DNA of 64,000 nucleotides, from NCBI RefSeq assembly GCF_003702045.1, contig NZ_RBTP01000002.1, positions 30,264-94,263 on the forward strand, read 5' to 3'. The position numbers and the translations under genes were made by a program. Of this stretch, positions 1-64,000 are shown in pieces (position 1 is the first letter of the stretch; every line of letters starts with the position of its first letter). This stretch comes from Pseudomonas viridiflava. Its GTDB lineage: Bacteria > Pseudomonadota > Gammaproteobacteria > Pseudomonadales > Pseudomonadaceae. The notes below the pieces were generated by a model. That model worked only from the letters and a program-made list of their open reading frames with translations, did no database searches and was not told the origin of the DNA.

Positions 1-505
1 GCAGATGGTGGCCGATGCTCTTGCCAAACTGCAGCCATCCCAAATCATGGAGCTCGAAGCGCTGGAATTGGCCCACCGAGTCGATATTTCCCTGAACGTC
101 GCTCATGGCGACGCCGAGCCGGCATTCAGGCCGTTGAGCAAGCTGTCCACGGGACAGCAATGCACGGCGATCCTTCATATGTTGTTGCTCGACAATCCAG
201 ACCCGCTGCTCATGGATCAGCCCGAAGACAACCTGGACAACGCATTCATTGCGGAGAGGATCGTCGCTGAATTGAGGGATGCGAAGACTTCCAGGCAGTT
301 CTTGTTCGCTACCCACAACGCGAACATCCCTGTCTTCGGTGATGCCGAATGGATCGGGGTTTTCACTGCAGAAGAAAAGCGGGGATCTCTGACCTTGGAA
401 GCTCAAGGGTCGATTGATGTCCCCGCGATCCGAGACCAGGTAGCGAAGATACTTGAGGGTGGCCGAGCCGCTTTCATTCAACGTAAAGAGAAGTACGAGT
501 TTTAG
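1..505 (+). CDS. C-terminal part of an AAA/SMC-like ATPase (5'-truncated by window edge)
   Basis: The reading frame is open from the first bases, so the gene begins left of the window and only about 167 C-terminal residues are visible. They contain a signature-like segment (LSTGQQC), a Walker B (PLLMDQPEDNLD) and a switch histidine (FATHNANIPV). This is the tail of a large P-loop ATPase of the SMC/RecN/ABC type. The ending, with an ILEGG-x-AAF-x-R-x-KYEF pattern, resembles the tails of TrlF-like and related AAA ATPases often found in phage-defence loci. The exact family cannot be fixed without the N-terminal half, which would show whether a PHP or coiled-coil domain is present. It reads toward the other accessory genes. 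Confidence 0.75.
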   Translation, partial: QMVADALAKLQPSQIMELEALELAHRVDISLNVAHGDAEPAFRPLSKLSTGQQCTAILHMLLLDNPDPLLMDQPEDNLDNAFIAERIVAELRDAKTSRQFLFATHNANIPVFGDAEWIGVFTAEEKRGSLTLEAQGSIDVPAIRDQVAKILEGGRAAFIQRKEKYEF

Positions 506-717
506 GTCGCCATCACTTTTGCAGCGAAACCTAATGATCGAGGGTAATGGCACCCCGCTCCAATGACATTACTTGCTACTACTCCTGCCGTTTTCTTTAA
601 CGGTTCGAGCAGTCCTCTCTGATTATTCGCAAGCGCTTACGGGCCTCACTCTAAAGGCTACAGGTATTGCCAAAAGCCCTTTCGCTCAGCATGCTTGCCT
701 GCTGATTTGGAGGAGTT
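506..717. other. Intergenic stretch with no recognisable gene
   Basis: I see no convincing coding sequence here. A possible Shine-Dalgarno (ggaggag) lies at about 709-715, just before the ATG at 718, and supports translation of the next, frameshifted gene. Confidence 0.5.
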
Positions 718-1364
718 ATGAAGGCGTTCAAGAAGCACGCTGTGCGTTTGATGAAAGACGATCAAGCATCCGTCGACCGGAGAAAACTATGGCCTGCGAT
801 GGTCGACCGCGTGCGCGCCGTCTTTGCTGAGGTCGAGCATTCACCTCTGGCCGGCCACTACGGCTCGCTATACCTTCATCCCGTGATTCCCGAAGCTCTT
901 CGCGAATTTCGAGGGGATCAGATTCTAGGCCAATTACAACTCTCTTGCGGTACGAGGCAGTTGGGGCTTTGGGGCGTCGAGACAAAGGTGGAGGAAAGGA
1001 AGGGGAAAGCGAAGCCTCTGCCGCGCTGTGGTTCAACCAAGCCCCGTCGGGAATGGTGACCGTTTTCATGGCTCCTTATGGCTCTGACAACCTGAGAATG
1101 ACCGAAGACAATATCGTTCTGGGAATGTACAGAAGCCCAGCCAAGGTCAGCGACCGGGAAATCAGAAAACTCTTCTCGAAACTCTTCAAGTATCTGTCTA
1201 TCACAAGCACCCATCACCAACAGGCATTCAGCGAATATGTCTGGCGACTGTGGCTGATTTACAAGGACGTTCGCACTCGCAAATACAACGGCGGGATAAA
1301 GCTTTTGGAACGTCTGCTGATTGCGGCTGGGGCAGCTGCCTGCATCATTCCGCTGCTTCCCTAG
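718..1364 (+). pseudogene. Hypothetical gene split by a frameshift
   Basis: Two overlapping frames together read like one protein of about 215 residues. The first starts at ATG 718 behind ggaggag and looks natural to about residue 70 (HPVIPEALREFRGDQ), then turns into arginine- and lysine-rich nonsense ending at 1059. The second frame becomes natural from about 945 (YEAVGALGRRDKGG, then MVTVFMAPYGSDNLRM) and ends at 1364 with a hydrophobic tail (LLIAAGAAACIIPLLP). A net shift of one base (-1 or +2) between about 905 and 950 would join them. The cause could be a mutation or a sequencing error. The product is not recognised; the hydrophobic C-terminus suggests a membrane-anchored or membrane-active end, which is only an inference. 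Confidence 0.55.
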
Positions 1365-1641
1365 TCGCGGTGTGTAGAAGCCGATTGGACTGGGTGGCGC
1401 CCCTAGACCGCTGAGCCGTCGGAGCACTAGATTTAATGGTTCAGCAGCTTCAAAACTACCACCTGCGATATGGCAAGGACTTTGCCACCCATTTGCATAA
1501 TCACTGATCATCCAGTTGCCCTCGATTTGGCCAGCATACTCCTGAGCGGCGATTGCAATCTCAATTTGACGCATGTACTTGGCCTGCGCCATCATCCAGA
1601 ATCAGCAACTACAACGTTCACACAGAAGTTACATATAACCC
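1365..1641. other. Non-coding interval before the channel gene
   Basis: No supportable gene. The long frame on the opposite strand across 918-1595 is the antisense of the frameshifted gene and has no family character. The sequence becomes distinctly AT-richer from about 1500 onward, into the next gene. Confidence 0.4.
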
Positions 1642-2751
1642 ATGACCAAAACCTTCAATCCAGAACAATACAAACTCATAACCGAATGCGCACAAAAAGG
1701 AGACTTCTCAGAATGGAATGACTACGCCTCGAAAACTAAAGACATTATCGATTTGCGAGAGTCAAACCTAGAGAGCATAAAAATCATTGGCGCCAATTTC
1801 AAAAATGCCGATGGTAAGGGTGCGAATTTTTGCGACGCAAAATTAATGAATGCAATGCTAGACGGTGTGGATATGTCTGATTGCGCTTTCTTGAATGCCG
1901 ACCTGACCGGCATTGAGGCATTCGGATCTATATTTCACGAATCTATATTCGTCAGGGCACAAGTAGCCAACGCCCACTTTAAGCTTTGCAATTTTGACGA
2001 AGCCAACTTCCAACAAAGCAATTTAACTGCAGTGAAATTTTCCAACTCAAACTTTCAAGATTGTAGCTTTTACGCGACAGACCTTTCAGGTGCCAAATTC
2101 CAGGGCGGTGGCAGAAATCCTTTAGTAGAGGGCGAGTTGAGATTTAATCTATGTGGAACAATATTTAGGGAGGCAAAATTTACAAGCGAAACCTATTTCC
2201 ACCTTGCGAAAGTTTCAAGAAAAACAGATTTTAGAACGGTAAGCTTTGAAAGCGCCTGTTATTCTGCGGGGCTTCGCCAAACGCTTCAGTACTGTAATCG
2301 CAGGCATAACTGGACTGCATGGTATGAAAAACATAGTAGGGCAAAAAGCATCCCAGCCAAGTTATTTTGGATGACATCGGACTATGGGAGATCTCCCAAA
2401 CAGGTAGCACTATCGTTTCTGATTATATGCTTATTCTACTCACTCCTGTACTGGCTAATACCTGGATCAACATCTGGAGTTGAGAAAAAAGATTTAAATA
2501 TAATTCAGAGTTTATATTTCTCTATCGTCACGATGACAACTCTTGGATACGGAGACATTTCAGCAAACAAGTTAAGCTGGCTATCTCAGGCACTCGTGGC
2601 AACCCATGTGCTATTTGGTTATGTCATACTAGGTGCGCTACTCACCGTACTGTCAAATTTATTCATCTCTGACGGCCCTCCAGAGGGACTGATAGAACAT
2701 CCAGCTAAAAGCGATTTTCGTATTCGTTTCCAAAGCCCTCGCAGTGAATGA
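1642..2751 (+). CDS. Pentapeptide-repeat protein fused to a two-TM potassium channel pore
   Basis: A 369-residue protein. Residues about 45-190 are pentapeptide repeats of the A(D/N)LXX type (ANFKNADGKGANF, LNADLTG, CNFDEANFQQSNL, NFQDCSFYATDLSGAKF), which fold as a right-handed beta-helix. A linker follows. From residue 253 comes an ion-channel module (Ion_trans_2 type): a membrane helix at about 255-273, a pore loop with the potassium filter TMTTLGYGD at about 297-305, and a second helix at about 315-341. The combination suggests a membrane channel gated or docked through the repeat domain. The gene is AT-rich compared with its neighbours, indicating transfer, and sits in a defence-rich region. 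A role as an ion-leak effector is inference only. Confidence 0.85.
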   Translation: MTKTFNPEQYKLITECAQKGDFSEWNDYASKTKDIIDLRESNLESIKIIGANFKNADGKGANFCDAKLMNAMLDGVDMSDCAFLNADLTGIEAFGSIFHESIFVRAQVANAHFKLCNFDEANFQQSNLTAVKFSNSNFQDCSFYATDLSGAKFQGGGRNPLVEGELRFNLCGTIFREAKFTSETYFHLAKVSRKTDFRTVSFESACYSAGLRQTLQYCNRRHNWTAWYEKHSRAKSIPAKLFWMTSDYGRSPKQVALSFLIICLFYSLLYWLIPGSTSGVEKKDLNIIQSLYFSIVTMTTLGYGDISANKLSWLSQALVATHVLFGYVILGALLTVLSNLFISDGPPEGLIEHPAKSDFRIRFQSPRSE

Positions 2752-2939
2752 GAGTTCTTTATTTTGGTCATATCAGGTAGTAGCTATTGGCTGACAGCAT
2801 TCAGTCTCTAACTGTGGTTGGCAGACGCATTGTCTTTCCTCATCAGTCGCACTGTGTCTAGAGTCGGCGTGTGTTCAGTCCAAGGCCTGTAGATTGGTAG
2901 GAGGCCACATCTATGAGAAGCGCAAGGGCTCGAACACAG
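2752..2939. other. Convergent intergenic region between the channel gene and qatD
   Basis: The channel gene and the qat operon converge here. I see no strong hairpin with a T-tract and no gene. Confidence 0.4.
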
Positions 2940-3680
2940 TCAATCGGCCGCGTGTATGAGACCGATCAGCTGTTTAGCGTTGAATTCGAGAGTCATTGCT
3001 ACCTCCCCCACTGGCACGTCCCATGCCTCAGCCAGCAGCTCAGCCGTCTGGCCTGAGCTCCAAGGCATGACCGTGGCACCATTGACCTGGGCGAACGGCC
3101 CGTCGCTTTCAGGAACCACGCGATCACGAGGCAGTTTCTTGGCCAGGGCCTTACCAGATGCCGAGTTAAACGCTGCCGGCCCAATGCTGAACCAGCACCC
3201 CATATCCGCGGCAGACTTAAGCTCGGCAGCTGTACCCGTAAACCAATGAAGAACAGCTGTACCAAAACCTGGGTGCTCATCAAGAACAGCCAACACGTCT
3301 TTTGCAGCTTGGCGCGAGTGAATGCTCAGCACGCGCCCACCAACGTTGGCGCATTGCGCGACCACGGCAGAAAACACGTTGCGCTGAGCTTCGTAGCTGT
3401 GCTGAAAGCGTCTGGAACCATCCAACCCCACTTCTCCGACGGCAGCTGCGTCCTTGATCTGCTCGATCAAAGTATCGAGTTCACCATAGCGCTCATGCAC
3501 GATTTCCGGATGCAGTCCCGGGGTGATGAGCACATTTGCATGACCGCCAAGCACCTTACTGGTGGCGGAGAATGCACGGGGGCTGGTGGTAACCAGCCAG
3601 GTGAACATGTTCCTCTCCACCGCTTGCGCGAAGACCTCCCGTGCATTGGGATAGAGGTCGAGATGGCAGTGAAAATCCAT
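2940..3680 (-). CDS. qatD: QatD, TatD-family metal-dependent DNase of the Qat defence system
   Basis: A 246-residue TatD-like hydrolase. The metal-binding pattern of the family is present: MDFHCHLD at the N-terminus (HxH), VGEVGLDGS (Glu), LSIHSRQA (His), VLHWFTGT (His) and ESDGPF (Asp). I chose the ATG at 3680, which overlaps the qatC stop as TGATG, over the TTG one codon earlier. It is the last gene of the operon qatA-B-C-D. In the described Qat system all four genes are associated with protection against phage, with TatD-like QatD as the presumed nuclease. The order and families match that system here. Confidence 0.93.
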   Translation of the reverse strand: MDFHCHLDLYPNAREVFAQAVERNMFTWLVTTSPRAFSATSKVLGGHANVLITPGLHPEIVHERYGELDTLIEQIKDAAAVGEVGLDGSRRFQHSYEAQRNVFSAVVAQCANVGGRVLSIHSRQAAKDVLAVLDEHPGFGTAVLHWFTGTAAELKSAADMGCWFSIGPAAFNSASGKALAKKLPRDRVVPESDGPFAQVNGATVMPWSSGQTAELLAEAWDVPVGEVAMTLEFNAKQLIGLIHAAD

Positions 3681-4945
3681 CAAAGCAATCCGTCTCCGGT
3701 CAAAAGGGCCTCCAGCTCATGGATGCCATTGGTGAGCACAGATCGATACTGAGGTCGCTCAGGAATAGGAGCAAACGCTAGTGATGCTCCCAAGAACCTG
3801 TCGATACCCCTATTTCGCGCCGTAAGTACCGCCAATGCTACAGCCATTGGGTCATCTGGCCCGCTGGATTTGTCGCTGCCTACCAACCTTGGGAAGACGT
3901 AGCGGGTTGCATCGGCCCCCGATGTCCAGGCACCAAAAGCAGCCCTGCGAATCATACAAGGCACGCAGCGACCGCAGTGAGTTCGATTGTAAGTACGGAA
4001 TCGCCCGCAGCTTGTCGTATCGGAGGCCAGCGCTTTTAGGCGTGGCTGATCCAGGCACTCATTCATCATCTGGCCTTTTGTCTTGAACCGGTAGGGTAAT
4101 TCCAGCTGCACCGAGACGCCAATACCGTCGAGAACCTGCTGTAGTTTGTTGATGAACAGAGGATGAGTCGTGCGAGTACTCAGGCTCGATACTCGCCCAG
4201 GAACAAGTGGGGGGTTCACACAGATAAATCCGTTCTCTGGAATGTAGATTGTCGGGCGTGCAGCATCAAGCCGAGACGCCGCTAACACTGCAAAGGCGTA
4301 AAACGCCAACGATCGACCACGTGTCGATGGTTCGCGGGGGCCTTTGAAGCTGATCCCGTGGCTCCACTGATAGTGAGCATCGGCACCACCAAGCAGGGTT
4401 GCATAGTGGCGTTGGCGCTCAGAATCCTCATGAGCCAGCTGAGAAACAAACAGAGGCTGCCGACCCTGAGCCACGAGATCCAGACCGCCGATTAGGCTGT
4501 CGAGGCCACCAGACAACAAGGAAACACAATCTTGATCTTTGGCGGTGAAACGGCCCTGAGGAGGTGGCAGGCCTGCATCCGTGAACATGAGAGTCCAATA
4601 GTCCCCCGTCAGAACCTTCAGCAGTTGCTCAAGCTCTTCCTTCCACGGTTCCCATCGCAACGGTTCATGAAGCCCAACACTCAGCTCAATAGTCCGAGTC
4701 CAGCCATCAGCACTTGTACTGCGCATCGCACAAAGGTCGGTCGCGCAGACGGCCAAACAGAGCTGAACGAAGTCCCAAGCCGCGGGACTCGGGCGGAACC
4801 CTTTGCGCTTCAAGGAGCCGTGCCACCCCTTAGCGATGGTTCCGACACCTTCACGTCTGGCGCCTTTGAAATAGGTGAAGGCCCGCTCCCCTTCGGCAAG
4901 TTGAGCGGGGAGACGGGCAACGCTGGTACAAATAACCTTGATCAT
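3680..4945 (-). CDS. qatC: QatC, QueC-like ATP-pyrophosphatase of the Qat defence system
   Basis: A 421-residue protein with a PP-loop SGGLDS motif (LLSGGLDSLIG, about residue 145) as in QueC and other ATP pyrophosphatases. A cysteine cluster near the C-terminus (CGRF, then HCGRCVPC) resembles the QueC zinc site. QueC makes the deazapurine precursor preQ0, so a nucleotide or protein-tail modification is a plausible activity for QatC, but its substrate is not shown by the sequence. The ATG at 4945 overlaps the qatB stop as ATGA, which is why the longer frame reaching 5056 was rejected. The roughly 140-residue N-terminal extension is much longer than in housekeeping QueC. Confidence 0.93.
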   Translation of the reverse strand: MIKVICTSVARLPAQLAEGERAFTYFKGARREGVGTIAKGWHGSLKRKGFRPSPAAWDFVQLCLAVCATDLCAMRSTSADGWTRTIELSVGLHEPLRWEPWKEELEQLLKVLTGDYWTLMFTDAGLPPPQGRFTAKDQDCVSLLSGGLDSLIGGLDLVAQGRQPLFVSQLAHEDSERQRHYATLLGGADAHYQWSHGISFKGPREPSTRGRSLAFYAFAVLAASRLDAARPTIYIPENGFICVNPPLVPGRVSSLSTRTTHPLFINKLQQVLDGIGVSVQLELPYRFKTKGQMMNECLDQPRLKALASDTTSCGRFRTYNRTHCGRCVPCMIRRAAFGAWTSGADATRYVFPRLVGSDKSSGPDDPMAVALAVLTARNRGIDRFLGASLAFAPIPERPQYRSVLTNGIHELEALLTGDGLL

Positions 4946-5793
4946 TCTGCAAATACCTCCAGCGCGGTCTGCAGCACGCCATGCGCAAGGGCCTGGGGAT
5001 CGATTCTCTGCGCCGCCAGACCTTCCATGATTCGCTGCACCTCTGCGTGAACCCATTGCTTGATGTCGTTACGGAACGCCTGGATTTCGACGGGTGAATA
5101 CTTGAGCTTTTCGTAGGTCTGGCCCAACTGCAGATCCATCCGATTGCAAACTTCGTTGGCGATCGTGAAACCGATGACCGAGGTGATCTGCTGATCATCA
5201 AGCTGAAAAATGTCGACGTTGGGATCCTGCTCGTACAGCTGTGCTAGCGCATCAGCGGCGGCATTTCTCAAAGACTCATCGTCGACACTGCCGGTGCCCG
5301 GCATGACTTCCTTGATGAGCTCCAGTGCGAGATCGCTTGCTGAAAGGTTCTGGCCGCGAACCCTCTGAATCCAGTCGACTACTTGAGGATCTGTGCCGTC
5401 CCTGACAGCTTCGAGAAACGATCCTAATCGCCCGGCACCTTGAGCAACCCCACGCATGGTATTGCTCGCGCGCCCGGCTCCCCCCATACCCTTTTTGATC
5501 ATGCTGCTGGCGGCGCCGCGAAGCGCGTCACGACCACCTCCAGACAGGTATTTACCCATCTTTGAACGGGCCGGCATAAACCTGCGATCTGGCGCAATGT
5601 CTCGGTCTTGGGCAGGCTCTAAACCGGCCTCACCATTTTCAGGCGCATCCTCGGGAACACCCTCATCATCTGGAGCACCATCTGGCGCTCCTCCATCTGG
5701 CGCCGGGCCACCGGCAGCATCGCCCTGATCCAACCATTCAGGATCAAACGGAGAACCCGCCTTACCGCCACCACTTGATGTAGAGGTACCCAT
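4942..5793 (-). CDS. qatB: QatB, Qat system protein of unknown biochemical role
   Basis: 283 residues, encoded between the ATPase and QueC-like genes with one-base overlap to qatA (TAATG) and four-base overlap to qatC (ATGA). The N-terminal 70 residues are low-complexity, rich in Gly, Pro, Asp and Glu (SSGGGKAGSPF, then repeated DGGAPDGAPDD). A helical region follows from about residue 85. No enzymatic motif is visible. Position, size and architecture match QatB. The disordered head could be a target for modification by QatC, by analogy with deazaguanine-type systems; that is speculation. Confidence 0.88.
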   Translation of the reverse strand: MGTSTSSGGGKAGSPFDPEWLDQGDAAGGPAPDGGAPDGAPDDEGVPEDAPENGEAGLEPAQDRDIAPDRRFMPARSKMGKYLSGGGRDALRGAASSMIKKGMGGAGRASNTMRGVAQGAGRLGSFLEAVRDGTDPQVVDWIQRVRGQNLSASDLALELIKEVMPGTGSVDDESLRNAAADALAQLYEQDPNVDIFQLDDQQITSVIGFTIANEVCNRMDLQLGQTYEKLKYSPVEIQAFRNDIKQWVHAEVQRIMEGLAAQRIDPQALAHGVLQTALEVFAE

Positions 5794-7703
5794 TAGACCG
5801 CACTCCTTAGTGCTGCAGTGATTGCCCTTTTGGCACGGTCATTCACAGCAGCATCGTCCGCCCAGGATCTCAGGACTTCCGTCGCCCAAGACTGGCCCGC
5901 AAGCACAGGCATAATTCCAGGCCCCAACGCATCCAAGGGAGCAAGACTCAAAAGCCCTGCCGCACGCCTTCCGAGTGCTGGATAAACCTTGCAAGGCTCA
6001 ATCAAGATGATCATCTCGACGGTAGCTTTCCATGTTCGCGATGAAGCTGTGCCCTGCCAAGCCTTCACCATAGCCAGCTCTGCCTGGTCGCCGTCAACGG
6101 CGTTAATAGCATTCGTCAGCGCTTCATTGGCGCTGGTAGCTACTTTCAATACATCACGAAGAACACGAGCGTCGGGAGTCATGTTGTCGTCACCAAAGTC
6201 GCGCGTCGCGGTGTCTCTACTCAGGTGAAGCAAGGGTCGCAAGTCCATCGTACCGAGCGCCGGCGCCAACTGGAGCCACTCTTTAACAAACGGCTCCTCG
6301 AAAGGTTTGGACAATGTTCCGCCTTCACGGGCCAACGTCTCGGCCTGCAGCAACTGCGCTACCTGCCCGTCATTCTCAGAACTGACCATGGACGACAACG
6401 TGTCAGCCAGCTCCTCTTTGTAGCGCTCCAACAAATGCCACTTCGCCAATGCCGGAATGTCCAAAGTGATTCCTTGAGGTAACGCTAAGGACTCTCTCAG
6501 ATACACGGTGTTCAGAAATCGCTTCATGAGCCGCGGATTCGCGCTGATACTGGAGGACTTGAACATCAGCGTTGCCAATCCTTGAGCCAGTTCCATCAGC
6601 GCCTGAAGACGGGTATCGGCTCCCACGAGCTCGTTGAGGAACGTGGACGTAATCGTCTCGCCTAGCCAGCTTCGGGCCAGGCGTTGCGGTATATCCAGCT
6701 TCGCCTGATCAAACTTGTCTTGTGGAAATGTCCCGGCCCTCGCTTCGCGCTCAAGCAGTAGCAGCACCAAGTAGGCCTTGGCTTCGTTCACGCCGATGCG
6801 CGGCACATGCAGAGGCACCTGAATCAACTTGTCAAAGTAGTTGGTGGCGATGTCACTCGTGATGCCGGTACCTTCGAAATGCTTCTTCACTGCACCGTGG
6901 ATGAATTCGTTGTCAGCAGCGATCACGAAAGCCGTGCGCTTGAGGAACAAAAGCAGCCTAATGGATTCGAGAGTCGAAATTGCCGTCTCCGGCAAACACC
7001 GATCCAAGTCGTCGACAAACACCACCAAGGTGATCCCAAGCTCCTCCAAAAGCTTTTCGAGTGCGGTTCTGAAGGCATGGATTTCGTTAGGCAGCGATAT
7101 CGGCTTCGCCGCGCTCAGAAGACCATCGGCCTTGAGCTCCAGTGACTCCCCTTCTTTCTTGTCTTCCCCTTCAGCCGTATCGCCATCTGAGGTGAATGCA
7201 TCCCAGAGACCTGAAACCTTCCCAATGGCCTTGCCAATCGCACCGACGGGTACACCCGTGGTAATCGTGATCGCAGCCTCACCCCCGAACTGCGCCAACC
7301 GTAGCAGGTTGATGCGCTTCAAGAGGTCGAGGGCTTTCTTCAGCAGCGTTTCATCACCCTTGGCCAGCTTCAGCACTTCATCGCCGACGATCTGCAGCAA
7401 CGCACTGCGAGCGCTTTCGAAGTCCTGATAGAGCCATGGATTGAAGGTGATAACGACGTACCGGTGGTCGGTAGGCTGGGGCCGGGCACCTGTGGCGGAA
7501 GGCGGCGATAAGGAAGCTGAAGCGACCGGGGTTTCGAGGCGGGCGGCGATCATTTTGACCAGAGAGGACTTGCCGGCGCCCCAACCACCTGACACACCTA
7601 TCGAAATCGGCTCGCCACGACTCTGCCGCAGAAGACTAGCGCAGGCATCAGCCACCACGCCAAAGTTTAGGTAGTCGACCGTTGTCTCGTTGTCATGCCA
7701 CAT
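5793..7703 (-). CDS. qatA: QatA, KAP-family P-loop ATPase of the Qat defence system
   Basis: A 636-residue KAP-type NTPase and the first gene of the qat operon. The Walker A is at about residue 40 (SGGWGAGKSSLVK) and the Walker B at about 225 (LVVFVDDLDRCLPE), followed by a sensor-like IAADNEF segment. A short hydrophobic stretch between the Walker motifs (ITITTGVPVGAIGKAIG) may be the membrane-associated insertion typical of KAP ATPases. The start at ATG 7703 (MWHDNETT) is the only good one, although the Shine-Dalgarno is weak. QatA is the probable sensor or energy module of the system. Confidence 0.92.
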   Translation of the reverse strand: MWHDNETTVDYLNFGVVADACASLLRQSRGEPISIGVSGGWGAGKSSLVKMIAARLETPVASASLSPPSATGARPQPTDHRYVVITFNPWLYQDFESARSALLQIVGDEVLKLAKGDETLLKKALDLLKRINLLRLAQFGGEAAITITTGVPVGAIGKAIGKVSGLWDAFTSDGDTAEGEDKKEGESLELKADGLLSAAKPISLPNEIHAFRTALEKLLEELGITLVVFVDDLDRCLPETAISTLESIRLLLFLKRTAFVIAADNEFIHGAVKKHFEGTGITSDIATNYFDKLIQVPLHVPRIGVNEAKAYLVLLLLEREARAGTFPQDKFDQAKLDIPQRLARSWLGETITSTFLNELVGADTRLQALMELAQGLATLMFKSSSISANPRLMKRFLNTVYLRESLALPQGITLDIPALAKWHLLERYKEELADTLSSMVSSENDGQVAQLLQAETLAREGGTLSKPFEEPFVKEWLQLAPALGTMDLRPLLHLSRDTATRDFGDDNMTPDARVLRDVLKVATSANEALTNAINAVDGDQAELAMVKAWQGTASSRTWKATVEMIILIEPCKVYPALGRRAAGLLSLAPLDALGPGIMPVLAGQSWATEVLRSWADDAAVNDRAKRAITAALRSAV

Positions 7704-8183
7704 GGATTGAAGTCCGTTTCGGTTTTCGTGCGATGGACGCTTCGCCCTGGATGCTGCTGGCAGCAGCCCTTCGGCAAAGGCTAAAAAACGTCCGTGTATT
7801 TATCTGGATGCGCCGACTTACGGCCGGTGATAGATCAGGCCTAAAGCAGAACCATCCTCCCGCTGCTCTGCAGCAGAGCAATACATGATCCAATGATTCT
7901 AAGTCACCTGATAGCAAAATGCCATATCAGAGACATGCTGGGTTCACACCTTTTCCCGCTTCTTCCACTACCTGTCAACGCAAAAACATGCCTAAAGTAT
8001 ATGCCGTCGCGCCTCCCACCTCCGTTCGTTACCCCGGCGTGCCAGCAATTCAGGAAACGAAAGCTGAGTCACCTTTCGCTTAACCGCGATTAATTGGCCA
8101 GGGTACTCCGGCCCTGCCAGATTCCAGCCCCATTGAAAAAGGAAGTGCACCACTACGCTTTCAAAGGCCGGTGCTGATATTAA
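7704..8183. other. Divergent intergenic region between qatA and the helicase gene
   Basis: About 480 bases holding the promoters of two divergent genes. Short frames here (for example 7893-8093 on the plus strand) show no family character and are rejected. I could not identify a clear operator or hairpin. Confidence 0.45.
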
Positions 8184-11066
8184 ATGGTTAAAGAACTCAC
8201 TCCTCCTTGGTGGGCCCGATGGCTCCCGTCAGCTGCTCGCAAACTTGTTATCTCTGGCACGGGTGTCGAAATCCACACCCGCGAAGGTATCCAGAGCTTC
8301 GACTGGACGGCAATCAGTCAGCATCCTAAAAGATCGCCGATCTGGTTCCTGCACATGGCATACATCAATACGCCACGTGGCTCCTGGCGCCTTTATTTTC
8401 GCACCCAACCACAACAAGATGCCGCGTGGAACGAGCTCGTCCGGGCTTGGTATATTCCCCGCATCATCGAGACCCAGCGCCGACTTAAGTCGTTCGATGA
8501 TGGCCTGCAGGATTCTCGATACCTGCGAACATCCGTGTGGGAGCCCTACCGTCAGCAAGTATTGTCCTGGGCTACCACCAGACCTCCTGTCCCACCTGAA
8601 GGCATTCTCAGGCAGGATCATCGAAACCTGCTGATTAGGATGTTGGAACTTACCAAGAACCCCGATGGCTGGTTGAAAGAATCGCGCGACTCCTACGTCG
8701 CCCAAGCCCTGATTGACTATCACGATCTGTTTGAAACCGTAGAAAGCGACCCGTTGACGCCTGAACAACGCAAAGCATGTGTGATTGACGAAGATAATAA
8801 TCTGATCCTAGCCGGTGCCGGCACAGGCAAGACCAGCACGGTCATTGGTCGAGTCGCATTTCTGGTGGCCAGTGAACAAGCCAAACCAGAAGAGATCTTG
8901 CTTCTTGCATACGGCCAAAAAGCGGCCCTGGAGCTACGGGAACGTCTGGAAAGCAAACTCGGGATCAAAGGGGTAACAGCTGAAACCTTCCATCGGCTGG
9001 GTCGGTGCATCGTCAAGGCAGCTGACAAAAAGGCAATCGCGATAAGTGACATGGCAGGGGATGAAGATCTCACAGCGAATTTCGTCGACCAGGTCTTCCA
9101 AGCCAATCAGCAAGAGCCAGAATACAGAGCGTTGCTGCTGAACTATTTTGAACGGTGGCTGCACCCTGCCCGCAACCCGTTTGATTTCAAAACGCTTGGC
9201 GACTACTACCGATTCCTTGAGGACAACCAAATTCGCACCCTCAAAGGCGAAGCAGTCAAAGGGTTCGGCGAATGCGACATCGCAAACTTCCTCTTCAAGA
9301 ACGGGATCGAGTACCGGTACGAGGCCACCTACTCCACCCCATTACAATCACCCGATCGTGCTGCTTATCGCCCTGACTTCTTCCTGCCGGAGCTTGGGAT
9401 CTACGTCGAACACTTCGGTATCGATCGCCAAGGCAATACAGCTCCGTACATTGACCGCCAGAAATACCAGGCCGACATGGCGTGGAAACGCAATGTACAC
9501 GCTCAGGGTGGGACGACTCTCATCGAGACCTTCCACTACGAGAAACAGGAAGGTGCTCTACTTAAGTCGCTAGAACAACGGCTAGTCAAAGCAGGCGTGG
9601 TGCTCAACCCACTACCTCCCGAAGCCGTGCTTGAGACCCTACGAGAGTTTGGAGCGATCTCGGATTTTTCAAAGATCTTGGCGCAGATGCTCGGACTGGT
9701 GCGAGCTGCGAATTTGTCTGCCCAGCAGCAGGCGGATTTGATAGCCCGATCCGCTAATCCCGGCCAGGTCAGCGCTGCCCTGACACTCCTGGCTCCTATC
9801 AAGAGCGCGTACGTGGAAGCGCTTCGAGGCAAAGGAGAAATGGACTTCGATGACATGATCAACATGGCCAACGAATATGTCCTGAACGACCGTTTCGAGA
9901 GCCCTTGGAAATTCATCGTCGTCGACGAATTCCAAGACATTGCAAAGTCCCGCGCCGAACTCGTTCAAGCCTTGCGCAAGAGCCGGGGAGATGCCTCACT
10001 GTTCTGCGTCGGCGATGACTGGCAGTCCATATTCAGATTCACTGGAAGCGATATCAGCTTCACCGCCGACTTCGAGAAAATCTTCGGCGCAACCCAGTTC
10101 AGCAAGCTCAACAAGACCTTCCGCTTCAACAGCAAAATCGGTGAAGTGGCGAGTCGGTTCATCATGCAGAACAGCCGCCAGATCACCAAGGACATCCAGT
10201 CCCATACCATCGTAGCCTCACCTACGGTGTCGATAGTGAGAGCCTCCCTGGCTGGCGATGCTGCCATCGACCAAGTCCTGGATCGAACTGCGGCGCGCAT
10301 CAGCGCAATTGCGAAGCCAGGCTCTACCGTCTACTTGCTGGCGAGGTTCAAATTCCATCTACCTGACCTTGACGCCATCCGTGCGCGTTACTCGAACTTG
10401 GTCTTCAAACAGGATTCAATCCACAGCTCCAAAGGCAAGGAAGCGGACTACGTTATCATTCTGGGCCTAGGCAAAGGGAAGTACGGGCTGCCGTCCGAGA
10501 TTGTTACGCATCCGCTAATCGAGGCCCTGCAGCCTAAAGCTGAAGCCTTCCCTCACGCCGAAGAGAGGCGTTTGTTCTACGTCGCTCTGACCCGCGCCAA
10601 GCACAGGGTCTACTTAATCTGCGACATGATGCGATCCTCACCCTTCGTACGTGAGCTGATAGACGGCAAATATCCGCTAGATCTGGAAGAGCTGGCAGCG
10701 AGCCCTGAACAGGTTAACGCGATCGCAACCAACTGCCCCGCGTGCAAAGAGGGGTTCCTGGTTAACCGGGTTAACGGGACTACTGGGCAACCCTTCATTG
10801 GCTGTTCGAACTTTCTACCGTGCAGGCACATCGAAGACGGGTGCGACGAGTGTAATGCACCGATGACTGTCTCAGGACGCTACCGGGTCTGCGTCTCACC
10901 TAAATGCAATGGCTGGCTCGCCGTGTGCCCTGCCAGCGGGGGTCATATGGTATTTCGAAAAAAATTCAACACCTGGGGCTGCTCACACTACCGTGTTGGG
11001 GGCCTCAGCTCATGCGGGCATATGGAAAAACACATTGCTCCCCCACCACCAAAACCAAGTAATTAA
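8184..11066 (+). CDS. Helicase IV (HelD)-like UvrD/Rep helicase with embedded nuclease-like segment and C-terminal zinc ribbons
   Basis: A 960-residue superfamily 1 helicase resembling E. coli helicase IV. It has a HelD-type N-terminal domain (residues 1-180), Walker A LAGAGTGKTS (about 210), motif II VVDEFQD (about 580), motif III GDDWQSIFRF (about 610), motif V HSSKGKEADYVI (about 745) and motif VI EERRLFYVALTRAKHR (about 793). Residues about 370-450 form an insertion (YRPDFFLPELGIYVEHFG, then a conserved K and W region) with the D-(x)n-E pattern of PD-(D/E)XK nucleases. The tail (about 850-935) has four-cysteine zinc-ribbon units like those of topoisomerase I. It likely unwinds and cuts DNA. 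It lies in the accessory region and is distinct from a chromosomal helD. Confidence 0.88.
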   Translation: MVKELTPPWWARWLPSAARKLVISGTGVEIHTREGIQSFDWTAISQHPKRSPIWFLHMAYINTPRGSWRLYFRTQPQQDAAWNELVRAWYIPRIIETQRRLKSFDDGLQDSRYLRTSVWEPYRQQVLSWATTRPPVPPEGILRQDHRNLLIRMLELTKNPDGWLKESRDSYVAQALIDYHDLFETVESDPLTPEQRKACVIDEDNNLILAGAGTGKTSTVIGRVAFLVASEQAKPEEILLLAYGQKAALELRERLESKLGIKGVTAETFHRLGRCIVKAADKKAIAISDMAGDEDLTANFVDQVFQANQQEPEYRALLLNYFERWLHPARNPFDFKTLGDYYRFLEDNQIRTLKGEAVKGFGECDIANFLFKNGIEYRYEATYSTPLQSPDRAAYRPDFFLPELGIYVEHFGIDRQGNTAPYIDRQKYQADMAWKRNVHAQGGTTLIETFHYEKQEGALLKSLEQRLVKAGVVLNPLPPEAVLETLREFGAISDFSKILAQMLGLVRAANLSAQQQADLIARSANPGQVSAALTLLAPIKSAYVEALRGKGEMDFDDMINMANEYVLNDRFESPWKFIVVDEFQDIAKSRAELVQALRKSRGDASLFCVGDDWQSIFRFTGSDISFTADFEKIFGATQFSKLNKTFRFNSKIGEVASRFIMQNSRQITKDIQSHTIVASPTVSIVRASLAGDAAIDQVLDRTAARISAIAKPGSTVYLLARFKFHLPDLDAIRARYSNLVFKQDSIHSSKGKEADYVIILGLGKGKYGLPSEIVTHPLIEALQPKAEAFPHAEERRLFYVALTRAKHRVYLICDMMRSSPFVRELIDGKYPLDLEELAASPEQVNAIATNCPACKEGFLVNRVNGTTGQPFIGCSNFLPCRHIEDGCDECNAPMTVSGRYRVCVSPKCNGWLAVCPASGGHMVFRKKFNTWGCSHYRVGGLSSCGHMEKHIAPPPPKPSN

Positions 11067-11304
11067 CCAATACGATTCATGCATCTTCCATGGGGTCATG
11101 GGTAACGCGAATGGGGTTACAGAGCCAAACAAAGCGATTCGCGTTTATTCCTGTTTCAGCGTGTCATTTAATTTGGAAACCTCAGAAAATGGGGAGCGGC
11201 TCATCTTGGGCCAGTTGGGCCTAAGCGGGTTCATAGATTAAGTATTACGCAGAGACACGGGCGACCCTAAAATCTGCATGCTCATAACCGCATATTTTGA
11301 AGCT
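11067..11304. other. Convergent intergenic region
   Basis: The helicase gene and the CoiA-like gene converge across about 240 bases. No gene or clear terminator is visible. Confidence 0.35.
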
Positions 11305-12036
11305 TCAATCAGCGCGTTTCACAGCCCATTGCATGCCGTTCCAATGAAGGTCATCGTTGTAGATGTGAGCGAGTAACTCGAAATGGCTTAGCTGCAGTCC
11401 TGGTGTTATCACATTGGGATCTTGCTCGGGTACTAGCATGCCAAAATAGAACATGGGCCAGTTATTGATCATGTGGCCTTGTGGAGGGAGTTTTCTATCG
11501 AACTCCTCCTTCCAGCGCTTCGTCATAATTGACTTGCCCAAGGTTCGCCCAACCTCATGGCGTACCAGCCAATAGCATTCGACCCCCGACCTGGCATAGC
11601 GTTCTTGCCGGCGGACGAAGTCCCTAAGGTGCTGATATGAACGCTGGAGTTCGATCGCAACCTTGCGCTCACCCATCTCCACGTACACGTCGGCCCGCCA
11701 TCGATCCTTCCCTGCCCCACCTGATACCTCACTGCGGGGGTTGAGCCCGAATAGCTTGAGTGCTCCGAACACCAAGTCTTTGGCTTCTATGTGCCAGACC
11801 GTCTCCGGCGCCGTAGCGCATTCGTCCGAGTAATGCGCAAAAAACTGAACGCCGTTCATGCTGGTCTTCAGCACCGCGCGCGAAGCGCAGCAGGGCATCT
11901 TGAATGCATGAGGGTCTTGGAGTGACTGGGCCTTGAGGGCGTCCCAATGCTCACGAGTGTATCGGCCAGCATAGACGGGTTGTTCGTCCCTAGTGAAGGC
12001 TTCAGGCATTACGCTCATTGGGTCACCGAAAGTCAT
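11305..12036 (-). CDS. CoiA-like protein, predicted PD-(D/E)XK nuclease
   Basis: 243 residues. The N-terminal part has a possible cysteine pair (MPCCASR) and HFAH-like (FFAHYSDEC) and HIEAKDLV segments. A core then reads RADVYVEMGERKVAIELQRS, with Asp, Glu and Gln spaced as in the CoiA branch of restriction-endonuclease-like folds. CoiA is a competence protein in Gram-positive bacteria, but CoiA-like proteins in proteobacterial accessory regions are generally uncharacterised, and no competence gene is nearby. A DNA-acting, possibly defensive role is inferred. The start could also be one of the internal Met codons at residue 7 or 10. Confidence 0.72.
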   Translation of the reverse strand: MTFGDPMSVMPEAFTRDEQPVYAGRYTREHWDALKAQSLQDPHAFKMPCCASRAVLKTSMNGVQFFAHYSDECATAPETVWHIEAKDLVFGALKLFGLNPRSEVSGGAGKDRWRADVYVEMGERKVAIELQRSYQHLRDFVRRQERYARSGVECYWLVRHEVGRTLGKSIMTKRWKEEFDRKLPPQGHMINNWPMFYFGMLVPEQDPNVITPGLQLSHFELLAHIYNDDLHWNGMQWAVKRAD

Positions 12037-12102
12037 GTCTGGAAAGTGCAGTGCGAAGTCAGGGTAGAACTCAACTCATGATGCCCGAGGGACGGCGTAA
12101 AA

Positions 12103-12499
12103 CTAAGATGGCGCTTTAGGTTTGTTGAGCTTTTCAATGATCAGGTCGAGAAAATCGCGTTCATCGCCATAGTCGGACGCATTAGGGTCGTAGATTGCAG
12201 AGCGTCTTGTGTCTTCCTCCCACTCGCCATACCAGCGTCGGGCTCGCCAACGTAGACCGGTGGACGACCAGGAAATTGGTCACCGGTGATGTCGATGATC
12301 AGTCCATCAAGCTCAAGCCAGGCGTGTGAAGCATCGTCTTTCGTCGAGCAGACATAGTGAAAGTCCCCAATGCCCAGTTCAAATAATTACCCATAAGCTC
12401 CGAGACGATTTCGCAGCACCCGCGTGGGAAGCCTAGGATATTAGAGGGAACACTCTTATCGACCACCACCTGTTCAACAGCTACCCTGAAACGGCTCAC
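12103..12499 (-). pseudogene. Hypothetical gene inactivated by two frameshifts
   Basis: Three frames must be joined to read one natural protein of about 130 residues. It begins at ATG 12499 (MSRFRVAVEQVVVD, then FPRGCCEIVSELMGNYL). It continues in a second frame from about 12383 (ELGIGDFHYVCSTKDD, HAWLELDGLIIDITGDQFPG, PVYVG). It finishes in a third frame from about 12240 (RWYGEWEEDTRRS, then DFLDLIIEKLNKPKAPS) at a TAG at 12103. The middle part, with conserved Cys, His and Asp (CCEIV, SHAWLE, IIDITGDQF), is reminiscent of transglutaminase-like or NlpC-like folds, but I cannot name the family. Two separate shifts argue for decay rather than a single sequencing error. Confidence 0.6.
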
Positions 12500-12595
12500 C
12501 AGTGCTTTTCTAGGGGAAAATCTGCCGAGTCACGACGATCTATCTAAGTAGAGGTACCCATTTAGATAGATGGAAATTAACCCACATGAATCGAG

Positions 12596-13408
12596 CTACG
12601 GCGAAAGCTTAGGCGTGCGCTGCCATTGAGGGTTAATCACTAACAGCTCAGAGTCGAGGACTGTCCGGGATATCAGCGACAGGGTCACAAGCGAAGGCCG
12701 GGCTCGGATCACCTTGCTGAGTTCCTCGGTATCAATCTCTGACGGTCGAGAACCGCTGTCTTGACTACGACGTGACTTGGCTACCTTCACAGCCTCGACA
12801 ATCTGATCGCCCAACTTGATTACCCCACCGGCTTCCAGCGATTGCGGCTTAGGCTTGTTCAACTGGCCTTGAAGGAATCGGCTCAGGGTTTGGAACTTTG
12901 CCGGAACGGGATCTTCAGAGCAGCGATGAACCAAGCCTGCTCTGTTGAATACCATATAGTGATCCTTCTCATCCGGAAGCGGCCCAATGTCGGAGGGGAG
13001 AAAGGCGGCAGAGTTATCCAGGACTCCGTCATGCAGGAAATAGCTGTTCAGCTCTGCAGACTCATCGAACATAGGGGCTGTGTAGACCACGAGGTTTCCT
13101 TTGCTTTCTAGATCAAGAAGCAGGTTGTGCTGATCCGAGCGCTGGAGCGAATGCAGATGCCACCGGTAGTAAGGCCCACCCATCAGGTCGTATTCTTTGC
13201 AATTGCTTCGCACCATGCGATGGCTCAGCTTGAACTGCAAGAAAACCGGGCTGCCCCCAACGATCTTGACGTCATACCCTCCGCCTGCCTGACCTTCAGC
13301 ATACAGCGTGGGAAACTGGGGGGCAGCCGCGATAGACGTCCCCAGCAACTTCACCACTTCGTTTGTCACCGCGTAGCCGTACGAGAACTCAGAAATACTG
13401 GGCGTCAT
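12596..13408 (-). CDS. Hypothetical protein, possible restriction-endonuclease-like fold
   Basis: 270 residues starting at ATG 13408 behind an AAGGAT site. I do not recognise the family. An N-terminal segment (GGGYDVKIVGGSPVFLQFKLS) has Asp, then a hydrophobic strand with Q-x-K, which is the spacing of a PD-(D/E)XK nuclease core. This is suggestive only. The remainder is mixed, with a Lys/Arg/Ser-rich linker at about 210-225. It is a single gene without tight coupling to neighbours, inside the accessory region. It could be a phage-defence or phage-derived protein. Confidence 0.6.
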   Translation of the reverse strand: MTPSISEFSYGYAVTNEVVKLLGTSIAAAPQFPTLYAEGQAGGGYDVKIVGGSPVFLQFKLSHRMVRSNCKEYDLMGGPYYRWHLHSLQRSDQHNLLLDLESKGNLVVYTAPMFDESAELNSYFLHDGVLDNSAAFLPSDIGPLPDEKDHYMVFNRAGLVHRCSEDPVPAKFQTLSRFLQGQLNKPKPQSLEAGGVIKLGDQIVEAVKVAKSRRSQDSGSRPSEIDTEELSKVIRARPSLVTLSLISRTVLDSELLVINPQWQRTPKLSP

Positions 13409-13743
13409 TGATGATCCTTATCGTGAGTTGGACAGTCCGGTTTGCATCTTGCATCTAGGAGAACGCGCGTAGATCTAAACTGGGGTACTGCGCGGACATT
13501 TCGAATCGAACCACAACTCGAATCGTTATGCGAGCGAAGTCAGTCCATTTCCCGGGACACGAGCACCATGGCGCTGGAGCGGTGATCAATGCCAAGCGGA
13601 GCGCGGAGGCGTAAGGATAGACGCCCGTAGGGCCCTGTCCAGAAAGGAAACGCCCATTTTCTGGAAGCTTTCAATGCCTGTTGGCTAAAGACCTATCGCA
13701 TATGAAGATGAATTCAGTCACACAACTCAATGGTGGCGTTTGA
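13409..13743. other. Intergenic stretch, nothing recognised
   Basis: About 335 bases without a supportable gene. The composition is mixed, with GC-rich patches around 13,590-13,640. I found no tRNA, terminator or repeat that I can defend. Confidence 0.4.
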
Positions 13744-14160
13744 TTACAAGGTTATCAAAACATAAGGATCTTTCCCCCACCCCTCCTTGCAGAAATCCAA
13801 ATTTGGCCAGTAGTTTTGATAACGGTTGTAATCGACGACAGTGCTTGACGCTCGCGCTTGTTCGCTCACCGCATACCACGAGAAACGCATCCGCTCTTCC
13901 CAGCTTTCAGCATGAAGCAGCACCCGAATCTCATCTTCTTGAAAGCCCTTACGGCGCATAGCGCTCTGAAAATACTCCACGGCCGGTTTCACAAAATCCG
14001 GGCTGGTGCGTATGGCACTACTCAACCGCATATAGATGAGTCCGATATCCTGATAGTCGCTAAAATGGCAACTCTCTTCTTTCTTGAGCTCATGCCGAAA
14101 GCGAAGGGCCTTATCGGAATCCATATCAACATACATGGTGAAATTAGCGTAATCGGACAT
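13744..14160 (-). CDS. Hypothetical protein
   Basis: 138 residues. The ATG at 14160 is preceded by AAGAG about eight bases upstream, so I prefer it to the TTG two codons earlier. The protein is soluble, acidic to neutral and rich in aromatic residues (YVDMDSDKALRF, then NRYQNYWPNLDFC). It carries no signal peptide or membrane segment and I do not recognise a family. It is AT-richer than the core genes. The role is unknown. Confidence 0.6.
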   Translation of the reverse strand: MSDYANFTMYVDMDSDKALRFRHELKKEESCHFSDYQDIGLIYMRLSSAIRTSPDFVKPAVEYFQSAMRRKGFQEDEIRVLLHAESWEERMRFSWYAVSEQARASSTVVDYNRYQNYWPNLDFCKEGWGKDPYVLITL

Positions 14161-14567
14161 TTTCAATGCTCTTCTTGTTTTTATTGATTATGTGGATGGA
14201 GCAAGAGAGTGAGCAACCCTTCGCTCACCAAGTTAGATATCTACATACCAATGGGACGCGAATGCTGGGGGGCACACGAAGCGTTCGTCGCTAACGTGAA
14301 AAGCTTGAAAACTCCACGTAAATGGCCCCCAAGGCATGTTCAGTTATCAGATTTGGTCAATTGAAGCTTAGCATGAGGACAGCCATCAGAATCTGCGTAA
14401 CTAAATCGCTTGCCACTTATGCGGTAGCAAATTATCGATCTCACGCGCCTGCCGACGCAGAAAGCGAGTGAAATTGAGGAACTACTTCCGCATAAGTGGC
14501 ATACGGTGTAGTAACGGACGGGGTGATACCCTGAGGCAAAACGTCGAGAGTCTGAAAAGGAGCACCT
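14161..14567. other. Intergenic stretch containing a long inverted repeat
   Basis: About 400 bases without a gene. It contains a perfect 14-bp inverted repeat with a 63-base spacer (14411-14501), listed separately, and the Shine-Dalgarno of the following acetyltransferase (aaaggag, about 14556-14562). Confidence 0.5.
14411..14501. repeat. 14-bp perfect inverted repeat with 63-bp spacer
   Basis: The left arm tgccacttatgcgg (14411-14424) is the exact reverse complement of ccgcataagtggca (14488-14501). A further TAG/CTA match extends the arms with a small offset. The spacing is long for a terminator and there is no T-tract. It may be a recombinase-binding or transposon-end remnant, or an RNA stem. 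Confidence 0.7.
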
Positions 14568-15086
14568 ATGATTCGGAAAGCATTACCATCGGACGCGAAA
14601 GCTATTGCGCAAGTCCATATCAGCAGTTGGCAAGACGCATATCGTGACTTGATGCCTGCTGAATATTTGCTGTCATTGGGCGCTTCGCTGCCACAGCGGG
14701 AATCCTATTGGATTCGCTCGATTGAGTCGGGTGAATCGAACGTATTCGTCGCTGAGCTGAACAACGAGCTGGTCGGCTGGATATCTGTCGGGGTATGCCG
14801 AGATGAGGATATAGCCGCAGAAAATTTAGCTGAGGTCATGGCTCTCTACGTTCTTGCTGAACACTGGAAAACTGGAGTCGGCTTTGCTTTGTGGCAGGCC
14901 GGGTTGCAGCATTTAATAAAGCAAGGTTATCAGCGTTTAACCCTTTGGGTCTTGACCAAAAATGAGCGAGCTATCCGATTTTATCGCAGCGTAGGATGTA
15001 TTGAAGAAACGGGGAGTGAGCGCAATCTCGAAAGGGGGGGCGCAGCACTTGTAGAGGCGAGGTATCGACTGCCCCTGATCCTCTGA
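14568..15086 (+). CDS. GNAT-family N-acetyltransferase
   Basis: 172 residues with GNAT architecture: an N-terminal strand and helix (IRKALPSDAKAIAQVHISSW), a central strand pair (VFVAELNNELVGWISV), a motif-A-like acetyl-CoA region (LYVLAEHWKTGVGFALWQAG) and a C-terminal LWVLTKNERAIRFYRSVGC segment typical of the family. The substrate is unknown; family members acetylate small molecules, peptides or antibiotics. A good Shine-Dalgarno (AAAGGAG) supports the ATG at 14568. It is the last apparently intact gene before the element boundary. Confidence 0.85.
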   Translation: MIRKALPSDAKAIAQVHISSWQDAYRDLMPAEYLLSLGASLPQRESYWIRSIESGESNVFVAELNNELVGWISVGVCRDEDIAAENLAEVMALYVLAEHWKTGVGFALWQAGLQHLIKQGYQRLTLWVLTKNERAIRFYRSVGCIEETGSERNLERGGAALVEARYRLPLIL

Positions 15087-15202
15087 GGTCGCGCAGGTGG
15101 GATTCCCGGACGGACACCTTTGATTGGATGCTCAGCAGCTCTGAACGGCATTTGGATGCAAAAGAATGGAGGCGCCGATGAGGCTTACTTGGAAACTGCT
15201 GA
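15087..15202 (+). other. Short decayed coding remnants
   Basis: A short frame ending at 15181 reads like the tail of a real protein (RTDTFDWMLSS, then DAKEWRRR). A second frame begins with an ATG overlapping its stop (ATGA, 15178-15181; MRLTWKLLSEHQPIEARN) but soon fails. The four-base overlap looks like two formerly coupled genes now reduced to fragments. Confidence 0.3.
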
Positions 15203-15547
15203 GTGAACATCAGCCAATTGAGGCTCGGAACCTCAACCATTCCACTTCTGAAAAATGGTGGCCAAATCGAACCAGTAAAATTGGTTCACCACGTGCAGAC
15301 CCAGTTTGAAGACATCCTGTTTTCGGCCAAGAAAGCCGCCGAGGAAGCGATGCCAGAGCGAGAGGTATCTCCCATCGCAGACTACAAGTTCCTTCAGCAA
15401 GCAGAGCTATCGATCTCACGCTACGAGGACTCCGTCGGCATCCAGGCTGCAGATATTCTTACCGGGTTTTTCGTGCGCTACCCCCAAGACCGAATTGTAT
15501 ACAATGTGGAACCGGCCACTCTCTGCTTTTCTGCGACAGGCTCGTAA
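15203..15547 (+). pseudogene. C-terminal remnant of a DUF3800-type protein
   Basis: About 100 residues match the C-terminal half of DUF3800 proteins: VKLVHHVQTQFEDILFSAKK, and then SISRYEDSVGIQAADILTGF with the diagnostic D-S and Q-x-AD pattern of that RNase H-like family. The catalytic N-terminal part is missing and no proper start codon with a ribosome site exists. The final residues probably run past the original end. DUF3800 proteins are common on mobile elements, and this one is a fragment close to the element boundary. Confidence 0.6.
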
Positions 15548-15957
15548 TCAACGCATCCCGCAGAGTCGAGAGACTCATGGAGTGCTCGACTTCTGAATGC
15601 AAAGTCTCCTCTCAACAAAGAACGTCACCCACAGCCAAATACCTCAACGTCTTGATCCGAACCATCGAGTTCTTAACTATTTTTTGGTGTCATTCAAAAG
15701 CATGGTGGCAATATTCCGAACTTCATTTCTGGCCCCCCTGCCCGCGCGGGGTGAAAGTCTCAGTTGAGTTAAGGATCGCGGCGACAAGCCTTTGATCCCC
15801 AAACGTCAGTTTGGAAGATGGCCGACTTGTTAAGAATGCAACCAGCTGCATGCTTTTAAGATAAAGTTACTTGGCTGAAAGCCCCTGTTTTGCTAAGCTC
15901 TATCCGTCGATCAATTGCAAGTGAATTGCCTGAAAATGAAGAGATATAGGGGCTACC

Positions 15958-15991
15958 TTGTATAAGGGTTCGAATCTCTATGCCTCCGCCA
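15958..15991 (+). tRNA. 3' fragment of a serine-type tRNA gene (putative attachment-site scar)
   Basis: The sequence ggttcgaatctctatgcctc (15968-15987) followed by cgcca has the T-loop TTCGAAT, a 3' T-stem (ctcta), a 3' acceptor strand (tgcctcc), a G discriminator and an encoded CCA. The matching 5' acceptor strand (ggaggca), D arm and anticodon are absent upstream. The bases 5' of the T-loop (aaggg) do not pair fully with ctcta. That is what remains when a tRNA-targeting integrase leaves a 3' duplicate at the far end of an element. The acceptor sequence suits a pseudomonad tRNA-Ser. Confidence 0.75.
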
Positions 15992-16004
15992 TATTAAGTA
16001 GCGC

Positions 16005-16028
16005 AAAGCCCTGATTATTCAGGGCTTT
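16005..16028 (+). terminator. Rho-independent-type hairpin after the tRNA fragment
   Basis: A 9-bp stem aaagccctg/cagggcttt around a short loop (attatt), followed by gtcgttt. Probably the original terminator of the tRNA gene, retained on the chromosomal side of the junction. Confidence 0.65.
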
Positions 16029-16189
16029 GTCGTTTCTGGGGTTTGGCGAGAGCGACCCCACGGCGTTCGTTGACGCAGGGACTGGCAGACGCTTTCCTCG
16101 CCACGCAGGCGATACCAGTCCGCTGGCAAACTCACACGAACGCCCTCGAATTCTTTATCATTGCGCATGTTTTACTGGCAGAGCCGATA

Positions 16190-16582
16190 ATGAAATTCGC
16201 CATCTCCCTGTTTTCTGCGGGCCATGCGCCCTCTTCCCGGCGTGCGCTGCTGTTTGCACAGGCTGTGCTGGCGGGCGGGCATGAGATTGTCCGGCTGTTC
16301 TTCTATCAGGATGGCGTACACAGCGCTTCGGCCAACGCCGTGACACCTCAGGACGAGCAGGATCTGCCACGCCAGTGGCGCGAGTTCATCGTCGAGCATC
16401 GGCTCGATGGTGTGGTGTGCATCGCCGCAGCCCTGCGCCGTGGCGTGTTGAATGATGAAGAGGCGCAGCGCTACGAGCGGCCTGCCGCCAATCTGCTGGC
16501 CCCTTGGGATTTGTCCGGGCTGGGGCAGTTGCACGATGCCGTGCAGTCGGCCGATCGACTGATCTGTTTCGGAGGGCCATAA
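16190..16582 (+). CDS. tusD: TusD, sulfur relay subunit for tRNA 2-thiouridine
   Basis: 130 residues, DsrE-like fold (MKFAISLFSAGHAPSSRRAL; then LAGGHEIVRLFFYQDGV). TusBCD accepts persulfide sulfur from TusA and passes it to TusE and then MnmA for s2U34 modification of tRNA. MnmA is encoded further along in this window. The start at 16190 fits the family N-terminus; the frame continues upstream to 16043 but without similarity. Family TusD carries an acceptor Cys in the loop after the third strand; here CIAA at about residue 80 is the candidate. First gene of a tightly packed tusDCBE-ybiB cluster. Confidence 0.92.
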   Translation: MKFAISLFSAGHAPSSRRALLFAQAVLAGGHEIVRLFFYQDGVHSASANAVTPQDEQDLPRQWREFIVEHRLDGVVCIAAALRRGVLNDEEAQRYERPAANLLAPWDLSGLGQLHDAVQSADRLICFGGP

Positions 16583-16583
16583 G

Positions 16584-16946
16584 ATGCCCAGGTCACTGCT
16601 GATTGTCAGCCGTCAGTCGCCCTGGTCAGGGCCTGGCGCTCGCGAGGCCCTGGACATCGTGCTAGCGGGAGGCGCGTTCGATTTGCCCATCGGCCTGCTG
16701 TTTCTCGATGACGGTGTGCTGCAACTGCTGCCACGACAGGCTGCGGCCGCCGTGCAACAGAAAGACCTGACAGCCAATCTCAAAGCGCTGTCGATGTTTG
16801 GCGTCGACGACCTGTTCGCCTGCGCACAGAGCCTCGCTGAACGCGGGGTTCAAGCTCATGACCTGAATGAAGACATCCTTGTGCTCTCAGGCAGGACCGA
16901 GCTGTCGGCGCTGTTCGAGCGCTATGACCAGGTGATAACGATCTGA
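16584..16946 (+). CDS. tusC: TusC, sulfur relay subunit
   Basis: 120 residues of the DsrF/TusC family (MPRSLLIVSRQSPWSGPGAREALDI begins with the characteristic strand and glycine-rich turn; then IGLLFLDDGVLQLLP). It lies one base after tusD and overlaps the tusB start as TGATG. It is a structural member of the heterohexameric TusBCD complex in the cytoplasm. Confidence 0.92.
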   Translation: MPRSLLIVSRQSPWSGPGAREALDIVLAGGAFDLPIGLLFLDDGVLQLLPRQAAAAVQQKDLTANLKALSMFGVDDLFACAQSLAERGVQAHDLNEDILVLSGRTELSALFERYDQVITI

Positions 16947-17239
16947 TGAGTACTTTGCACGTTCTTTCACACTCCCCCTTCACCGACAGCCGGCTCGACA
17001 GCTGCCTGCGTCTGCTCGGCGATGACGACGGCATTCTGCTCTGCGGCGATGCCACCTACGCCTTGATGCCGACCAGCGCAGTGCTGGCCAGACTGCAGGC
17101 GAGCACTGAATCGTTGTATGCGCTGGATGAAGACCTTCTGGCACGAAACATCGTATTGCCGACCGGCGCGGTCAGCGTGGATTACGCAGGCTTCGTCGCG
17201 CTGTCGATCCGTTTTGACAAAGTGAACACCTGGCTATGA
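16946..17239 (+). CDS. tusB: TusB, sulfur relay subunit
   Basis: 97 residues of the DsrH/TusB family (STLHVLSHSPFTDSRLDSCL; ending in SIRFDKVNTWL, the usual VxTWx tail). It completes TusBCD. Its last bases overlap the tusE start as ATGA. Confidence 0.92.
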   Translation: MSTLHVLSHSPFTDSRLDSCLRLLGDDDGILLCGDATYALMPTSAVLARLQASTESLYALDEDLLARNIVLPTGAVSVDYAGFVALSIRFDKVNTWL

Positions 17240-17571
17240 AGCAGTTGATCGTCGCCGAGCGCACCTTGGAACTCGACAAGGAAGGGTTCCTCAAGGATTT
17301 GAACGACTGGTCCCTGGAAGTCGCTCACGCGCTGGCTGCCGAAGAAGGCTTGCCGCTGACTGCCGAGCACGTCGAAATTCTTCAGTTGTTGCGCGCATTC
17401 TACTCAGAATTTCAGCTGTCTCCCGCGACCCGCCCATTGATCAAGTACACCGCCTTGAAGCTGGGCGTCGAGAAAGGCAACAGCATGCACCTTAACCGCC
17501 TGTTCAACGGCACCCCCGCCAAACTTGCCGCCAAGCTGGCGGGCCTGCCGAAGCCGACCAATTGCATATGA
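17236..17571 (+). CDS. tusE: TusE/DsrC-family sulfur carrier
   Basis: 111 residues, DsrC fold (LELDKEGFLKDLNDWS, then LGVEKGNSMHLNRLFNG, then KLAGLPKPTNCI). The penultimate Cys at the mobile C-terminus is the persulfide carrier that delivers sulfur to MnmA. It overlaps tusB by four bases and ybiB by four bases (ATGA), so the cluster is translated as a unit. Confidence 0.93.
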   Translation: MKQLIVAERTLELDKEGFLKDLNDWSLEVAHALAAEEGLPLTAEHVEILQLLRAFYSEFQLSPATRPLIKYTALKLGVEKGNSMHLNRLFNGTPAKLAAKLAGLPKPTNCI

Positions 17572-18569
17572 ACGAACTTACCCCGCTTGTCACCGAAACA
17601 CCCGCCGAGCATCCCTTCGCTCCGTTCGTCCGCATTCTGGGCAAAGGCAAGCGCGGCGCACGCAATCTCACGCGCGAAGAAGCCCGCGAGGCAATGGGCA
17701 TGGTGCTCGACGAGAAGGTCGAAGACACCCAGCTCGGCGCGTTCCTGATGCTGTTGCGTCATAAGGAAGAAAGCCCGGACGAGCTGGCCGGTTTCACCGA
17801 GGCCGTGCGGGAGCGCTTGAATGCCCCGCCGATTCAGATCGACATCGACTGGCCGACCTACGCGGGCAAGAAGCGCCATCTGCCGTGGTATCTGCTGGCC
17901 GCCAAGTGCCTGGCCCAGAACGGCATCAAGATCCTGATGCATGGCGGCGGCGCACATACTGCCGGGCGGCTCTACACTGAGCAGTTGCTCGGCGTGCTGA
18001 ATATTCCGCTGTGCCGCAACTGGTCATCCGTCGAAACGGCAATGGCGCACGATAATCTGGCGTTCATCCCGTTGGCCGACTGGGCACCGCAGTTGCAGCG
18101 CATGATCGACCTGCGCAACACCCTTGGCTTGCGCTCGCCGATCCATTCGCTGGCGCGGATTCTCAATCCGTTGCACGCACGCTGCGGGCTGCAAAGCATC
18201 TTCCACCCCGGCTACCAGGGCGTACACCGCGACGCCAGTAGCCTGCTGGGCGACAACGCTATCGTGGTCAAGGGCGACGGCGGCGAAATCGAGATCAATC
18301 CGGACACTATCAGCCACTTGTACGGCACCACCGGCGGACAGCCGTGGGATGAGGAGTGGCCTGCCCTCTCGCCTCGTCGACACGTCAAACCGGCCACCCT
18401 TGAACCGCAGCAATTGGTTGGATTGTGGCGTGGTGAGATTGAAGACAGCTACCCGCAACTGGCATTGATATCGACTATCGCGCTCGCGTTGCGCGGCTTG
18501 GGGAGTGCGCGTGATGAAGCGTTTGCGCAGGCCGAGGTATTCTGGGCGCGTCGCGACAAAAACCTTTAA
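17568..18569 (+). CDS. ybiB: YbiB, TrpD2-like glycosyltransferase-fold DNA-binding protein
   Basis: 333 residues with the anthranilate phosphoribosyltransferase fold (FVRILGKGKRGARNLTREEA; LGAFLMLLRHKEESPDELAGFTEA; then HGGGAHTAGR). E. coli YbiB is structurally related to TrpD but binds nucleic acid and lacks TrpD activity. The family name TrpD2 reflects this. The ATG at 17568 overlaps the tusE stop, so the TTG at 17562 is not used. A metabolic TrpD role is unlikely because no trp genes are near. Confidence 0.85.
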   Translation: MNELTPLVTETPAEHPFAPFVRILGKGKRGARNLTREEAREAMGMVLDEKVEDTQLGAFLMLLRHKEESPDELAGFTEAVRERLNAPPIQIDIDWPTYAGKKRHLPWYLLAAKCLAQNGIKILMHGGGAHTAGRLYTEQLLGVLNIPLCRNWSSVETAMAHDNLAFIPLADWAPQLQRMIDLRNTLGLRSPIHSLARILNPLHARCGLQSIFHPGYQGVHRDASSLLGDNAIVVKGDGGEIEINPDTISHLYGTTGGQPWDEEWPALSPRRHVKPATLEPQQLVGLWRGEIEDSYPQLALISTIALALRGLGSARDEAFAQAEVFWARRDKNL

Positions 18570-18677
18570 CCGATCGGTTCATTCGATGCTTATAGGTCAC
18601 TATTTGCGCTTTTCGGACGAACCGATGCCACTAGACTGATCTCCAAACGGTACTTAATCGGAAACGGGGATTCAGAC

Positions 18678-19676
18678 ATGGGCCTTCTGGTCGAAGGACG
18701 CTGGCAAGACCAGTGGTACGAGAGCAGCAAAGACGGAGCATTCCAGCGCGAGAATGCCCAGCGGCGCAGCTGGGTGACCGCTGATGGCAAGCCTGGGCCT
18801 TCTGGTGAAGGCGGTTTCGCCGCCGAGGCAGACCGCTACCATTTGTACGTTTCACTGGCCTGCCCTTGGGCGCATCGCACGCTGATCCTGCGCAAGCTCA
18901 AGGGACTGGAGAGCCTGATCGATGTGTCAGTCGTCAGTTGGCTGATGCTGGAAAACGGCTGGACCTTCGACCGGGAAAAAGGCTCCAGTGGCGATGCGCT
19001 CGACAACCTGACGTTTTTGCATCAGCGCTACACCGCTGATGATCCTCATTACACAGGGCGGGTCACGGTGCCGGTTTTGTGGGACAAGCAGCAACAGCGA
19101 ATCGTCAGCAATGAGTCAGCGGAGATCATCCGCATGTTTAACTCGGCGTTTGACGAGTTGACGGGCAATGGACTGGACTTTTACCCGTCAGCGCTGCGGC
19201 CGACCATTGATGAACTCAATGAGCGCATTTATCCCGCCGTCAACAACGGCGTGTATCGCGCAGGCTTTGCCACCTCGCAGAATGCCTATGAAGAAGCCTT
19301 CGACGACGTGTTCGCCGAACTGGACGAGCTGGAGAAGCTACTGGGCGAGAAGCGCTATCTGGCGGGCGAACACCTCACCGAAGCCGACGTGCGACTGTTC
19401 ACTACCATCGTGCGCTTTGATGCGGTGTATTACAGCCACTTCAAGTGCAACCAGCGGCGTATCACGGATTACCCGAACCTCAGCAACTGGCTGCGCGAGC
19501 TTTATCAATGGCCGGGTATCGCCGAGACGGTGAATTTCGAGCACATCAAACGCCACTATTATGCGAGCCATCGCACCATCAACCCTACCGCAATCATCCC
19601 CAAGGGTCCGGCATTGAATCTTGAGGCCAGCCACGACCGTGAACGGCTGTCCGGCATGGGCGTCTGGAAAAAGTGA
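18678..19676 (+). CDS. yqjG: Glutathionyl-hydroquinone reductase (YqjG/ECM4-type GST)
   Basis: 332 residues, Xi-class glutathione transferase. The N-terminal thioredoxin-like domain has the catalytic LACPWAHRT motif (Cys near residue 58). The C-terminal helical domain contains LAGEHLTEADVRLFTTIVRFD. These enzymes reduce glutathionyl-hydroquinones. The gene is monocistronic between ybiB and a terminator shared with convergent cysG. Confidence 0.9.
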   Translation: MGLLVEGRWQDQWYESSKDGAFQRENAQRRSWVTADGKPGPSGEGGFAAEADRYHLYVSLACPWAHRTLILRKLKGLESLIDVSVVSWLMLENGWTFDREKGSSGDALDNLTFLHQRYTADDPHYTGRVTVPVLWDKQQQRIVSNESAEIIRMFNSAFDELTGNGLDFYPSALRPTIDELNERIYPAVNNGVYRAGFATSQNAYEEAFDDVFAELDELEKLLGEKRYLAGEHLTEADVRLFTTIVRFDAVYYSHFKCNQRRITDYPNLSNWLRELYQWPGIAETVNFEHIKRHYYASHRTINPTAIIPKGPALNLEASHDRERLSGMGVWKK

Positions 19677-19688
19677 ATGAGTGAAGAT

Positions 19689-19710
19689 GGATAGCCCGAG
19701 CGGGCTATCC
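19689..19710. terminator. Bidirectional hairpin between yqjG and cysG
   Basis: A near-perfect palindrome, ggatagcccg-ag-cgggctatcc, lying 13 bases after the yqjG stop and 12 before the cysG stop. It probably ends both convergent transcripts. The flanking T-tract is weak. Confidence 0.6.
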
Positions 19711-19721
19711 ATTAGCCAGCA

Positions 19722-21116
19722 TCAGACAGTGGCCTGATTACCCTCGAACCAGGCCAGCTTTTCTCGTAGCTGAACCACTTCACCAATGATGACCAAGGTA
19801 GGCGCATGCACCTCATGCTCGGCGACCAGTTGCGGCAGGTTGGCCAGCGTGCCCGTGAACACCCGCTGATGGGTCGTGGTGCCCTGTTGAACCAGCGCCG
19901 CTGGCGTGTCCGCAGAACGACCATGTCTGATCAGTTCCTGGCAGATCACTGGCAAACCGATCAATCCCATGTAGAACACCAGCGTCTGCGCTGGAGCCAC
20001 CAGATCTGACCACGGCAAGTCCGAGCTGCCATCCTTCAGGTGACCCGTAATGAACCGCACCGATTGGGCATGATCTCGATGAGTCAGCGGAATGCCGGCG
20101 TAGGCTGCACAGCCGCTGGCGGCGGTGATGCCAGGCACCACCTGAAACGGAATTCCGTGCGCCGCCAACTCTTCGATTTCCTCGCCGCCTCGGCCGAAGA
20201 TGAACGGATCACCGCCTTTAAGGCGAACCACCCGCTTGCCTTGCTTGGCAAGGTCCACCAATTGCTTGTTGATCTGATCCTGCGGCACGGCATGTTCGGA
20301 ACGACGCTTTCCGACATAAACCCGCTCGGCATCGCGGCGGCACAGATCGAGGATGGTGGGCGCTACCAGGCGGTCGTACAGCACCACATCCGCTTGCTGC
20401 ATCAGGCGCAACGCCTTGAACGTGAGCAAATCAGGATCACCGGGGCCTGCGCCCACCAGATAGACCTCGCCGGTTTGCGCCGGCGGCTCGCCCGCAATCT
20501 TGGCGATCAACAGGCGCTCTGCTTCGGCACCCTGCCCGGCCAGTTGACGATCGGCAATGGCTCCTTGGAAAACTTCTTCCCAGAACGCACGGCGCTGCTG
20601 CACGTTTGGAAGCAGCCCTTTGACCTGATGACGAAAGCGCGCCGCCAATCCGGCAAGCTGCCCATAAGTCGAAGGAATCCAGGTTTCCAGCTTGGCGCGA
20701 ATCAGTCGCGCCAGCACGGGAGCATCACCGCCACTTGAAACGGCAATCACCAGCGGTGACCGGTCGACGATGGCTGGAAAAATGACCGTGCACAACGCAG
20801 GCGCATCCACCACATTGACCGGAACACAGCGCAGCCGGGCATCGTGGGATACCTGGGCATTAAGCGGCTCGTCATCAGTGGCAGCGATGATCAGCACGCA
20901 GCCGTCCAGATCATCTTCGTGATAGCCACGCAGAATCATCTCGCCGCCGCTCTGGACGACCAACTCGCCCAACTGAGTTTCGATCTCTGGCGCGACCACC
21001 CTGATGATGGCCCCTGCTTCGAAGATCAACCGGGATTTGCGCAAGGCAATTTCACCGCCGCCGACCACCAGCACTCGGCTGCCACGCAGATTATGGAACA
21101 GCGGCAGGAATTCCAT
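19722..21116 (-). CDS. cysG: CysG, multifunctional siroheme synthase
   Basis: 464 residues. The N-terminal CysG-B module ([20 protein letters not shown] site) is precorrin-2 dehydrogenase/ferrochelatase. The C-terminal CysG-A module is uroporphyrinogen III methyltransferase ([20 protein letters not shown]; then [17 protein letters not shown]). It makes siroheme for sulfite and nitrite reductases. The ATG directly follows the serS stop without a gap, so cysG is the last gene of the ftsK-lolA-rarA-crcB-serS-cysG direction. Confidence 0.95.
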
Positions 21117-22787
<1,671 letters not shown>

Positions 22788-22788
<1 letters not shown>

Positions 22789-24110
22789 TACTTTCTCCGC
22801 TTGCGGGGGCTGGCGTCATCCAGCGCGTTCAAGTGCCTGAGCTTTTCGCCGATCTTGAGTTCGAGGCCGCGAGGCACCGGCTGATAATACTGGCGCGGCT
22901 CCAACTCGTCAGGGAAGTAATCTTCACCTGCGGCGTACGCGTCCGGCTCGTCATGCGCATATCGGTATTCTTCACCATAACCCAGCTGTTTCATGAGCTT
23001 GGTTGGCGCGTTGCGCAGGTGCAGCGGGACTTCGAGCGAGCCGTGTTCGGACGCTTCGCGCATGGCGCTTTTAAACGCCATATACACCGCATTGCTTTTC
23101 GGTGCGCAGGCCAGATAGACAATCGCCTGAGCGACCGCCAACTCCCCTTCGGGGCTGCCCAGGCGTTCCTGCACATCCCAGGCCGACATGCAAAGTGGCA
23201 AGGCCCGTGGGTCAGCGTTGCCAATGTCTTCGCTCGCCATGCGCACCACGCGGCGCGCCAGGTACAACGGGTCACACCCGCCGTCGATCATGCGGGCGAA
23301 CCAGTACAGCGCCGCATCCGGATTGGAGCCACGAATCGACTTGTGCAACGCCGAAATCTGGTCATAGAACGCTTCGCCGCCCTTATCGAAACGACGCCGA
23401 CTGTCACCCAGCAGACTCTGCAACAGTTCAGTGCCTATCTCGCTGCCGTCTTCGGCCAGGTCGGAGGCATTTTCCAAAAGGTTGAGCATGCGCCGACCAT
23501 CGCCATCGGCGGCGGCCATGAGAATGGCGAAGCCTTCATCGTTCAACGTCAGGTGGCGCTGGCCCAGCCCGCGATCTTCAGTTAGCGCGCGGTGCACCAG
23601 CTTGCGCAGTGCCGCTTCGTCCAGGCTTTTGAGCACATAGACTCGGGCTCGGGACAGCAGCGCGTTGTTCAGTTCAAACGAGGGATTCTCGGTGGTGGCA
23701 CCAATGAAAATCAGCGTGCCGTCTTCAACATAAGGCAGAAACGCATCCTGCTGCGATTTGTTGAAGCGATGCACTTCGTCAACGAACAGAATGGTACGCC
23801 GACCGTACTGGCCAGCCTGCTGCTTGGCCACCTCGACAGCCTGGCGAATTTCCTTCACACCGGCCAGCACGGCGGAAACCGTTTCGAAGTGCGCATCCGA
23901 TACCTTGGCCAGCAGCCGGGCCAGCGTGGTCTTACCCACGCCCGGCGGCCCCCAGAAAATCATGGAGTGCAACGCGCCCTGCTCCAGCGCCTCGCGCAAA
24001 GGCTTGCCATGAGCCAGCACGTGCTCCTGACCGACATACTCGTCCAGATTGGTCGCACGCAGACGTGCGGCCAGTGGCTGAGCGATGGGTTCGCGGCTAA
24101 ACAGGTCCAT
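22788..24110 (-). CDS. rarA: RarA (MgsA), replication-associated AAA+ recombination protein
   Basis: 440 residues, clamp-loader-like AAA+ ATPase. Walker [16 protein letters not shown] (about residue 54), Walker [11 protein letters not shown], sensor 1 GATTENPSF and a C-terminal tetramerisation region ([18 protein letters not shown]). It acts at stalled forks with SSB. It lies 19 bases downstream of lolA. Confidence 0.96.
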
Positions 24111-24129
24111 GGTTCGGAATCAGGCCTTT

Positions 24130-24753
24130 TTACTCTTGAATGACATCAGCACCCTTGGGAATCTGGAACTGAAACTTGCTGGCCGGAATCGGCTCGTTGG
24201 CCTTCACGCCAGTGAACAGGATGTTGGTGCGCTGCCCCACGCTGTCGATCAACTGCATGTCATTGATGATGCCGTTACGGAACGACAGGCGCAGGCTGTC
24301 GAATAGCGTGTCCTTGGTCTTGGGCTTGAGCACGAAGTCGATGACACCGCCCGCTTCCTTGGTGGTGATATCGAAGCTCTCGCTGATCTTGGACACATCG
24401 CCCGATAGCAGCAATGCCGGAGTCTGGGTTAGACGTTGATCGAGGGTCTTGATGGTCACCTGCTCAAGATCCGGGTCCCAGAGCGATACCTTTTTACCGT
24501 CCGACACCATCAGTTGTTCCTGGGGCGCATCGGTGTGCCAGTTGAACAGGCCTGGACGCTGTAAGGCCATTTCGCCCGAGGTTTCTTGCAACTGGGTGCC
24601 ACTGCCGTCCAGCGTCAGTTGCGAGAAGCGCGCACTCAGCGTGCGGGAGTTCTCCAGCAACTGGGTCAGGCGTGTCACGTCCTTGCTGTCTGCATGGGCG
24701 GGAATTACGGAGAAGGTCAGTGCGGTTGCCAACAGCATGCGGATAAGACGCAT
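24130..24753 (-). CDS. lolA: LolA, periplasmic lipoprotein carrier
   Basis: 207 residues with a signal peptide ([21 protein letters not shown]; cleavage after AHA). The mature protein has the LolA beta-barrel pattern ([33 protein letters not shown]). It ferries lipoproteins from LolCDE to LolB. The ATG at 24753 is preceded by AGAGGAATTCC, a good ribosome site, so longer upstream starts were rejected. Confidence 0.95.
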
Positions 24754-24830
24754 GGAATTCCTCTTTGCAGTCATTGGGATGTAGCGACAGCGAGCAGCGC
24801 TCACTGTCGACGCAGTCTTGAGCTTGACGA

Positions 24831-27233
24831 TCAGTCACGCATGGGGGCTGGCGCGATCACTTCGCGTGACCCGTTGGTGTTCATGGCGGTCACGACACCG
24901 GCCATTTCCATCGCTTCAATCATGCGGGCCGCCCGGTTGTAACCAATCTTGAGCTTGCGCTGAACGGCGGAAATCGAGGCGCGACGGCTTTCCAGCACGA
25001 ACTTGACGGCTTCATCGTAGAGCGCATCGCTCTCGCTGTCGTCACCACCCTCGCCACCACCGCCATCGAACCCGCTGCCCGGCTCTTCGACGCCAGCCAG
25101 AATATCGTCGTTGTAGTCCGGCGTGCCGCGCAACTTCCAGGCTTCCACCACACGGTGGACCTCTTCGTCGGAAACGAATGCACCGTGCACACGAATCGGC
25201 AGGCTGGTTCCGGGTGGCATGTAGAGCATGTCACCGTGGCCCAGCAATTGCTCCGCACCACCCTGATCGATGATGGTACGCGAATCGATCTTGCTCGATA
25301 CCTGAAATGCCATACGCGTAGGGATGTTGGCCTTGATCAGGCCGGTAATGACATCGACCGACGGACGCTGGGTAGCCAGGATCAGGTGAATACCGGCCGC
25401 ACGGGCTTTCTGGGCGATACGGGCGATGAGTTCCTCGACCTTCTTGCCGACGATCATCATCATGTCGGCGAACTCGTCCACCACCACCACAATGGTCGGC
25501 AGCTTGGTCAGCAGTGGCGCTTCGTCATGAATGCTTTCACGCTTGTACAGCGGATCCGCCAGCGGCTCTCCGGCGTCCTGAGCGTCCTTGACCTTCTGGT
25601 TGAAGCCCGACAGGTTACGCACGCCCATTTTTGCCATCAGTTTATAGCGACGCTCCATCTCGGCCACGCTCCAGCGCAGTGCGTTGGCAGCGTCCTTCAT
25701 GTCGGTCACCACTGGGCACAGCAGGTGCGGAATGCCTTCGTAGATCGACAGTTCCAGCATCTTCGGGTCGATCATGATCAGCTTGGCGTCTTCGGGGCCG
25801 GACTTGAACAAAATCGACAGAATCATCGCGTTCACACCCACCGACTTACCGGAACCGGTCGTACCCGCCACCAGCAGGTGCGGCATCTTTGCAAGGTCGG
25901 TAATCACCGGCTTGCCGCCGATGTCATGGCCGAGCGCCAGGGTCACAGGGGACTTGGCGTTGTCGTACTCAGGCGTTGACAGCACTTCCGAGAACCGCAC
26001 GATCTGGCGGTCTTCGTTAGGAATCTCGATACCCACGGTGGTCTTGCCGGGAATCACCTCGACGACGCGCACGCTCGTCACCGCCAGCGAGCGGGCCAGG
26101 TCTTTGGCCAGGTTGGAGATGCGGCTGACCTTGACGCCCGCGGCTGGCTGAATCTCGTAACGGGTAATGACCGGGCCGGGGTGAATGGAATCCACCGAAA
26201 CCTCGACCCCGAACTCCTTGAGTTTGATTTCCAGCAGGTGCCCGACTGCCGCCAGGGATTCAGGCGAATAGTTGAGCTGCTTCTTTTCAGCCGGGTCGAG
26301 AATCGAGATCGGCGGCAAGGTGCCTTCGACCGCGCTGTCGACGAACAGAGGTGCCTGCTTTTCCTTCTGCACCCGCTTGCTGGGCTCGGGCGGACGCGAC
26401 GGAGCGGGAGCAATAACGGCTGGCACGTGTTTCTCGCGCTCGGTCATGTGCTTGCTGAGGGACGCCTCGCGCTCGATGATGCGCTCGCGGGCCTTGGCCT
26501 GTTCGCGGCGATCGGAGGCGACCGGGGCTACGACGTCGTTGATCTGCATATCGACTTCGCGCAACTGCGCAACCATCTGCTTGCGCTCGGCTCGCGCCGT
26601 CCACCAGCGATTGGCCGCACTCTGGAACAGCTCGAACAGGTCCAGCGTGATTTTGCCGGTCACGTCCATGACTTTGAACCATGACAGGTCGGTGAACACG
26701 GTCAGGCCGAACAGGAACAAGGCAATGAACAGCAACGTGCTGCCCTGAATGTTCAGCGCTTTCTTGGCCAGATCACCCAGCACTTCGCCCAGCACGCCGC
26801 CCGCAGAACCGGGAAAGCCTGCTGCAAAATGAAAGTGGATATGCGCCAGTGCAGCACCCGCCAGCACCAGAAATACCAGACCGATAAGGCGCCATGAGAA
26901 CAGCCAGCCGCTCCACTGCCACGGTTCATGGCGATGACGAAACACCTGCCACGCCTTGATGGCCAGCAGCAGCGGGAAGATATAGGCGAAATAACCCAGG
27001 ACCATGAACAGGATATCTGCACAGAACGCGCCGGCACGACCGGCCGCATTCTGCACCTGCGCGGCACTGCTGGTATGGCTCCAGCCGGGATCACTCTGAT
27101 CGTAGGTCAACAGTGCCATCATCAGGTAAAGGCACAGTGCACCGAAGGCAATCAGAGCGCCTTCCTTGAGCCGGTAATGCAATTGCTGCCGCCAAAGCGG
27201 AACAGCGCTGGGTGCTGGTGTGGATTTCTTCAA
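24831..27233 (-). CDS. ftsK: FtsK, DNA translocase and cell-division protein
   Basis: 800 residues. About four N-terminal membrane helices (residues 25-185) anchor it at the septum. A charged linker follows, then a RecA-like motor with Walker [16 protein letters not shown] and Walker [14 protein letters not shown]. The C-terminal gamma winged helix ([21 protein letters not shown]) reads KOPS-type polarity sequences. It pumps chromosome ends toward dif and activates XerCD. It heads the leftward gene set with lolA. Confidence 0.97.
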
Positions 27234-27711
27234 AACGCTTTATTTCCTGCGCTGGAGCGCGAACATCTCGTTGATTGACTATGAACAACTGTCACAGACA
27301 CTAGCCAGGCCCTGATGGAAATGGGCGGTCGGCCAGCGGGAGCACCTGATCGGCAGCCGGTTGAATGATAATGCGAAAAGCCGGCATTGTACGGCTTTAC
27401 CCGCCTTGAGGTCTGTACGAAAACTCGCTAAACCGGCTGGATGACCGATATTAAGCCTGCGTCAAGGCTGCCTGCCTTCAAGTATTACTGACAACGTTCA
27501 ATTTGAGCATGCATTTTCTTTCGTGACAAAGGCTTATGACAGAATTCTGTCAGCAACCTGCAACAGCACTACCGCCGTCTTCATACTGCCGCACGCCCTA
27601 CCGCAGCAGACAGGGACGCGCCATAATGACGACCGCTTGTGACCGCATTTGCCGCATGGAGTTGCAAATGCGCATTCAAGCGCCCTCCCCTTCCGCAAAG
27701 TCGTGATGCCC
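27234..27711. other. Divergent ftsK-aat intergenic region
   Basis: About 480 bases without a gene. I recall trxB1 between ftsK and aat in P. aeruginosa PAO1; no trace of a thioredoxin reductase is visible here. A perfect 16-bp palindrome lies at 27537-27552, about 160 bases before aat. Confidence 0.55.
27537..27552. promoter_or_regulatory. 16-bp perfect palindrome upstream of aat (possible operator)
   Basis: tgacagaattctgtca equals its own reverse complement. It sits in the divergent promoter region and could bind a dimeric regulator; no regulator can be named. Confidence 0.4.
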
Positions 27712-28401
27712 ATGCTGACCTGGTTACAACGCAACAGCCTCGATTTCCCACCCCTGGACAAAGCACTTCGCGAGCCCAACGGATTGCTCGCGGCAGGCGG
27801 CGATTTGTCTGCCGACCGTCTGATTCGCGCTTACCGGCATGGCTGCTTCCCCTGGTTTCAGGACGGTCAACCGATCCTCTGGTGGTCTCCCGACCCACGT
27901 ACCGTGTTGCTGCCCGAAGAGTTGCACGTCTCACGCAGCCTCGGCAAAACCTTGCGCCGGGCCAAGTACAGGGTGACGTTCGATCAGGACTTCGCGGCCG
28001 TCATACAAGCCTGTGCCGAACCGCGCAGTTATGCCAATGAAACCTGGATCACCCGCTCCATGCAGGAGGCTTACCTGGAACTGCATCGACGCGGTCACGC
28101 GCACAGCGTCGAGGTCTGGGAGGACGATGCCCTGGTGGGCGGCCTCTACGGCCTGGCGATGGGGCAGTTGTTTTTTGGCGAGTCCATGTTCAGCCGCGCA
28201 GACGACGCCTCCAAGGTAGGCTTTGCCACGCTGGTGGAGCGCTTGCAGGCCTGGGGCTTTGTGCTGATCGACTGCCAGATGCCCACCCGCCACCTGGAAA
28301 GCTTCGGCGCATGCTCGATACCGCGCCAGGCATTTGCCGATTATTTGAACCGTCATCTGGATCACCCGACTAACGCAGACTGGTTACCTAGGCGAGTTTG
28401 A
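27712..28401 (+). CDS. aat: Aat, leucyl/phenylalanyl-tRNA--protein transferase
   Basis: 229 residues ([54 protein letters not shown]). It attaches Leu or Phe to N-terminal Arg or Lys, creating N-degrons that ClpS delivers to ClpAP. bpt, clpS and clpA lie close by, so the N-end rule module is nearly contiguous. The ATG at 27712 matches the family N-terminus; upstream in-frame ATG codons (27706 and earlier) are less likely. Confidence 0.95.
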
Positions 28402-28450
28402 CAGGCTGGCATACACTCATGATTAAAGGTTTTCTGACAAGGGGGCGATC

Positions 28451-29158
28451 ATGACCGAGCTGGCGCGGCTTAAGTTTTATGCCACTCAACCCCATACCTG
28501 CAGTTATCTGCCTGAAGAACAGGCGACTACGCTGTTTCTGGACCCCAGCCAACCGATGGATGTGCAGGTCTATGCCGACCTGTCGGACATGGGCTTTCGT
28601 CGTAGCGGCGATCACCTTTACCGCCCTCACTGCCAGAACTGCAGCGCCTGTGTGCCGGCACGGATTCCCGTGAGTCTGTTCGTGCCCGACAGGCAACAGA
28701 AGCGAATTGTGAAACGCAATGCCGATATCAACGTACGCAGCGTCAAGCCGACATTTACACAAGAGTATTTCGAGCTCTATCAACGCTACATCGAACAACG
28801 GCATGCCGACGGCGACATGTTCCCGCCCAGCCGCGATCAATTTTCAACGTTCCTGGTACGCGACCTGCCGTTCTCACGCTTTTATGAGTTCAGAGTCGAT
28901 GGGCGCCTTCTGGCGGTCGCCGTCACCGACCTGCTGCCCAACGGACTGTCTGCGGTCTATACCTTCTACGAACCGGAAGAGGAGCGCCGCAGCCTGGGGC
29001 GTTACGCGATTCTGTGGCAGATCGCCGAAGCCACTCGACTTCAACTCCATGCGGTGTATCTGGGGTACTGGATAAAGAACTGCAAAAAGATGAATTACAA
29101 GACCCAATATCGTCCGATTGAGCTTCTTACCAATCAAAGATGGGTCACTCTGTATTGA
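28451..29158 (+). CDS. bpt: Bpt, aspartate/glutamate leucyltransferase
   Basis: 235 residues, ATE-fold enzyme ([44 protein letters not shown]; then [17 protein letters not shown]). Formerly called arginyl-tRNA--protein transferase, the Bpt type moves Leu from tRNA to N-terminal Asp or Glu. The CxxC-containing N-terminus is conserved. It follows aat by 49 bases, probably in one transcript. Confidence 0.94.
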
Positions 29159-29259
29159 ACCCCTTGGCTTAAACAGGTTTTTTCGGGCACAATGCACGCC
29201 GCTTTTGCCTGGCGCCACTTGCACCGGGCCACTCATTTGTATACCGAGGGCTTTACTGC

Positions 29260-29478
29260 ATGTCGAAAGAAGACAGCTTCGAAATGGAAGGCACTGTCGT
29301 CGACACCCTGCCCAACACCATGTTTCGTGTGGAGTTGGAAAACGGGCACGTCGTAACCGCGCATATCTCCGGCAAGATGCGCAAGAATTACATCCGTATT
29401 CTGACCGGTGACAAGGTGCGTGTAGAGTTGACGCCCTATGACTTGAGCAAAGGGCGCATCACCTACCGCGCTCGCTGA
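29260..29478 (+). CDS. infA: InfA, translation initiation factor IF-1
   Basis: 72 residues, complete S1-like OB fold ([42 protein letters not shown] end). It binds the 30S A site during initiation. It stands alone, followed by a strong terminator. Confidence 0.97.
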
Positions 29479-29492
29479 TCAGGCATAAACGA

Positions 29493-29520
29493 AAACGCCC
29501 GGCATATGCCGGGCGTTTTT
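29493..29520 (+). terminator. Intrinsic terminator after infA
   Basis: A stem aaacgcccggcat/atgccgggcgttt with a T-run, 15 bases after the infA stop. The symmetrical A/T flanks could also serve convergent clpA. Confidence 0.85.
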
Positions 29521-29593
29521 GTTTCTATCGATCACAGACAGCTCAAGCATGTTCAGGGCAACGTCCGTTTCCGGACGCCGCCCCACTACTCCA

Positions 29594-31867
<2,274 letters not shown>

Positions 31868-31897
31868 AGCTTCACCTCATACCCAAGTGGTCGGCGT

Positions 31898-32260
31898 TTA
31901 ACCGTCCTTCTCGATCTCACAGAGTAGTGGATGCTGGCTCTCCCTGGCGTATTGATTGACCTGCATTGCCTTGGTCTCGGCGATGTCGCGGGTAAACAAT
32001 CCGCAGACTGCCCGTCCCTCTGTATGGACGGCCAGCATGACCTTGGTAGCCAGCTCACGATTCAGGTTAAAAAACACCTCGAGCACTTCAACGACGAAAT
32101 CCATCGGGGTGTAGTCATCGTTAAATAAAACCACCTTGTACATCGGTGGCGCCTGCAGGGTCGGCTTGGCGTCCTGCACTGCGATGCCAGCCGAGTCGTC
32201 CTCGTGTGATTGCGGACCATCCTGATTGAATGTTAGTCGAATCTTGCTGAATGCATGCAT
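31898..32260 (-). CDS. clpS: ClpS, N-degron adaptor of ClpAP
   Basis: 120 residues with the ClpS core ([20 protein letters not shown], then [22 protein letters not shown]). The Asn-Asp and Met residues lining the N-degron pocket are recognisable. It recruits proteins with N-terminal Leu, Phe, Trp or Tyr. The start is ATG 32260. It is divergent from cspD. Confidence 0.95.
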
Positions 32261-32482
32261 GGAAAGAAACGTTCATGGTAAAGGGCGGATTGAGCCTAAG
32301 TCGCGATCTGACCAGTTTTTAAATGGACTGCCGCATGACCTTGACTATCAGCTAAACGGTGTTACAAACAATAGAGCCCACATTGGGTAAAAAGGGTCCG
32401 CGCAGTCAATCAAAATTTTTTAGGTTAGGCGGATTGAGGTGGATGATACTCCAGACGGAGTCCTTTGCAGAGGGATATGGCT

Positions 32483-32752
32483 ATGCTTAGTGGTAAAGTC
32501 AAGTGGTTCAATAATGCAAAAGGCTATGGATTTATCCTTGCCGACGGCAGGGATGAAGATCTATTCGCCCATTATTCGGCTATTAACATGGATGGTTACA
32601 AAACTCTCAAAGCAGGCCAGCCGGTCAGCTTTGAGATTATCCAGGGTCCGAAAGGTCTGCATGCAGTGAACATAACCACAGTCATGGCGAGTGTCAGTGC
32701 CGCGACTGAGGGTTCGAATGCGACCCCGAAAGCTTCAAATGTGCCAGCCTAA
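32483..32752 (+). CDS. cspD: CspD, cold-shock-domain protein
   Basis: 89 residues: a cold-shock domain (MLSGKVKWFNNAKGYGFIL, then DLFAHYSAINMDGYKTLK) with RNP-like motifs KGYGFI and LFAHY, followed by an Ala/Ser/Thr-rich tail. CspD binds single-stranded DNA or RNA and inhibits replication in stationary phase in E. coli. AGAGGG ends eight bases before the ATG at 32483, so I chose it over the ATG at 32477 and the TTG at 32465. Confidence 0.93.
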   Translation: MLSGKVKWFNNAKGYGFILADGRDEDLFAHYSAINMDGYKTLKAGQPVSFEIIQGPKGLHAVNITTVMASVSAATEGSNATPKASNVPA

Positions 32753-32835
32753 GGCGAACCACCACAAACGCCAGCCATAGGATACGGCCGGTTCGGGCAC
32801 GCCTGAACCGACCGTTCTGGATAGCTGGACAGGGT

Positions 32836-33150
32836 TTACACATGCGCAATCAGCGCATCGCCGACTGCTGAAGAGGACAGCAACCTTGCTCCCTCTATAT
32901 CAAATGCTGAAAGTCATAGGTCACCGTTTTAGCGGAGATTGCGCCGTTGGTGCCCTTGATGATCAAGTCAGCTGATTCGACCTGCCCCCTCTGAAGCAAC
33001 ATCATCTCAGCCGACAGGATCGACGATCCCGGATTGGCCCGACCTTTCCAAACACAGCCAGCGCACCGGACACAGCCATACATACAGATTTGACCTCTGC
33101 GCAAGACGTCGTTCAGCGAGCCTATGCCTCCCACCACTGACGCCCGTAAC
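32836..33150 (-). pseudogene. icd: Decayed remnant of icd (homodimeric NADP isocitrate dehydrogenase)
   Basis: Reading the minus strand from about 33150, a fragment like the Icd segment GGGIRSLNVALRQQ appears (VVGGIGSLNDVLRR). It is followed after a frame change by NLYVWLCPVRW. It then jumps to the C-terminal region (ANPGSSILSAEMM, then SADLIIKGTNGAISAKTVTY). A two-base shift breaks the frame at about 32897, and the last residues (EGARLLSSSAVGDALIAHV) end at TAA 32836. About 200 central residues and the N-terminus are gone. The active monomeric idh lies next door. Family identity rests on remembered Icd sequence. Confidence 0.85.
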
Positions 33151-35739
<2,589 letters not shown>

Positions 35740-35775
35740 GAGGCAAATGGGCAGCGCCTCATGGCGCTACCCTGT

Positions 35776-35805
35776 AAAAGCCCCGGCCACGCGTCGGGGC
35801 TTTTT
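35776..35805 (+). terminator. Intrinsic terminator after idh
   Basis: A stem aaaagccccg/cggggctttt around a short loop with a T-tract, 36 bases after the idh stop. Confidence 0.85.
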
Positions 35806-35843
35806 GCTTTCAGTGATAGACCACTTCCCTTCAAGGAGCCTTT

Positions 35844-36290
35844 ATGGACTGGCAAGCTCACGTGACAGTCGCCACCATCGTCGAGGATCAGGGACGCTTC
35901 CTGTTCGTCGAAGAACTCAAGGGCGGACGCAAGGTGCTCAACCAGCCCGCCGGACATCTGGACCCCAATGAAAGCCTGCAGCGTGCGGCCATTCGCGAAA
36001 CACTCGAAGAAACCGGGTGGGACGTCGAGCTGACCAGTGTGACAGGGATCTACCTGTACACCGCACCCAGCAATGGCGTGACGTATCAGCGCATCTGTTT
36101 CGCCGCCAAGAGATTGCGCCACCATCCCGACTACGCGCTCGACGAAGGCATCGTAGGCCCGGTATGGCTGACACGAGAGCAATTACTGGCCGAACAGGAC
36201 CGCTGGCGCAGCGAACTGGTGTTGCGTTGCCTCGACGATTATTTGAACGCCGAACATTTCAGTCTCGACCTGCTGCGCGACAAGGCGTGA
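35844..36290 (+). CDS. nudJ: NudJ-type Nudix hydrolase
   Basis: 148 residues with a complete Nudix box, G-H-L-x5-E-x7-REt-x-EETGW (about residues 42-64). NudJ-type enzymes hydrolyse thiamine pyrophosphate and nucleoside di- or triphosphates. An AAGGAG site precedes the ATG by about six bases. It is followed by mnmA, as in other pseudomonads. Confidence 0.9.
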   Translation: MDWQAHVTVATIVEDQGRFLFVEELKGGRKVLNQPAGHLDPNESLQRAAIRETLEETGWDVELTSVTGIYLYTAPSNGVTYQRICFAAKRLRHHPDYALDEGIVGPVWLTREQLLAEQDRWRSELVLRCLDDYLNAEHFSLDLLRDKA

Positions 36291-36350
36291 GACTCGACGC
36301 CCTCAGCCTGATAGAATCGCGTCCTTTTCAAGGCCACCCATTGAATCCCC

Positions 36351-37481
36351 ATGCGTGATCCAGCCCCCTCGAACTCAGAAATGAAGCGCGTCATCGTCGG
36401 CATGTCCGGTGGCGTGGACTCTTCCGTTTCCGCCGTCCTGCTCATGGAGCAGGGTTATCAGGTGGAAGGCTTGTTCATGAAGAACTGGGAAGAAGACGAC
36501 GGAACGGAATATTGCACCGCCCGCGAAGACCTGGCGGACGCCCAGGCCGTGTGCGACAAGATCGGCATCAAATTGCACACAGCCAACTTTGCGGCCGAGT
36601 ACTGGGACAATGTGTTCGAACATTTCCTGGAAGAATACAAAGCCGGGCGCACCCCGAACCCGGACATCCTCTGCAACCGCGAAATCAAGTTCAAGGCGTT
36701 TCTCGACTACGCCCTGATGCTGGGTGCCGACCTGATCGCCACCGGCCACTACGTACGTCGCCGCGACATCGAGGGGCGCACGGAACTGCTCAAAGGACTG
36801 GACCCGAACAAGGACCAGAGCTATTTCCTGCATGCCGTGGGCGGCGAGCAGATCGCCAGAACGCTGTTCCCGGTCGGTGAGCTGGAAAAGCCTGAAGTGC
36901 GCGCCATCGCTGAGAAGCATGGCCTGGCGACAGCCAAGAAAAAGGATTCCACGGGGATCTGTTTCATTGGTGAGCGGCGCTTCACTGACTTTCTGCGTCA
37001 GTACCTCCCCGCCCAACCCGGCGAAATCAAAACGACCGAAGGTGAAGTCATCGGTCGCCACAGCGGCCTGATGTACCACACCATCGGTCAGCGCCAGGGC
37101 CTGGGCATCGGCGGCCTCAAAGACGCAAGCGATGATCCCTGGTATGTATTGGTCAAAGACCTGGAACACAACGAACTGATCGTCGGCCAAGGCAACGATC
37201 ATCCGTGGCTGTTCTCCCGGGCACTGGTTTCTTCAGAGATCTACTGGGTCAACCCCATCGACCTCAGCGGCCCGCGCAAACTGACCGCCAAGGTTCGTTA
37301 TCGTCAGGGTGACCAGCATTGCACGCTGGAAAAGACCGCCGACGGCTACCGCGCCATTTTCGATGAACCGCAGCGCGCAGTCACACCCGGTCAGTCCGTG
37401 GTGTTTTACGATGGCGAAATCTGCCTGGGCGGCGGCGTGATAGAAGTGGCCGAACCCTGGACCAGCAAGGACAAGCGTTGA
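36351..37481 (+). CDS. mnmA: MnmA, tRNA 2-thiouridylase
   Basis: 376 residues. PP-loop [12 protein letters not shown] (about residue 17), catalytic Cys in [12 protein letters not shown] and partner Cys in [12 protein letters not shown]. It thiolates U34 of Lys, Glu and Gln tRNAs with sulfur from TusE, also encoded here. The start at 36351 matches the family N-terminus (MRDPAPS); the Met at 36381 is an alternative. Confidence 0.96.
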
Positions 37482-38101
37482 TGACCCCGATTCAGGAACA
37501 ATTGATCGCCCTGGGTGGCGTATTCCAGGCGGCCGTACTGGTCGACAGGATTGCCAAGACCGGCCAGGTCAGCGAAGCAGCAATGAGCTGCATGATCGGC
37601 AGCCTGCTGATCGTTGACCCCAAGGACACCCTGGAGGTGTACGGCGGCGATGATCTGAACCTGCACGAGGGCTATCGCGCTATGGCCAGTGCTCTGGAGC
37701 GCGATCCTGCAACGCTGCAACGCGAACCACTGCGCTATGCCCTGTCGATGCTCGGTCTGGAGCGACAACTGGCCAAACGTGACGACATGCTGGAAGTGAT
37801 CGGCAAACGCATTCCGGTGATTCAGTCTCAGGCCGAACATTTTGGCGTGCCGCACGAGAATGTCATTGCCGCGACCGGCGCGCTGTATCAGGACACGTTG
37901 AGCACGTTGCGCCAGCGCATTCAGGTCCACGGCGACATGCGCAACCTGCAGCAACCTAACAACGCCTCGAAAATCCGCGCACTGCTATTGGCCGGCATAC
38001 GCTCGGCGCGGCTGTGGCGGCAAGTTGGCGGTCACCGCTGGCAACTGGTCTTCAATCGGCGCAAGCTATTGAAAGAACTCTATCCATTGCTGCACGGCTG
38101 A
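37481..38101 (+). CDS. hflD: HflD, high-frequency lysogenization protein homolog
   Basis: 206 residues of the HflD/YcfC family ([42 protein letters not shown]). It is a peripheral membrane protein; in E. coli it binds lambda CII. It is translationally coupled to mnmA (TGATG at 37479-37483), so the TTG at 37478 is not chosen. Confidence 0.92.
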
Positions 38102-38119
38102 TCCGTTGCGCAGCAATGA

Positions 38120-39604
<1,485 letters not shown>

Positions 39605-39624
39605 CACGCAAGACAATTTGCACA

Positions 39625-39648
39625 CGCCCGGCTGTGCCGGGCGTTTTC
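39625..39648 (+). terminator. Intrinsic terminator after purB
   Basis: A stem cgcccggc/gccgggcg with loop tgt followed by ttttc, 20 bases after the purB stop. Confidence 0.8.
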
Positions 39649-39665
39649 ATTTCAAGGGCTTACAC

Positions 39666-40832
39666 ATGAATCCTGATATTCCTCTTCAACTTCTGGGCGG
39701 CATCAGCGCACGCGTTTTCCTGCGTGACTACTGGCAGAAAAAGCCACTGCTGATCCGTCAGGCTTTGCCAGACTTCCAGAGCCCGATCGACGCAGACGAG
39801 CTGGCTGGCCTGGCCCTTGAAGAAGAGGTCGAGTCGAGACTGGTCATCGAAAACGGCGAGCGCCCCTGGGAGCTGCGTCGCGGCCCGTTCGCCGAAGACG
39901 AATTCAGCAAGCTGCCCGAGCGTGAGTGGACCCTACTGGTCCAGGCGGTCGATCAGTTCGTGCCGGAAGTGGGAGAACTGCTGGAAAATTTCCGCTTTCT
40001 GCCAAGCTGGCGCATCGACGATGTGATGATCAGCTATGCCGCTCCGGGCGGAAGCGTTGGCCCGCACTTCGACAACTATGACGTGTTCCTGCTGCAGGGC
40101 CACGGCAAGCGCCACTGGCAGATCGGCCAGATGTGCGACGCCGATACAGCGCTGCTGGAACACGCGGACCTGCGCATCCTTGCCGATTTCGAGGCGACTG
40201 AAGAATGGACCCTGGAGCCGGGCGACATGCTTTACCTGCCGCCTCGCCTTGCCCATTGCGGCGTGGCCGTGGATGACTGCCTGACTTACTCGGTGGGTTT
40301 CCGCGCACCGAGCGCAGCCGAGGTGTTGACCCACTTCACCGATTTCCTCAGCCAGTTCATCACTGACGAAGAGCGCTACACCGACGCCGACGCGCAGCCG
40401 GTCAGCGATCCACACCAGATCCAGCGCGACGCACTCGACCGCCTCAAGGCCCTGCTTGCTGAGCACATGGGCGATGAACGCCTGCTGCTGACCTGGTTCG
40501 GCCAGTTCATGACCGAGCCACGCTACCCGGAACTGGTGACCGGCCCGGAACTGGCTGAAGAAGAATTGCTCGACAGCCTGGGACAGGGCGCGGTGCTGAT
40601 TCGCAACCCGAGCGCACGTCTTGCCTGGTCGGAAGTGGATGATGATCTGCTACTGTTTGCCAGTGGCCAAAGCCGCCTGCTGCCCGGCAGTCTGCGCGAT
40701 CTGCTGAAACTGATCTGCGCCGCCGATGCACTGCACAGTGAAAACCTCGGCCAATGGTTGGCCGATGATGAGGGACGCAATTTGCTTTGCGAACTCGTAA
40801 AACAAGGAAGCCTGGGATTTGCCGATGAATAA
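39666..40832 (+). CDS. roxA: RoxA/YcfD, ribosomal protein L16 arginine hydroxylase (JmjC cupin)
   Basis: 388 residues, 2-oxoglutarate/Fe(II) oxygenase. The metal triad HxD...H is visible in VGPHFDNYDVFLLQG and LAHCGVAVDD. A winged-helix C-terminal region follows. The E. coli homologue hydroxylates Arg81 of L16. The ATG at 39666 follows the purB terminator. It overlaps the next gene by eight bases, suggesting one transcript. Confidence 0.93.
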   Translation: MNPDIPLQLLGGISARVFLRDYWQKKPLLIRQALPDFQSPIDADELAGLALEEEVESRLVIENGERPWELRRGPFAEDEFSKLPEREWTLLVQAVDQFVPEVGELLENFRFLPSWRIDDVMISYAAPGGSVGPHFDNYDVFLLQGHGKRHWQIGQMCDADTALLEHADLRILADFEATEEWTLEPGDMLYLPPRLAHCGVAVDDCLTYSVGFRAPSAAEVLTHFTDFLSQFITDEERYTDADAQPVSDPHQIQRDALDRLKALLAEHMGDERLLLTWFGQFMTEPRYPELVTGPELAEEELLDSLGQGAVLIRNPSARLAWSEVDDDLLLFASGQSRLLPGSLRDLLKLICAADALHSENLGQWLADDEGRNLLCELVKQGSLGFADE

Positions 40833-41247
40833 AACCACCGTATCCGTTGCAGACTGGCAGAAGAACAACGCCGATATCCGGCGTATTCGGGACGCCGTCT
40901 TCATTGCCGAACAATCGGTACCGCCTGAACTGGAATGGGATTCGGAGGACATGGATGCCGTCCACTTCCTGGCTTATGAAGGCGACTACCCAATCGGCAC
41001 TGCCCGCCTGCTTCTGGATGGTGAAATTGGTCGTCTGTCGGTCCTCAAAGACTGGCGCGGCATGAAGGTCGGGGAGGCATTGCTGACGATGATCATCGCC
41101 GAGGCCGAGAAACGCGGCCTGAAAAAGCAGAAACTCAGCGCTCAGGTTCAGGCCATCGCGTTTTATGAGCGTTTTGGCTTTACCGTAGTAAGCGAGGAGT
41201 TCCTTGAGGCCGGATTGCCCCATGTGGACATGATTCGCCAAGTCTGA
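40825..41247 (+). CDS. GNAT-family N-acetyltransferase
   Basis: 140 residues with a GNAT core (IGTARLLLDGEIGRLSVL, then RGMKVGEALLTMIIAEAEKRG as the acetyl-CoA loop, then FYERFGFTVV). The substrate is unknown. It overlaps the end of roxA, so the two are probably co-expressed. The ATG at 40825 is preferred to the TTG at 40819. Confidence 0.88.
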   Translation: MNKTTVSVADWQKNNADIRRIRDAVFIAEQSVPPELEWDSEDMDAVHFLAYEGDYPIGTARLLLDGEIGRLSVLKDWRGMKVGEALLTMIIAEAEKRGLKKQKLSAQVQAIAFYERFGFTVVSEEFLEAGLPHVDMIRQV

Positions 41248-41256
41248 AATAACGCT

Positions 41257-41283
41257 ATGTAGGGGCCTTTAAAGGCACTACAT
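41257..41283. repeat. Hairpin downstream of the GNAT gene
   Basis: An inverted repeat with arms atgtag and ctacat around the self-complementary core gcctttaaaggc. It may act as a terminator, although no T-tract follows. Its arms resemble those of the hairpin at 42239-42266. Confidence 0.6.
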
Positions 41284-41439
41284 AAACATGACGCCCCGTC
41301 ATTACGCTCCGCATGACTATGCTTGAGTACAAATGTCGGGGCGTTTTGCTACCTGGCCGTTCAGCTTGTCCGCCACAGGCCGACAACATGGCAAACTCGT
41401 GTTTCACGCACTTCTGTTTCATTTATGCGGAGATTGGAC

Positions 41440-42171
41440 ATGTCAGGACGTACCCTGCTCGCCTCACTGTTGATTGTCTTCAGCGCCTGCACACTGGCAG
41501 CCACAGAAATCGTACCGCTCAATTATCGAACCAGCGCGGACCTGCTGCCTGTTGCCAAGTCATTCCTGGGTCAGGATGGCACAGTCACTGCCTACGGAAA
41601 TCAGCTGGTCATTAACGCAGAATCGCGCAAAATCGAAGAACTTCGCACGCTGATTTCACAGCTCGACACTGCACCCAAGAGGCTTCTCATCAGCGTAGAC
41701 ACCAGCGAAAACGCCTCCCGCAGCGCTAACGGGTCTCGGGTCATCAACTACGGCACCGTCAGCCGCGAAGGTGGCGTGCAGCAGATTCAAGCCAGCGAAG
41801 GCACGCCTGCGCTGATCCAGGTCGGTCAAAGCGTGCCGCTGACCACCTCATCGACCGATTCCTACGGTTATGCGCAGAGCAACACCGAATACCGCAACGT
41901 GACCCAAGGCTTCTACGTGACCGCCAGCGTCACAGGCGACAACGTGCACCTGAACATCAGCACCAATCGCGACCGGATGAGTCAGGAACGCCCAGACGCC
42001 ATCAAGGTACAAAGTACCGACAGCCAGGTCAGCGGTCGGCTGGGTGAATGGATCACACTGGCCAGCAGCAGCGACCAATCGATGGCCGACCAGAACGGTG
42101 CTGCTCAGCGCTATTCGACCCAGGGTCGAGATGACATGGTACTGCGCGTTATGGTGCAAACCCTCGAATAG
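41440..42171 (+). CDS. Secretin_N/NolW-like periplasmic protein
   Basis: 243 residues with a signal peptide (GRTLLASLLIVFSACTLAAT). The N-terminal domain reads like the short secretin domain (IVPLNYRTSADLLPVAKSFL, then VTAYGNQLVINAESRKIEEL, LISQLDTAPKRLLISVD). A beta-rich second part follows. No full secretin pore is present and no type II or III genes are near. Family members of this kind are conserved hypotheticals in pseudomonads. ggag precedes the ATG at 41440, so longer starts (41323, 41425) are less likely. Confidence 0.82.
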   Translation: MSGRTLLASLLIVFSACTLAATEIVPLNYRTSADLLPVAKSFLGQDGTVTAYGNQLVINAESRKIEELRTLISQLDTAPKRLLISVDTSENASRSANGSRVINYGTVSREGGVQQIQASEGTPALIQVGQSVPLTTSSTDSYGYAQSNTEYRNVTQGFYVTASVTGDNVHLNISTNRDRMSQERPDAIKVQSTDSQVSGRLGEWITLASSSDQSMADQNGAAQRYSTQGRDDMVLRVMVQTLE

Positions 42172-42238
42172 CCTGCGCATGCCTGAAACCCAATACCTGC
42201 GGGGCTTTTAATGACCAGCCAGTCGCTTCCAAGCAGAT

Positions 42239-42266
42239 ATGTAGTGATTTATAAAAAGCACTACAA
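42239..42266. repeat. Hairpin downstream of the secretin-like gene
   Basis: Arms tgtagtg and cactaca around an A/T-rich 12-base loop. The right arm shares gcactaca with the hairpin at 41257-41283, so the two may be copies of a short repeat flanking one gene. Confidence 0.55.
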
Positions 42267-42288
42267 AACGTTTGACGGGTCAAAAATC

Positions 42289-42308
42289 GCGAGGCATGAT
42301 TGCCTCGC
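42289..42308. repeat. 8-bp stem hairpin
   Basis: gcgaggca-tgat-tgcctcgc, a perfect stem with a four-base loop. It has REP-like or terminator-like character, but no T-tract follows on the plus strand; five A residues precede it, which would form a T-tract for minus-strand transcription. Confidence 0.6.
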
Positions 42309-42696
42309 TCCCGCTGATCAGAGGCCCTGAAAAGCCTTCGAATCGCCGCTCTGACTCACCCACTAGAGCCGGTTCGTGTCCGCACCGCCCACAAGGCAGT
42401 TTGACGAGGTTGCGACTGGAACGAAGTTGTCCCGAGGGACGGAAGCGTAAACGGTAACCCGGCAAGGCTTTTGGTGACGCACAACGGCATCCACGAGCCA
42501 GACTGTCCACTTGACTGAGTCATGTCCGGTACCTGCTCTTCCCTTGAGCCATCGTTCATCCATCGTAATCCTTTAAAACCGCGGCCTAATGCAAGGTCTC
42601 GTATCAGCGAGCAGCCATTTACCGTGCCTTCGATAAACAGGGCGTTTTGGCGGAGCAGGACTTTCCAACAAGACCTACTTCTAGAGGTTTATCTTC

Positions 42697-44022
42697 ATGG
42701 CACTGACACGCGAACAACAAATAGCGGCTCTCGAAAAAGACTGGGCTGAAAATCCGCGCTGGAAACAGGTGACCCGTACTTATTCCGCCGCAGATGTGGT
42801 CCGCTTGCGTGGCTCGGTTCAACCGGAACACACCCTCGCAAAAATGGGCGCTGACAAGCTGTGGAATCTGGTCACGCAAGGTGCCAAGCCTTCTTTCCGG
42901 CCGGACAAGGACTTCGTCAACTGCATGGGGGCCCTGACGGGCGGTCAGGCGGTTCAACAAGTCAAGGCAGGCATTCAGGCGATCTACCTCTCGGGCTGGC
43001 AGGTGGCCGCCGACAACAACTCTGCTGAATCCATGTACCCGGATCAGTCCCTGTACCCTGTCGACTCCGTACCGACCGTGGTCAAACGCATCAACAACTC
43101 ATTCCGCCGTGCCGACCAGATTCAGTGGAAAGCTGGCAAGAATCCCGGCGATGAAGGCTATATCGATTACTTCGCCCCCATTGTGGCTGACGCAGAAGCC
43201 GGTTTCGGTGGTGTGCTGAACGCCTACGAACTGATGAAGAGCATGATCGAGGCCGGTGCTGCCGGTGTGCATTTCGAAGACCAGTTGGCTTCCGTGAAAA
43301 AATGCGGCCATATGGGGGGCAAGGTATTGGTGCCGACCCAGGAAGCCATTCAAAAGCTGGTAGCCGCCCGCTTGGCTGCCGACGTCGCAGGCGTGCCTAC
43401 CATCATTCTGGCCCGCACCGACGCCAACGCGGCAGACCTTCTGACCTCGGATTGCGACCCTTACGACAAACAATTCGTGACCGGTCAGCGCACCCCGGAA
43501 GGTTTCTACAAAGTCCGTGCTGGCCTGGATCAGGCGATCTCCCGCGGCCTGGCCTACGCACCCTATGCAGATTTGATCTGGTGCGAGACTGCCAAGCCAG
43601 ACCTGGATGAAGCACGCCGGTTTGCCGAAGCCATCAAAAAGGAATACCCGGACCAGTTGCTGTCCTACAACTGCTCGCCCTCCTTCAACTGGAAGAAGAA
43701 CCTGGACGACGCGACCATCGCGAAATTTCAGCGCGAGCTGTCAGCGATGGGCTACAAGCATCAGTTCATTACGCTGGCGGGCATCCACAACATGTGGCAC
43801 AGCATGTTCAACCTGGCACACGACTACGCCCGTAACGACATGACCGCCTACGTGAAACTGCAAGAGCAGGAGTTCGCTGACGCGGCCAAAGGCTACACCT
43901 TCGTGGCCCACCAACAGGAAGTGGGCACAGGCTACTTCGACGACATGACCACCGTGATTCAGGGCGGTGTGTCTTCGGTCACGGCACTGACCGGCTCAAC
44001 TGAAGAAGAACAGTTTCACTGA
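42697..44022 (+). CDS. aceA: AceA, isocitrate lyase
   Basis: 441 residues, of the shorter ICL type. The catalytic loop has [17 protein letters not shown] with the active-site Cys (about residue 203). The metal-binding region has [10 protein letters not shown], and the tail contains [11 protein letters not shown]. It cleaves isocitrate to glyoxylate and succinate in the glyoxylate bypass. It competes with Idh encoded in this window. A conserved sAxxxQ-type start [16 protein letters not shown] supports the ATG. Confidence 0.97.
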
Positions 44023-44043
44023 TCCGACCCACGACGCATGATT

Positions 44044-44071
44044 AAAAAGCCGCCCATCAGGGCGGTTTTTT
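44044..44071 (+). terminator. Intrinsic terminator after aceA
   Basis: A stem aaaaagccgccc/gggcggtttttt with loop atca, 21 bases after the aceA stop. Confidence 0.9.
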
Positions 44072-44472
44072 ATTCCCACTGATGGATGCGAAATATTGAT
44101 GTCGGACAATGTAAGGCCCGGCGCGCAATGCGATAAACCCGCAAACTTTTAATCCAGTCATGGCGTCACTATGGCAGGTTGAACTAACCCAACCACTCAA
44201 ATGATATCAATTATCATTCAAATTGCGTTTCATTCAATTTCGAGCGGTTGATACATAATCGCTGAAAAGCGCTGTAACGCCCGGCCGGCAGGCCTTACGG
44301 GCCTATCGAGGCCTTATAGCCGATTGATTCGTTGAATAAATTTGATGTAGAAAATTTACTTGCCAACTGTTTGCACATAAAATCATTGCGTTGACCGCAC
44401 TGCGACATTTGGTCACTGCCTCGACTCTTTATCAAGCACAGAGACCTTTGCTCTCTAACAAGGACTGCCAGC
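44072..44472. other. nuo operon promoter region
   Basis: About 400 bases, AT-rich in the middle, with a Fur-box-like palindrome at 44200-44218. No gene is seen. It must contain the promoter of the nuo operon. Confidence 0.5.
44200..44218. promoter_or_regulatory. Fur-box-like palindrome upstream of nuoA
   Basis: aatgata-tcaat-tatcatt has perfect 7-bp arms. The inner 15 bases fit the Fur 7-1-7 consensus (TGATAAT-n-ATTATCA) at 13 of 15 positions, with the right half complete. Iron control of the Fe-S-rich complex I would be sensible, but the site is about 255 bases before nuoA. Confidence 0.45.
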
Positions 44473-44886
44473 ATGCCCGAATCGACAGGATTGATTGCCC
44501 ACAACTGGGGCTTCGCCATTTTCCTTTTGGGTGTTGTCGGTCTTTGCGCCTTCATGCTCGGTCTCTCCAGCCTGCTCGGAAGCAAGGCCTGGGGCCGTAG
44601 CAAGAACGAACCTTTCGAATCCGGCATGCTGCCCACCGGCAGCGCACGCCTGCGCCTCTCCGCTAAATTCTATCTGGTCGCGATGCTTTTCGTGATCTTT
44701 GACATTGAAGCCCTTTTTCTCTTTGCCTGGTCTGTGTCCGTCCGCGAAAGCGGCTGGACCGGATTCGTCGAAGCTCTCGTTTTCATAGCAATTCTGTTGG
44801 CAGGTCTTGTCTACCTATGGCGGGTTGGAGCCCTTGACTGGGCTCCTGAAGGCCGTCGTAATCGGCAAGCGAAGCTGAAACAATGA
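44473..44886 (+). CDS. nuoA: NuoA, complex I membrane subunit
   Basis: 137 residues with three membrane helices ([54 protein letters not shown]). The conserved loop [12 protein letters not shown] is present. It forms part of the quinone-site junction. First gene of the nuo operon. Confidence 0.95.
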
Positions 44887-44896
44887 GGCTTTGGCG

Positions 44897-45571
44897 ATGC
44901 AATATAATCTTACAAGGATCGACCCGGATGCTCCTAACGAGCAGTACCCCATCGGCAAACGGGAAACCGTTTCCGATCCGTTAGAAGATCAAGTCCACAA
45001 AAATATTTTCATGGGCAAGCTTGAAGACGTGCTGAACGGTGCGGTCAACTGGGGACGTAAGAACTCCCTGTGGCCCTACAACTTCGGCCTGTCGTGCTGC
45101 TACGTGGAAATGACCACCGCCTTCACGGCTCCTCACGATATCGCGCGCTTTGGCGCCGAGGTTATCCGGGCTTCGCCACGTCAGGCGGACTTCATGGTAA
45201 TCGCCGGTACGCCGTTCCTGAAGATGGCCCCCATCATCCAGCGTCTTTATGAACAGATGCTTGAGCCGAAGTGGGTTATCTCGATGGGCGCCTGTGCCAA
45301 CTCCGGTGGCATGTACGACATCTACTCTGTGGTTCAGGGCGTGGACAAATTCCTCCCCGTGGATGTTTACGTGCCCGGCTGCCCGCCCCGCCCCGAGGCA
45401 TTCCTGCAAGGCCTGATGCTGTTGCAGGAATCCATCGGCCAGGAGCGTCGCCCACTTTCCTGGGTCGTCGGTGATCAAGGCGTCTATCGCGCCGACATGC
45501 CGTCGCAAAAGGAACAGCGCCGCGAACAGCGTATTCAGGTCACCAACCTGCGCAGCCCCGACGAAGTCTGA
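44897..45571 (+). CDS. nuoB: NuoB, complex I N2 iron-sulfur subunit
   Basis: 224 residues. N2 cluster ligands are in [20 protein letters not shown] and [10 protein letters not shown]. It carries the last electron step to ubiquinone. I use the ATG at 44897 rather than the TTG at 44891. It lies 10 bases after nuoA. Confidence 0.96.
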
Positions 45572-45636
45572 TCCAGCCCGTTCTTCTTATAAAAAAGACA
45601 AGAACCGGGGTTGATTCTGTACGTTGACCGAAGTGA

Positions 45637-47427
<1,791 letters not shown>

Positions 47428-47429
47428 GC

Positions 47430-47927
47430 ATGAACAGCCCGCTTATCCAGACAGACCGTTTCGCGCTGAGCGAAACAGAGCGCTCGGCCATCGAGCATGA
47501 AATGCATCACTACGAGGACCCGCGCGCGGCGTCCATCGAAGCCTTGAAGATCGTTCAGAAGGAACGTGGCTGGGTGCCGGACGGCGCCATCTACGCCATT
47601 GGCGACCTGCTGGGCATTCCTGCCAGTGACGTCGAAGGCGTTGCCACGTTCTACAGCCAGATTTTCCGTCAGCCGGTCGGACGTCACATCATCCGCGTCT
47701 GCAACAGCATGGTGTGCTTCATCGGCGGCCACGAATCGGTGGTCGACGAGATCAAGAGTTCACTGGGCATCGGTCTGGGTCAAACCACCGACGACGGCCG
47801 CTTCACCCTGCTGCCCGTCTGCTGCCTGGGCAACTGCGACAAGGCCCCGGCCGTGATGGTCGATGACGATACTTTCGGCGACGTACAGCCTGCTGGCGTT
47901 GCCAAGATGCTGGAGGGTTACCTATGA
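47430..47927 (+). CDS. nuoE: NuoE, complex I 24-kDa 2Fe-2S subunit
   Basis: 165 residues. The N1a ligands lie in [10 protein letters not shown] and [10 protein letters not shown]. It forms the NADH-oxidising module with NuoF and NuoG. It lies two bases after nuoCD and overlaps nuoF by four bases. Confidence 0.95.
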
Positions 47928-49282
47928 CCATCACGTCCTTCGGCCCTGCGAACCGCATTGCGCGCACCGCAGAAACCCATCCGCTGACCTGGCGTCTGCG
48001 TGATGACGGCGAGCCTGTGTGGCTCGACGAATACCAGACCAAAGACGGCTATGCGGCAGCGCGCAAGGCGCTGCTTCAGCAGTCAGCCGACGAAATCGTC
48101 CAGTCCGTCAAGGATTCCGGCCTCAAGGGGCGCGGCGGTGCAGGCTTCCCCACTGGCGTGAAGTGGGGCCTGATGCCCAAAGACGAATCCATGAACATTC
48201 GTTACCTGCTGTGCAACGCGGACGAGATGGAGCCCAACACCTGGAAGGACCGCATGCTGATGGAGCAACTGCCCCATCTGCTGGTCGAGGGGATGCTGAT
48301 CAGCGCCAAGGCATTGAAAGCCTACCGCGGTTACATCTTCCTGCGTGGCGAATACGTCACGGCAGCCAGGCACCTGAACCGTGCCGTGGCCGAAGCCAAG
48401 GCAGCCGGTCTGCTGGGCAAAAACATCCTGGGCACCGGCTTCGATTTCGAGCTGTTCGTGCACACCGGCGCGGGTCGCTACATTTGCGGTGAAGAAACCG
48501 CACTGATCAACTCGCTGGAAGGCCGCCGCGCCAACCCGCGCTCCAAGCCGCCCTTCCCTGCGGCGGTGGGTGTCTGGGGCAAACCGACCTGTGTAAACAA
48601 CGTCGAGACTCTGTGCAACGTGCCTGCCATCGTCAACAACGGCAACGACTGGTACAAGTCGCTGGCGCGCGAAGGCAGTGAAGATCACGGCACCAAGCTG
48701 ATGGGCTTCTCCGGCAAGGTCAAGAACCCGGGCTTGTGGGAACTCCCATTCGGCGTGCAGGCGCGTGAGCTGTTCGAGGATTACGCGGGCGGAATGCGCG
48801 ACGGCTTCAAGCTCAAGTGCTGGCAGCCAGGCGGAGCCGGTACCGGTTTCCTGTTGCCGGAGCACCTCGACGCCCAGATGTACGCCGGTGGCATCGCCAA
48901 GGTGGGTACGCGTATGGGTACGGGCCTGGCGATGGCGGTCGACGATTCGGTCAACATGGTTTCGCTGCTGCGCAACATGGAAGAGTTCTTTGCCCAGGAA
49001 TCCTGCGGTTTCTGCACGCCATGCCGCGACGGCCTGCCGTGGAGCGTGAAGATGCTGCGCGCCATCGAAAACGGTCAGGGTCAGCCAGGTGATATCGAAA
49101 CCTTGCTGGGCCTGGTCAACTTCCTCGGCCCTGGCAAGACGTTCTGCGCACACGCACCAGGAGCCGTCGAGCCGCTGGGCAGTGCGATCAAGTACTTCCG
49201 CTCCGAGTTCGAAGCCGGTATCGCACCTGCCAGACCCGACACGCTGACACCCGGCAAAAGTCCGACCATGGTCGGCGCATAA
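47924..49282 (+). CDS. nuoF: NuoF, NADH-binding FMN subunit of complex I
   Basis: 452 residues. The NADH/FMN region has [16 protein letters not shown] and [14 protein letters not shown]. The N3 4Fe-4S ligands are in [12 protein letters not shown] and a later Cys (KTFCAH). It takes the hydride from NADH. It overlaps nuoE (ATGA). Confidence 0.97.
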
Positions 49283-49420
49283 CAAGACACACCGGACGGC
49301 GGACTTTCAAGACCGCCGTCCTCGTACCTGCTGACGCCCTTGCGGGCTGAACGCTGCAGGTACTACCGAGATTCCATTAGCCACGCCTGCTGACAACGGG
49401 CCAACGAAGACCTTTGAACC

Positions 49421-52138
49421 ATGGCTACTATCCACGTAGACGGCAAAGCCCTCGAAGTCGATGGCGCAGACAACCTGTTACAGGCTTGCCTGTCGCTGGG
49501 CCTCGATATTCCTTATTTCTGCTGGCACCCTGCCTTGGGCAGCGTTGGCGCTTGTCGCCAATGTGCGGTCAAGCAGTACACCGACGAGAACGACACCCGT
49601 GGTCGTATCGTGATGTCCTGCATGACCCCTGCCACCGACAACACCTGGATTTCCATCGAAGATGATGAATCCAAAGCGTTCCGCGCCAGTGTTGTCGAAT
49701 GGCTGATGACCAACCACCCGCACGACTGCCCGGTCTGCGAAGAAGGCGGTCATTGCCACCTGCAAGACATGACGGTGATGACCGGCCACAACGAGCGCCG
49801 GTATCGCTTTACCAAACGCACCCACCAGAATCAGGAACTGGGGCCGTTCATCGCGCATGAGATGAACCGCTGCATCGCCTGCTACCGTTGCGTCCGCTTC
49901 TATAAGGATTACGCAGGCGGTACGGATCTGGGCGTTTACGGCGCCCACGACAACGTGTACTTCGGTCGTGTTGAAGACGGCACGCTGGAAAGCGAGTTCT
50001 CCGGCAACCTCACCGAGGTCTGCCCGACCGGCGTGTTTACCGACAAAACCCACTCCGAGCGTTACAACCGCAAGTGGGACATGCAGTTCTCGCCTAGCAT
50101 CTGCCACGGCTGCTCCAGCGGCTGCAACATCAGCCCGGGCGAGCGTTATGGCGAACTGCGCCGCATCGAGAACCGCTACAACGGTTCCGTAAACCAGTAC
50201 TTCCTCTGCGACCGTGGCCGCTTCGGCTATGGCTACGTCAACCGCAAGGATCGCCCTCGTCAGCCACTGCTCGCCAATGGCCAGGTCAAATTGACTCTGG
50301 ACGAAGCGCTGGACAAGGCGGCCGACCTGCTACGTGGTCGCAACATCGTGGGCATCGGTTCGCCACGCGCCAGCCTGGAAAGCAACTATGCCCTGCGCGA
50401 GCTGGTGGGTGCCGAGCACTACTACAGTGGCATCGAAGCCGGCGAGCTTGAGCGTATTCGCCTGATCCTCAAGGTTCTGAACGACAGCCCGCTGCCGGTT
50501 CCTACGCTGCGCGACATCGAAGACCACGACGCCATTTTCGTGCTCGGCGAAGATTTGACCCAGACCGCTGCCCGTATGGCACTGGGTCTGCGTCAGGCCG
50601 TCAAAGGCAAGGCTGAGGACATGGCTGCGGCAATGAAAGTACAGCCCTGGCTGGACGCTGCGGTGAAGAACATTGGCCAGCACGAGCTGAACCCACTGTT
50701 CATCGCCAGCCTGGCTGAAACCCGTCTCGACGACGTGGCCGAAGAGTGCGTACACGCCGCGCCAGACGATCTGGCCCGCATTGGTTTCGCCGTTGCTCAC
50801 GCGCTGGACGCCAGCGCGCCTGCGGTCGAAGGCCTGGACAGCGAAGCGCTGGAACTGGCACAACGCATCGCCGACGCCCTGCTCGCTGCAAAGCGCCCGC
50901 TGATCATCTCTGGCAGCTCGCTGGGTTCGACCGCGCTGATCGAAGCCGCCGCCAACATCGCCAAGGCTCTCAAGCTGCGTGACAAGCAAGGCTCGATCAG
51001 CCTGATCGTCCCGGAAGCCAACAGCATGGGCCTGGCCATGCTCGGCGGTGAGTCCGTCGACGCTGCGCTGCAAGCCGTAATTTCCGGCAAGGCCGATGCA
51101 ATCGTGGTACTGGAAAACGACCTGTATCGCCGTGTCGATGCTTCGATCGTTGACGCCGCGCTGAACGCCGCCAAAGTGGTGATCGTTGCCGACCATCAGA
51201 AGACGCCAACCAGTGATCGCGCGCACCTTATCCTGCCGGCTGCCAGCTTTGCCGAAGGCGACGGTACGCTGGTCAGCCAGGAAGGCCGCGCTCAGCGCTT
51301 CTTCCAGGTGTTCGATCCGACCTACCTGGACGCCAGCATCATGATCCATGAAGGCTGGCGCTGGCTGCATGCCCTGCGTGCGACCTTGCTTAACAAGCCG
51401 GTGGACTGGACGCAACTGGACCACGTCACCGAAGCCTGCGCCAGCAGCTCTGCGCAACTGGCCGGTATCGTCAACGCTGCGCCATCGGCTTCGTTCCGTA
51501 TCAAAGGCCTGAAACTGGCTCGCGAACCGCTGCGTTACAGCGGCCGGACGTCCATGCGCGCCAACATCAGTGTGCATGAGCCGCGCACTTCGCAAGACAA
51601 AGACACCGCCTTTGCCTTCTCGATGGAAGGCTATTCGGGTTCCGCCGAACCTCGTCAGCAAGTGCCGTTTGCCTGGTCTCCGGGCTGGAACTCGCCACAG
51701 GCCTGGAACAAGTTCCAGGACGAAGTGGGTGGTCACCTGCGCGCTGGCGATCCGGGCACCCGCCTGATTGAAAGCAAAGGCGACGGTTTGTCCTGGTTCG
51801 CCAGCGTTCCTCGTGCTTTCGCGCCAGAGCGCGGCACCTGGCAAGTCGTGCCGTTCTTCCACCTGTTCGGCAGCGACGAAACCTCGTCTCTGGCCGCACC
51901 GGTTCAGGAGCGCATCCCGCAAGCCTACGTGGCCCTGGCCAAGTCGGAAGCGGATCGTTTGGGTGTCAACGAAGGCGCTCTAATCTCGCTCAATGTGGCT
52001 GGCCAGACGCTAAAGCTGCCACTGCGCATCAACGAAGAACTCGGTGCCGGTCTTGTCGCCCTGCCAGCCGGTCTGCCCGGAATTCCTGCGGCAGTGTTCG
52101 GCAAATCCGTTGACGGTCTGCAGGAGGCAGCGCAATGA
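49421..52138 (+). CDS. nuoG: NuoG, complex I 75-kDa iron-sulfur subunit
   Basis: 905 residues. The N1b 2Fe-2S ligands are in [21 protein letters not shown]. The N5 site is [16 protein letters not shown] and the N4 site is [12 protein letters not shown] with ECP-type residues after it. The N7 cysteines are in [12 protein letters not shown]. The remainder is a molybdopterin-oxidoreductase-like domain without cofactor. The 138-base gap before it is the largest in the early operon. It overlaps nuoH by four bases. Confidence 0.96.
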
Positions 52139-53142
52139 CCTGGTTCACCCCTGAAGTGATCGACGCGATCATTGCGGTCGTCAAGGCCATCGTGGTGCTG
52201 CTGGCCGTGGTGGTCTGCGGTGCCTTGCTGAGTTTCGTGGAACGTCGTCTGCTGGGCTGGTGGCAGGACCGTTATGGCCCTAACCGCGTTGGCCCGTTCG
52301 GCATGTTCCAGATCGCTGCCGACATGCTGAAAATGTTCTTCAAGGAAGACTGGACGCCGCCGTTCGCCGACAAGGTGATCTTCACCCTGGCACCCGTCGT
52401 GGCGATGAGCGCATTGTTGATTGCGTTTGCCGTCATCCCGATCACCCCGACCTGGGGCGTGGCGGACCTGAACATCGGTCTGTTGTTCTTCTTCGCGATG
52501 GCCGGCCTTTCGGTCTATGCAGTGCTGTTCGCCGGTTGGTCGAGTAACAACAAGTTCGCCCTGCTGGGCAGCTTGCGCGCCTCGGCGCAGACCGTGTCCT
52601 ACGAAGTGTTCATGGGCTTGGCGCTGATGGGCATCGTGGTACAGGTCGGCTCGTTCAACATGCGCGACATCGTCGAATATCAGGCGCAGAACCTGTGGTT
52701 CATCATTCCGCAGTTCTTCGGTTTCTGTACGTTCTTCATCGCAGGCGTGGCCGTGACTCACCGTCACCCGTTCGACCAGCCGGAAGCAGAGCAGGAACTG
52801 GCCGACGGTTACCACATTGAATATGCAGGCATGAAATGGGGCATGTTCTTCGTCGGCGAGTACATCGGGATCATCCTGATCTCGGCGCTGTTGGTGACCC
52901 TGTTCTTCGGCGGCTGGCATGGCCCGTTCGATATCCTGCCATCGCTGGCCTTCTTCTGGTTCGCCTTGAAAACCGCGTTCTTCATCATGCTGTTCATTCT
53001 GTTGCGCGCTTCCATTCCGCGCCCACGTTATGACCAGGTCATGGATTTCAGTTGGAAATTTTGTCTGCCGCTGACCCTGATCAATTTGCTGGTGACTGCT
53101 GCGATTGTGTTGTTGAACACACCGGCAGGCTCGGTTCAGTGA
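52135..53142 (+). CDS. nuoH: NuoH, quinone-site membrane subunit of complex I
   Basis: 335 residues with about eight membrane helices. Conserved [21 protein letters not shown] and [17 protein letters not shown] loops are present. It connects the peripheral arm to the proton-pumping arm. ATGA overlap with nuoG. Confidence 0.96.
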
Positions 53143-53153
53143 GGATTTGACCC

Positions 53154-53702
53154 ATGTTCAAATATATTGGTGACATCGTTAAGGGTACTGGTACCCAATT
53201 GCGCAGCCTGGTGATGGTATTCGGCCACGGCTTCCGTAAACGCGACACCCTGCAATATCCCGAGGAGCAGGTTTACCTGCCGCCCCGCTACCGTGGCCGT
53301 ATCGTGCTGACGCGCGACCCTGATGGCGAAGAGCGCTGTGTAGCCTGCAACCTCTGCGCAGTAGCCTGCCCGGTGGGTTGCATTTCGTTGCAGAAAGCGG
53401 AGAAAGAGGACGGCCGCTGGTATCCAGACTTCTTCCGTATCAACTTCTCACGCTGCATTTTCTGCGGCCTTTGTGAAGAAGCCTGCCCGACCACCGCAAT
53501 CCAGCTTACGCCGGACTTCGAGATGGCCGACTTCAAACGTCAGGATCTGGTGTACGAGAAGGAAGATCTGCTGATCTCCGGCCCCGGCAAGAACCCCGAC
53601 TATAACTTCTACCGCGTTGCGGGCATGGCCGTCGCCGGCAAGCCAAAGGGCTCCGCGCAGAATGAAGCCGAGCCGATCAACGTCAAGAGCTTGCTGCCTT
53701 AA
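53154..53702 (+). CDS. nuoI: NuoI, complex I 23-kDa 2x4Fe-4S subunit
   Basis: 182 residues with two ferredoxin motifs: [15 protein letters not shown] and [15 protein letters not shown] (clusters N6a and N6b). An amphipathic N-terminal helix precedes them. It passes electrons from NuoG to NuoB. Confidence 0.97.
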
Positions 53703-53712
53703 GGAAGTAAAG

Positions 53713-54222
53713 ATGGAATTCGCTTTCTATTTCGCATCCGGTATCGCTGTCGTGTCCACCCTGCGGGTGATCACGAACACGAATCCGGTGCATGCCCTGC
53801 TCTACCTGATCATTTCACTGATCGCCGTCGCCATGACGTTCTTCAGCCTCGGCGCACCGTTCGCCGGTGTGCTGGAAGTCATCGCCTATGCTGGCGCGAT
53901 CATGGTTTTGTTCGTGTTCGTGGTCATGATGCTGAACCTGGGTCCGGCCTCGGTTCAGCAGGAACGCACCTGGCTCAAGCCCGGTATCTGGGTCGGCCCT
54001 GTCATCCTGGGTGTCCTGCTGCTGGCTGAGCTGCTTTACGTGCTGTTCGCCAACCAGACTGGCGCTGCCATCGGTCACACCACGGTCGACGCCAAGGCGG
54101 TCGGCATCAGCCTGTTCGGGCCTTACCTGCTCGTCGTGGAACTGGCCTCGATGCTGCTGCTTGCTGCAGCGGTAACGGCTTTCCACTTGGGCCGCAACGA
54201 GGCGAAGGAGCCAAGCCAATGA
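53713..54222 (+). CDS. nuoJ: NuoJ, complex I membrane subunit
   Basis: 169 residues with five membrane helices (VMMLNLG and [19 protein letters not shown] are conserved). The ATG at 53713 follows GGAAGTAAAG. An earlier frame from 53617 overlaps nuoI and is rejected. Confidence 0.94.
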
Positions 54223-54523
54223 ATGCTATCCCTCTCGAACACGGTCTGGCGGTCGCCGGAGTCCTGTTCTGCCTCGGTCTGGTCGGCCTGATGGTGCGAC
54301 GCAACATCCTTTTCGTGTTGATGAGCCTTGAGATCATGATGAACGCCTCTGCTCTGGCGTTCGTCGTTGCCGGCAGCCGCTGGGCTCAACCGGATGGACA
54401 GGTCATGTTCATTTTGGTGATCAGCCTTGCAGCCGCCGAGGCCAGCATTGGCCTGGCGATCCTGATGCAACTGTATCGCCGCTTCCACACGCTCGATATC
54501 GACGCTGCCAGTGAGATGCGCGG

Positions 54524-54527
<4 letters not shown>
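54219..54527 (+). CDS. nuoK: NuoK, complex I membrane subunit
   Basis: 102 residues with three helices; the two membrane glutamates ([11 protein letters not shown] and [11 protein letters not shown]) central to proton transfer are present. It overlaps nuoJ and nuoL by four bases each. Confidence 0.96.
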
Positions 54528-56377
<1,850 letters not shown>

Positions 56378-56416
56378 CATGAACCTTGCGAATTTGCGAA
56401 AGGAATTGAGCCCGTC

Positions 56417-57949
56417 ATGATTCTGCCTTGGCTAATCCTGATCCCCTTTATCGGCGGCCTGCTGTGCTGGCTGGGTGAGCGCTTCGGCCCTACCCTGCCG
56501 CGCTGGATCGCGCTGCTGACCATGACCCTCGAACTGGCGCTGGGCCTCTGGCTTTGGGCCACCGGCAACTTCGGTTACGCGCCAGTACCTGGTGCCGATC
56601 CGACCTGGACCCTGGAATTCCACCACCCGTGGATCACCCGCTTCGGCATCGACGTGCATCTGGCCCTTGATGGCCTGTCGTTGCTGATGATTTTGCTGAC
56701 CGGTCTGCTCGGCGTGCTGTCGGTGCTGTGCTCGTGGAAGGAAATCCAGCGCAAGGTGGGCTTTTTCCACCTTAACCTGATGTGGATCCTGGGCGGTGTC
56801 GTTGGCGTGTTCCTCGCCATCGACCTGTTCATGTTCTTCTTCTTCTGGGAAATGATGCTGGTGCCGATGTACTTCCTCATCGCGCTCTGGGGTCACAGCT
56901 CAGCAGACGGCAAGAAGACACGTATCTATGCCGCAACCAAGTTCTTCATCTTCACTCAGGCCAGCGGTCTGATCATGTTGGTGGCGATCCTGGGCCTGGT
57001 GCTGGTGCACTTCAATCAGACAGGTGTCATCACCTTTGCCTACGCTGACCTGCTGAAAACCAAGCTGGCGCCAGGCACTGAGTACATCCTGATGCTGGGG
57101 TTCTTCATCGCCTTCGCGGTGAAGCTGCCGGTGGTGCCGTTTCACTCCTGGCTGCCGGACGCTCACGCTCAGGCACCGACAGCAGGTTCCGTCGACCTGG
57201 CCGGTATCCTGCTGAAAACAGCGGCCTACGGTCTGCTGCGTTTTGCGCTGCCCCTGTTCCCGAATGCCTCGGCAGAGTTCGCACCGATTGCGATGACCTT
57301 GGGCCTGGTGGGGATTTTCTACGGTGCTTTCCTGGCCTTCGCGCAGACCGACATCAAGCGTCTGATCGCGTTTTCCAGCGTTTCGCACATGGGCTTCGTG
57401 CTGATCGGTATCTACTCCGGCAGCCAGCAGGCGCTGCAAGGCGTCGTGGTCCAAATGATGGCGCACGGTCTGTCAGCCGCTGCGCTGTTTATCCTCAGCG
57501 GTCAGTTGTACGAGCGTCTGCATACCCGTGACATGCGCGAAATGGGCGGCCTCTGGTCGCGAATTGCCTACTTGCCGGCAATCAGCCTGTTTTTCGCTGC
57601 CGCATCTCTGGGTCTGCCGGGCACTGGAAACTTCGTCGGTGAGTTCCTGATCCTGCTGGGCAGCTTTGTCAGCTCGCCGTGGATCACGGCGATTGCCACA
57701 TCCGGTCTGGTATTCGGTTCTGTCTACTCGCTAATCATGATTCACCGCGCCTACTTCGGCCCGTCCAAATCGGACGAGGTCCTCAGAGGCATGGATGGAC
57801 GGGAAATGATCATGGTGCTGGGCCTTGCCGTGTTGCTGATCGTGCTCGGGGTGTTCCCGCAGCCGATCCTCGACACCTCGGCAGCGACCATGCACGGCGT
57901 GCAGCAATGGCTAGGCACTGCCTTCACTCAACTCGCTTCGGCCCGGTAA
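56417..57949 (+). CDS. nuoM: NuoM, antiporter-like proton-pumping subunit
   Basis: 510 residues, about 14 helices. [20 protein letters not shown] has the essential Glu, and [20 protein letters not shown] the essential Lys. It lies 39 bases after nuoL. Confidence 0.97.
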
Positions 57950-57956
57950 GAGCGCT

Positions 57957-59426
57957 ATGGACCTGACGATTCAACACTTTATTGCGCTTGCGCCGCTGCT
58001 GATTACCAGCATCACCATCGTTGTGGTGATGCTGGCAATCGCGTGGCGCCGCAATCACTCGCAAACCTTTCTGCTTTCGGTAGCGGGTCTGAACCTGGCC
58101 CTGCTTTCGATTTACCCGGCTTTGAAAGCCGCCCCGCTGGCGGTTACACCGCTGCTGCAGATCGATAACTTCGCGTGCCTGTACATGGCAATCATCCTCG
58201 CCTCTACCTTGGCGTGCGTGACGATGGCGCATGCCTATCTGGGCGATGCAAAGGTCGGTTATCCCGGTAACCGTGAAGAACTCTATTTGCTGATCCTGCT
58301 GGCCGCTGCGGGTGGTCTGGTTCTGGTCAGCGCTCAGCATCTGGCAGGCCTGTTCATTGGCCTGGAGTTGCTGTCGGTGCCGGTCTACGGTCTGGTGGCT
58401 TACGCGTTCTTCAACAAGCGCTCGCTGGAAGGCGGCATCAAATACATGGTGCTGTCGGCCGCAGGTTCGGCCTTTCTGCTGTTCGGTATGGCATTGCTGT
58501 ACGCAGAAGCGGGCTCGCTGAGCTTCGAAGGCATCGGTAAGGCCATCGCTGCAACCGGCATGCCTAGCCCGATCGCGAGCCTGGGGCTGGCGATGATGCT
58601 GGTCGGTCTGGCGTTCAAACTGTCGCTGGTGCCCTTCCACCTCTGGACACCGGACGTCTACGAAGGCGCTCCGGCTCCGGTCGCAGCGTTCCTGGCTACT
58701 GCCAGCAAGGTGGCGGTGTTTGCCGTGCTGGTGCGTCTGTTCCAGATCTCGCCGGCCGCCAGCAGTGGCGTACTGCATGATGTATTGGCAGTGATTGCCG
58801 TCGCATCGATCCTGGTCGGCAACCTGCTGGCATTGACTCAGACCAACCTCAAGCGCCTGCTGGGCTATTCCTCCATCGCGCACTTCGGTTACCTGATGAT
58901 CGCACTGGTTGCCAGCAAAGGGATGGCGGTCGAAGCTATCGGCGTCTATCTGGCGACCTACGTGCTGACGTCGCTGGGCAGCTTCGGTGTGATCACCATG
59001 ATGTCCTCGCCCTACAGCGGCCGTGATGCCGATGCGATGTTCGAATACCGTGGTCTGTTCTGGCGTCGTCCTTACCTGACAGCGGTCATGACCCTGATGC
59101 TCCTCTCGCTGGCAGGCATTCCGCTTACAGCAGGTTTCATCGGCAAGTTCTACATGATCGCGACTGGCGTGGAATCGCAGCTGTGGTGGCTGGTCGGCGC
59201 ACTGGTGCTGGGCAGCGCCATTGGCCTGTTCTACTACCTGCGCGTCATGGTCACCATGTACCTGGTCGATGCCAAGCTGCCGCGTCACGACGCTGCCTTC
59301 AATTGGGCACAGCGTACCGGTGGCGTCATGCTGCTGGCTGTGGCAATTCTGACCTTTGTGCTGGGTGTCTACCCTCAACCACTGTTGGATTTGGTGGTCA
59401 ATGCAGGCCTGCACATGCCGGGCTGA
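57957..59426 (+). CDS. nuoN: NuoN, antiporter-like proton-pumping subunit
   Basis: 489 residues, about 14 helices. Contains [38 protein letters not shown] and [16 protein letters not shown]. It completes the 13-gene nuo operon, all on one strand and in canonical order. Confidence 0.97.
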
Positions 59427-59438
59427 TTGGCCGAAAAT

Positions 59439-59470
59439 AAAAAACCCTGCTTTTAAGCAGGGTTTTTTTT
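59439..59470 (+). terminator. Strong intrinsic terminator after nuoN
   Basis: A stem aaaaaaccctgctt/aagcagggtttttttt, 13 bases after the nuoN stop. The A-run before it makes it potentially bidirectional for the convergent next gene. Confidence 0.92.
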
Positions 59471-59482
59471 GACCTGTGAAAC

Positions 59483-60547
59483 CTAACCGGGCAGCCGAAC
59501 CGGTTTCTTGGCACTGCTGAACAGGCCCCATGTAGAGATGAACAATGCAGCGATCAAAGGACCGATCACAAAGCCGTTCAAGCCAAATACCGACATGCCC
59601 CCAAGGGTGGAAATCAGGATCAGGTAATCCGGCATCTTGGTGTCCTTACCGACCAGGATAGGACGCAGCACATTGTCCACCAGCCCAATGACGAATACGC
59701 CAAACAACCCAAGCACCACGCCCTGCCAGATCATGCCGCTCAGCAGGAAGTACAGTGCCACGGGTGCCCACACGATCCCCGCCCCTACAGCCGGCAGCAG
59801 CGACAGGAAAGCCATGATGACGGCCCAGAGCAAGGCGCTCGGGATGTCCAGCGCCCAAAAGATAAACCCGCCCAGCGCGCCCTGTGTCACTGCGACAACG
59901 ACGTTACCTTTGACAGTGGCACGAACCACTCGAGTGAACTTCAACTGCAAGCGACGCTTTTGCTGCTCGGCAAGCGGGACGGCATTGCGTATCTTGCGGA
60001 CCAGTTCGTGACCATCGCGCAGGAAGAAATACAGCAAGTAGAGCATGATGAAAAAGCTGACGACAAAATCGAACGTGCCTTGGCCGAAGCTGAAGGCCTG
60101 AGTTGCCAGGTACTGGCTGCCTTGCATGGCGCCTTTGGCGATCTTGTCGCGCAGTCCTTCGAGGTCGCCCATGCCAAGACGGTCCAGCAACGCCTGAAGA
60201 GAATGCGGCAGCAGCGTCTTAAACTCTGCCAGATAGCCCGCGATGTCCAGTTGTCCGGTTTCGACGTTCTTGTACAGCGTGGTGCCTTCCTGCACCAACA
60301 GAGCGCTGATGATGATCACTGGCAAAATGGCGATTACCAGACAGATGATCAGCGTGCACAGGGAGGTCAGGTTGCGCGACCAGCCAAGCTTCAGTAACAG
60401 CCTGCGCTGGAGGGGGGCAAAGATGATGCCGAGAATCACTGCCCAGAAGACTGCGCCGTAAAACGGCAGCAGAATCCAGATGAAGGCAACGGTCACCCCC
60501 ACCAGTAATAGAAGCAGTGTCTTGTATTGCTGTACGGTTTCGTTCAT
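59483..60547 (-). CDS. AI-2E family (PerM/YdiK-type) membrane transporter
   Basis: 354 residues with about eight membrane helices, including the N-terminal pair (LLLLVGVTVAFIWILLPF, then AVFWAVILGIIFAPLQ) and a C-terminal group with FGVFVIGLVDNVLRPILVG, the family signature. Members export AI-2, act as Na+/H+ antiporters or are uncharacterised. The substrate cannot be told. It converges on nuoN across the terminator. Confidence 0.9.
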   Translation of the reverse strand: MNETVQQYKTLLLLLVGVTVAFIWILLPFYGAVFWAVILGIIFAPLQRRLLLKLGWSRNLTSLCTLIICLVIAILPVIIISALLVQEGTTLYKNVETGQLDIAGYLAEFKTLLPHSLQALLDRLGMGDLEGLRDKIAKGAMQGSQYLATQAFSFGQGTFDFVVSFFIMLYLLYFFLRDGHELVRKIRNAVPLAEQQKRRLQLKFTRVVRATVKGNVVVAVTQGALGGFIFWALDIPSALLWAVIMAFLSLLPAVGAGIVWAPVALYFLLSGMIWQGVVLGLFGVFVIGLVDNVLRPILVGKDTKMPDYLILISTLGGMSVFGLNGFVIGPLIAALFISTWGLFSSAKKPVRLPG

Positions 60548-60734
60548 GTCCAGTCCATGTCAGTCAACCGCGCATTGCGTGCGGTCTAGCTCTTAGTCAG
60601 CGGACTGACTCACGAGTGCCATGAGAAATGATGGCAGACCCGTCGTACCCGCAGCTTGGCGACCAATAGGCCCACTTGTGAAGCCCGAGCAGCCAAAGTG
60701 CGCGGGGCTTTACTCTGTACCGAGTCAACGGGTA
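60548..60734. other. Intergenic region between the AI-2E gene and cvsS
   Basis: It contains the upstream region of the AI-2E gene and an imperfect GC-rich hairpin (about 60681-60711) beyond the end of cvsS that may terminate the cvs operon. No gene is seen. Confidence 0.4.
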
Positions 60735-62057
60735 TTACGGAGCGACACGCTCAGGAAGGTCAATCTGCACCCGAAGGCCTTGCAACGGACTGTCGAGCAA
60801 CTGCAATTGACCGCCCCAGGCCTCGACGATGTCACGAACGATACCCAGACCGAGGCCATGGCCGGTGATCTGCTCATCCAGACGTGCCCCTCGGCTGAAT
60901 ACTTCTGCTCGTTGAGACTCGGGAATCCCGGGGCCATCATCGTCAATCAGCAAACGAAAGCCCTGATCCTGACGCAGAATATTCAGTTGCACCTCGCTGT
61001 CCGCCCATTTGCAGGCGTTATCCAGCAGATTCCCCAGCAGTTCGAGAATGTCTTCACGATCCCAAGGCAAGTGTAGACCGCTGCCCACGTTATTGATGAG
61101 GTCGAGGTGGCCGCCGTGGATCATGCCCAGCGTATAGAAAAGGTTTGGCAGCTCGACATCGCAGTCAAAGCGCGCACCCGGTAGCGCATCGCCCGACAGA
61201 CGCGCACGATTGAGTTCTCGCTCCAGCCGCAAGCGAATGTTCTCAAGCTGCTCCTGCAACGTTTTGCGTAGTGCCGGGTTGTTGTCGAGCTGCTCGCTGA
61301 GTGCCAGGCTGAGGAGTACTGCAAGGGGCGTTTTGAGGGCATGGCCCAGATTGCCCAGGGCGTTGCGCGAACGCTTGAGGCTATCTTCGGTATGAGCGAG
61401 CAAATGATTGATCTGGGCAACCAGCGGCTCAAGCTCAAGCGGGACGTAATCGTCCAGCTGAGAGCGCTGACCTTGCTGAAGTTGCGAGATCTGTTCGCGA
61501 ACCTTTTCCAGCGGCTTTAGTGCTCTGTATACCGTAACGCGTTGAAGCACGAGAACCAGAATTAGCGCGGCAAGACCCAACCCCAGACCGATCTGCTGCA
61601 TGCGCTGGAAACTGGCTTTGACTGGCGTGTAATCCTGCGCCACGGTAATGGAGATCTTTTTGCCGAACTTGCGATACTCCGCCGTCAACATCAACAGCGA
61701 CTGGCCCGTCTGCCCAAGCTCAAAATTGGCATGCAGGCCAACGGGGCCAGACTCTGGCAACTCGAAATCCCATAGGGAGCGAGAGCGCCAATGCCCTTGC
61801 GGCAAATCCATACGGAAGTAGTGCCCGGACAGTGGGCGCTGATACGCTCCGGACAGCCGATGGTCATCAAGCTGCAGGCCCGCTGGTCCACGCACCAGGG
61901 CGACAAGCAGGTTTTCGCTCTCGTTACGCAGGCCTGACTCCAGATACCGCTGCAGACCCAGCTCAAACAGCCATAGGCTGGTCTGGGCCATGACCAGGCC
62001 CACCACTACCATAACGGCGATCAAACCCAGGCTTAACCGCCGCTGGATGGACTTCAA
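60735..62057 (-). CDS. cvsS: CvsS/BqsS-type sensor histidine kinase
   Basis: 440 residues. A membrane helix at about 10-30, a periplasmic region to about 165, a second helix (about 170-187), HAMP-like linker, then HisKA with [10 protein letters not shown] (His near 239). The ATPase domain has N box [11 protein letters not shown]1 DDGPGIP and G2 GHGLGLGIV. Synteny with the nuo operon matches P. syringae CvsSR, a calcium-responsive system controlling virulence traits, and P. aeruginosa BqsRS/CarSR. The start is TTG at 62057, overlapping the cvsR stop as TTGA. I see no RExxE iron motif in the periplasmic part. Confidence 0.85.
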
Positions 62058-62722
62058 TCCCCTGCCCCGCCGTAAAGATAGCCCTGACCACGGCGCGTCT
62101 CGATGACCGCACGCCCCAGCTTGCGACGCAGGTGATTGACATGGACCTCGATGACATTGGAATCGCGCTCGTTCTCGCCATCATATAAATGCTCTGAAAG
62201 ATGGCTTTTGGAGAGTATCTGTTCAGGGTGAAGCATGAAGTAACGCAGCAAACGGAATTCGGCGGACGTCAATTGAATGTCTGCTCCATTGAGGCTGACA
62301 CATTGACGGCCCTCATCCAGCGTAAGCCCCGCCGCTTCTAGCGTCGGTTGGTTCGCAAGTCCTTTTGAGCGCCTTAGCAATGCCTGAATACGCAGTTGCA
62401 ACTCTTCGGGGTGAAAGGGCTTGGTCAAGTAGTCGTCCGCGCCTGCTTTCAGCCCCTCGATGCGCTCAGACCACGAACCGCGAGCGGTGAGTATCAATAC
62501 CGGCGTGGCTAACCCGTTACTACGCCATTGTTGGAGCACCTCAAGCCCAGGCAAACCGGGCAAACCGAGGTCAAGCACAATAAGGTCATACGGTTCGCTA
62601 GCACCTTGGTAGACGGCATCACGCCCATCGGCCAACCAGTCAACGGCATAACCTTGTCGTCCTAGGGCAGCCATCAACTCATCCGCCAGAGGCACATGAT
62701 CCTCAACCAGTAACAGCCGCAT
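62054..62722 (-). CDS. cvsR: CvsR/BqsR-type OmpR-family response regulator
   Basis: 222 residues. Receiver domain with acidic pocket LVEDH, phospho-acceptor Asp51 in IVLDLGLPG and Lys in [11 protein letters not shown] winged-helix DNA-binding domain follows ([37 protein letters not shown]). The ATG at 62722 overlaps the upstream PepSY stop as TGATG. The earlier TTG is rejected. Confidence 0.92.
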
Positions 62723-63027
62723 CAATCTTCCTCGTCTTTCAGGAGCCTGCTATCACGAGCGTCAAATTTCAGCTCGCGTACCACACCCTGTGGGGTCAGC
62801 AATTCGAATTCATAGACGTATGTATCATGTTTTTCTTCCAGCTCTGCCTCAAGTAATTTGGAGCCAGGATGGAGACCGAGCGCGTGATCGATAAACTGCT
62901 CGAGAGGCAGGATCACGCCGCGCTGTCTTAAGCTAAGCGCTTCATCCTGATTGAGATCTCTGGCGTACGCAAACGAACAAACCAGGCTCATTCCAAGGAT
63001 TGCGCAGAGAGTCTTGTCGACATTCAT
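62722..63027 (-). CDS. Small secreted PepSY-domain protein
   Basis: 101 residues with a signal peptide (cut after SFAYA) and one PepSY-like domain ([42 protein letters not shown]). PepSY proteins are often periplasmic regulators or inhibitors. It lies between another PepSY gene and cvsR with overlaps on both sides, so it is in the cvs operon and may modulate the sensor. Confidence 0.88.
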
Positions 63028-63335
63028 TAATTATCCTGATGATTTCTGAAGACCTGACCAGTGATAGCGTCCATTTCGAGATCCCATTCAATGTTTTGAG
63101 CATCAAGCAGTTCGACTTTGTAAATGTACCTGCCGTACTGATTTTTGAGATCAGTGTCGATAATCGTCGCGCCTGGGTGCCGAGACAATGCTTGAGCATC
63201 AAGGTGTTCAAAGGTTTGAAGAGTGCCCGAACTGCTCAAACGAAGGACTTCATCTGAATCGATGTCGCGAGCATGGAGGGTGCAGGCGATAATTGAAAGC
63301 ATGGCGGCGAGCAGGAGACTGGTTGGGGTTTTCAT
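63027..63335 (-). CDS. Small secreted PepSY-domain protein
   Basis: 102 residues with a signal peptide (cut after TLHA) and a PepSY-like domain (QTFEHLDAQALSRHPG, DLKNQYGRYIYKVELLD, DLEMDAITGQVF). It is a paralogue of the next gene, overlapping it as TAATG. It is the first gene of the PepSY-PepSY-cvsR-cvsS operon, behind a GGAG-type site. Confidence 0.88.
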   Translation of the reverse strand: MKTPTSLLLAAMLSIIACTLHARDIDSDEVLRLSSSGTLQTFEHLDAQALSRHPGATIIDTDLKNQYGRYIYKVELLDAQNIEWDLEMDAITGQVFRNHQDN

Positions 63336-63551
63336 TATTGGGAGGCTCCATGACTACCTATGCTTTTATGGCGACCATCATAACGCTGACAACTTAATTC
63401 AAACTGAACACGTCTGGCTAGATGCCATCACTTGTGCGTAGCCCAAGTACTCTGCACGCTGGCAGAACATGGCGTTTCAGGTCATTGCTGTTAAACTCGC
63501 ATGCCGCATCTGTCGCGTCAGCGATTGCCATTTTCCTAGAGCTCATACATT

Positions 63552-63908
63552 TTGGAAATTTTTAAAGAGTTTACATTTGAGTCAGCCCACCTTCTTCCGC
63601 ATGTACCCGAAGGTCACAAATGTGGGCGTCTGCACGGGCATTCGTTTCGTGTCGGTATTCACCTGGCAGGCAAGGTTGACCCGCACACCGGATGGATTCG
63701 GGATTTCTCCGAGATCAAAGCGATCTTCAAGCCTTTGTACGAACGCTTGGATCACAACTATCTCAATGACATTCCAGGCTTGGAGAATCCCACCAGTGAA
63801 AACCTGGCGAGATGGATCTGGAATGAATTGAAGCCTTTGCTGCCCGAACTCTCGGCCATACGTATCCACGAAACCTGTACCAGTGGTTGTGAATACCGCG
63901 GAGAGTGA
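63552..63908 (+). CDS. queD: QueD, 6-carboxytetrahydropterin synthase
   Basis: 118 residues of the PTPS/QueD family. The zinc histidines are in ESAHLL and HGHSFR. The catalytic Cys is in GHKCGRLHG, and the tail ETCTSGCEY has the conserved pattern. It makes the CPH4 precursor of queuosine. The family N-terminus MEIFKEF begins at TTG 63552, and no in-frame ATG is close upstream. QatC in the accessory region is distantly related to the next pathway enzyme, QueC. Confidence 0.92.
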
Positions 63909-63912
63909 TCTG

Positions 63913-63941
63913 AAAACCACCTTGAACAGGTGGTTTTTTTT
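63913..63941 (+). terminator. Intrinsic terminator after queD
   Basis: A stem aaaaccacct/aggtggtttt with loop tgaac-like and a long T-tract, five bases after the queD stop. Confidence 0.9.
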
Positions 63942-64000
63942 GCCCGGATTTTGAGTACCGCGCTATTTTCAAACGCCACAAAGACAAAACCCCTCACCGC

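Follow-up and report, generated by a model that had tools for sequence, protein, structure and literature searches.

Pentapeptide-repeat proteins such as HetL, MfpA, QnrB, and AlbG are soluble. In HalA, the repeat domain is reportedly the part that Tan et al. 2025 named the crown. HalA belongs to the antiphage system Hailong, where it is the pore effector and has the nucleotidyltransferase HalB as its partner, according to later papers that cite Tan et al. (PMC13275509, PMC12657230, PMC12265719, PMC12657218, PMC12483538). Two of them state that the HalA channel is blocked by poly-dA made by HalB and is released by phage exonuclease activity (PMC13275509, PMC12657230). A channel of the Hailong kind would be expected to have a crown that binds oligodeoxyadenylate, with the pore closed as the result.

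Here we describe a gene from Pseudomonas viridiflava that resembles HalA. It lies in the stretch of 64,000 nucleotides that we analyzed (hereafter, the window). The open reading frame (1642..2751, + strand) starts with ATG and encodes 369 amino acids. Based on the ORF, Pfam, and an AlphaFold2 model, it is a pentapeptide-repeat K+ channel gene. Both domains score over their Pfam cut-offs. Pentapeptide (PF00805) reaches 63.1 bits (cut-off 20.2), and Ion_trans_2 (PF07885) reaches 39.0 bits at residues 260-341 (cut-off 22.5). The original prediction, of one AT-rich gene in which pentapeptide repeats are fused to a two-helix pore whose filter is intact, holds. The filter T300-L-G-Y-G-D305 (TLGYGD) is found at 2539-2556. 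The GC content of the gene is 0.42 versus 0.57 in the window. In a sliding scan with stretches of the gene's length, 4 of 2097 reach a value this low, and the five lowest on the list overlap the channel gene.

The AlphaFold2 model was built from 68 aligned sequences, picked from 120 of 365 matches plus the window protein. It has a mean pLDDT of 89.7 and a pTM of 0.82. The chain runs from N-terminal helices (residues 7-31) through a beta-helix (to about 195) and linker helices (211-245) to TM1 (252-272), the pore helix (287-299), and TM2 (313-342). All the following features are on the + strand. The model and the alignment define an N-terminal helical cap (residues 1-31; 1642..1734) with conserved Y10, C16, W25, and N26. 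It is followed by a 'crown'-like beta-helix (residues 32-200; 1735..2241), seen by Pfam and in the model, with pentapeptide repeats at about 36-155 and a base at 156-200. Structure alignment also matched this beta-helix fold. The linker (residues 201-250; 2242..2391) carries R220, W224, W227, and a YGxS motif before TM1, all invariant in the alignment of 68 rows. TM1 (residues 252-272; 2395..2457) is placed by the model, with a hydropathy peak from residue 255. The pore helix and selectivity filter (2500..2559) are placed by the filter sequence, the model, and the alignment. Finally, TM2 (residues 313-342; 2578..2667) comes from the model, with a hydropathy peak from residue 324.

The pore half resembles the two-helix K+ channels (PF07885), with TM1, pore helix, T-x-G-Y-G-D filter, and TM2 in the same order. 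Unlike ordinary K+ channels, it has a beta-helix fused at its N-terminus, and a profile with eight such channels aligns to the pore region only. In contrast to HetL, MfpA, QnrB, and AlbG, the beta-helix here makes up the N-terminal half of what is predicted to be a membrane channel. On the Qnr, MfpA, and HetL models, the protein scores far below the cut-offs.

According to the original prediction, no named system has this composition. However, HalA has it: a pentapeptide-repeat domain, then a linker and a two-helix pore, all in one chain. Foldseek matched the HalA structure 9nyi over 335 columns. VIA-align superposed 244 residues of the model on 9nyi, across both domains, with a high rmsd of 11.6. 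On the NCBIfam scores by themselves, HalA would not stand out from other repeat proteins, because the match to its model (NF051894) is repeats-only and weaker than that to HetL. More precisely, NF051894 gives 35.2 bits on the repeat region versus a cut-off of 250, and the HetL model outscores it on the same protein. The HalA model touches 42 of the 68 family members.

The link to HalA comes from profile comparisons. We compared the channel family with an alignment of HalA (32 of the 40 proteins found) using hhalign. The two directions gave probabilities of 96.9 and 97.4, and the aligned region covers the linker, TM1, pore, and TM2. More distant relatives of the channel matched HalA with a probability of 94.7 over 64 columns; the profile against a single HalA gave 90.9 over 25 columns. 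As a control, an 8-sequence profile of ordinary K+ channels scored 0.2 against the HalA alignment and 97.1 against the pore of the channel family. The linker alone has no relative in the PDB, HalA included, and the crown resembles the HalA beta-helix in sequence as repeats only. Shared details are the [YW]GxS turn before TM1 (38 of 40 HalA search matches), an aromatic residue 21 positions after the G of this turn, and an arginine three positions after its S, which is Q in the window protein. By these comparisons, the nearest protein of known function is HalA. The abortive-infection pore proposed in the original prediction is therefore backed by homology, and the gate of the channel probably works like that of HalA, judged by analogy.

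Nevertheless, the protein differs from HalA at the filter. The channel family has TLG[YF]GD (TLGYGD in the window protein), while HalA presents GYTK in 32/32 aligned rows and GYTN in 9nyi. Ion_trans_2 was found in 0/40 HalA matches (precomputed list), and the HalA of Pseudomonas genome G172 misses it too. This genome has a bona fide pair, with halA and halB genes that touch. Its HalA scores 368.3 bits on NF051894 and matches 9nyi with an E of 1.7e-52. A search for the HalA family in 229 genomes of the class returned three weak matches, none over the cut-off. In the genus, the HalB model, through which the pair in G172 was located, matches 6 of 398 genomes at E <= 1e-6. The halA-halB pair of G172 (L071 6780-8623) adjoins core genes of the secD/secF-yajC-tgt-queA type (names by eye) and AT-rich genes. 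In the genus, G022, G080, G083, G217, and G331 encode nucleotidyltransferases that match HalB below the cut-off.

If the channel had kept the logic of Hailong, a nucleotide or DNA signal from an unlinked enzyme would gate it. The block of HalA by poly-dA and its release by phage exonuclease, described in the two reports cited above, favor this idea, as does the homology of linker and pore. However, the searches for HalB-like enzymes point the other way. The host genome (99.99% complete) has no HalB match at E <= 0.001, and neither do the nine other carrier genomes (0/9 at the same threshold), of which three have distant relatives only, one has a truncated copy, and two are less than 90% complete. 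As a positive control, the HalB model exceeded its cut-off in 1 of the 398 genus genomes, G172. The HalB of G172 found no match with E < 0.1 in 13 carrier stretches. On these searches, which covered enzymes like HalB, we consider gating by an unlinked enzyme unlikely.

The missed cut-off, the different filter, and the lack of a HalB match are why we did not file the protein as HalA. Unlike Hailong, the channel gene comes without a recognized HalB, seems to spread as a single gene, and has its own promoter-like block. On these comparisons, it is a distant one-gene relative of HalA and not Hailong. The triggering must also differ from that of HalA.

We analyzed conservation and selection in the channel family. 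The motif TLG[YF]GD is kept in 68/68 rows of the chosen alignment, so the filter loss raised as a check in the original prediction is not seen among near relatives. In the wider set, T[LVIM]G[YF]GD is present in 109 of the 120 matches listed (of 365), and some of the other 11 are fragments. Between four Pseudomonas copies, the dN/dS values are about 0.11-0.16, with dN well below dS in 6/6 pairs and dS >1 (saturated) in 5/6. From these ratios, the channel gene is apparently under purifying selection. The fusion is more than chance, because the filter is kept in all 68 rows and dN is below dS in all six pairs.

The conservation is not uniform along the protein. Among relatives with at least 40% identity, the beta-helix base, the linker, the pore helix with the filter, and TM2 change less than the cap, residues 32-155, TM1, the turret, and the tail. 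In relatives below 40% identity, the conservation of the beta-helix base is gone. The pattern would fit a changing sensor on a constant gate, although it does not prove it.

One copy is truncated. The copy of G173 is cut after about residue 150 and continues with unrelated sequence at the same locus (L034 8116-9069). Likewise, the ORF next to the channel in the window (718..1364, + strand) is split in two frames (718-1059 and 945-1364 in the ORF list). Both could be expected if the channel were just carried along by the island, as a selfish or decaying gene that currently has no role. However, the purifying selection in all six pairs (with the saturation noted for five of them), the filter kept in every aligned row, and the invariant linker residues argue against a passenger, and we regard this explanation as very improbable.

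The channel gene has one copy in its own genome. Of 397 other genomes of the genus, 6 have a match at E <= 1e-20; five copies are full-length, and that of G173 is limited to residues 1-152. Some match at E <= 0.001 is also present in 25 of 56 other near relatives, but all are partial, and the longest covers residues 82-320 with 26% identity (G041). A draw at the family level added no new relative: its matches at E <= 1e-40, in 2 of 397 others, had both been found before. At the level of the class, 3 of 368 others reach E <= 1e-15, with 28-36% identity. Among the matches listed, relatives with at least 44% identity occur in Pseudomonas, Burkholderia, Aeromonas, Vibrio, Serratia, Pectobacterium, and Citrobacter, and a copy from Burkholderia (72%) is nearer than one from Pseudomonas (48%). 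The GC content of the channel gene is lower than its surroundings in 7/7 loci compared. This distribution supports a gene that is rare in the genus, accessory, and probably moved horizontally.

Searches of mobile and reference collections returned little of the full channel. Near-identical DNA was not found in the plasmid search. In phage records, the matches were confined to residues 15-208. Viral contigs scanned with P0034, P0032, and P0049 gave no relatives, and a BFVD search with the channel protein returned mainly repeat proteins. PADLOC-DB, in a library of 2023 that may lack Hailong, matched the protein with 0 families at E <= 0.01. Among the matches listed in open-licence literature, none concerns this channel family. 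A scan with a DNA pattern matched L044, which by eye is a phage tail-type gene and a chance match. It also matched L045, which lies on the same contig as the phage locus L041 described below and is no separate relative.

The channel gene is flanked by a TrlF/Ppl-like gene and a Qat operon, and a Lamassu-like pair lies farther upstream, beyond the TrlF/Ppl-like gene. The window begins with the C-terminal part of the 884-aa TrlF/Ppl-like protein (2..505, + strand; NCBIfam TrlF, PADLOC Ppl). This piece scores 214.8 bits in NCBIfam, below the whole-protein cut-off of 350, and the whole protein (L028) scores 132.6 bits with PADLOC Ppl. Next is the split ORF at 718-1364. In G173, it is intact as an ORF of 223 amino acids (L034 9359-10030), between TrlF and the channel. 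It is without a Pfam or PADLOC match. The Qat operon (QatABCD; 2940..7703, - strand) adjoins the channel directly, as the original prediction had it, and is on the opposite strand, with QatD at 2940-3683, QatC at 3680-5056, QatB at 4942-5793, and QatA at 5793-7703. QatD and QatC exceed the NCBIfam cut-offs, whereas QatA and QatB fall below theirs and yet are recognized by PADLOC.

Other genes of the island were also observed. The Lamassu-like LmuA (130 bits) and LmuB (362 bits) are at G000:C19:22791-26268 (L028 8492-11969). A 960-aa helicase-IV-like protein with a weak match to a topoisomerase-type zinc ribbon is encoded at 8184-11066, divergent from the Qat operon. A CoiA-type nuclease-like ORF (11305-12036) and a 270-aa ORF without any family (12596-13408) are also present.

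The gene had been placed inside a probable integrated element. However, no integrase was seen among the ORFs read by eye or scanned in the 94-kb contig. The stretch around the channel gene is better described as a defence island.

We compared the neighbourhoods of seven same-genus loci and one phage contig. A named defence system was found near the channel in 2 of the 7 same-genus loci, or in 3 of 7 counting an HNH gene, with part of the neighbours scanned. The locus of G173 has TrlF and the 223-aa ORF, as in the window, and a Dsr1-like gene that runs off the end of the stretch. In G166 (L032), the channel is preceded by an HNH gene like the CBASS endonucleases (65 bits), with an integrase adjacent and a TrbL gene some kilobases off. 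In the remaining four loci (L002, L030, L031, and L033), no defence system was recognized among the one to three genes scanned per locus. By eye, the neighbours in L002 and L031 are ordinary: glyoxalase-like in both and TetR-like in L002. The tie between the channel gene and defence genes is therefore suggestive but not proven: the neighbour scoring proposed at the outset found defence genes at some same-genus loci and not at the majority.

An all-against-all comparison of 154 neighbour ORFs from the 8 loci, with both pieces of the split ORF added, found no recurring partner or operon. Close neighbours are shared only by the window island and G173, with the split ORF at 92-94% and three weaker pairs at 34-49%. 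TrlF, also common to these two, lies outside the stretch of this comparison. The ORF at 718-1364 had been suggested as a partner of the channel; it recurs in just one of the six other loci of the genus, G173, which speaks against this role. The other neighbour matches, at 25-33%, pair genes of common types, by eye LysR, SDR, and sigma/FecR-like. The glyoxalase-like gene is upstream of the channel in both L002 and L031, but we rejected it as a partner, with a mutual match of only E 0.25. The assignment of the L030 neighbour as PycC was also rejected (16.5 bits, too weak). The L033 neighbour has a HEPN-like motif, read by eye.

A relative with 52% identity is part of an AT-rich gene cluster on a Mu-like phage contig (L041), which matches Mu Gp27 with 152 bits and a transposase below the cut-off. 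In this cluster (6800-10800), the channel is followed by two ORFs, one of 146 aa that has hydrophobic stretches and one of 340 aa, neither with a Pfam or PADLOC match.

The distant relatives (27-36%) present another kind of neighbourhood. Genes of the fliE, fliF, fliG, and fliJ type adjoin the one in G639, and flagellin and FliD genes that in G682; EAL and response-regulator genes adjoin the one in G761. The two pentapeptide-repeat K+ channels by flagellar genes are at L050 7760-8689 and L051 7721-9163. The check on core genomes mostly favors the original prediction for near relatives, which are rare; distant ones have housekeeping-type neighbours.

These distant neighbourhoods bring in the main rival to the defence reading. 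The gene could encode an accessory physiological K+ channel, whose beta-helix senses an internal cue (osmotic state, or a flagellar or regulatory protein), with the defence neighbours hitch-hiking. The canonical K+ filter is strictly kept, and four of the seven same-genus loci lack a recognized defence system. In addition, tblastn found similar proteins with both domains on Acaryochloris and haloarchaeal plasmids without a recognized defence context. On the other hand, the gene is rare in the genus and poorer in GC than its surroundings at all seven loci, and a Mu-like phage carries one relative. None of the same-genus loci, read by eye, lies in a flagellar cluster. The profile link to HalA, an anti-phage effector, is specific. 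We hold a physiological role to be possible, though on the unlikely side.

We give about an even chance to the explanation that we prefer: a HalA-related one-gene K+ channel acting as an abortive-infection effector, whose predicted crown would shut the pore until phage infection. The mechanism is drawn from HalA, as the papers cited above describe it, and from K+ channel anatomy. The pore would be K+-selective and built by four subunits, like that of known K+ channels, and the beta-helices would sit on the cytoplasmic face as a crown. Movement of the crown would reach the pore through the conserved linker and its YGxS turn. The quickly changing surface of the crown may read a host or phage ligand directly; if so, a nucleotidyltransferase would not be needed. 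Infection would disturb the crown, the pore would open, and K+ and membrane potential would be drained. Growth would then stop before phage release, which would protect the population. We infer this defence role by analogy with HalA.

More tentatively, channels with GYGD might be free-standing and perhaps ancestral relatives of HalA, with a crown that senses directly. Hailong would have arisen from them by loss of GYGD and by coming under the control of a DNA-making enzyme. If true, these channels would be an evolutionary source for the HalA of Hailong, and a crown-gated K+ channel could work without a nucleotide messenger. It would also be a single-gene, easily tested immune channel, in which ligand sensing by a pentapeptide-repeat crown becomes directly testable.

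Finally, we examined the unit of spread. The window DNA resembles that of L002, L030, and L031 over a segment that begins 83-85 nt ahead of the ATG and ends about 50 nt short of the stop codon. When these three loci are compared with each other, the match begins about 84-161 nt ahead of the ATG and ends 24-75 nt beyond the stop. The conserved upstream block (1557..1641, + strand), defined by DNA similarity and a consensus scan, has a promoter-like TTGACG-18-CATCAT (1566-1595). In the aligned loci, TTGACG is present in 5/5 and CATCAT in 4/5, and we infer that this block may act as a promoter. The bounds of the DNA match and the common upstream block are why the gene seems to move as a one-gene unit with its own putative promoter. 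Further upstream, about 120 nt before the ATG, a stretch near GCGAACGATCAGTG is common to L002, L030, L034, and partly L031, and is absent in the window. It is possibly a regulatory or boundary element.
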